Positions 1 through 30,713 of a stretch of DNA of 30,713 nucleotides are shown here, piece by piece. Under the pieces are notes generated by a model that searched no databases, was not told the DNA's origin, and saw only the letters and a list, made by a program, of their open reading frames with translations. Source of the stretch: a virus; the IMG/VR virus record IMGVR_UViG_3300046450_002104, positions 1 through 30,713 of that record. The stretch is one strand, 5' to 3'. The position numbers and the translations under genes were made by a program. Within the stretch, counting starts at the first letter, position 1; every line of letters begins with the position of its first letter.

Positions 1-37
1 AACTCTTTTTTTCATTCACCACATCTTTTAATTTCAT
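1..37 (-). CDS. 5' end of an unidentified gene (partial)
   Basis: An ATG at 37 on the minus strand, preceded by the purine-rich stretch AGAGAATAGGAT, opens a frame reading MKLKDVVNEKK that runs off the left edge. It lies just past the terminator at 86-110, so it would begin a new transcription unit. Only about twelve codons are visible and no function can be given. A second ATG a few codons in could be the true start. Confidence 0.4.
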   Translation of the reverse strand, partial: MKLKDVVNEKKS

Positions 38-85
38 ATCCTATTCTCTGGATTCAGTTCTTTAGTTAGCTTACCCAATAAATAT

Positions 86-110
86 AAAAAAAGAGGGCTA
101 AGCGCCCTCT
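86..110 (-). terminator. Rho-independent terminator
   Basis: On the minus strand a perfect 7-bp stem (AGAGGGC with GCCCTCT) closes a 5-nt loop and is followed directly by a run of six T. It lies about 35 bp after the stop of the 146-439 gene and should end that transcript. Directly beyond it is an ATATTTAT motif also seen in other intergenic gaps. Confidence 0.85.
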
Positions 111-145
111 TCAGTTTTTACCTATAATGTAACGATTGAGACCTC

Positions 146-439
146 TTAATACTCTATAGTCTTTTGCCAATAATTATCAGCAGCCTCTACGTGTCCTATT
201 ACTTCCGTAACCTTATATGAACTAATGTTACGCTCAGCTACAAAATTATCTATATGATGATCTACGTCAGTTTCAAAAGCCGCTCTAAAAACCTCAACTT
301 TCTTTGTAGAAGAACTTTTTGCTGCAGGAGTAGGAGCTGGTGCTGGTGCCGCGGCCGGTGCTGGTACCTCAACCGGAGCCTTTGCTGGTACATCTATAGG
401 AGTTGTTTTTGCTTTTGCCTTTGCCTTTGCTTTTGCCAT
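146..439 (-). CDS. Ala-Lys repeat protein with Pro/Ala linker, unknown function
   Basis: A 97-residue protein in three parts. Residues 1-11 are a strict Ala-Lys repeat encoded by near-identical GC(T/C)-AAA-type hexanucleotides. Residues 12-45 are a low-complexity Pro/Ala/Val linker. Residues 46-97 look like a small folded acidic domain containing aromatic residues and DVDHHIDNF. The very basic head suggests binding to DNA, RNA or another polyanion, but this is inference from composition only. The start is supported by GAAAGGAAG ahead of the ATG. It is the first gene after the tmRNA and is followed by a strong terminator. The repeat tract could change length by slippage in steps of two residues without a frameshift. 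I recognise no family. Confidence 0.7.
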   Translation of the reverse strand: MAKAKAKAKAKTTPIDVPAKAPVEVPAPAAAPAPAPTPAAKSSSTKKVEVFRAAFETDVDHHIDNFVAERNISSYKVTEVIGHVEAADNYWQKTIEY

Positions 440-559
440 CTTTTCTTCCTTTCATAAAAAAAAGTCGTATATAGAGAAAAAATGGGTTGCCCGGAAAATC
501 GGGTATTCCACTTTTTGACTATTTACCTCATTTTGGTGGAGATGTGTTTATTTTACAAA

Positions 560-853
560 TGGTGGAGGTGTTCGGCTCTGCCCCGAAGTCCTGTCTACAC
601 AAACTAGTTGAGGATGTACAAGTTTAACTTAAACTAATACTACGGACGATGCTTCTTTTCGTTATGACAATTGGTTGACTATGAAAAGAATAAAATTGTT
701 GTCAAACAATCGGCCAACAGTCTAAGCTGCGAGCTTATATTCTACTGTATTTTCGTCAGTTGAATGTTTTACATACACTTTTTAGAGAGCTAGTATGTTT
801 TCTCTCACTTGCCTCAATCTATTTTCTATACCAGTCGATCCTATTTCACCCCC
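560..853 (-). ncRNA. ssrA: Phage transfer-messenger RNA (tmRNA)
   Basis: A 294-nt one-piece tmRNA that would rescue stalled ribosomes and tag the unfinished protein. The 5' end GGGGGTG (853-847) pairs over 7 bp with CACCTCC (570-564), followed by discriminator A and an encoded CCA (562-560). The third pair is G-U, the alanyl-tRNA synthetase identity signal kept in tmRNAs. The conserved 5' block GGATCGACTGG is present. A long-range helix joins TTGAGG (817-812) to CCTCAA (613-608) and extends outward with minor irregularity. A tag frame ends in LAA and a stop at 722. A hairpin ATTGTT/AACAAT in the middle may belong to a pseudoknot. The T-arm has a 5-bp stem TTCGG/CCGAA but its loop, GGCAGAG, lacks the usual TTCRANN sequence. 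The 5' end lies 8 nt after the stop of the preceding gene and I see no dedicated promoter, so it is probably processed from a longer transcript. Confidence 0.9.
722..772 (-). other. tmRNA tag-peptide reading frame
   Basis: Inside the tmRNA an open frame on the minus strand reads VKHSTDENTVEYKLAA then TAG. The DEN core and the LAA end resemble the E. coli tag ANDENYALAA and would mark proteins for ClpXP-type proteases. The resume codon cannot be fixed from sequence alone: GTA at 772-770 is one candidate, but any in-frame codon from 778 to 761 is possible. Confidence 0.8.
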
Positions 854-861
854 GAATTAAA

Positions 862-1212
862 TCATGCGCCTTGCCATGGCGGATCTGTTGGCCCCTCTGT
901 AGGAGGGCCGTTTTGTTTATTGATCTCTTTAGTTAACCACACCTCTACATTAGGTATGTAGTTATCAATTATAACTTGTGCCCATGCACTATCTAAATCA
1001 TCATAAGGAACTAGGTCTTCAAATTGTGCCTCTGCAGGTGGTGTTAGCTCTATATTAACAACAGCATTGGCCTCTTTCTGGGTACTAGTATCCGTGCCCG
1101 TGTAAAAAACTGTAATAGCTTTTACATAATTTTCTAAACTACCGCCGTCTACGTTGGTGGTGCCTGAATATGTTGTTACTTTAGTACACTCACCTATAAA
1201 ATCTATAGCCAC
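862..1212 (-). CDS. Small acidic phage protein, unknown function
   Basis: A 116-residue acidic protein beginning at a GTG codon with AAAGGATAGAG upstream. It has no signal peptide, membrane segment or metal motif. Residues 1-55 look beta-rich (alternating hydrophobic and Thr/Ser residues). The tail is Pro/Gly-rich and ends PPWQGA. It sits between the zinc-finger gene and the tmRNA, and its stop codon is only 8 nt from the mature tmRNA 5' end, so the two are almost certainly on one transcript. A small virion or assembly protein is possible, but nothing in the sequence proves it. Confidence 0.65.
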   Translation of the reverse strand: MAIDFIGECTKVTTYSGTTNVDGGSLENYVKAITVFYTGTDTSTQKEANAVVNIELTPPAEAQFEDLVPYDDLDSAWAQVIIDNYIPNVEVWLTKEINKQNGPPTEGPTDPPWQGA

Positions 1213-1221
1213 TGTTTTTCT

Positions 1222-1404
1222 CTATCCTTTAAGGAGCACTTGTTTTTTATTACGATGCCGTTCTTGTAGTTCTGTACTACTAGGTAAATATCCCCTACCA
1301 TTACACTTGGGGCAGACATCCACCTTGACCAACTTATGCACAGGCTTTCTAACAACTTTCTCGCCGCGGCATACTCCACACATAAGACCATCTTGATAGT
1401 TCAT
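1222..1404 (-). CDS. Small DnaJ-type zinc-finger protein
   Basis: A 60-residue protein with two Cys pairs, CGVC (about residues 9-12) and CPKCNGRGYL (about 31-40). The CxxCxGxG pattern is the half-site of DnaJ cysteine-rich domains and would bind one zinc ion. The rest is basic. Its ATG shares bases with the preceding stop (TAATG), so translation is probably coupled to the 1404-1892 gene. A second open frame at 1203-1391 on the same strand covers the same DNA but lacks the Cys pattern and a coupled start. A role in binding nucleic acid or protein is inferred from family resemblance only. Confidence 0.7.
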   Translation of the reverse strand: MNYQDGLMCGVCRGEKVVRKPVHKLVKVDVCPKCNGRGYLPSSTELQERHRNKKQVLLKG

Positions 1405-1892
1405 TATCTGCCTGACTTCTTATACAAACCCATTGCACGGCCCTTCTTAGTTGTCTTCGCCGCCTTCTTAGATATTCTTTTTTGTTTGCCCTTTCTCTTA
1501 ATAGCTGACTTGCGGGCTATTCTTTTAGCTTGCGATGGTTTAATGGGCCTTAAATGAAGAGGGAGTTTCTTCTTTCGCTTCTTAACTATTTGTAGCTTAC
1601 CACCCTTTTTCCTTAAAACCTTTTTACGTGGGCCTCCAACGTCTTCATTAGCGTCATCTACTGAATCATCACCAATTACTTTGCTTGCTACACCTGCCGC
1701 TACTCTAGCAATGGCACCCGCCGCGGCGCCTATTTCACCCATAGATTTATCTAAAGATTTACTGGCAGATGATCCGGCCTTTGCACCCTTCTTTATGCTT
1801 TTAATTGCCCCACCAAAAGAACTTTTCTCCATCATTTTAGCTAGCTCTTCTTTTACAATCTCTTCTACTGTCTCTCTTAATAGCTTATCCAT
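1404..1892 (-). CDS. Basic low-complexity protein, unknown function
   Basis: A 162-residue protein. The N-terminus (1-25) is a charged amphipathic helix, the middle (30-75) is rich in Ala/Gly/Ser with a helical hydrophobic stretch, and the C-terminal 75 residues are extremely basic (KKRKKKLPLHLRP and later Lys/Arg clusters). This composition fits a DNA-binding or DNA-packaged virion protein, but that is inference. GGGAG precedes the ATG, and an ATATTTAT motif lies just upstream. It is coupled to the zinc-finger gene by a TAATG overlap. I recognise no family. Confidence 0.65.
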   Translation of the reverse strand: MDKLLRETVEEIVKEELAKMMEKSSFGGAIKSIKKGAKAGSSASKSLDKSMGEIGAAAGAIARVAAGVASKVIGDDSVDDANEDVGGPRKKVLRKKGGKLQIVKKRKKKLPLHLRPIKPSQAKRIARKSAIKRKGKQKRISKKAAKTTKKGRAMGLYKKSGR

Positions 1893-1927
1893 TTAAATTC
1901 TCCCATAATAAATATGCTATTATTTTT

Positions 1928-2203
1928 TTATACATTAAATTTATCCAATAATGCTTGTACCTTAGTTTCATCAGACTTATCAACCATAAATCTTATGCAC
2001 CAAGACCTATTGGACTGACTCTTAAAAACTTTATTATATTCATGCGGCTGAAAGTCTGACTCTTCTAGCGTTTGTGCAATATAATCGCGAGCGATTACAT
2101 CAGATATCAAAACTAAAAATCCATTATCTAGATCACAAGATTGCCAACGTCCGTTAGCACTAGACACTTCATATCTATCTGTTCCTATTAAAATATCTGC
2201 CAT
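1928..2203 (-). CDS. Small phage protein, unknown function
   Basis: A 91-residue soluble protein with no recognisable motif. The order of segments (short beta-like start, ISDVIARDYIAQTLEES helix, FKSQSNRSWCIRFMVDKSDE strand, final helix QALLDKF) suggests a small alpha/beta fold. It lies 11 bp after the glycosyltransferase gene and 35 bp before the basic protein gene, in the same operon. The reading frame is open over its full length with an in-place ATG; I can add nothing about its role. Confidence 0.6.
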   Translation of the reverse strand: MADILIGTDRYEVSSANGRWQSCDLDNGFLVLISDVIARDYIAQTLEESDFQPHEYNKVFKSQSNRSWCIRFMVDKSDETKVQALLDKFNV

Positions 2204-2214
2204 CTTTATTCTCT

Positions 2215-3549
2215 TTACGCACCTTCGTAATCTAAATACTGTGCTATGTTATTGTTATACCAATCCTCTTGAAACTCTTCGGATCTATTAGTATAGAAGT
2301 TTAATCTCTCTTCTGCGAAAGCATTTATATCATAAGTACGATCTGACCATTCAGCTAACTCGGCTGCTCTCTTCTTAGACTCTTCATAATTATCAATGTG
2401 ATAAGAAATAGCATTAATCCATGAGCCCGGAGAAGTCAAATCAATCGCAAAATGTTTAGTAGAAATTTCAGAAGGGATCTGATCACACATTGTTTTATAT
2501 CCCCCATAGTTAGAGAACACAGGGATACATCTATAATGCAAAGACTCGACTACTTTGATTTCTGACTTACAAGAAGCGAAAGCGTTGTGTTCAATATAGG
2601 CCAAACTTATATCAAACAAAGCATAAAACTTAGCATAAGTTTCTAAAGGCAACGCATCAAGTATCTTTAGTCTCTTCGGATCTATGTCCTTATACAACTG
2701 TTCAATGCGTCCCTTATAAGTTTCTTCCTTATTTTCTATTTCTTTTTCTTCAAAGCTTTTATTACCATCTTCATCTTCATGGATCTCTACTTGGGTATCC
2801 TTCAAGGCCATGCCCGCAATAACAAAATAAGTGTTGGGGTACTTGTCATGGATAGCTTTCATAATAGGAGCCATACGTTTAATGTCTTCAAAATGAGAAG
2901 TAAGGCCAGCCCATCCAATAATAATCTTATCATCTGTTGGAAACCACTCTGGCAGTATCTCTTTTCTTACTTCATTTTTATTATAACACCACTGGGGTAG
3001 CCCCCAATCAAACATATTTGGAAAAATATTTACATCATCATTAAATTTTTCAAACGTATTTTTTAGTTTTGGAGTAGTGGTAGTTATACAATCAGAATGC
3101 TTTATAGATTGTAAAGACATTTTATCTTTGCCACTCTCCATCCACAAAGTTTTCATTGGGTGTGTGTTGGGCAAATTGAATTCATTATCATCTGCGTCAT
3201 GGATAATGTAAGGACGCTTCTCAGTCTTGGGCCACATTCTTGTTACCGATAAAAAATGAGAATGAAGATTGCCACACCGATGCATAACAATTACATCAGC
3301 AATCTTCACATGGTTAGGTTGCAAATTTTCAGTATAGACATAATTTGCTTCGTCAGGGAATGCCTTCCACAATGACCGTAGTGGCTCAAAGACCCTAAAG
3401 AAACTCGTACCTGTTTCTGAGGGTGTAGAAAAAACTATTGTCTTCTTATTAAGATCTAAATTTTCTGGTTGAGTAAAGTATTGCTTTATCTTATCTCTAT
3501 CTTCTTCATCTTTAAATTGTATAACCTCTTGCAATTCTTCGTTGGTCAT
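2215..3549 (-). CDS. GT-B fold glycosyltransferase
   Basis: A 444-residue protein resembling GT4-type glycosyltransferases, which move a sugar from a nucleotide-sugar donor to an acceptor. The C-terminal nucleotide-binding half begins at IIGWAG (about 210-215), continues with YFVIAGM (about 241), and has the donor-site segment CKSEIKVVESLHYRCIPVFSNYGG (about 327-350), where SExKVVE...PV matches the family's conserved K-x-x-E region. The N-terminal half has the acceptor-side Rossmann pattern (KTIVFSTP, VIVMHRCG, PYIIHDADDNEF). An insertion rich in Glu/Lys at 250-280 is unusual. A phage enzyme of this kind could glycosylate virion proteins, modified DNA bases or host surface sugars; neighbouring small virion-like genes favour the first, weakly. 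The ATG is preceded by a GGGGGA-type site. Confidence 0.8.
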   Translation of the reverse strand: MTNEELQEVIQFKDEEDRDKIKQYFTQPENLDLNKKTIVFSTPSETGTSFFRVFEPLRSLWKAFPDEANYVYTENLQPNHVKIADVIVMHRCGNLHSHFLSVTRMWPKTEKRPYIIHDADDNEFNLPNTHPMKTLWMESGKDKMSLQSIKHSDCITTTTPKLKNTFEKFNDDVNIFPNMFDWGLPQWCYNKNEVRKEILPEWFPTDDKIIIGWAGLTSHFEDIKRMAPIMKAIHDKYPNTYFVIAGMALKDTQVEIHEDEDGNKSFEEKEIENKEETYKGRIEQLYKDIDPKRLKILDALPLETYAKFYALFDISLAYIEHNAFASCKSEIKVVESLHYRCIPVFSNYGGYKTMCDQIPSEISTKHFAIDLTSPGSWINAISYHIDNYEESKKRAAELAEWSDRTYDINAFAEERLNFYTNRSEEFQEDWYNNNIAQYLDYEGA

Positions 3550-3557
3550 AAATCCCC

Positions 3558-4088
3558 CTATTTAAGATATAACTTATATTGTCCTTCAATGGTAAACATA
3601 GACTGCCTCATAGCTGCTCCATGGCCCGCTGATCTATACTGGCCAGGAGTTACATGAACAATTACTTCTTCAAATTTAATGTTTTTCAATCCATGTTGGT
3701 TGAGATGCTCTTGGATTGACTTAATTAAAACAGCAAACTCGGCTTGATATTGTGCTACCAAAATATCATTATTAGCAAGAGGGGCACTTTCCTCTGTACG
3801 TAAATTTACAGTGACACAATCTTCTAGTTCGCCATCTGTAGGACTTCCGAACTTAACATCCATTTCTGGAACCCTAGAAATATAACTTTGGATCACAGAG
3901 ATAGCGGCAAGCTTAGGAGTTTGTTCAATTTCGCCAGTTGTATTTTCGCCTGGCCATCCGGCCCAACCTCTCTCCATATCACTCATACTATCAACAGTGG
4001 AAGCTACAGCATCATCGCCGCCTTTGTATGGTGCAGGTTTTGGTGCGCCGAAATTTCCCGTAATTACTTCGGGGTTAATCATCATCAT
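3558..4088 (-). CDS. Phage protein of unknown function, possibly structural
   Basis: A 176-residue protein. The first 50 residues are a flexible Gly/Pro/Asp-rich arm, followed by a compact domain with helix KLAAISVIQSYISRV and a central segment AQYQAEFAVLIKSIQEHL. It opens with three Met codons read from the repeated GAT codons that encode the Asp-rich tail of the preceding gene, giving a 14-base overlap and almost certain translational coupling. No enzyme motif is visible. The flexible arm plus compact domain fits a minor virion protein, but this is a guess. Confidence 0.6.
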   Translation of the reverse strand: MMMINPEVITGNFGAPKPAPYKGGDDAVASTVDSMSDMERGWAGWPGENTTGEIEQTPKLAAISVIQSYISRVPEMDVKFGSPTDGELEDCVTVNLRTEESAPLANNDILVAQYQAEFAVLIKSIQEHLNQHGLKNIKFEEVIVHVTPGQYRSAGHGAAMRQSMFTIEGQYKLYLK

Positions 4089-4356
4089 TTTCTATCTCCA
4101 TCTCAGGGTCTGAATCTGTTATTTTTACACCTTTGCCATCATTGTACTTCAAATAGCATTCCTCGCACATTCCATACTGATCATAAAACATAATATCCCA
4201 ATGGTGCATAAAGTTTCCACACTTTTTATCAGTCTCTGGATCTTTTACAGGGCAAAAATTGGGCGTTAATGGTTTATAATTCTCATCCTTCTTCACTGTT
4301 TTCTTCCACAACTTTGTCTTACGCATAGGAAGAAAGTCATCAGGCACTTCTGTCAT
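4075..4356 (-). CDS. Small zinc-binding protein
   Basis: A 93-residue protein with a likely zinc site made of CPVKDPETDKKCG (about 35-47) and MCEECYLKY (about 63-71), with two His (HHW) between them. The spacing resembles zinc ribbons of small phage proteins. The C-terminus is Asp/Glu-rich and is encoded by a GAT repeat that doubles as the start of the next gene. AGGAC lies a few bases before the ATG. Function unknown; a nucleic-acid-binding or assembly role is possible. Confidence 0.65.
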   Translation of the reverse strand: MTEVPDDFLPMRKTKLWKKTVKKDENYKPLTPNFCPVKDPETDKKCGNFMHHWDIMFYDQYGMCEECYLKYNDGKGVKITDSDPEMEIENDDD

Positions 4357-4371
4357 TAAGTCCTACTTTTA

Positions 4372-4866
4372 TTAAATGTTTGTACTAAAATCTCTGGTGT
4401 ATACATACGCACTTAGAGTAGTATTAATATCTGCAGCATTAATAAGACGTATATATCTCCATGAACCCGATCCTATGTATTGATCACTAGTATCAATTGT
4501 AGCATTATTAAGATCAAGCCAATTTGAATTAAAATCTGCCGCTGACGCTGAAGATTCTTTAGTCTGATCGTGTTCGCCGCCCCAAGCACCACTGTCTACA
4601 AGCAGAGTGGCCTTGCTAGCAATAGCTAAATCTATAGGGTTTACAGCATGATGTTTCTTCCCAGCATCTATAGGATTAGAGTTATTAACTTGTACCTTAA
4701 ATCCACTCTGAACACCAGAGCCGTCGCTATCTCTAAGAATTAAAGTAAACTCATGCCCACCTATAAAGATAGCGGGAGTTCTCTTAGTGTTATCCAGTGA
4801 AGCACTATCTGTACCTGATCCAGAAAACCTCTGCAGTATTGCACTGCTAAAAGGGGTTAAAGCCAT
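4372..4866 (-). CDS. Beta-rich phage protein, possibly virion
   Basis: A 164-residue protein dominated by Ser, Thr, Asn, Gly and Asp, with alternating hydrophobics typical of beta sandwiches (HEFTLILRDSDGSGV, WRYIRLINAADINTTLSAYVYTRDF). It has no signal peptide, Cys or catalytic motif. This composition is common in phage head-decoration, neck and fibre-associated proteins, so a surface virion role is plausible but unproven. GGAG precedes the ATG, and the 47-bp gap upstream carries an ATATTTAT motif, perhaps part of a promoter. Confidence 0.6.
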   Translation of the reverse strand: MALTPFSSAILQRFSGSGTDSASLDNTKRTPAIFIGGHEFTLILRDSDGSGVQSGFKVQVNNSNPIDAGKKHHAVNPIDLAIASKATLLVDSGAWGGEHDQTKESSASAADFNSNWLDLNNATIDTSDQYIGSGSWRYIRLINAADINTTLSAYVYTRDFSTNI

Positions 4867-4913
4867 TTCGTATCTCCATTATTTTTTATACTATAATACT
4901 TTATAAATATAAC

Positions 4914-5447
4914 TTAGTTAAGAGGATTGTCATAATCTATGTAAGTAATAGTCAATTTGTTTCCATCCATTAACCATTCTGCTAACGATGAATAAATTCT
5001 TTTATAAGCATCAACAGACGCTCCAATGAATCCATCCTTTGTAATATTCTGTTGTGAAGTATCCGCAACCAACAAACAACCCATCGTGTTTTCGTCAGTA
5101 TTTCCAGTGTGAATTAAGATGTACTCAAACCCTGGCACATCTTGAACGTGTAACATTCCTTTATGAAAGTCAGCACCAAACTTATTTAGATAACGATTGT
5201 GAAAGCCACCAGTAGTTCTCAGCTTCACATTGTAAGTGCCCTCTGGGATACGTGTTTCCGCACTTACCTTCTCTTCTCTAAACTCATCCTCAAGAGTGTA
5301 TGCTAAAAATTCTCTACCCATAGATCCGTTTTCAGACAGCACTCCAAGTGTGCTACTGAGGCCTGAGCTATACCTTAATACTTCTATGTTTCGTTCGTCA
5401 GGGCCCAGAATGTCGATGGGGTCGCTCTCTCTAAACAAGTTCAGCAT
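4914..5447 (-). CDS. DUF5675 protein, L,D-transpeptidase-like fold
   Basis: A 177-residue protein matching the pattern of DUF5675: LAYTLEDEFREEKVSAETRIPEGTY (about 48-72), then HNRYL, a strand HVQDVPGFEYILIH and the block HTGNTDENTMGCLL (about 113-126). The last block has the His plus Gly-Cys arrangement of the YkuD/L,D-transpeptidase active site, where Cys is the nucleophile. Homologous phage proteins are of uncertain function, with peptidoglycan binding or processing suspected. No signal peptide is present, so it would need a holin or virion to reach the wall. Because no classical endolysin is visible in the window, this is one of two candidates for a wall-active protein. Confidence 0.75.
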   Translation of the reverse strand: MLNLFRESDPIDILGPDERNIEVLRYSSGLSSTLGVLSENGSMGREFLAYTLEDEFREEKVSAETRIPEGTYNVKLRTTGGFHNRYLNKFGADFHKGMLHVQDVPGFEYILIHTGNTDENTMGCLLVADTSQQNITKDGFIGASVDAYKRIYSSLAEWLMDGNKLTITYIDYDNPLN

Positions 5448-5448
5448 A

Positions 5449-5928
5449 TTATTTTATTTCCTTTAATGGGCCAAAGTATTGCGCTGGCTTTTTAGTAGCC
5501 TCTTTATATTTCTCTTCTTCATAAATTTTTGTTCTTATACCCGATGAACTATAATTATGAAACCTACTTATGTAGTAAGTTTCCTTACACAAGAACCTTC
5601 CAGTTATTTTCTTTTTCATTTCTGGTGTATTATAGTCTGAGCCAAGGAAACGTATATCGGGGTTATAAAAACTTAATAGATTAACAAGCTCGGCCTCACT
5701 ACTATAAGGGGCAATTTCATCTATGTATCTGATAGACTTTAATATAATATGCCGTTCATTTAAACTCATTACAGGAATGTTTTTATCTTCTCTTTCCCAC
5801 TCTGGATTATCGTGCAACCCCACCACTAAATAGTCACAATTGTCTTTGCATTGCTTTAACATCAGAGCATAACCAGGATGATAAATGTCAAACGCTGAGG
5901 CTATAAAACCTGTCTTATTTTCCATCAT
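5449..5928 (-). CDS. Cytidylyltransferase-like (TagD fold) protein with altered HxGH motif
   Basis: A 159-residue protein with the nucleotidyltransferase alpha/beta phosphodiesterase layout: GFIASAFDIYHPGY (about 7-20), DYLVVGLHDNP (about 33-43), NERHIILKSIRYIDEI (about 57-72), FLGSDY, and the late SSSGIR motif (about 131-136) equivalent to the STS-x-[IV]-R nucleotide loop. Family members transfer CMP or AMP to small phosphorylated substrates. The signature HxGH reads HPGY, so the second catalytic His is replaced by Tyr and activity is doubtful or changed. The start, with two consecutive ATG codons, lies inside one copy of the 27-bp direct repeat. Confidence 0.72.
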   Translation of the reverse strand: MMENKTGFIASAFDIYHPGYALMLKQCKDNCDYLVVGLHDNPEWEREDKNIPVMSLNERHIILKSIRYIDEIAPYSSEAELVNLLSFYNPDIRFLGSDYNTPEMKKKITGRFLCKETYYISRFHNYSSSGIRTKIYEEEKYKEATKKPAQYFGPLKEIK

Positions 5929-5947
5929 CGTTCCTTTGTATTAGATA
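5921..5947. repeat. 27-bp direct repeat, copy 1
   Basis: Identical over 27 bp to 6495-6521. On the minus strand it contains the Shine-Dalgarno sequence AAAGGAACG and the double ATG that starts the nucleotidyltransferase-like gene. The two copies bracket the HD hydrolase gene. Confidence 0.95.
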
Positions 5948-5980
5948 ACGGACCTTTGCCCGTATCAAACCATATCACTA

Positions 5981-6502
5981 TCATCTTTTAGTTCCAGACA
6001 ATGTGTATATGCTCTTCTCATACCGACTCACCAACGACTCTGGACACGGATATGGGCCCATTAGATGGTCGAACAAATCGGCTAACTTAACCACCCGTGC
6101 AATCTCACCGATTTTTCCTGTGCTTTTTTTGATGGACATTATGTAGTCACTATAAACAACTCCTTCTCCCCGCGTTAAAATTTTCACGACTTCAATTAGT
6201 TCATCATGCCGAAATTCGATCCTCAAGTCTCCTTCAGTAACTTCGGTATCTTCGATAATGTCATGCAGATAAGCTGCGGCGACATAGATATCTATCTCAC
6301 TCGTTTCCGGACCGGACGGTGTTACAGACTCCACTGCTGTGGCAAATCGTGTGGCTAGCACAGCAACTCTCTCAAGATGCTCAAAATAAGGATAACCATG
6401 CTTGTCGGTCAACCCCTCATGGCTTTCTTTTGCCAGAGCCTTAGCCCTCTCAACCAAATCCAAAGGCTCTTTTATTTTCTCACTAACTGTCATCTCCATC
6501 AT
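5981..6502 (-). CDS. HD-domain (p)ppGpp hydrolase-like protein (MESH1/SpoT type)
   Basis: A 173-residue stand-alone HD hydrolase resembling MESH1 and the hydrolase half of SpoT, which remove pyrophosphate from (p)ppGpp and shut down the stringent response. Metal and catalytic residues are visible: HGYPYFEHLERVA (His, about 36-47), the HD plus ED pair in YLHDIIEDT (about 78-86) and the late Asp in VKLADLFDHL (about 139-148). The Asn that usually follows in this last motif appears to be His. No synthetase domain is present. The gene is flanked by perfect 27-bp direct repeats and is visibly more GC-rich (about 45% in several lines) than its neighbours, both signs of recent insertion. Other HD nucleotide hydrolases remain possible. 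Confidence 0.78.
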   Translation of the reverse strand: MMEMTVSEKIKEPLDLVERAKALAKESHEGLTDKHGYPYFEHLERVAVLATRFATAVESVTPSGPETSEIDIYVAAAYLHDIIEDTEVTEGDLRIEFRHDELIEVVKILTRGEGVVYSDYIMSIKKSTGKIGEIARVVKLADLFDHLMGPYPCPESLVSRYEKSIYTLSGTKR

Positions 6503-6704
6503 CGTTCCTTTGTATTAGATACTCTAGATACCATTGAGCTTTTTTAATATCTTCTATGTAATTCTCTTTATGTTTTGCTCGCAGAATGTATTTTAATGCA
6601 CTACCTAAACAGAATCCTTCTCCAAATCCTGCGTCTTCGATAACATCTATTGCTTCATACTTGCCACTATTGTAATGATCAGGGTGATTTACTTTTTCTT
6701 TCAC
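6483..6704 (-). CDS. DUF3310 family protein
   Basis: A 73-residue protein with the DUF3310 pattern: VNHPDHYNSGKYEAIDVIED (about 5-24), then LGSALKYILRAKHKENYIEDIKKAQWYLEYL (about 33-63). The family is very common in tailed phages, sometimes called nucleotide-kinase-like, but its role is not settled. It starts at a GTG directly after the glutaredoxin stop with GGAG just upstream. Its last codons overlap the HD hydrolase start and lie in a 27-bp repeat; read against the other repeat copy the frame would end in NDDGK and stop at once, suggesting that the tail was rewritten when the hydrolase gene arrived. Confidence 0.85.
   Translation of the reverse strand: MKEKVNHPDHYNSGKYEAIDVIEDAGFGEGFCLGSALKYILRAKHKENYIEDIKKAQWYLEYLIQRNDDGDDS
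6495..6521. repeat. 27-bp direct repeat, copy 2
   Basis: Identical to 5921-5947. On the minus strand it encodes the end of the DUF3310 protein and at the same time provides the ribosome-binding site and double ATG of the HD hydrolase. The unit between copies is 574 bp from repeat start to repeat start. Confidence 0.95.
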
Positions 6705-6959
6705 CTACTCCATTGCTCCCTGCCAATGACCTTGCTGTTGCAACCAAGCTTCTAATTCTGAACCACCAACATCAGCTAACATCTCTCCATCAATCTCTAC
6801 ACATGGTGACAAGGGCTGATTGCTTTTGCTAACCATCTCAGCGTATACATCTGCATCATTAATTAGTTTTGTTTCGTAAGGAATATTGTATCTAGATAAT
6901 ACTTCTCTAACGCCGGCACTCCATCCACAAGTTTCTTTAAGGTATGCTGTTACTTTCAT
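6705..6959 (-). CDS. Glutaredoxin with CGWS active site
   Basis: An 84-residue glutaredoxin. The thioredoxin-fold order is clear: KVTAYLKETCGWS (active site at about 11-14), helix AGVREVLSRYNIPYE, the cis-Pro region QPLSPCVEIDG (about 48-58) and the glutathione-site segment LADVGGSELEAWL. The active site is monothiol (CxxS), whereas ribonucleotide-reductase-reducing glutaredoxins usually have CxxC, so its part in reducing NrdJ is uncertain. It could act in deglutathionylation or redox signalling in the infected cell. It is directly followed by the DUF3310 gene. Confidence 0.88.
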   Translation of the reverse strand: MKVTAYLKETCGWSAGVREVLSRYNIPYETKLINDADVYAEMVSKSNQPLSPCVEIDGEMLADVGGSELEAWLQQQGHWQGAME

Positions 6960-6978
6960 ATTTAATTCCTATTTTATT

Positions 6979-7158
6979 TCACCTTAATAAAAAATTTATC
7001 ATTAACTGGTTTATATTCTGCGTCTTATTCGGCTTAGCAGCAGTTTGAACTAACTCTACCTTCGGTACTGACTTCACTCTCTTCGACAAAAAAGCAATAT
7101 CTTGACTCAAACACGCAACTATTGATGCTGTAAAAACCATCTTAACTAACCGCCTCAC
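6979..7158 (-). CDS. Small predicted lipoprotein
   Basis: A 59-residue open frame starting at GTG (7158) with GGAG 7 nt upstream. The N-terminus MRRLVKMVFTASIVAC has two Arg and a Lys, a short hydrophobic stretch and a lipobox I-V-A-C, so Cys16 would be lipidated by signal peptidase II. The mature part is 44 residues, basic, and ends LMINFLLR. An internal ATG at 7140 would remove the charged n-region and give a poorer signal, which favours the GTG. It lies downstream of the holin, where outer-membrane spanin (Rz1-like) lipoproteins are often found; the sequence has no Pro-rich region and no inner-membrane partner is obvious, so spanin is a hypothesis only. Confidence 0.5.
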   Translation of the reverse strand: MRRLVKMVFTASIVACLSQDIAFLSKRVKSVPKVELVQTAAKPNKTQNINQLMINFLLR

Positions 7159-7178
7159 CTCTTCTCTCCATTCTTTAA

Positions 7179-7223
7179 TTAATCAAATACTTTCTTTACG
7201 CCTCCCCAGGATATCTTTTTCAT
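7179..7223 (-). CDS. Possible 14-codon leader peptide or micro-ORF
   Basis: The holin stop codon shares a base with an ATG (TAATG), and GGAG lies 5 nt before that ATG. The frame reads MKKISWGGVKKVFD and stops. Spacing and coupling are as good as for the larger genes here, but 14 codons can arise by chance. It could help ribosomes reach the small lipoprotein gene that follows. Confidence 0.25.
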   Translation of the reverse strand: MKKISWGGVKKVFD

Positions 7224-7636
7224 TATTTCTCCTTAACAGGATCGCTCTTGCCCTTTATCTTTTCGATACTTCTTCCAACAAAATAACTACTATACACAGC
7301 TAACAGCAAGGTTTGAAAGACAGGAATATAGGACTCACCAATAGTGAAGTCTCCAATGTTTCCATCCGTAACCGCCAGCAAACTAAACACCGCCGTAAGA
7401 AACACAAGAGTAATTGGTCTGATGTTAGCGGCCAACCAGTTTCCACTTTTTAGATCAGCCTCCCATCTCGCCGTCACTTCCTTCTGTGCATCTGCTTCCG
7501 CAGAGACTAGAAGTTCTTTTAACTTTTGCTTAGCTGCGGCCTTCTCTTCGCCCGAAGTATGCAGTTCATCTATAAGGTTGGTGGCGGCTGGCAATACCTT
7601 GCCAACCAAACCACCTAAAATACTTAACGCTGCCAT
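7223..7636 (-). CDS. Holin of the GTA 3TM type
   Basis: A 137-residue membrane protein resembling the holin family of gene transfer agents (GTA_holin_3TM). The N-terminal segment LSILGGLVGKVLPAATNLI is followed by a charged helix, the marker stretch RWEADLKSGNWLAANIRPITLVFLTAVFSLLA (about 57-88) and a last membrane span IPVFQTLLLAVYSSYFVGRSI (about 103-123). The tail is basic. Such proteins form inner-membrane lesions that release wall-degrading enzymes or trigger lysis. The gene is coupled by TAATG to the MotA-like gene before it, and small lipoprotein and micro-ORF follow, making a likely lysis cluster. Confidence 0.82.
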   Translation of the reverse strand: MAALSILGGLVGKVLPAATNLIDELHTSGEEKAAAKQKLKELLVSAEADAQKEVTARWEADLKSGNWLAANIRPITLVFLTAVFSLLAVTDGNIGDFTIGESYIPVFQTLLLAVYSSYFVGRSIEKIKGKSDPVKEK

Positions 7637-8091
7637 TATTCTGCGTTCTCTTTAGTTGCCCTCTCTTCGTATATTTTATCTAGTCTTTCTTCAAAGCCTC
7701 CCCGTATAGGAGTAAAAATGAAATACTTAAGAAGAACTGCGTAAAGAACAGTCAATAAAGCAACAGCCATACTGGGGCCCACAGCGGCAGGATCTGTCAG
7801 AGATCCTAACATTAGTATGACTCCGATCAAAGTTCCTACGAAACCAGAACCTATGGCATAGTTACCAGCAGCGTAAGCTGTATCATTTGCCTCGTGCAAT
7901 TGAGATGGTGAAGCGTGTTTATCAAATAGCGCAGAAAGGAACCCGATGATGTTTCTACCGCTAGCCAACAATCCGCCGAAGGTCAAACCAAAAACTATTA
8001 GTACTGATGGTATGTTGACAAACGCTAATGGGGTCTCCATAGCAAGAGCTATAAGAGTAAAACTCACTATGTATCCAATTATCTTTTTCAT
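7636..8091 (-). CDS. Compact MotA/TolQ/ExbB-like proton-channel protein
   Basis: A 151-residue membrane protein. Two N-terminal spans (about 4-20 and 29-45) include VNIPSVLIVFGLTFGGLLAS, close to the start of MotA/PomA. A short polar segment with HEANDTAYAAGNYAIG leads into GSGFVGTLIGVILMLGSLTDPAAVGPSMAVALLTVLY (about 82-118), which matches the two channel-forming helices of the family, including GTLIG, DP and GPxMAVALLT. MotA is about 250-295 residues; this protein lacks nearly all of the cytoplasmic domain that meets the flagellar switch. No MotB/ExbD partner is visible. It stands immediately upstream of the holin with overlapping codons. A role in controlling membrane potential during lysis or exclusion is inference. 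Confidence 0.78.
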   Translation of the reverse strand: MKKIIGYIVSFTLIALAMETPLAFVNIPSVLIVFGLTFGGLLASGRNIIGFLSALFDKHASPSQLHEANDTAYAAGNYAIGSGFVGTLIGVILMLGSLTDPAAVGPSMAVALLTVLYAVLLKYFIFTPIRGGFEERLDKIYEERATKENAE

Positions 8092-8131
8092 AACTTAATC
8101 CTTTTCGGTTGAGTTAGATGTACTATAAATA

Positions 8132-11100
8132 TTACATAATCTTAATACTTGAATAACCCTTCTCGTTCTTATTAATGTTTATGACATTGTTAGTAATGTC
8201 CTGCATACTTTCAATGTGTGAAATGATTAATACATTTTCAAACTTACTCTTTAGATAACCAAGAAGCATGTTCATGTGATTAATATTTTCAGAGTCAAGA
8301 GTACCGAAGCCCTCGTCTATAACAAATAGATTACACGTAGGCAACAAGCTGATGTTGGATAAGGCGGATCGAATAGTAAGGGCTGTTAATGTCTTCTCCA
8401 TTCCAGACCCTAACTCTACACGGCGGCGAGAGGTACCATCATCAAGAAAAATACTTAGGTCATGGGCCTCCGTATCCACTTCAAGAAAAACCTCAAAGTT
8501 TGCAATGTTACTTAGTATCTTTCTTATCTCACTGTTAATAAGAGGAACCGCTTTATTTAGAATCATCAACGGAATACCATCGTTTCCAAACGCATCCATT
8601 AGTAAGGCGTGTGAGTTATACCTTCTCTCTATTTCTTTTAGTACCTCTATGTTTCCACCTAGGTCTGTAATCTTTTGACTGATTTGACCTAGAAAGCTAT
8701 TACCCTTTGTCAGTTCATCATTATTATTTTGAAGACCATTATCCAACCCTACAATAGTGGTATCTAATTTGCTAATCTTTTCTTGTATCTTTACATTATT
8801 AGACAACGCATCTTCATTTTGCCCATAAACTTTTTTCTCTTTGTTGTACGCTCCAAGTTTATTTCTTTGCAGCTCCAGCTGCAATTTTATGTTCTCAGAA
8901 ACCACATCTACGTTTTCGAGCCTCGTATCTGTACCACTCTTTTCCTTAGTATAACTTTCATACATCTTTTCTTCTTGAGGAAAAGATGAAGTACCTAAAA
9001 ATTTAGTGTTCTCACTTATGTTGCTCGTAGCGTCATCAAGCCATTTCTGCTCCTCAACAAGTTCCTTCTTCGCAACAAAAGCTCCCGTAAGAAACGAACA
9101 CTTCTTGCAGGTATCATTAGACTCAAACCAATCATGCTTATCCAAAATCTTTATTTGATTTTCTTTGGTGCGTGCGATTTGGCTTCTTAGCTTCCATTCA
9201 GTTTGCAGTGTTTCAGCCATTTCCTTATGACCATAGTAGGTATTCTTTCTTTCATCAAAAGGTACTTCCTCATTGAGTTTAGCTATTTCTTCTCCAAGAT
9301 AATAGGAGCGACTCATCAAGTCAACTTTTGATTTTTGATTAGTCTCCCAACTTTCTTCTAGTTTCGTGATATCTTTAGTAGAAATACCAATGTCTGCCTC
9401 AATAAAGTTTAAAGACCTCAGCCCTTTAACTACGGGATGTAATGACTTTACAAACTTTTCTTTGCTCTTCCTTTCTTTCTTTACTTTATTTTCTAGCTCC
9501 TCTCTTTCTTCATTGAGCGTTGTTATTTGCTCAACAGTTTCTTTTCGCCTCTCTTCAAACTGACTAAGAATAGAAGGATAATCATTTTGCTGATAATCTT
9601 TCAGAACGGCCTTGATAGAGGCGGTCTCATCTCTAATAGATTTCTGTAAATCATCAATGGCATGTAGTCCCAGAAATCTTGCTAGTAGATCTTTCCTATT
9701 TGTTTGCCCGTGATCAATGAAACGAGTAATATCAAACTGCTGACTAAAGGTAGTCATGGTGTGTTCTTCATAAGATCCAAGCAACGAGCGGATTGTATTC
9801 TCTGTTTCTCTTACATTGGCATCACCACTAATATTAACCTTGTCGCCATTTATAATTTGAAACAACTCAACTTTATTATTAGCTCTATTAGGATTTTTCT
9901 TATTCCTCTTGAAGTTTCTTTCAATGACATAATGAACATCATCTATTGAAAAATCTATTTCAATGAAACCTTCGTCCTTGTTCTTGTGAATGACATCAGC
10001 CACATTTCTGCCGCCAGTCCTATTGCTATTATTGAAGAACCCCTGTAGAATGGTATAAAGAATACTAGACTTTCCTGTAGCGTTGGGAGAAAAGATACCA
10101 GTCAATCCCTTGAGCTTATCAAAGTTAATAACATTGCTACCGCCATAAGAAAATACATTATCAAAAATTACTTTATGTATTTTCCATTTTCTGCCACCAT
10201 AAGTATCGTACTCATCACTAGCAGAAGTATCGTAAAAGTCCTTATGTATCGTTAACACTTCGTCTACTTCTTGTTCCGACACTGTAGGTCGCTTAGCAAA
10301 GTATTGTTTCAAGAGATCTTGTTGTGCTTTTAGGTCGGTTACATTTTCTGTCTTACCGGATAAAGATAAGTCACCAACCGCGTCCTGTACATCTACCTCA
10401 ATAAACAAACCTTCGGGCTTGTACTTGCTCCTCAAAACGGATTCTACATGCTTAGCTGTAGTTACACTATAATCTTCCGATCCTATGAGGATACGAATAT
10501 AAGGCTTAGATGGCAAATCAAACTCTATGTTATCTATGCCATCAATAGCTTCTTGATCTAGTCTAAAAGTTTTGAAGCCCCAATCATTGGCTACTTCTAC
10601 AAAAGAACATTTGCTTTCATCTAGGTTCCATATCAAAAAACCTTTCTCTACTTCTTCACCAAAATTTTGCTGAATAAGAGATCCAGCATAAGCAACCTTG
10701 ACCTTGCCGTTTTCATCTAAAATCATCGCTTGCCGCGAATGAATATCTCCCAACATTCCAAAGTCATAGTTACGAAAAATGCTCTTGTCTACATCGCTTT
10801 CAATATTATGGTGCGCGCTTGTTCGGCTACCATCCAAAGCCCCATGATACAACGCTACATACTTTTTTCCTTCTTCCCTATCAAACTCAATAGGCCACTC
10901 ATTCTTACCATCTTGTATGGCGAAAACACCATACACCAAATCGTCTGTAACGTCGCACAATCCACTCTCTGTGTAGAAGTGTATTGACTTACCTTTGTCT
11001 TGAAGTAGTCTTACAATGGGAGTGAGACTATCTAAACGGTTATGTTGGTTAATGACGCAGTCATGGTTGCCCAAGATTATGTCTAAAGGGGCCACCTCAC

Positions 11101-11302
11101 TAATGGCGTTGAGATATTGTCCCGCCAGATCTACCGCTTCGGGGGATAAATCAGTTTTATTGTGTAGCAAATCACCAGCTATAACAACTCTATCTACGTT
11201 AAAAGATTCTAAACTGGCTATCAAGTTATCTAATACTTTACTGTACTCTGTATGCCTGCGGGTCTTACGAATGTGTATGTCACTTAGGTGGGCAATAATC
11301 AT
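8132..11302 (-). CDS. Fused SbcD/gp47 nuclease and SbcC/gp46 ATPase
   Basis: A 1056-residue protein that joins two normally separate subunits of the Mre11-Rad50/SbcCD complex, which processes DNA ends for recombination-dependent replication and host DNA breakdown. Residues 1 to about 340 are the Mre11-type phosphoesterase: LSDIHI, GDLLHN, GNHDC, VALYHG and GDIHSR supply the metal ligands. From about 370 on is the Rad50-type ATPase: Walker A SPNATGKSS (about 409), long coiled coil, zinc hook CKKC (about 730), coiled coil back, signature LGSGMEKT (about 966) and Walker B LFVIDEGFGTLD (about 997). No stop or frameshift separates the halves. The ATG overlaps the primase stop (TAATG). A promoter-like sequence lies upstream at 11453-11481. 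Confidence 0.92.
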   Translation of the reverse strand: MIIAHLSDIHIRKTRRHTEYSKVLDNLIASLESFNVDRVVIAGDLLHNKTDLSPEAVDLAGQYLNAISEVAPLDIILGNHDCVINQHNRLDSLTPIVRLLQDKGKSIHFYTESGLCDVTDDLVYGVFAIQDGKNEWPIEFDREEGKKYVALYHGALDGSRTSAHHNIESDVDKSIFRNYDFGMLGDIHSRQAMILDENGKVKVAYAGSLIQQNFGEEVEKGFLIWNLDESKCSFVEVANDWGFKTFRLDQEAIDGIDNIEFDLPSKPYIRILIGSEDYSVTTAKHVESVLRSKYKPEGLFIEVDVQDAVGDLSLSGKTENVTDLKAQQDLLKQYFAKRPTVSEQEVDEVLTIHKDFYDTSASDEYDTYGGRKWKIHKVIFDNVFSYGGSNVINFDKLKGLTGIFSPNATGKSSILYTILQGFFNNSNRTGGRNVADVIHKNKDEGFIEIDFSIDDVHYVIERNFKRNKKNPNRANNKVELFQIINGDKVNISGDANVRETENTIRSLLGSYEEHTMTTFSQQFDITRFIDHGQTNRKDLLARFLGLHAIDDLQKSIRDETASIKAVLKDYQQNDYPSILSQFEERRKETVEQITTLNEEREELENKVKKERKSKEKFVKSLHPVVKGLRSLNFIEADIGISTKDITKLEESWETNQKSKVDLMSRSYYLGEEIAKLNEEVPFDERKNTYYGHKEMAETLQTEWKLRSQIARTKENQIKILDKHDWFESNDTCKKCSFLTGAFVAKKELVEEQKWLDDATSNISENTKFLGTSSFPQEEKMYESYTKEKSGTDTRLENVDVVSENIKLQLELQRNKLGAYNKEKKVYGQNEDALSNNVKIQEKISKLDTTIVGLDNGLQNNNDELTKGNSFLGQISQKITDLGGNIEVLKEIERRYNSHALLMDAFGNDGIPLMILNKAVPLINSEIRKILSNIANFEVFLEVDTEAHDLSIFLDDGTSRRRVELGSGMEKTLTALTIRSALSNISLLPTCNLFVIDEGFGTLDSENINHMNMLLGYLKSKFENVLIISHIESMQDITNNVININKNEKGYSSIKIM

Positions 11303-12252
11303 TATCTAAACATTCTCTCCTTGATGGTATCCTTAAACTCTACGTTTCTCAACGCGCCACTTGTTGCTATTCTCATAAACTCTTCACTACCTATCTCAGC
11401 TATGTCTCTATCTTCTCCTTCCTTCCAGTCTATAAACCTAACCTCTATACCAAATATAATAAATTTATTGGCCATTGTCAAGGCTTTTTTTCGTGCATCG
11501 GCATCTAATGCTATTACGACTGGGGTCTTATTTTTAATGATTTTTCGGAATAATTTAAACTCATCATTAATAGAAGATCCCAAAATAGGAACTGCATTCT
11601 TTCGTGAAATGATCGCATCGAATACACCCTCTACCAAGTACAACTCCTTATCCCACTCCACCAAATGTTCATTGAAGACAACATCCTTCTTAGGAACCGT
11701 AGCATTCTTATACTTCATTTTCTCATCAGGCCTGATTGATCTGCTAACATAATAGTTCAAAGTTTCATTATCGTCATAACTTGGAAACAATACTCTTTGC
11801 TCTGTTATGCTATAATGAATATCATACTTGAGTATGTCTCCTTTTTCAAACCCCCTCTTGTGCAGATAGTGTAGAGCCGCTTGAAAGAATACCTTGTTTA
11901 TGTTCTTGAAAATAGAAACAAAGCCTTTGGGTAAGGTGACTACTTCTTTCGGTTTCTTTACATCGTTCTGTCCAAATAAGTTATCAATGTCAAGTTGCGG
12001 TTTAACGTATACGTTTAATAAATCGGCTTGCTGCGGGTTTCCGCTCTTTATCATTAAACGTGATAGAGTTCTACCTCTTTGTTCGCATACCCAACAATTC
12101 CATAACCCTTTCTCTATGTTGACTGTAAGCTTTTTATTTTTATGATCGCAGAATGGGCAATGAAAATACACATTACCTTTTTTATCTACTGGATTGTTTG
12201 GCCGTTGAGGGTTGCCAAGAGCTGAAATTAAAACACTTAGAGTGTCAGACAT
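11302..12252 (-). CDS. DnaG-type DNA primase (T4 gp61-like)
   Basis: A 316-residue primase that would make RNA primers for the lagging strand. The N-terminal CHC2-like zinc domain has CPFC (about 32-35) and CWVC (about 53-56) with His pairs between. The Toprim catalytic core follows, with LYLVEGVFDAI (about 205-215, catalytic Glu) and VVIALDADA (about 246-254, the DxD). The length is close to T4 gp61 (about 340) and far shorter than DnaG (about 580), so it lacks the helicase-interaction domain of bacterial DnaG. Its start overlaps the RuvC-like gene by 8 bases. The partner helicase is probably the gp41-like protein at 26720-28072. Confidence 0.9.
   Translation of the reverse strand: MSDTLSVLISALGNPQRPNNPVDKKGNVYFHCPFCDHKNKKLTVNIEKGLWNCWVCEQRGRTLSRLMIKSGNPQQADLLNVYVKPQLDIDNLFGQNDVKKPKEVVTLPKGFVSIFKNINKVFFQAALHYLHKRGFEKGDILKYDIHYSITEQRVLFPSYDDNETLNYYVSRSIRPDEKMKYKNATVPKKDVVFNEHLVEWDKELYLVEGVFDAIISRKNAVPILGSSINDEFKLFRKIIKNKTPVVIALDADARKKALTMANKFIIFGIEVRFIDWKEGEDRDIAEIGSEEFMRIATSGALRNVEFKDTIKERMFR
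11453..11481 (-). promoter_or_regulatory. Sigma-70-type promoter match inside primase gene
   Basis: TTGACA (11481-11476), exactly 17 bp, then TATATT (11458-11453) on the minus strand. It is identical in boxes and spacing to the two intergenic promoters at 23861 and 24361. It would feed the SbcD-SbcC fusion gene that starts about 150 bp downstream. Being inside a gene it could be coincidence. Confidence 0.5.
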
Positions 12253-12802
12253 TCACACTTCTTTCTGCGGCTGCTGCGCGCGCCACAACAATAGCATCGG
12301 CCACATCAAATGCTTCTTTTGCAAACTCTGGTTTTGTTTTCATCAATGGTAAAAGTTCTGGCACTTCTGGATGAAGCTCACAAACTTTTTTGAGAACGTA
12401 TTCTTTGGAGTTGCTACCTCTGGGTACTTTACATTCAGCCAAATTTCTAGCCCGAATAACATTGAGTAAGTCGGGAGTAACACCAAAGATCTCATAACAC
12501 TTTCGTTGTATAACATAATTAAAACCTGCTAACTTTATAATAGTTTTTATGTTTGACTTACCAGAAATAAACTTTGTAATAATATCTTCCACTACTACGT
12601 GCTTGATAGAATTAGTACTATCTTTAATCTCTTCTAGAATATAACAAACTTTATCAACTTTGTCAAGCCATTCATTATGTTTTTTTAGGGGGATGTGTCC
12701 TGCGGTTTCAAACTTGTTTTCGGATAAGTTCCAAATACAAAAACCGCAGCAGAACGTGCTTAAGTCTAGTCCCAACAAATAATCTTGTTCTGCTGCGGCC
12801 AT
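12245..12802 (-). CDS. RuvC-like Holliday junction resolvase
   Basis: A 185-residue protein of the RNase H/RuvC fold that would cut branched DNA before packaging. Acidic residues expected for the two-metal site are visible: LLGLDLST (Asp at about 12), VVVEDI (Glu at about 72) and the late helix AFDVADAIVVA (Asp at about 165 and 168). Length equals that of bacterial RuvC (about 175). T4 uses an unrelated resolvase (endonuclease VII), so this is a replacement of function. It ends in a run of Ala and overlaps the primase gene by 8 bases. Substrate specificity cannot be read from sequence. Confidence 0.8.
   Translation of the reverse strand: MAAAEQDYLLGLDLSTFCCGFCIWNLSENKFETAGHIPLKKHNEWLDKVDKVCYILEEIKDSTNSIKHVVVEDIITKFISGKSNIKTIIKLAGFNYVIQRKCYEIFGVTPDLLNVIRARNLAECKVPRGSNSKEYVLKKVCELHPEVPELLPLMKTKPEFAKEAFDVADAIVVARAAAAERSVNV
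12638..12666 (-). promoter_or_regulatory. Sigma-70-type promoter match inside RuvC-like gene
   Basis: TTGACA (12666-12661), exactly 17 bp, then TATATT (12643-12638) on the minus strand, the same boxes and spacing as three other sites. It lies about 385 bp before the primase start and could make a separate primase/SbcDC transcript. Confidence 0.5.
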
Positions 12803-12808
12803 TTTATA

Positions 12809-13432
12809 TTACCAAGACTTTGAAACTACTAAGTACGGAGTCTCCGAGTCTGGGTTGTAAATAAAAGAAGCACCATAGCCTCCTTCAGTTGCTACACTTA
12901 CGCCAACATTTACAAGAGCAAATCCATCGCCCTCGGCAACGTAGCTGCCGTCTCCAGCACCTACATGAAAGTTATAGCCATCTAGTTCATAGTCGATCTG
13001 AACGTAAGTATCGTCCTTGACATCGTCGCCACTAACGAACCTACCTATAAACAAGTCTACACCACCGAAAGAGCCATCTACACCAACTTCAATGTCGTGA
13101 CTATCGGCCTCAAGAAATGGCCCATCGTAATAATAAGAAGTGATACTGACTGTGCCATACTCACCAGCTTCTTGTGAAACAGTGATATCATATTCAGTAT
13201 CGCCATCAGTAATCGGAATCTGACCCCAAATTCCTATGCTAGTTGCACCAACATTGGAATCAATAGATACGAGGTCCAAGGTAGGCTGAATAGAGATACT
13301 AGCTGGGCCAGCTTGCCCTCTCCAAACGTGTCTACTAAAAGTATCAACAGACAACTCTGCTCCTGCAAAAGCTGGTGTGACACCCATAAGCAGTGCCGCA
13401 ACAGCAGCCACTACCATAATAAACTTCTTCAT
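12809..13432 (-). CDS. Secreted outer-membrane beta-barrel (porin-like) protein
   Basis: A 207-residue precursor. Residues 1-23 form a textbook Sec signal peptide ending PAFA before GAELSV. The mature part is rich in Gly, Asp, Tyr and alternating beta strands; FSRHVWRGQAGPASISIQPTLDL resembles the first strands of TorF/Gcw_chp-type putative porins, and the chain ends YLVVSKSW, an aromatic C-terminus as used by the BAM machinery. AAGGAG precedes the ATG. A phage gene for an outer-membrane protein would act in the infected cell's envelope, for example to block superinfection or change permeability; this role is inferred. A virion location is unlikely given the signal peptide. Confidence 0.75.
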   Translation of the reverse strand: MKKFIMVVAAVAALLMGVTPAFAGAELSVDTFSRHVWRGQAGPASISIQPTLDLVSIDSNVGATSIGIWGQIPITDGDTEYDITVSQEAGEYGTVSITSYYYDGPFLEADSHDIEVGVDGSFGGVDLFIGRFVSGDDVKDDTYVQIDYELDGYNFHVGAGDGSYVAEGDGFALVNVGVSVATEGGYGASFIYNPDSETPYLVVSKSW

Positions 13433-13473
13433 ACAGTCATCTCCTTTTTAGGGGAATTAGTTTACATCAACAG

Positions 13474-13923
13474 TTATTGTTGGGATTGCTTCTTTAGTGC
13501 TGTAAAGTTAGCACTAAAATCTGGTTGTGTTTCTTTATCTTTTTCTTCCGCTGGCTCGGCTGGTAAATCGCGATCAGTAAGAAAACGAGCAGGGGCGATG
13601 CCTTGACTATCTAATACAGATAGGATATCTGATTGAGACATTGACGTTTGTGTCTCCTCTTCTTGGGACACCATCTTTTGTGACGCTGTAACCATCTTGA
13701 TTATATTTTCAGTGGCCTTGTGCGCGCTATCTAAGTAAGGAGCAGCTTTATCACCAGACATAAACGCATCTTCTGCGTCCTGCACAAACTCATTCATCTT
13801 CTTGAATGTGCTCATTGCTTCTGACTGCTGATCAATAGACTGTTCATAGATAACTTTGAAAATATCATCTAGACTCTTGCCTTCAAACAACTCTATTTCT
13901 CTTAACTTCTCAAGCTGATTCAT
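13474..13923 (-). CDS. Coiled-coil protein, possible small terminase subunit
   Basis: A 149-residue acidic, helical protein. Residues 15-85 form two long helices (SLDDIFKVIYEQSIDQQ and then KATENIIKMVTASQKM), and the C-terminal 45 residues are flexible and Glu/Lys/Pro-rich. Length and helix-hairpin layout recall the small terminase subunit of T4-like phages (gp16, about 164 residues), which recognises phage DNA for packaging, but no diagnostic motif is present and no large terminase lies in the window. It overlaps the preceding membrane-protein gene by 14 bases. Confidence 0.55.
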   Translation of the reverse strand: MNQLEKLREIELFEGKSLDDIFKVIYEQSIDQQSEAMSTFKKMNEFVQDAEDAFMSGDKAAPYLDSAHKATENIIKMVTASQKMVSQEEETQTSMSQSDILSVLDSQGIAPARFLTDRDLPAEPAEEKDKETQPDFSANFTALKKQSQQ

Positions 13924-14209
13924 CTTCAGTACTCTCTGCTAGTGAATTGAAACGATAGTTATCCTGCAGTTGCGACATAAACCATTGTAACTCTTGCATC
14001 TGTTCGGTCAAATCCTTTATTACAGGTTCGCTACTATAGATTTCTCTTTCTAATATATTATCTAACGTCTGAGAAAATCGTAGTAGTCTTCCATAAATAT
14101 CATCGTATTGATCCTCATAGAAGGTTAATCTGTTTAAGCTTCGATAAAACAGCACTCCTAACAAGATAGCAATACCACTTATAAATATCAACAAAATAAG
14201 TTCTAGCAT
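13910..14209 (-). CDS. Small membrane-anchored coiled-coil protein
   Basis: A 99-residue protein with one N-terminal membrane span (LELILLIFISGIAILLGVLFY, about 2-22) followed by a charged helical region of about 75 residues likely to form a coiled coil on the cytoplasmic side. Its ATG shares a base with the stop of the 41-residue gene before it (TGATG), and its end overlaps the next gene by 14 bases, so three genes are translationally linked. I recognise no family; an inner-membrane role during infection is all that can be said. Confidence 0.65.
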   Translation of the reverse strand: MLELILLIFISGIAILLGVLFYRSLNRLTFYEDQYDDIYGRLLRFSQTLDNILEREIYSSEPVIKDLTEQMQELQWFMSQLQDNYRFNSLAESTEDESA

Positions 14210-14334
14210 CAGTGCTCGTCTTCGTAGGGGTAGTCATCAACAAGACCACCCTTGCTGTGTAGGTAATATCCCCACCCAGGCCCAACTATAGTACAAAAAC
14301 CATAAACACCTAACATTGTCCACCAAAAACTCAT
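14209..14334 (-). CDS. 41-residue single-span membrane protein
   Basis: A short gene that opens at ATG 14334, overlapping the FkbM stop by four bases (ATGA), with GGGGAG 6-8 nt upstream, and closes in a TGATG junction with the next gene. The protein MSFWWTMLGVYGFCTIVGPG (then WGYYLHSKGG and an acidic tail DDYPYEDEH) has one Trp-rich hydrophobic span. The exact fit between two genes with coupled junctions on both sides makes it likely to be real. Function unknown. Confidence 0.65.
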   Translation of the reverse strand: MSFWWTMLGVYGFCTIVGPGWGYYLHSKGGLVDDYPYEDEH

Positions 14335-15158
14335 AGTGTTTCTCCCCTTTCTTGGGGTAAGCAAATCAATCTAACTTCTTTCTTGTTAGAAAAAATATTA
14401 ATGTACTCATCTTTGGAACGTATTAATGCCATTTTATTATTAAAAAGATTATATTTAGCTTCTTTAGTTACTATATCATACAAATTTAATATAGTATTAT
14501 TGTACATATTTAATAAATGAGGGTGAACTTCTAAAAATATTAAAGGCCTTATTTCTTTAAGGAAGTTAACTGCGCCTTGAAATACTCTATATTCATATCC
14601 CTCTACATCTATCTTAACGACATCAGCTATTTTATCATTTGATGTTTGACAATGAAGCCAATATCTATCTAAAGATTGCATTTTTATTTTAGGTTTTTCT
14701 TCCCAAGGAACATCCGTATTGGTCTCTACTCTATAAAAAGGATCATCTCTTTCATATAATATAGCTACTGTCTCGGCCTCAGGTTCTACAATATAATTTT
14801 TTTCATCTTCCTTCTCGCCAACCAATATATTAAATAATTTAAACGACTCATAACGACTATCGTCTTTGTTATGTTTTGCTATTTCTTTAAAAATATTATT
14901 GTTCCAAGGGGACGGCTCAAAACATCTGGTGCTCTTAGTAGCATTATCATTATTGTTAATCAAAAAAGCAAAAGAAAAAAATCCAATATGAGCACCTACG
15001 TCCCATAAATTCTTCTTATCTTTTGTTAGTTTGATAAAATTCTTTAGCTCCCAAGCTTGCCCTGTCTCCTCATCCCATTCTGTGTTAAACATATCAACAC
15101 TGCCAGACAGGCTATCGGGTAAATCTATTTGTAATTCATCTTGTATATTACATTTCAT
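14331..15158 (-). CDS. FkbM-family SAM-dependent methyltransferase
   Basis: A 275-residue methyltransferase. The SAM-binding motif I is LWDVGAHIGFFSF (about 51-63), the acidic post-I position is FEPSPWN (about 80-86), and the FkbM-specific motif DVVKIDVEGYEYRVFQGA (about 179-196) follows, with the later strand PLIFLEVHPH. FkbM enzymes O-methylate sugars or other small hydroxyl groups. In a phage it could modify glycans made by, or targeted by, the glycosyltransferase at 2215-3549, but they are not adjacent. It overlaps the adenine methyltransferase gene by four bases. It is visibly more AT-rich than its neighbours, suggesting separate acquisition. Confidence 0.85.
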   Translation of the reverse strand: MKCNIQDELQIDLPDSLSGSVDMFNTEWDEETGQAWELKNFIKLTKDKKNLWDVGAHIGFFSFAFLINNNDNATKSTRCFEPSPWNNNIFKEIAKHNKDDSRYESFKLFNILVGEKEDEKNYIVEPEAETVAILYERDDPFYRVETNTDVPWEEKPKIKMQSLDRYWLHCQTSNDKIADVVKIDVEGYEYRVFQGAVNFLKEIRPLIFLEVHPHLLNMYNNTILNLYDIVTKEAKYNLFNNKMALIRSKDEYINIFSNKKEVRLICLPQERGETL

Positions 15159-16141
15159 GGCTTATAGTTCATAATCAAGACCTCTTCACCTGTAGATTGC
15201 TCCACGCCTTCGGTTGCTCCGGCCGGTTTCACAAACTCTTTTGTCTCCCAAGTATACTTACTCTTAGGATACATATCGCTTAACTCAGAGAAGTCGTAAT
15301 AGGAAAGAGCAAACTTGCCCTCCATACCATGCAAGCAATCTTTCAACTGAAAGTGTTCATCTCTGCCAAAACCGTGTAAGCTATAATAGGATTCAGTATT
15401 CCAATAAGGCGGATCAACATAAAAGTATGTAGTGGGAGAATCATACTTTGCAATCACTTCTTCAAAAGACATATTCTCACACATACCAATCTTTTTCAGT
15501 TTGGGAATAAACTTATCACTGGTGAGGCGATTATAGAAGGCCTTGAACTTGGAACCATACTTGCCCTTATAATCTTGAAACTCTGAATCTACAGGGTCTA
15601 TGCCTGAAAATGAAGAAGTAAGAACGTAGGCATACTTCATTGCGGCTGCTTGATCTTTCCTACCTGCCTTTACTTTATCTCCAAACACATCTCTCATACT
15701 ATTATTATTACACTGACGAGTAGCACGGGCATGAGTTAATGCTTCATTCAAGGCCTTGCGATGCTTACCTATAATAGTTTTATCCTCTAAGATGTTTCTT
15801 ATCTTTTTGATAGCAAAGTCTGTATAGAAAAGATCTTCCTTACACTGATAAAAGAAATCACGGCAATCGTCAGAGAGTTCAGGTTTTCCTTTTTCTTGTA
15901 GAGGAGGTGTTTTCTTGTCTATAAATTTTGAGAATGTTTTTGGGTCTGATGCGCAGCGGAAAAGGTTTGTTTGAAAAGGATTGAAGTCATTAAAAATAGC
16001 CGTTTCACATCTTTCGTGAATGTCGCTATTGATATATACCCAATACGCTCCTCCGAACACTTCTACATATGTTTCACATTCTGGAACAAAACTACTTATC
16101 CATTCACTCATACGGGCTTTCCCGCCTATGTAAGCAATTAT
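15155..16141 (-). CDS. D12-class DNA adenine N6-methyltransferase, non-canonical start
   Basis: A Dam-type enzyme that would methylate adenine in a short DNA site. From the first ATG (16111) the protein has 318 residues with YVEVFGGAYW (SAM site, about 15-24) and the catalytic DPPY (about 233-236). But the codons just upstream, in frame, read I-A-Y-I-G-G-K-A-R, the conserved N-terminal motif of the family (T4 Dam has IAYTGNK). No ATG, GTG, TTG or CTG lies between this motif and the upstream in-frame TAA at 16160-16162. The Shine-Dalgarno AGAAGG at 16153-16148 is 6 nt from an ATA codon (16141), 3 nt from ATC (16144) and 9 nt from ATT (16138). I place the start at the ATA. If the ATG were used the enzyme would lose its motif and probably its SAM binding. 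Confidence 0.85.
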   Translation of the reverse strand: MIAYIGGKARMSEWISSFVPECETYVEVFGGAYWVYINSDIHERCETAIFNDFNPFQTNLFRCASDPKTFSKFIDKKTPPLQEKGKPELSDDCRDFFYQCKEDLFYTDFAIKKIRNILEDKTIIGKHRKALNEALTHARATRQCNNNSMRDVFGDKVKAGRKDQAAAMKYAYVLTSSFSGIDPVDSEFQDYKGKYGSKFKAFYNRLTSDKFIPKLKKIGMCENMSFEEVIAKYDSPTTYFYVDPPYWNTESYYSLHGFGRDEHFQLKDCLHGMEGKFALSYYDFSELSDMYPKSKYTWETKEFVKPAGATEGVEQSTGEEVLIMNYKP

Positions 16142-16147
16142 GATGTG

Positions 16148-16153
16148 CCTTCT
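16148..16153 (-). promoter_or_regulatory. Ribosome-binding site deciding the Dam start
   Basis: AGAAGG on the minus strand, with further purines upstream. It is 36 nt from the first ATG, much too far, and correctly spaced only for the ATA or ATT codon before the conserved AYIGGK motif. Confidence 0.55.
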
Positions 16154-16192
16154 TTCTTTTTAAAACCTATTATTTGTAAAGTCCTAACTATC

Positions 16193-16777
16193 TTAATTCA
16201 GTTCACCACTTTTATAAACTAATTTCCGTAAAGAAGCATTATTATATTTGTAAGGAATAACGCCGGGAGTTTCAAGGATATCAATCCTATTTATCCATCG
16301 CTTCGCCATCGTATCCCTAACTTGATATAGTCCAGACTTCTTACCAGCATCGACAACAACCCAATCACCATAATCAAGAAACCCTCCATTGCGAACAAGC
16401 ATATTTTGTGCAACAGCAATGTAACGGTAATCACTAGCATTCTCTATTCTAAACACAGTACCATCTGCGGTGATGTTTGGAGTACTATCTGTTTGTTCTG
16501 GGACAGGGTGGTACATAGTAACTGTAACTTTTATCTTATTAGCCTCTTGGTCATTTATCTTTTTTTTGAAATCAACTACTTTACGCCCACAGTCATCTAG
16601 ATACTCCACCAACTGTAAGGCTCTAATCGTACTATCTTTCATCAAGCTATCCTTGACAGCTTCTTTCGCATACATTCCCATTATTTGATCTTCAACATTA
16701 TTAATGTAATAATGTCTTTCTATTCCATAAGCAACAAACATTACCGACATAACCACTAAGGCTATATTTTTAATCAT
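16193..16777 (-). CDS. Membrane-anchored 3D/RlpA-like domain protein
   Basis: A 194-residue protein. An N-terminal span (IALVVMSVMFVAYGI, about 4-18) is followed by a helical stretch and a C-terminal double-psi beta-barrel of the 3D type: VTVTMYHPVPEQTDSTPNITADGT, then RYIAVAQNM, GDWVVVDAGKKSGLYQVRDTMAKRWINRIDIL. 3D domains occur in MltA-like lytic transglycosylases and other wall-active proteins. The expected three-Asp pattern is only partly kept (VRDTMAKR...RIDI). I chose the ATG at 16777, which overlaps the preceding stop, over a TTG ten codons earlier. The lone N-terminal span could be a signal-anchor carrying the domain to the periplasm. Confidence 0.75.
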   Translation of the reverse strand: MIKNIALVVMSVMFVAYGIERHYYINNVEDQIMGMYAKEAVKDSLMKDSTIRALQLVEYLDDCGRKVVDFKKKINDQEANKIKVTVTMYHPVPEQTDSTPNITADGTVFRIENASDYRYIAVAQNMLVRNGGFLDYGDWVVVDAGKKSGLYQVRDTMAKRWINRIDILETPGVIPYKYNNASLRKLVYKSGELN

Positions 16778-17090
16778 CAGGTTCCAGTTCTTTGAGTATT
16801 TCGTCAATGCTAAAAAGTTTTTGCTCTTCTTGATTCTTCTTGTTTCTTATTTCTTCCAGCTTGGATTTCTGCTCATCGCCCAAGCTCTCGTCTATAACAT
16901 TTTGAAGATCTTCGTCAGGAATAAAACTGATAATATCTTCACCTTCTTCAATCTCAGATATGGCTTCCAGAGCTTGACAATAATTCTCTAGCTCTTCTAT
17001 GTGTTCTAACATTTTCTCTTGACGTATTATAAGCTTATTAATAATATCAATAAGTTTGCTGACGCTTTTTTGCTTGGTTGCTCTACTCAT
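16770..17090 (-). CDS. Acidic coiled-coil protein, unknown function
   Basis: A 106-residue protein that is almost entirely helical: a heptad-like stretch at 10-45 (LIDIINKLIIRQEKMLEHIEELENY), an acidic linker, and a second charged helix at 75-100. It starts 3 bp after the MscS-like gene and overlaps the 3D-domain gene by 8 bases, so the three genes are likely made together. A scaffolding or partner role is possible; no family is recognised. Confidence 0.6.
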   Translation of the reverse strand: MSRATKQKSVSKLIDIINKLIIRQEKMLEHIEELENYCQALEAISEIEEGEDIISFIPDEDLQNVIDESLGDEQKSKLEEIRNKKNQEEQKLFSIDEILKELEPDD

Positions 17091-17093
17091 AAC

Positions 17094-17474
17094 TTACATC
17101 GCCTCTAAGTCAAAGTTACTTAATGGTTTCTCTATCTTCATATCTTTCAGCTTGTTGTTCTCTACAATAAGCTTAGTGCCTCCCGACACAAATTTTTTCC
17201 CGTCATCTCCCTCCTTAATAGTATAGAGATAAAACACTGTCTTCCACATGGATACTCTAACGATTCGACCTGGGCGACCATCTAATAAAACTATGTCATC
17301 ATTATTATAATCATTTCCAACAAATATAAGAAGCCCAGCTATTGAAGATTCTATCGTAGTTTTAAAAAATAATACCAACAAACCCGCTAAAAACATCCAT
17401 CCATACTCGCCCAACAAAACACTTATGTTACCTTGTATAACACTTTCTATTTGTTGTGCGGCTGCTTTTTCCAT
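17094..17474 (-). CDS. Miniature MscS-like mechanosensitive channel protein
   Basis: A 126-residue protein that resembles the pore helix and beta domain of MscS. One long hydrophobic stretch (GEYGWMFLAGLLVLFFKTTIESSIAGLLIFVG, about 23-54) corresponds to TM3, and NNDDIVLLDGRPGRIVRVSMWKTVFYLYT (about 57-85) followed by GGTKLIVENNKL matches the beta domain, including the D-x-V/I-x-L-x-G-x-x-G-x-V pattern. MscS is about 286 residues; TM1, TM2 and the lower cytoplasmic cage are absent. It could be a stand-alone pore, or a dominant-negative subunit that joins host channels; both are inference. A 100-bp gap upstream contains no clear promoter. Confidence 0.68.
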   Translation of the reverse strand: MEKAAAQQIESVIQGNISVLLGEYGWMFLAGLLVLFFKTTIESSIAGLLIFVGNDYNNDDIVLLDGRPGRIVRVSMWKTVFYLYTIKEGDDGKKFVSGGTKLIVENNKLKDMKIEKPLSNFDLEAM

Positions 17475-17574
17475 CTAATCTCTCCGACTGGCATAGCTTT
17501 TGTATGTTATATTACAACATAGTAGTAAGCTAAATATCTATCCGCCGGGAAGCGATACTGTATATTTAGAGGTT

Positions 17575-18000
17575 TTATTTTCCCACTAATAAGGAAATCT
17601 TTTCCTTCACTCCATCATATTCTTCTAGGAGCTCTTTTTCTTTTATTCTTATTAGATTGTATCCCTCTTTTTTTGCCAGCCAATTTTTAATGGCATCATT
17701 TTTCTTCGCCATCATTATTACATAACTAGGTTTGCCTCGCGAGTCGTGGTAGTACCCACCATCTACTTCTATCAAAACATTATAATCAATCAAACAAAAA
17801 TCATAATATCTCCAACCGGCCATATATTTTAAGGGCTTCTCTCGTTCATAATTAATGTCCTCATTTTCTAACATATCTGCGACTTGTTGTTCTAGATTAC
17901 TCATAGGCCGGGTTGCCCTATTCATCGGTACTGAAGCCTTACCTGCGTGAAGCTTCTTCCTCATACGTCTTACGCCCTCTTTGCTCTTCGGCTTTTTCAA
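17575..18000 (-). CDS. Vsr/DUF559-like endonuclease
   Basis: A 141-residue protein with a Lys/Arg-rich N-terminus and a PD-(D/E)XK nuclease fold of the Vsr/DUF559 kind: YYDFCLIDYNVLIEVDGGYYHD (about 66-87) carries the metal-binding Asp and the E-x-D-G-x-x-H motif, followed by KKNDAIKNWLAKKEGYNLIRIKEKEL (about 99-124). It starts at a TTG overlapping the preceding stop (TTGA); an in-frame ATG exists 12 codons later. Such small phage nucleases may be repair, restriction or homing-type enzymes. There is no intron or intein signature nearby, so the role stays open. Confidence 0.78.
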   Translation of the reverse strand: MKKPKSKEGVRRMRKKLHAGKASVPMNRATRPMSNLEQQVADMLENEDINYEREKPLKYMAGWRYYDFCLIDYNVLIEVDGGYYHDSRGKPSYVIMMAKKNDAIKNWLAKKEGYNLIRIKEKELLEEYDGVKEKISLLVGK

Positions 18001-18221
18001 ATGACTGTGACCTTTTTTCGCATATCTCGGAAGTCTTCTAAGTTAACTATCTTTATCCCCACTCCCTGGTCTTCCCGTCTTAGGTAGGCAATAATACTTT
18101 CATCAGTATATTGTTTTCTTAGAATATCTAATTGTCTCATTGTGGTCGCATCTACATATCTATCCCAGATATTAAGAACACCCATTGAAAATCCAACACT
18201 TTCGCCAATAGTCAAAGGCAC
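17997..18221 (-). CDS. Small protein, unknown function
   Basis: A 74-residue protein beginning at GTG with GGAG 7 nt before. The helical segment RQLDILRKQYTDESIIAYLRRE in the middle resembles DNA-binding small helical proteins only in a general way. It overlaps the nuclease gene by four bases and follows the coiled-coil gene by one base, so it belongs to the same unit. Not recognised. Confidence 0.55.
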   Translation of the reverse strand: MPLTIGESVGFSMGVLNIWDRYVDATTMRQLDILRKQYTDESIIAYLRREDQGVGIKIVNLEDFRDMRKKVTVI

Positions 18222-18222
18222 T

Positions 18223-18429
18223 TTACTTCTCCAGTTTAGCTAATCTTTCTTTTATCATCCCTATTTCTATTTCTAAATTTTTTGCGTGATTACGATAATT
18301 GATCATTAGCTTTTCTGTATCACATACCCGCTTATGAATCGCAATTAAAACCTCATGCGGCTCAGCCTCTTGAGCCATTTGAATTTGCTGCGGCGTTAAA
18401 ATAGTTTCACTCCTCTCCATCTTCTGCAC
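18223..18429 (-). CDS. Small coiled-coil protein
   Basis: A 68-residue, all-helical protein with heptad spacing through residues 25-68 (VLIAIHKRVCDTEKLMINY then IEIGMIKERLAKLEK). The start may be GTG at 18429 (AAAGG four bases upstream) or ATG at 18420. It overlaps the preceding gene by 23 or 14 bases. Function unknown. Confidence 0.55.
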   Translation of the reverse strand: MQKMERSETILTPQQIQMAQEAEPHEVLIAIHKRVCDTEKLMINYRNHAKNLEIEIGMIKERLAKLEK

Positions 18430-18820
18430 TCAACCTTTCATTTAAGTAGTCTAACACATTATTAACCAAGGGGTTCTCTATGTTCGGTGTATTCTTTTTA
18501 TCTTGTGATCTATGAATAACTTCGGAAGGCTCAGATCTTTTTTCTGCTTCCATATTTTCCATAGGAGTTAGATTCTTAGTAGCAGCTAATTTTTCCGCTA
18601 TGTTTAATAATTCTACACTTAGCGCAAAGGTTGATGCCTGTACCATTTCCATTTTTTTCAATATATAAAAATGGCCTTCGGGGCCGATTAAATCAGAAAC
18701 CTTATCACTTGCTAGAGCTATGTTAATAGATTTATCAAAACTGCCCATGGCGGCCTTAATAATATCTACCTCCCCTAGTAACGATAAGATGTCATCAACA
18801 TTTGATGGTACCTTATTCAT
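18407..18820 (-). CDS. Helical protein, unknown function
   Basis: A 137-residue protein whose first 85 residues are helical with hydrophobic faces (LSLLGEVDIIKAAMG, ILKKMEMVQASTFALSVELLNIAEKL), followed by a charged flexible stretch (about 85-115) and a final helix LVNNVLDYLNERLS. The ATG lies in the last codons of the preceding gene (8-base overlap). The folded head, flexible linker and terminal helix could fit an adaptor or accessory protein, but no family is recognised. Confidence 0.58.
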   Translation of the reverse strand: MNKVPSNVDDILSLLGEVDIIKAAMGSFDKSINIALASDKVSDLIGPEGHFYILKKMEMVQASTFALSVELLNIAEKLAATKNLTPMENMEAEKRSEPSEVIHRSQDKKNTPNIENPLVNNVLDYLNERLSAEDGEE

Positions 18821-19196
18821 CTGATGTCTCCGTTTCTAATACTATAAGCTCAATGTTGCGCAATTCGCCAGCGTCATTCATTTCTACTTTTATATCATAT
18901 TGGTTAAGAAGCCTACTGACTGATCGGCCTCCGCCTTTTTCAAACATATAATACAACATTCTATTGAAGTCTTCATTATCTACATCCTTTAAAGATGAGT
19001 CATATACTGTATTACATATAATCCATTGCCTAAAAGATCCGTCTTGTGTCAAGTCATCATCAGATAAGTCTTTAGGTATTTGCTCCCTTAAGCCCTTAGA
19101 GGCCTCTAGCAACTTACCTCTTAAAAATTCAATACGGCGGGACAGCTTTTTTTCATCTACATTTAAAATTTGTTCTTCTTGTGTCTCAGTCATCAT
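18813..19196 (-). CDS. Acidic phage protein, unknown function
   Basis: A 127-residue acidic protein opening with two ATG codons; AGAAAGG fits the second one better (6 nt). Predicted helices at 15-45, then FRQWIICNTVYDSSLKDVDNEDFNRMLYYMFEKGGG and a final beta-like stretch. It is the first gene after the paired RNA element at 19215-19304 and so the one most likely to be controlled by it. Not recognised. Confidence 0.58.
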   Translation of the reverse strand: MMTETQEEQILNVDEKKLSRRIEFLRGKLLEASKGLREQIPKDLSDDDLTQDGSFRQWIICNTVYDSSLKDVDNEDFNRMLYYMFEKGGGRSVSRLLNQYDIKVEMNDAGELRNIELIVLETETSDE

Positions 19197-19214
19197 AAAC
19201 CTTTCTAAGATGAA

Positions 19215-19304
19215 CGGGGCTACTCAAAAGCATTTGCATAATATTGTTGGTTAGAAACCTTTATGGGAGATACCAACTGCCTGATACTTATTTGAATAGC
19301 CCCG
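19215..19304 (-). ncRNA. Strongly paired intergenic RNA element
   Basis: On the minus strand CGGGGCTATTCAAA (19304-19291) pairs with TTTGAGTAGCCCCG (19228-19215) over 14 bp, with one G-U pair that would be an A-C mismatch on the other strand, so it works as minus-strand RNA. Inside, GTTGGT and ACCAAC (19277-19272 and 19251-19246) form a 6-bp hairpin whose loop contains AAAGGTTT, the same octamer found at the downstream ribosome-binding site. No T-run follows, so it is not an ordinary terminator, and tRNA arms cannot be fitted. A riboswitch-like or processing element is possible. Confidence 0.6.
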
Positions 19305-19309
19305 TATGT

Positions 19310-19894
19310 TTACAGCATTTCAATATCTTCATCTCCATCTTCTGCCGGATAAAATCTTTCTACTTTTTCATCTAACTCGTACATTGAAAAGATTGGCCGA
19401 TGGTGCAAATTATCTCCCTCTATGTCACCTTCCTCTAATAATTTGCCCGCCAACAATGGCGCATGAAGCGGTACAAATGAGTCTGCCCCAGTAGGATTAA
19501 TTATCAACGTATTAATAGGTGACGGTGCTAAGCTTTGAGATAATAGGCCAGGAGCTATTTTATTAACCACTTGCATATTATGTTGCATTATTTCTGTTAT
19601 TTTCAAAATAGAAAATTGAACTATAACTAATTTTTTTCCAAAACTTTTTGATAACGATTGCTTAATTTCTCGCTTATTAACATAAGTAGCCGCAATGGAT
19701 TCAGATGTAAATCCAACAATAACCTTTTCTCCACTAGATAAATCTACAGTATATAATGAATTACCATCGGTGTTGCCGATGAACCACATATTCCACTTAT
19801 TATCAATAAGTTGGTTGACAACAATTTGCGCGCACAGGCGTCCTACATTTTTTTCAATGTGATCATTTGTCCATTTGCGCGAATCAATAAGCAT
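19310..19894 (-). CDS. Phage protein, weakly SseB-like, unknown function
   Basis: A 194-residue protein. The central part, WNMWFIGNTDGNSLYTVDLSSGEKVIVGFTSESIAATYV (about 34-72), resembles the start of SseB-type domains in which a regulated FTS-x-x-x-A motif follows two strands; this is a weak resemblance. The C-terminal 40 residues are acidic. It starts with GGGAG ahead of the ATG and lies 26 bp after DnaE. The paired RNA element follows its stop directly. Function unknown. Confidence 0.6.
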   Translation of the reverse strand: MLIDSRKWTNDHIEKNVGRLCAQIVVNQLIDNKWNMWFIGNTDGNSLYTVDLSSGEKVIVGFTSESIAATYVNKREIKQSLSKSFGKKLVIVQFSILKITEIMQHNMQVVNKIAPGLLSQSLAPSPINTLIINPTGADSFVPLHAPLLAGKLLEEGDIEGDNLHHRPIFSMYELDEKVERFYPAEDGDEDIEML

Positions 19895-19920
19895 ATATAT
19901 TCTCCCAAATAAATATCAAG

Positions 19921-22900
19921 TTACATCTCTTGTTGTAACTTTAGTATTTTTTCTTCACCCACTAACGCGCCCCTGTCCCATGATATGCTTCGGCCAAAAG
20001 TATCAGCGTTTAACTTCACAATCAACACTTTGCCAGGGATCAAATCATCTTCACAATATTGTAGCTTATTGTGCCACACTCTAAAGCTACTCCCATCGTC
20101 TGCCCTTACATTCGCATACGGTTTTCCCTTCTTAGTCTTCAACATCTCTACAGTTCGTATCGTCAACCATACATGGTCATGGCTGTCGGACTCATCATCA
20201 AAGTCAGAAATGTGGGGTAGTCCCATGTCCTTCACAATTCCACATACCTCTTGCCATTTAGCTATGTTTTCCGTAACCCTAAAACCTAAATGCGCCAACT
20301 CCTTATTAACTATCTCTGTTTCAGTATAGTCATCTTCAGTATTAATATCAAAGGCCTCTAACACCTTATCAATGTATCGGCCACTTATCAACGCAAAAAA
20401 CTTAAGCTCTTCATCGTCCCATAACTTTACACACACCTTCTTCAAGTCTCGTTTAGGCATCTTGGATAAGGCATAATAAACCTCAGTCAACGCCACTAAT
20501 GATTTTCTATTAAACTCTTTTCCACAAAATTGCAATTCGTCAAACATCCCCAAAGAAATAAGCATCTTTAGATCGTTTTCAGAAACCATCTTGAACTCAA
20601 AGTTATCTCTCATAAACTCTGTATAGTCTAACCAACCGGACTCGCTAGGATAATGTTTCTTTATCTTATTCAATACGGCCTTACCCAAGCCTTTAACTCC
20701 CATCAGTCCTACCATAAACTCATCTTGTGTAACTTTGAAATCTAATGAAAAGTTATTTATGTTACCCAAAGTTATCGTTGGACTATCTAACAAGTCTCTA
20801 GCCATAGAAAGACACAACGCTATTTCGTCATGGTCATCTGCCGAATGATTACACAGTACTTCAATAAACTCGGCCGGATACTTTGCCTTGAAATAACTTG
20901 TCCAATACGCCAAGATACTATAACTAATAGCATGAGACTTATTGAATAGATATCCTGCATTTTCTATCAGCTTGCCTGCAACCTTTTTAGTTTCTTCCAT
21001 CGTCAAGATAAGCTTATTGGGATCACTATACAAGTGTTCTTGCAAATAATCATTACACTTCTTCTGATCTAATGACTCGGCTGTTTTACGAAGAATGTCA
21101 CCCTCACCAAAACTTAGCCCCAACATACTGAACATCTGAATAAATTGCTCTTGGTAAATCATAATACCTTGAGTCGGCTCCAGTATCTCTTCAAACATAG
21201 GATGATGTTGATTGGCTGGATCTTCATTACCATTCTTTCGCCTGATGAATGCATCCAATGCGCCCATCTTGATAACACCAGGTCGATAGATGGCATTCAC
21301 AGCAGCGATGTCTTCTATAGTTTTTGGTTTTGCTTGTTGCAATACTCTTGTAATGTTTGATCCTGCGAACTGAAACACTCCAAAGGTTTGGCCTTCGCAC
21401 AATAACTGAAACGCTTTATCGTGGTGGACCTGCTCTTCTTCCGATAGCTCATCTCTATCTAATGGCATATTATACAGGTCGGGTATTTTCATTCCTACTT
21501 TATCCATCACATCTTTCAGTACCGACAAAGTAGAAATACCCAACATATCAATCTTGAGAAACTTCATCTTTGCTAGTTCGTCTATCTGCCACTCTGTAAC
21601 CAATACATCATCCTTGGTCTTCCTCAATGGCATCATGTCATACAATGGACTAGAAGAAATAATAACTCCACCAGCTGCAATAGTTTGGTTCCTAGCGTTT
21701 CCATTCAACACATCAATAGTCTCAACAAAGTTAGCCGCCGCATCGGCATCCATATCTTGAACAAACTTTCTCACCTCTGGCTTATCATTCATTATTTCAC
21801 TGAATGATGCCATGTCTTTATTCAGAGAGATGTGCCCTGATATCGTCTTGGCTATTTTGTTGGTTTCTTGGAAAGGTAGTTCTTTATCTTTCGCCAGATC
21901 ACGAAACAAAGTATTAGCGGAGTAACGGGCGTAAGCGCAAACAGAAGCAATGTTAGCATCACCCCACTTGTTCGCGACATATTCTTTAACCTTTTCTCTA
22001 TCTTTGTCCGCAAAGTCGTTATCAATATCAGGCTCCTTAATCCTGGTAGGATTCATAAACCTCTCAAAGAAGAGATTGTATTTTATAGGATTCAAATGAG
22101 TTATGCCTAACAGCCAACACAATAACGCGCCGCTAGCACTACCGCGGCCGGGAGACATTAGGATTTCATTATCATAAGCAAACTTACAGAAGTCTTGAGT
22201 GATAAGGAAATAATCTACGTACCCTTTATCATCTACAAGATCTAACTCTTTTTTCAACGCGGCTGTGTATTCGGGAATGTCTTCTTCTTTTATTTGTCCC
22301 GCCTCAAGCTTTTGGTTCATGCCCTTCTTCAGTTGATGAACAATGTACTCTCTATTATTGTTATAACCTTTTGGTGTTTCAAACTTAGGCTCTTTCAAAG
22401 TCTCCATGTCAAGCTTAGCGTTACATCTTGTCGCAATGTGTTTGGTGCTCTCTATGGCTTCTTCTAGATACTCATCCGCAATCAAGTCTCCATAACCATT
22501 ATCATACCACAACGCACGCATTTCATCTTCACTGGCAAGATACAAAGTATGTACTCCAGCTTCATCAAACTTGCCGTCAGTATTCATTCTCCATAAGAAG
22601 TCATGTACTTTGTCATGTTGCTTTAATACCACATGAACATCATTAGCTAACACGCACCTTACATTAGTATACTTCTTACGAAACAACTCTATCAAGGCTA
22701 CATTATAATCTTTTTGTATATCCAAATCATGCGGATGCAATTCAATGAACAAGTTATCTTCGCCAAAGATTCCTAACATCTTATCAAAAAAAGCTGTCAT
22801 CTTGTCAGTCTGCTTGGCTTGTAAATACCTTGCCATATTGCTAATAACGCAAGTTGTTGTGGCAATTATTCCTTCAGAATGTTTCTCTAATAGATCTAAA

Positions 22901-23319
22901 TCTATTCGGGGTTTCCCATAATATCCCTGAGTATTTGCATAATAGTTCAAACGAAACAAGTTTCTCAACCCGATGTCAGTCTCTGCCAACAACAAAAGAT
23001 GTGGCGACCTTAGCCTCAACTTATTCTTTTCTCGTATTTCTGTTGCTGTTAGCCCCTCCTTGTCTTTCTCAGGCAATCCTCGCTGATGCATATCTTCTAC
23101 ACAATACATCTCGCAACCAAGTATTGGCTTCACTCCCGCCTTATTCATCTCAGTATAAAACTCAACCATACCGGCCATCGTGCCGTGATCAGTTATGGCT
23201 GCCGCCTCCATCCCAAGCTCTGCACATCTCTCCGCATAATCTTTTGCCTTACCAACTCCATCTAACATTGAATAAGTTGTATGCAAATGCAAATGCGTAA
23301 ATGTTTCTACCTTCGACAT
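19921..23319 (-). CDS. dnaE: DNA polymerase III alpha subunit (C-family, DnaE)
   Basis: An 1132-residue replicative polymerase, close to the length of bacterial DnaE (about 1160). The N-terminal PHP domain has THLHLHTTYSMLDG, ITDHGTM, GCEMYC, and later ELHPHDLD and NDVH, which look like an intact metal site and could proofread. The palm has PGRGSASGALLCWLLGIT (about 385-402), the catalytic PDIDNDF (about 427-433) and KIDMLGIST (about 590), giving the three Asp. The finger/helical part has NKSHAISYSILAYWTSYFKAKYP, and the C-terminal 150 residues include an OB-like stretch (VWLTIRTVEMLKTKKGKPYANVRADDG). T4-type phages carry family B polymerase instead, so this is a replisome exchange. No beta clamp or epsilon subunit is seen in the window. 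Confidence 0.95.
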   Translation of the reverse strand: MSKVETFTHLHLHTTYSMLDGVGKAKDYAERCAELGMEAAAITDHGTMAGMVEFYTEMNKAGVKPILGCEMYCVEDMHQRGLPEKDKEGLTATEIREKNKLRLRSPHLLLLAETDIGLRNLFRLNYYANTQGYYGKPRIDLDLLEKHSEGIIATTTCVISNMARYLQAKQTDKMTAFFDKMLGIFGEDNLFIELHPHDLDIQKDYNVALIELFRKKYTNVRCVLANDVHVVLKQHDKVHDFLWRMNTDGKFDEAGVHTLYLASEDEMRALWYDNGYGDLIADEYLEEAIESTKHIATRCNAKLDMETLKEPKFETPKGYNNNREYIVHQLKKGMNQKLEAGQIKEEDIPEYTAALKKELDLVDDKGYVDYFLITQDFCKFAYDNEILMSPGRGSASGALLCWLLGITHLNPIKYNLFFERFMNPTRIKEPDIDNDFADKDREKVKEYVANKWGDANIASVCAYARYSANTLFRDLAKDKELPFQETNKIAKTISGHISLNKDMASFSEIMNDKPEVRKFVQDMDADAAANFVETIDVLNGNARNQTIAAGGVIISSSPLYDMMPLRKTKDDVLVTEWQIDELAKMKFLKIDMLGISTLSVLKDVMDKVGMKIPDLYNMPLDRDELSEEEQVHHDKAFQLLCEGQTFGVFQFAGSNITRVLQQAKPKTIEDIAAVNAIYRPGVIKMGALDAFIRRKNGNEDPANQHHPMFEEILEPTQGIMIYQEQFIQMFSMLGLSFGEGDILRKTAESLDQKKCNDYLQEHLYSDPNKLILTMEETKKVAGKLIENAGYLFNKSHAISYSILAYWTSYFKAKYPAEFIEVLCNHSADDHDEIALCLSMARDLLDSPTITLGNINNFSLDFKVTQDEFMVGLMGVKGLGKAVLNKIKKHYPSESGWLDYTEFMRDNFEFKMVSENDLKMLISLGMFDELQFCGKEFNRKSLVALTEVYYALSKMPKRDLKKVCVKLWDDEELKFFALISGRYIDKVLEAFDINTEDDYTETEIVNKELAHLGFRVTENIAKWQEVCGIVKDMGLPHISDFDDESDSHDHVWLTIRTVEMLKTKKGKPYANVRADDGSSFRVWHNKLQYCEDDLIPGKVLIVKLNADTFGRSISWDRGALVGEEKILKLQQEM

Positions 23320-23347
23320 TCTAACTCCTTTTGTCTATCATAATAAA

Positions 23348-23833
23348 TTAAACAGATTTTGTAAACCATTCGGGTATGATGGCTGGCTCTTTCCACTTAG
23401 CGAACGAAGCCTTATCACATATGTAGTACATACGATACGCCTCTACAGTATTGTCTTGAAAGTAGTCAGGGGGCATGCATTGAGGTGGTGGTGTAAAGGA
23501 TCGGGATGGTATACGTCTTGGTGTATTTTTTAGTATCTCTTGCAGCTTGTCAATGCTAGCATGAACCTTACCATAACGACGCGTATACTCTGACCCTAAA
23601 GAGATAAAGTGAGAATAAAGCCATTGATAATGTAAATGACTTTCGCGGACCCACTTACAAGATGGATGATTTTTATGTGCTACTTTGTAAAGTAAATCGC
23701 TTTCTGTCTTATCAAGTATACGGTGGGCTGTAGAAAGCATTTGTGCGGATTCCACAATCATCTTGACAACATGCTTATCACACATATGTTGTGCAGCACG
23801 TTGGGGATGTTCATCTAAGTAGAATATGTTGAT
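23348..23833 (-). CDS. Conserved phage protein with CDKHVVKM motif, AUC start
   Basis: From the first ATG (23785) the protein has 145 residues beginning MCDKHVVKMIVESAQMLSTAHR. In frame upstream, 16 more codons read (M)NIFYLDEHPQRAAQH, which continues the family's usual N-terminus (MNIF...DP...A...CDKHVVKM, from memory of phage homologues). The only codons available before AAC are ATC (23833) and ATT (23836); no NTG codon exists back to the in-frame TAG at 23855-23857. AAGGAG at 23846-23841 is 7 nt from the ATC. I therefore place the start at ATC. A consensus promoter lies just upstream (23861-23889). His/Cys/Lys conservation suggests an enzyme or metal site but the function of the family is unknown to me. 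Confidence 0.7.
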   Translation of the reverse strand: MNIFYLDEHPQRAAQHMCDKHVVKMIVESAQMLSTAHRILDKTESDLLYKVAHKNHPSCKWVRESHLHYQWLYSHFISLGSEYTRRYGKVHASIDKLQEILKNTPRRIPSRSFTPPPQCMPPDYFQDNTVEAYRMYYICDKASFAKWKEPAIIPEWFTKSV

Positions 23834-23840
23834 AATAAAA

Positions 23841-23846
23841 CTCCTT
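23841..23846 (-). promoter_or_regulatory. Ribosome-binding site deciding an AUC start
   Basis: AAGGAG on the minus strand, a near-perfect Shine-Dalgarno sequence. It is 7 nt before ATC at 23833 and more than 50 nt before the first ATG, so it supports the non-canonical start. Confidence 0.6.
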
Positions 23847-23860
23847 TTGAATGTCTATAT

Positions 23861-23889
23861 AATATAAGCATTTTTTCTACATTTGTCAA
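23861..23889 (-). promoter_or_regulatory. Sigma-70-type promoter
   Basis: TTGACA (23889-23884), 17 bp, TATATT (23866-23861) on the minus strand, in an intergenic gap. The expected start point falls within ATAGACATT, a leader sequence shared with the next promoter, just before the Shine-Dalgarno sequence of the CDKHVVKM-protein gene. It should be read by host RNA polymerase as an early or middle promoter. Confidence 0.85.
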
Positions 23890-23898
23890 GGATTATTT

Positions 23899-24330
23899 TT
23901 ATTCAAAAGATTCTCCTGTCTCACAGTCATACAATAAATCCCCCGTAGTCAAGGAATAAATCTTGTTTGTTTCCTTACAGGGGCGGAACTTACTACTCTG
24001 CCCAAGAGTAAAGTGCCTCTCCATTACTTCAATATTGTGACTAAAATCTTCGCCAAGCTTTTTTAGTGTGCCGTAAAAGAAAGTTCCAGGCCTTTTTGCT
24101 GCTGGCCTTGCCGGCCTTATTAGACTAGTCAAATCTGCTCCATCCACGGATTTTTGCTTTCTTCTGTAACGCTCATGTGTTTTCTGGCCTTCGTCTTTTG
24201 CTTTCTCTTCCTCTTCTCTTTCCAAGTACTTATTCAATCGCTCTCGTTCTGGCCGTAATTCTTTAGTATATTTTTCACTATCGGCCTGTTTCCGACTTAC
24301 TGTGTTGATGATGTTACTTACTCTCGACAA
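23899..24330 (-). CDS. Charged phage protein, unknown function
   Basis: A 143-residue protein. Residues 10-65 are a very charged helix (KYTKELRPERERLNKYLEREEEEKAKDEGQK), followed by a basic Pro/Ala stretch RPARPAAKRPG and a C-terminal domain ending FRPCKETNKIYSLTTGDLLYDCETGESFE with two Cys. It begins shortly after a consensus promoter and GGGAG, so it is probably expressed early. The layout (long helix, linker, compact end) suggests a protein-binding role; small early phage proteins of this kind often target host machinery, but this is inference. Confidence 0.65.
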   Translation of the reverse strand: MSRVSNIINTVSRKQADSEKYTKELRPERERLNKYLEREEEEKAKDEGQKTHERYRRKQKSVDGADLTSLIRPARPAAKRPGTFFYGTLKKLGEDFSHNIEVMERHFTLGQSSKFRPCKETNKIYSLTTGDLLYDCETGESFE

Positions 24331-24360
24331 TGGTCAATCTCCCTTAAATGTCTATACTAT

Positions 24361-24389
24361 AATATACGAAATTATTGATGGTTTGTCAA
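24361..24389 (-). promoter_or_regulatory. Sigma-70-type promoter
   Basis: TTGACA (24389-24384), 17 bp, TATATT (24366-24361) on the minus strand, followed by TATAGACATTT and GGGAG. It sits in the gap after nrdJ and drives the 24330 gene. Boxes, spacing and downstream TATAGACATT match the promoter at 23861-23889. Confidence 0.85.
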
Positions 24390-24397
24390 GCCTTTTT

Positions 24398-26248
24398 TTA
24401 AACTAATTCGCACGAAGCACCTGCACAGGCTAACTCACCAGTCAAGTCTGTATTATCTGCTATTTCTACTATCTGAGAGACATCCACTGCTGACAGCTTC
24501 TTCTCCATAACTTCATACTCATCTGCACTAATATCAGTGAACGGTGCTTGTGTATAAGTACCACCATCATAAGGCAACACACTTAACCCATTATAGAAAG
24601 TTTTATTCTTCCACATCCATTCACCAACCTTTTCCCACTCTTCCTCCTTGATAGACACGGTACACGAAACATTATGTGTATTGTTGCCTGCGATGTGTCC
24701 AGGCTCAATCCATCTATTATAGATATCTTTCACCCTTTCCAATAGCTCCACAGATGTTTCATGTCTCAAGATACCAGTACCAGGCGCTCTTTGTGGAATA
24801 GAAATAACCGCTTGGCTTTCTGGCTTAAAGAAGTCATCCTCTACTAACTCTGGATGGTTAATAGATAAATAGCTGTAAATGGCTTCATTCTTTCCTACAC
24901 GAAGCCTACGAATATAATAGTCGTTATGCCAAGCATGAACTCCACTAGAGGTTCCTAAGACGCAGGATGTGGTTCCACTGGGCTTTACTGTAGTCACTCT
25001 AGCAGCTGCGTTTATACCTAACTCGCCAGCATAATACTTGTTAGTAGAAACTGCCAACTGGGCCGCTGCCTCCAAGTCTAGTTTCTGAACTCTACCACTT
25101 CCGATGCCTGTCATACCAATACCTAGAAGAGCGTCCTTCTCAGTGGTGCGACGCCATATGTCACGCAAATAGTGAAAGTTAGTATAGGATGCTTGTAAGG
25201 TACCGATAAGAGATGCGGCAGAAACTCTTTCGTTGAGGTCTTGCTGTGTCTCTACATCGCTCACATTTACTTCGCATAGGTTGCAAAACTGAAATGGCCG
25301 CAGAGCTATTTCAGCACAAGGGTTGGTACCCCATTCCGAGTCGTTCGTAAAATAAACACCAGGCTCGCCAGCACCGCTTGCTTTTACTTTATCCCAAACA
25401 TTAAAGAAATCTTTCTTCTTTACTCTGTGCCTCACAACTACGGCAGAGTTATTAGCTCTTGCTCTTTGGGGTTCTGTTTCCCACCAACTGCCGAACTTAC
25501 ACTGGAGCATATTTTGATCGTCCAGAGAGAACAAAGAGATAGTAGCACTCCTGCGAATACCACCGGATAACACAGCGTCAGCAACCCAACATACGATATC
25601 GTGGACCTCAACCGTTGTAAGTTGCTCACCGTGTTCCTTTCTATTGAATATTCTTTTGATGTTATGAACACAATCCGAAAGAGGTTCTGGTCCCGGAGCT
25701 TTGCCTCCACTAGTAATTAGCAACGCGCCTTTCTTGCGAATACTTCTAAAGTCAAATTCGGGTTCTGGTCTGCCAAGAAAATAACTCTTCATCAGCATCT
25801 TAATGCAATCGGCCCAGCCCTCTATACTATCTCCTACAAGATAACGACGCTTCTTTGTGGGCTTGTGAATAGGTGGCAACTTTTCTACATGATGCTTCTG
25901 AACTGAATAACCAACACCAGTACCCCCTAATAGTAAAAACATGACTTCGCTAAATGCGCGGTAGTCATCAATAGGTAGATATGCACAATTATAAATACGG
26001 GTTGGAGTTTGAGATATAGCTGGCCCAGCAAACTGGAGCGATCTCATAGACGGTAAAACTTTTTTATCATATACTAACTGGTATGCTTTTTCTATCTCCG
26101 ATTGTAACTTAGGAAAGTTTGTAAGATGCATATTCTTATTTCGCGTTATAAGTTCTTCCCAAGTTTCTCTCCGTTGCTCATCAGGGAGATATCTAGCATA
26201 TTTCATATGCACGGTGACTTCTGATAAAATTTCTTGTGATAGATCCAA
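24398..26248 (-). CDS. nrdJ: Class II (adenosylcobalamin-dependent) ribonucleotide reductase
   Basis: A 616-residue enzyme that would reduce ribonucleotides to deoxyribonucleotides using vitamin B12 coenzyme, supplying DNA precursors without need for oxygen. It resembles the monomeric RTPR type: LPSMRSLQFAGPA near the start, GGTGVGYSVQ, the active-site loop NPCAEIALRPFQFCNLCEVN (about 308-327), VKPSGTTSCVLGTSSGVHAWH (about 420-440) and a C-terminal redox pair CAGASC (about 608-613). It is shorter than RTPR (about 739). It follows the helicase/zinc-ribbon genes and shares the operon; the next unit starts at the promoter behind it. The host must make or import B12 for it to work. Confidence 0.93.
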   Translation of the reverse strand: MDLSQEILSEVTVHMKYARYLPDEQRRETWEELITRNKNMHLTNFPKLQSEIEKAYQLVYDKKVLPSMRSLQFAGPAISQTPTRIYNCAYLPIDDYRAFSEVMFLLLGGTGVGYSVQKHHVEKLPPIHKPTKKRRYLVGDSIEGWADCIKMLMKSYFLGRPEPEFDFRSIRKKGALLITSGGKAPGPEPLSDCVHNIKRIFNRKEHGEQLTTVEVHDIVCWVADAVLSGGIRRSATISLFSLDDQNMLQCKFGSWWETEPQRARANNSAVVVRHRVKKKDFFNVWDKVKASGAGEPGVYFTNDSEWGTNPCAEIALRPFQFCNLCEVNVSDVETQQDLNERVSAASLIGTLQASYTNFHYLRDIWRRTTEKDALLGIGMTGIGSGRVQKLDLEAAAQLAVSTNKYYAGELGINAAARVTTVKPSGTTSCVLGTSSGVHAWHNDYYIRRLRVGKNEAIYSYLSINHPELVEDDFFKPESQAVISIPQRAPGTGILRHETSVELLERVKDIYNRWIEPGHIAGNNTHNVSCTVSIKEEEWEKVGEWMWKNKTFYNGLSVLPYDGGTYTQAPFTDISADEYEVMEKKLSAVDVSQIVEIADNTDLTGELACAGASCELV

Positions 26249-26250
26249 TG

Positions 26251-26472
26251 TTACTCTCCGTCTTCTGTTGAGGTCTTTACCTTGTTTGCACTCTCATATC
26301 CATCTCTAAAAAATCCTTTTCCAAAACTTATTCCTACACTTTCAATTTTTCTTCTAACTTCAATGTCACAATTCGGGCAAGACCTTTTTTCTTTCGGGTC
26401 ATACTCTGTCATGCTCATTGTTGCTATTACGTTATAAGTGCATTGATCACAGACCCACTCATACTGTGGCAT
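26251..26472 (-). CDS. FmdB-like zinc ribbon protein
   Basis: A 73-residue protein with the FmdB-type pattern MPQYEWVCDQC (Cys at about 8 and 11) and CPNC (about 32-35), which would bind one zinc. The family name comes from a putative regulatory protein but its true role is unsettled. The tail is charged and flexible. It lies two bases upstream of nrdJ and overlaps the preceding gene by one base, so it is co-translated; a link to nrdJ regulation or to transcription is possible but not shown. Confidence 0.8.
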   Translation of the reverse strand: MPQYEWVCDQCTYNVIATMSMTEYDPKEKRSCPNCDIEVRRKIESVGISFGKGFFRDGYESANKVKTSTEDGE

Positions 26473-26720
26473 CAGAGGCTCTTCTTCCCGGCCTTTTCCA
26501 CGCGATGGATGAACTCGCTCATGCCATTATCATGCGAAAGAATTACCTCATACTCCACAATTTCATTCGTATAAACTTCTTCTTTCGTCATTAGATCATT
26601 AGCTAACCTTATAATATCATCCCGCTTTGCTTCACGGCGATTGGCAGAATATACATTATGAACTTCTGTATCTGTATTGCCCCACCTCTTTGTTTTTGTT
26701 ATTGTAAATCTATCGGCCAT
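26472..26720 (-). CDS. Small phage protein, unknown function
   Basis: An 82-residue protein with an N-terminal beta-like stretch (RFTITKTKRWGNTDTEVHNVYSA), a helix (EAKRDDIIRLANDLMTK) and a second strand pair (NEIVEYEVILSHDNG...FIHRVEKA). It overlaps both neighbours by one base, which places it in the helicase-to-nrdJ translational chain. I recognise no family. Confidence 0.6.
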   Translation of the reverse strand: MADRFTITKTKRWGNTDTEVHNVYSANRREAKRDDIIRLANDLMTKEEVYTNEIVEYEVILSHDNGMSEFIHRVEKAGKKSL

Positions 26721-28072
26721 TATTCGCCATCCTTATAGCTTTTATATAAATTACCAATCTTGCTTCGGCTATCACCGCCGCCGGTCAGCAAGCTGTTTAG
26801 TTTATCAGAAGTACTGAATCCTGACGATTGATCATCGTTCAACTCGATATGCGCACACTCTGGTTTCATCTCTATGTTGAAGTTTATATTGGCCGAGCCC
26901 ATTCGGTTCTTGCCAACATGAAACTTGCGTTGTGAGAAAGTACCAAAGAAATCTACTACATGAGCCTTGTTGATTGCTTCCCCAACCTTATCAATTGTAA
27001 TAATTTCATCATTGAAGCCATCGCGATTGCTCTGTGTAGCTGTCCAAATAGGCAACTTCAACTCCATCGACATCGCTCTTAAGTCTTCAAATACACTTTC
27101 TAATTCAAATCTTTTCTGCTCATACCCGCGGCGACTCTTCATCAGATCACCATAATCAATAATGATAAGGTCGGGTTCAAATCCATTAGACAACAATCTA
27201 CCAACATGAAACTTGATTGTATTAATGGTTGCAACCTTGGGTGGATATTCTTTAATCATTAACTGACCACCATTAAAACGAGCCAGCTCATTCTCTGCCT
27301 CAACCATACGCCGGCGAAGCTCCTTGGTAGGTATACCTGTAATGCGACTATCGTAACGATTACCTACATGAGTTTCGCTCAACTCCATAGAATAATGAAT
27401 CACATTTTTACCTGCAGCCAATGCACCGAAGCCAAGATTAACCAGAAAAAATGACTTGCCGCCTCCTGTTGGAGCCATCACTACACCTAGCTCACCACTT
27501 CCTAATCCACCATCTAATATGTCCTCTTCATCTAATAAGGGAAAACCAGTAGGGATAGTGTTTCTTGTGTGAACCTTGCGTCTTGATTCAAAGCTATCAA
27601 AATAGTTCTGCCCCAAATCTTGCTCTGTATTTATTTTCAAACTTTGTTCTATTACTGACTGAATCTCTTCGTACTTACCCTCTTTCAACAAATCAACAGA
27701 GGCAAGAATTGCCTGCTTCATAGACTGGTTTTTACAAAACTCCAACGACTTATCTTTAGCGTACTCTATTTCCTGTCTATTTACTTTGGTTTCTATATCC
27801 AACAAAACTTCAATGGTATCTGCCTTGAGTTGATTGTCAGGTAATGATGAGATTTCCACCTTCAATGTTTCATAGGTAGGTGGAGTGTTATACTTATTAA
27901 ACAACTTTCTAACTTCGGTCCAAACTGTCTTGTGAGCATCTCCAGTAAAATAATCATCTTTCAATGTTTCAAATGATTTCTCAAAAAACTCTCTATCGGT
28001 GAGAAGTCCTTGAATTACATTATTTTGAAATCCTACTCCAAAAGACTCAAAAGAATCAGTGTTCATTGCCAA
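26720..28072 (-). CDS. Replicative DNA helicase, DnaB/T4 gp41-like
   Basis: A 450-residue helicase that would unwind DNA ahead of the polymerase as a hexamer. The helical N-terminal domain spans about 1-150. The RecA-like motor has Walker A PTGGGKSFFLVNLG (about 197-210), a conserved glutamate region HYSMELSETHVGNRYDSRITGI, Walker B LIIIDYGDLM (about 304-313) and the sensor ATQSNRDGF (about 340-348). Length and N-terminal pattern match T4 gp41 (475) better than DnaB (471 with different N-domain), though they are homologous. It pairs naturally with the gp61-like primase. No separate helicase loader is recognised in the window. Confidence 0.93.
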   Translation of the reverse strand: MAMNTDSFESFGVGFQNNVIQGLLTDREFFEKSFETLKDDYFTGDAHKTVWTEVRKLFNKYNTPPTYETLKVEISSLPDNQLKADTIEVLLDIETKVNRQEIEYAKDKSLEFCKNQSMKQAILASVDLLKEGKYEEIQSVIEQSLKINTEQDLGQNYFDSFESRRKVHTRNTIPTGFPLLDEEDILDGGLGSGELGVVMAPTGGGKSFFLVNLGFGALAAGKNVIHYSMELSETHVGNRYDSRITGIPTKELRRRMVEAENELARFNGGQLMIKEYPPKVATINTIKFHVGRLLSNGFEPDLIIIDYGDLMKSRRGYEQKRFELESVFEDLRAMSMELKLPIWTATQSNRDGFNDEIITIDKVGEAINKAHVVDFFGTFSQRKFHVGKNRMGSANINFNIEMKPECAHIELNDDQSSGFSTSDKLNSLLTGGGDSRSKIGNLYKSYKDGE

Positions 28073-28084
28073 TTTTATTCTCCT

Positions 28085-29056
28085 TTATACAACAGGGTTA
28101 GTGTTCAAGATAGAAAAGTTAGCCAACCAACTATCTATGTTAGTTGGGTTAATGTCTTCCGACATAAGTTTAAGTCTAAACTGATAAGAATTAAACTTTG
28201 GTGTATCAGAAATGTAAGAATTTTGCAAACTATCAATAGCAATGAGTGAAATCTCCAACTCCAACAACTGAACTACTTTATAATTGAGCCGGACGAGATC
28301 TTCATTATCCAAGTACTTTTGATACTTATCTTCCTTGCGGCTGCGTAACCAATCAAACAAATCATCAATATCAAAATTTTCCTTAGCCCACAGTAAATGT
28401 ATCTCCTTCCTTGCCGTCTTTTCTCCAACGCCTCTTATTCCAGCAATGTTGTCACTCTTGTCACCAACGATAGCCTTAAGTAAGGCATAATTGTAAGGAT
28501 GAATGTTCTCCTTACTGTACATCCATTCTAGGTCAATCAATTCACCTTGGGGATTTTCTTTGGTCTTAACGGGGCGAAATACTGAAATGTTCTCATCTAT
28601 TAGTTGCAGATAGTCTTTGTCTGTAGTGACAATAATACTTTTTTGTTTGATAACCTTTCGGGCCAGGTAGGCAATAGCATCATCGGCCTCAAGATATTTC
28701 ACAGCCACTTGTTTCATAGGTAACTGATCCATGGCGTTTCTTAGTAGTTCTAGTTGCCTAGAGAAGGCCTCTTTCTCATCTCCATCAGAGGTCTCAAAAC
28801 CCCTTTTCATGGAGGTGAACTTCCGGCCCTCTTTGTACTCCCGTAACTTCTTGCGGCGTCTCTCACCGCTGTTTAGACCCTCCCAGGCGATGATACATTC
28901 ACTTGGCTGGAACCTCTTAATGTAACTCTGTAAAGCGTTGAGAGAACCAAAGACACCGCCTACATGAAGACCATCATCATTGGTAAGTGGCAGCGATGAA
29001 AAGCTGCGGCAGAATAGGTTTAGAAGGTCGATGAATAAAACTGGCTTGTCGGTCAT
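28085..29056 (-). CDS. 5'-3' exonuclease / RNase H (FEN-like)
   Basis: A 323-residue nuclease of the FEN/T4 RNase H kind, which removes RNA primers and flaps from lagging-strand fragments. Metal-binding residues are visible: PVLFIDLLNLFCRSF (Asp near 10), REYKEGRK, KYLEADDAIAYLARK (about 119-133), VTTDKDYLQL (about 143-152) and the helix-hairpin-helix AIVGDKSDNIAGIRGVGEKTARK (about 190-212). Length equals that of T4 RNase H (305). It lies 12 bp upstream of the helicase gene, in a replication operon. Confidence 0.92.
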   Translation of the reverse strand: MTDKPVLFIDLLNLFCRSFSSLPLTNDDGLHVGGVFGSLNALQSYIKRFQPSECIIAWEGLNSGERRRKKLREYKEGRKFTSMKRGFETSDGDEKEAFSRQLELLRNAMDQLPMKQVAVKYLEADDAIAYLARKVIKQKSIIVTTDKDYLQLIDENISVFRPVKTKENPQGELIDLEWMYSKENIHPYNYALLKAIVGDKSDNIAGIRGVGEKTARKEIHLLWAKENFDIDDLFDWLRSRKEDKYQKYLDNEDLVRLNYKVVQLLELEISLIAIDSLQNSYISDTPKFNSYQFRLKLMSEDINPTNIDSWLANFSILNTNPVV

Positions 29057-29065
29057 TTAAAGCTC

Positions 29066-29485
29066 CTAAAGGTAAGTAACATTATAACCACTTGGCGTTG
29101 TATAAAAACATTTACGAACACCTACATCTTTCATAATAGAGAAGCAGCTAGGGCATGGATGAGCGGCCTTAAGCCAGCCATTGCGGTCTTCCCGATAAAC
29201 ATAAAAAGTAGATCCAGCAATTTGATGCCGGTGTCGGACAACATTGACGCGGAGTAGTGTGTTCAATTCCGCATGTAATGAAACAGCAAAAAATTCGTAA
29301 TGTTTTCTTATCAAGGGATGTGACTTCTCTACATTACATGCTGAAAAATATTTGCCGTTTTTCAATATAAGAACCGCTCCAAATCGAGTCTGGTGCAGAC
29401 TGTTTAGACATTGATCTTTAGCCAGTCGAAACCATCTATTTTCTGTGAGACTATTCTTAATCTGTTCGTTATCTTCTACCGTCAC
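29066..29485 (-). CDS. Cytidine/dCMP deaminase-fold protein
   Basis: A 139-residue zinc-dependent deaminase. The zinc site is formed by SLHAELNTLL (HAE, about 70-79) and HPCPSCFSIMKDVGVRKCFY (PCxxC, about 109-128). HAELN is typical of dCMP and related deaminases. With NrdJ it could supply dUMP for dTTP synthesis, but no thymidylate synthase is visible here. An N-terminal segment RFGAVLILKNGKYFSACNVEKSHPLIRKH differs from common dCMP deaminases, so the substrate is uncertain. It starts after the terminator at 29511. Confidence 0.78.
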   Translation of the reverse strand: MTVEDNEQIKNSLTENRWFRLAKDQCLNSLHQTRFGAVLILKNGKYFSACNVEKSHPLIRKHYEFFAVSLHAELNTLLRVNVVRHRHQIAGSTFYVYREDRNGWLKAAHPCPSCFSIMKDVGVRKCFYTTPSGYNVTYL

Positions 29486-29510
29486 AATAACCTACTTTAC
29501 CCCTTAAGAG

Positions 29511-29543
29511 AAAAATAGACAGGGTTTTGGTTTTCCCTATCTA
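29511..29543 (-). terminator. Rho-independent terminator
   Basis: On the minus strand TAGATAGGG pairs with CCCTGTCTA over 9 bp (one G-U) around a 10-nt A/C loop, followed by five T. On the plus strand the wobble becomes an A-C mismatch, so it acts mainly on minus-strand transcripts. It separates the membrane-protein gene at 29622 from the deaminase gene. Confidence 0.8.
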
Positions 29544-29621
29544 CTTTTTTCTCTCTTCGGGTAACATAAATATGGCTGAAACTTTTTATAAAAATACACT
29601 ATCAATTAAAAATATTTAGAT

Positions 29622-29909
29622 TCAGCTGCGGAAGATCTTTTTTATAACTTGACCAGCGAAGCCTACAAGAATCCATATTGCCGTTACTTGCCACCATGTA
29701 AGAACCGGAGCTCCAAAAGGAACAATACCAACATTCCACAAAGAAGCCAGGCCCCAAGTAATAATATAGGTAACACCACCTATAGCCGCAAGGATCGCCA
29801 TTGCCATAAAAACAGCAACAACAACGCCAAGAATAATATGTTGCTTGTTAACAGACTCTTTAAGTTTGTTAACTAACTCCTCGGCTGGGCTATCTCTAAG
29901 AGCTACCAT
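29622..29909 (-). CDS. Small two-span membrane protein, unknown function
   Basis: A 95-residue protein with a short charged N-terminus and two hydrophobic spans (about 24-50, HIILGVVVAVFMAMAILAAIG, and 69-88, LTWWQVTAIWILVGFAGQVI), ending with KKIFRS. Size and topology could fit a holin or membrane anchor, yet a better holin exists at 7223-7636. The ATG shares bases with the recombinase stop (TAATG). The terminator at 29511-29543 closes this unit. I recognise no family. Confidence 0.65.
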   Translation of the reverse strand: MVALRDSPAEELVNKLKESVNKQHIILGVVVAVFMAMAILAAIGGVTYIITWGLASLWNVGIVPFGAPVLTWWQVTAIWILVGFAGQVIKKIFRS

Positions 29910-30713
29910 TACGTTTCTTCGCCTGGTGATATCTTCTCAAGTACCATCTCTTCTTCTCGCTTATCTGGATCTTGTTCTATGACTAACACATCTCTAACTT
30001 TTTGCTGACAATACCGATGTGCTTCATTGTTTGCTGGAGCACGAATGAAATCGACAAACTTTGAATTTTTGAACTCATACACTTCGCCATTATCTTTATT
30101 GGTAATAGATGACTTTTGTGCGGAGATCTTCTCTGCTACATTAAACTGCAACAGTACATCAAGCCAACTCTCTTCATCAATCAAACCCCGATTGAAATAC
30201 ATTTTCAATTTGGCTTCACGTTTCGGTGGGCCCATTCTATTCTTTTGAACAAAAGGCCGGATGCCCACACCCAAAGTGTCCTTACCCGCCTTTACAAAAC
30301 CATCTCTGTAAAGCCGCAATCTTACCGATGCAAAAAATGGAATAGCCTTGCCGCCAGGGGCAACCAAGTCATCTCCAAAAACTACTCCAATCTTCTGTCT
30401 CATCTGATTCAAGAACACTAGAGCAACTCGCTCTTTTCCAATAAACCTAATAGTTTTACGTAAGCCCTGTCCTATCATTCTAGCGTGCATACCAACAGTA
30501 GATTCGCCATAATCCTTCTGCATCTCTGCATCAGTTGAACTACCTGCTACACTGTCCCAAACAACACAACACAACTTATCTTTTCTATTTTCTTTTATCT
30601 TCCTTATCACATTTTCAATCGCAGAAAATACTTTCTCTACAGAGTCTACCTGCACATAGATCAATTGACCTTCGGGATATAACTTCATCCCCAGTAGTTG
30701 CAAAAAATCTTCA
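29909..30713 (-). CDS. RecA/UvsX-like recombinase (5' part outside window)
   Basis: About 268 residues of the C-terminal part of a strand-exchange recombinase; the frame is open to the window edge (codons EDFLQLLG before the first in-frame Met), so the start and Walker A lie outside. Visible are Walker B LCCVVWDSVAGSS, the L1/L2 region FGDDLVAPGGKAIPFFASVRLRLYRDG and MRQKIGVVFGDD. The GGKA-x-x-FFASVRL block is shared by bacterial RecA and T4 UvsX. It would coat single-stranded DNA made by the SbcD-SbcC fusion and drive recombination-dependent replication. The last 60 residues are charged. Confidence 0.9.
   Translation of the reverse strand, partial: EDFLQLLGMKLYPEGQLIYVQVDSVEKVFSAIENVIRKIKENRKDKLCCVVWDSVAGSSTDAEMQKDYGESTVGMHARMIGQGLRKTIRFIGKERVALVFLNQMRQKIGVVFGDDLVAPGGKAIPFFASVRLRLYRDGFVKAGKDTLGVGIRPFVQKNRMGPPKREAKLKMYFNRGLIDEESWLDVLLQFNVAEKISAQKSSITNKDNGEVYEFKNSKFVDFIRAPANNEAHRYCQQKVRDVLVIEQDPDKREEEMVLEKISPGEET

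Follow-up and report, generated by a model that had tools for sequence, protein, structure and literature searches.

The elbow of tRNA and of most tmRNAs is held by two contacts, G18 with pseudouridine55 and G19 with C56. tmRNA is charged by alanyl-tRNA synthetase (AlaRS) by way of a G3-U70 pair and bound at its elbow by SmpB; it goes into ribosomes that have stalled and appends a tag (PMC3968760). Alongside the standard one-piece form (RF00023) there is an alphaproteobacterial two-piece form (RF01849), the gene of which is circularly permuted and the product of which consists of two RNA pieces; its Rfam consensus (alpha_tmRNA) has an elbow made of the D-loop AUAGGAUCGAC and the T-loop GGCgGUA, i.e. 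of the GGCRGUA type. A change of the T-loop at this position was noted in 2005 for Caulobacter and a mitochondrion, the part of that paper available for comparison making no mention of the D-loop partner (PMC1168896). Phages also carry tmRNA, in 402 of 18,146 phage genomes (~2%), and among marine phages the two-piece form is frequent (PMC9004378). The figure matches the remark in a preliminary description of the DNA studied here that only a minority of phages carry one. The 2025 tmRNA database holds 79 unique phage sequences among 97,179 (PMC11915505). The presence of a tmRNA in a phage is not new, and what is unusual about the present locus is the type of its elbow and the apparent exchange of parts among its relatives.

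The window, by which is meant the whole stretch of DNA analysed, a virus record of 30,713 bases, carries a genuine tmRNA. On its minus strand, positions 560–853 (5' end at 853, 3' CCA at 560–562) are a full-length one-piece tmRNA gene of a bacterial virus, as the preliminary description had proposed without giving the strand. The Infernal search with RF00023 which that description had suggested proved positive: with positions 500–920 searched alone, the match reaches 54.4 bits against a cut-off of 47 (E 8.6e-21), covers model positions 1–374 untruncated and has the parts in standard order. The score is a modest one. The parts, from the 5' end of the RNA, are as follows.

560–853, minus strand: complete gene for a one-piece tmRNA (ssrA), 294 nt with the CCA counted; RF00023 match, with homologues in the corresponding position of related contigs
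847–853, minus strand: 5' strand of the acceptor stem, GGGGGUG, pairing with 564–570
834–843, minus strand: D-loop UAGGAUCGAC, of the A18 type, with the A18-equivalent at 842 and the G19-equivalent at 841
808–833, minus strand: 5' strand of helix 2, containing UUGAGG (812–817), pairing with 591–622
771–806, minus strand: pseudoknot 1, GAGAG (802–806) with CUCUC (785–789) and ACAUAC (793–798) with GUAUGU (771–776)
722–757, minus strand: tag frame GAC GAA AAU ACA GUA GAA UAU AAG CUC GCA GCU UAG, giving DENTVEYKLAA and a stop, from the sequence
591–622, minus strand: 3' strand of helix 2, containing CCUCAA (608–613), pairing with 808–833
571–587, minus strand: T arm UUCGG-GGCAGAG-CCGAA, loop 576–582, with the G55-equivalent at 581, read directly
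560–570, minus strand: 3' strand of the acceptor stem CACCUCC (564–570), discriminator A (563) and CCA (560–562), from direct reading and the RF00023 alignment

The elements on which the preliminary description had relied are all present, namely the 7-bp acceptor stem with its third pair G-U (read directly), the encoded CCA, the block GGATCGACTGG in the D-loop region (831–841), the long-range helix TTGAGG/CCTCAA (812–817 with 608–613) and a tag frame ending in LAA, with its stop TAG at 722–724. In other words, the locus shares with the standard RF00023 tmRNA its gene order, the G3-U70 acceptor pair that marks alanine identity, with discriminator A and CCA, helix 2, pseudoknot 1 and a tag frame with a stop and a proteolysis-type C-terminus. 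It differs from that tmRNA in being shorter (294 nt), in having UAGG rather than GG in the D-loop and in its T-loop, where the usual UUCRANN with its G18-U55 and G19-C56 contacts is replaced by GGCAGAG together with A18 and G19. The resume codon probably differs too, the RF00023 alignment placing it at GAC; the homologous tag of a relative (L034) is likewise read from D by ARAGORN (DETQEYRLAA), and the tag could alternatively begin one or two codons upstream, at ACU or UCA. Helix 2 has a duplex energy of −14.4 kcal/mol against a shuffle mean of −9.0 (sd 2.7), which taken alone is only moderately above shuffles, 79 of 2000 being equally good, and the helix is aligned in the RF00023 match. The minimum-energy fold of the whole RNA is ordinary (z −1.4). 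The stems of pseudoknot 1 are preserved with other letters in four relatives (L033, L043, L027 and L050; read from the alignment). Some 10 nt separate the start of the gene from the stop codon of the ORF that precedes it (862–1212).

A tmRNA of this kind is easily overlooked. A cmscan of the whole window with the Rfam library at default filters misses it, and ARAGORN, the second search that the preliminary description had suggested, came back negative. Among the relatives, ARAGORN finds four with a UUC T-loop (L026, L032, L034 and L039), none with an odd T-loop, and also misses two with UUC (L049 and L050); from this comparison, its failure in the window is probably due in part to the T-loop. 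An RF00023 profile search of contigs misses the window's own tmRNA as well, such that blanks for other phage contigs carry no weight. Phage tmRNAs are probably undercounted, since this elbow can escape both ARAGORN and filtered Rfam searches.

Related IMG/VR contigs were found by way of the DNA polymerase, the SbcCD-like protein and the glycosyltransferase encoded at 2215–3549. In those reaching far enough, a tmRNA lies downstream of the same glycosyltransferase gene, and these syntenic homologues score 40.8–105.5 bits, most of them above the cut-off and L049 below it. Across 12 phage homologues, acceptor pairs 1, 2, 3 and 7 are invariant, with G3-U70 in every one, and pairs 4, 5 and 6 occur as two, three and three pair types without a broken pair; the T stem is also preserved in diverged relatives. 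The tags (DENTVEYKLAA, DETVEYKMAA, DEELEYKMAA, AEETTEYALAA, AEEQTEYALAA and DETQEYRLAA) are 10–11 codons long, change in length by whole codons only and end in LAA or MAA in 13 of the 13 homologues read. Such compensation in the acceptor and such whole-codon changes in the tag point to selection rather than chance, acting to keep both the tmRNA and its tag functional. Less neat fits are L043, with one extra D-loop base and an elbow that can be read either way, and L027, with a 6-bp T stem. Neither the neighbouring 116-aa protein nor an exact search with the T-arm DNA led to close relatives. Among isolate phages (INPHARED) there was no tmRNA similar in sequence to the tmRNA DNA of the window, L033 or L026, that of L050 gave short T-arm matches only, and there was no close relative by DNA polymerase (~30% identity) or helicase (best 37%).

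As a whole, these data are best explained by a functional phage tmRNA encoded in the window, a reading to which we assign a probability of about 0.85; judging from the sequence, the phage probably makes use of the SmpB and AlaRS of its host. A search of 16 related phage contigs, all of them fragments, revealed no smpB, and therefore the host SmpB would probably serve. The RNA would be transcribed together with the neighbouring genes, trimmed by host tRNA-processing enzymes, charged by the host alanyl-tRNA synthetase and bound by host SmpB, after which, in the infected cell, it would rescue ribosomes stuck on mRNAs that are broken or lack a stop codon. The tag added would be A-DENTVEYKLAA, presumably a degradation tag of the ClpXP type.

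The alternative that survives best is compatible with such ordinary rescue, and holds that the phage tag is a tool by which specific proteins, of the host or of the phage itself, are labelled for degradation or directed to a different protease. The encoded tag does vary among phages and whole tag cassettes are exchanged, as would suit such a tool, but the general LAA/MAA end on all tags points to ordinary degradation, and we consider this alternative rather unlikely. A tag-less tmRNA-like RNA of mycobacteriophage DS6A has been reported as a decoy (PMC11915505), that is, an RNA that competes for SmpB and AlaRS and so blocks host trans-translation. This precedent, and the lack of a phage smpB in the related contigs searched, would fit a similar role here; a decoy, however, has no need of a tag frame, yet one ending in LAA or MAA is found in all 13 homologues read, which makes a decoy improbable. 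Less probable again is a decaying or non-functional copy, for example the remnant of a host-captured attachment site, for which the odd T-loop, the modest score and the ARAGORN miss might be cited, but the gene is whole and not a 3' fragment, the odd T-loop is matched by an odd D-loop in a combination common in bacteria, and the acceptor stem, G3-U70, the T stem and the tag frame are kept in diverged relatives through compensatory or whole-codon changes. Lastly, the agreement of the elbow letters with the alpha_tmRNA consensus might point to a permuted tmRNA in two pieces, as in Alphaproteobacteria, but as a gene form this is refuted. The order is the standard one of 5' acceptor, body and 3' acceptor, all on a single strand, and the 7-bp ends of the 294 nt match each other. 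The permuted model RF04321 fits only in two separate halves, which score 24.1 and 21.6 bits, below the cut-off of 47, and stand in the wrong order. One-piece tmRNAs of Elusimicrobiota, Omnitrophota and Bacillota, moreover, have the same elbow, which therefore does not imply permutation.

In the working one-piece tmRNA favoured here, the elbow brings together the D-loop UAGGAUCGAC and the T-loop GGCAGAG, i.e. A18, G19, G55 and C56, a feature that the preliminary description did not contain. The elbow that is the consensus of the two-piece alphaproteobacterial tmRNA is thus found in an unpermuted, one-piece gene: the D-loop, a T-loop of the GGCRGUA type and an acceptor of the form GGGGGYG are common to both, the window differing in the last two bases of the T-loop. 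With the loss of U55 the site of pseudouridine 55 is gone, and U54 is also lost in the window. The A18/G55 pair, standing in place of the G18-pseudouridine55 contact, would allow the elbow to form without a pseudouridine at 55, and the elbow of the window may be independent of modifications at both 54 and 55.

The D-loop pattern UAGGNUCGAYUGG alone occurs in at least 120 viral stretches, of which 116 were resolved among the matches listed; all 116 of these resolved viral tmRNAs, among the matches listed, are permuted and have an NGCR T-loop, none having UUC. In this regard the one-piece gene of the window differs from the viral tmRNAs with this elbow among the listed matches of the D-loop scan, although it resembles known phage tmRNAs, for example the two-piece tmRNA of Melnitz and those of other marine phages, in being phage-borne, complete and tagged (PMC9004378). 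When 84,980 genomes were scanned with a one-piece pattern, some 10 of the 46 bacterial matches proved to be chance or incomplete, and the other ~36, from Elusimicrobiota, Bacillota and Omnitrophota, are real one-piece tmRNAs that share this elbow. The elbow is therefore not tied to the two-piece form, and the usual UUCRANN elbow is common but not obligatory in tmRNA, whole bacterial groups using the alternative. With some tmRNAs of these three phyla, which have a UAGG D-loop and an NGCR T-loop, the window shares the one-piece order and the elbow pairing; it differs in that the bacterial genes are chromosomal, ~340–400 nt long and mostly have UGCRANU as T-loop. The six viral loci L177–L182, which also matched the one-piece pattern, were rejected, as on reading they resemble the 3' half of a permuted gene, the upstream match being apparently due to chance. 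In these loci the apparent 3' acceptor half of a permuted tmRNA has the T-loop UGCAAUU and lies directly after a short ORF.

The relation between positions 18 and 55 was read in a sample drawn independently of the loops, from tmRNAs found with Rfam models in samples of four phyla and the class Alphaproteobacteria (loci L241–L469). Among the 219 readable bacterial tmRNAs of these five groups, the combination is A18/G55 in 77 and G18/U55 in 142, mixed combinations being absent; the coupling is meaningful and the proportions are meaningless, three of the sampled phyla having been picked for their alternative elbow. The 77 come from Elusimicrobiota (21), Bacillota (6), Omnitrophota (20) and Alphaproteobacteria (30), and include two (L295 and L431) that were read by hand, the script having picked another stem register, as it did in seven Bacillota sequences in all, with the T-loop reading shifted by one base; ten further loci of the five samples were unreadable by the script and lie outside the 219. 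A quick tree built from the SmpB of 103 of these genomes shows at least six switches of the elbow state, with only three independent pairs on well-supported branches. In the same 103 genomes no SmpB residue tracks the elbow alike in Elusimicrobiota, Omnitrophota and Pseudomonadota, and hence the elbow type offers no usable prediction of the host and the RNA itself probably compensates for the swap. The coupled change gives comparative support for a contact between D-loop and T-loop in tmRNA, and constitutes a natural test of the importance of pseudouridine 55 in trans-translation. In the open papers searched we found no description of a one-piece phage tmRNA with an A18/G55 elbow or of a strict 18–55 coupling; the latter may be new.

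Related phages appear, from comparison of their sequences, to exchange parts of the tmRNA gene, a matter on which the preliminary description was also silent. The nearest sister of the window, L039, has a glycosyltransferase 93% identical and DNA ~81% identical over 6 kb, yet its tmRNA body is only 57% identical and its elbow is of the normal type; identity between the two is 80–90% upstream, falls to 52–69% across approximately 500–1200 and is mostly higher beyond. L027 and L026 have tmRNA bodies that are 94% identical, with 5' and 3' ends only 36% and 32% identical. The ends of L027 are nearer to those of L033 (60% and 57%), such that L027 is a mosaic of an A18/G55 elbow on an L026-type body. 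The trees of the two genes disagree: that of the glycosyltransferase groups the window with L039 and L032, L033 with L043, and L026 with L027 and L030, whereas that of the tmRNA body, with moderate support, sets the window, L030, L033 and L043 against L039, L032, L026 and L027. These patterns are most simply read as the result of homologous exchange, which in L027 would have involved the middle section, flanked by conserved blocks, and otherwise entire alleles. Mechanistically, homologous recombination at the conserved blocks GGCAAG and CTTGTATATC may swap tmRNA alleles or, in some cases, just the stretch with the tag and pseudoknots, which then passes from one elbow type to the other. Nor did the open papers searched yield a description of tmRNA mosaics in phages. 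Exchange of the tag cassette among phages makes a function of the phage tag in its own right testable.

Drawing the two lines of evidence together, we put forward, at roughly even odds, that the tmRNA elbow comes in two exchangeable versions, G18-U55 and A18-G55, with both positions changing together in phages as well as in bacteria that are not related to one another. Both versions would circulate in this group of phages, and recombination would move the cassette of tag and pseudoknots from one to the other, giving rise to one-piece tmRNAs with a tRNA domain of the two-piece type. An elbow lacking U55 would, on this proposal, not need pseudouridine 55.

Elsewhere in the window, a single frame of 1056 aa at 8132–11302 (minus strand) joins an SbcD-like N-terminus, read from the sequence, to an SbcC-like part (PHROG 77). 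In many phages the SbcD-like and SbcC-like parts are two proteins (gp47 and gp46). The DNA polymerase encoded at 19921–23319 (minus strand) is a phage enzyme of the bacterial PolIII alpha (DnaE) type, ~30% identical to that of any isolate phage listed. Genes for a glycosyltransferase, a cytidylyltransferase-like protein and an FkbM methyltransferase (2215–3549, 5449–5928 and 14331–15158, minus strand) lie in one stretch, possibly for the modification of glycans. The L033 homologue of this glycosyltransferase gene (G029:C1:12318-13643) contains one in-frame TAA.
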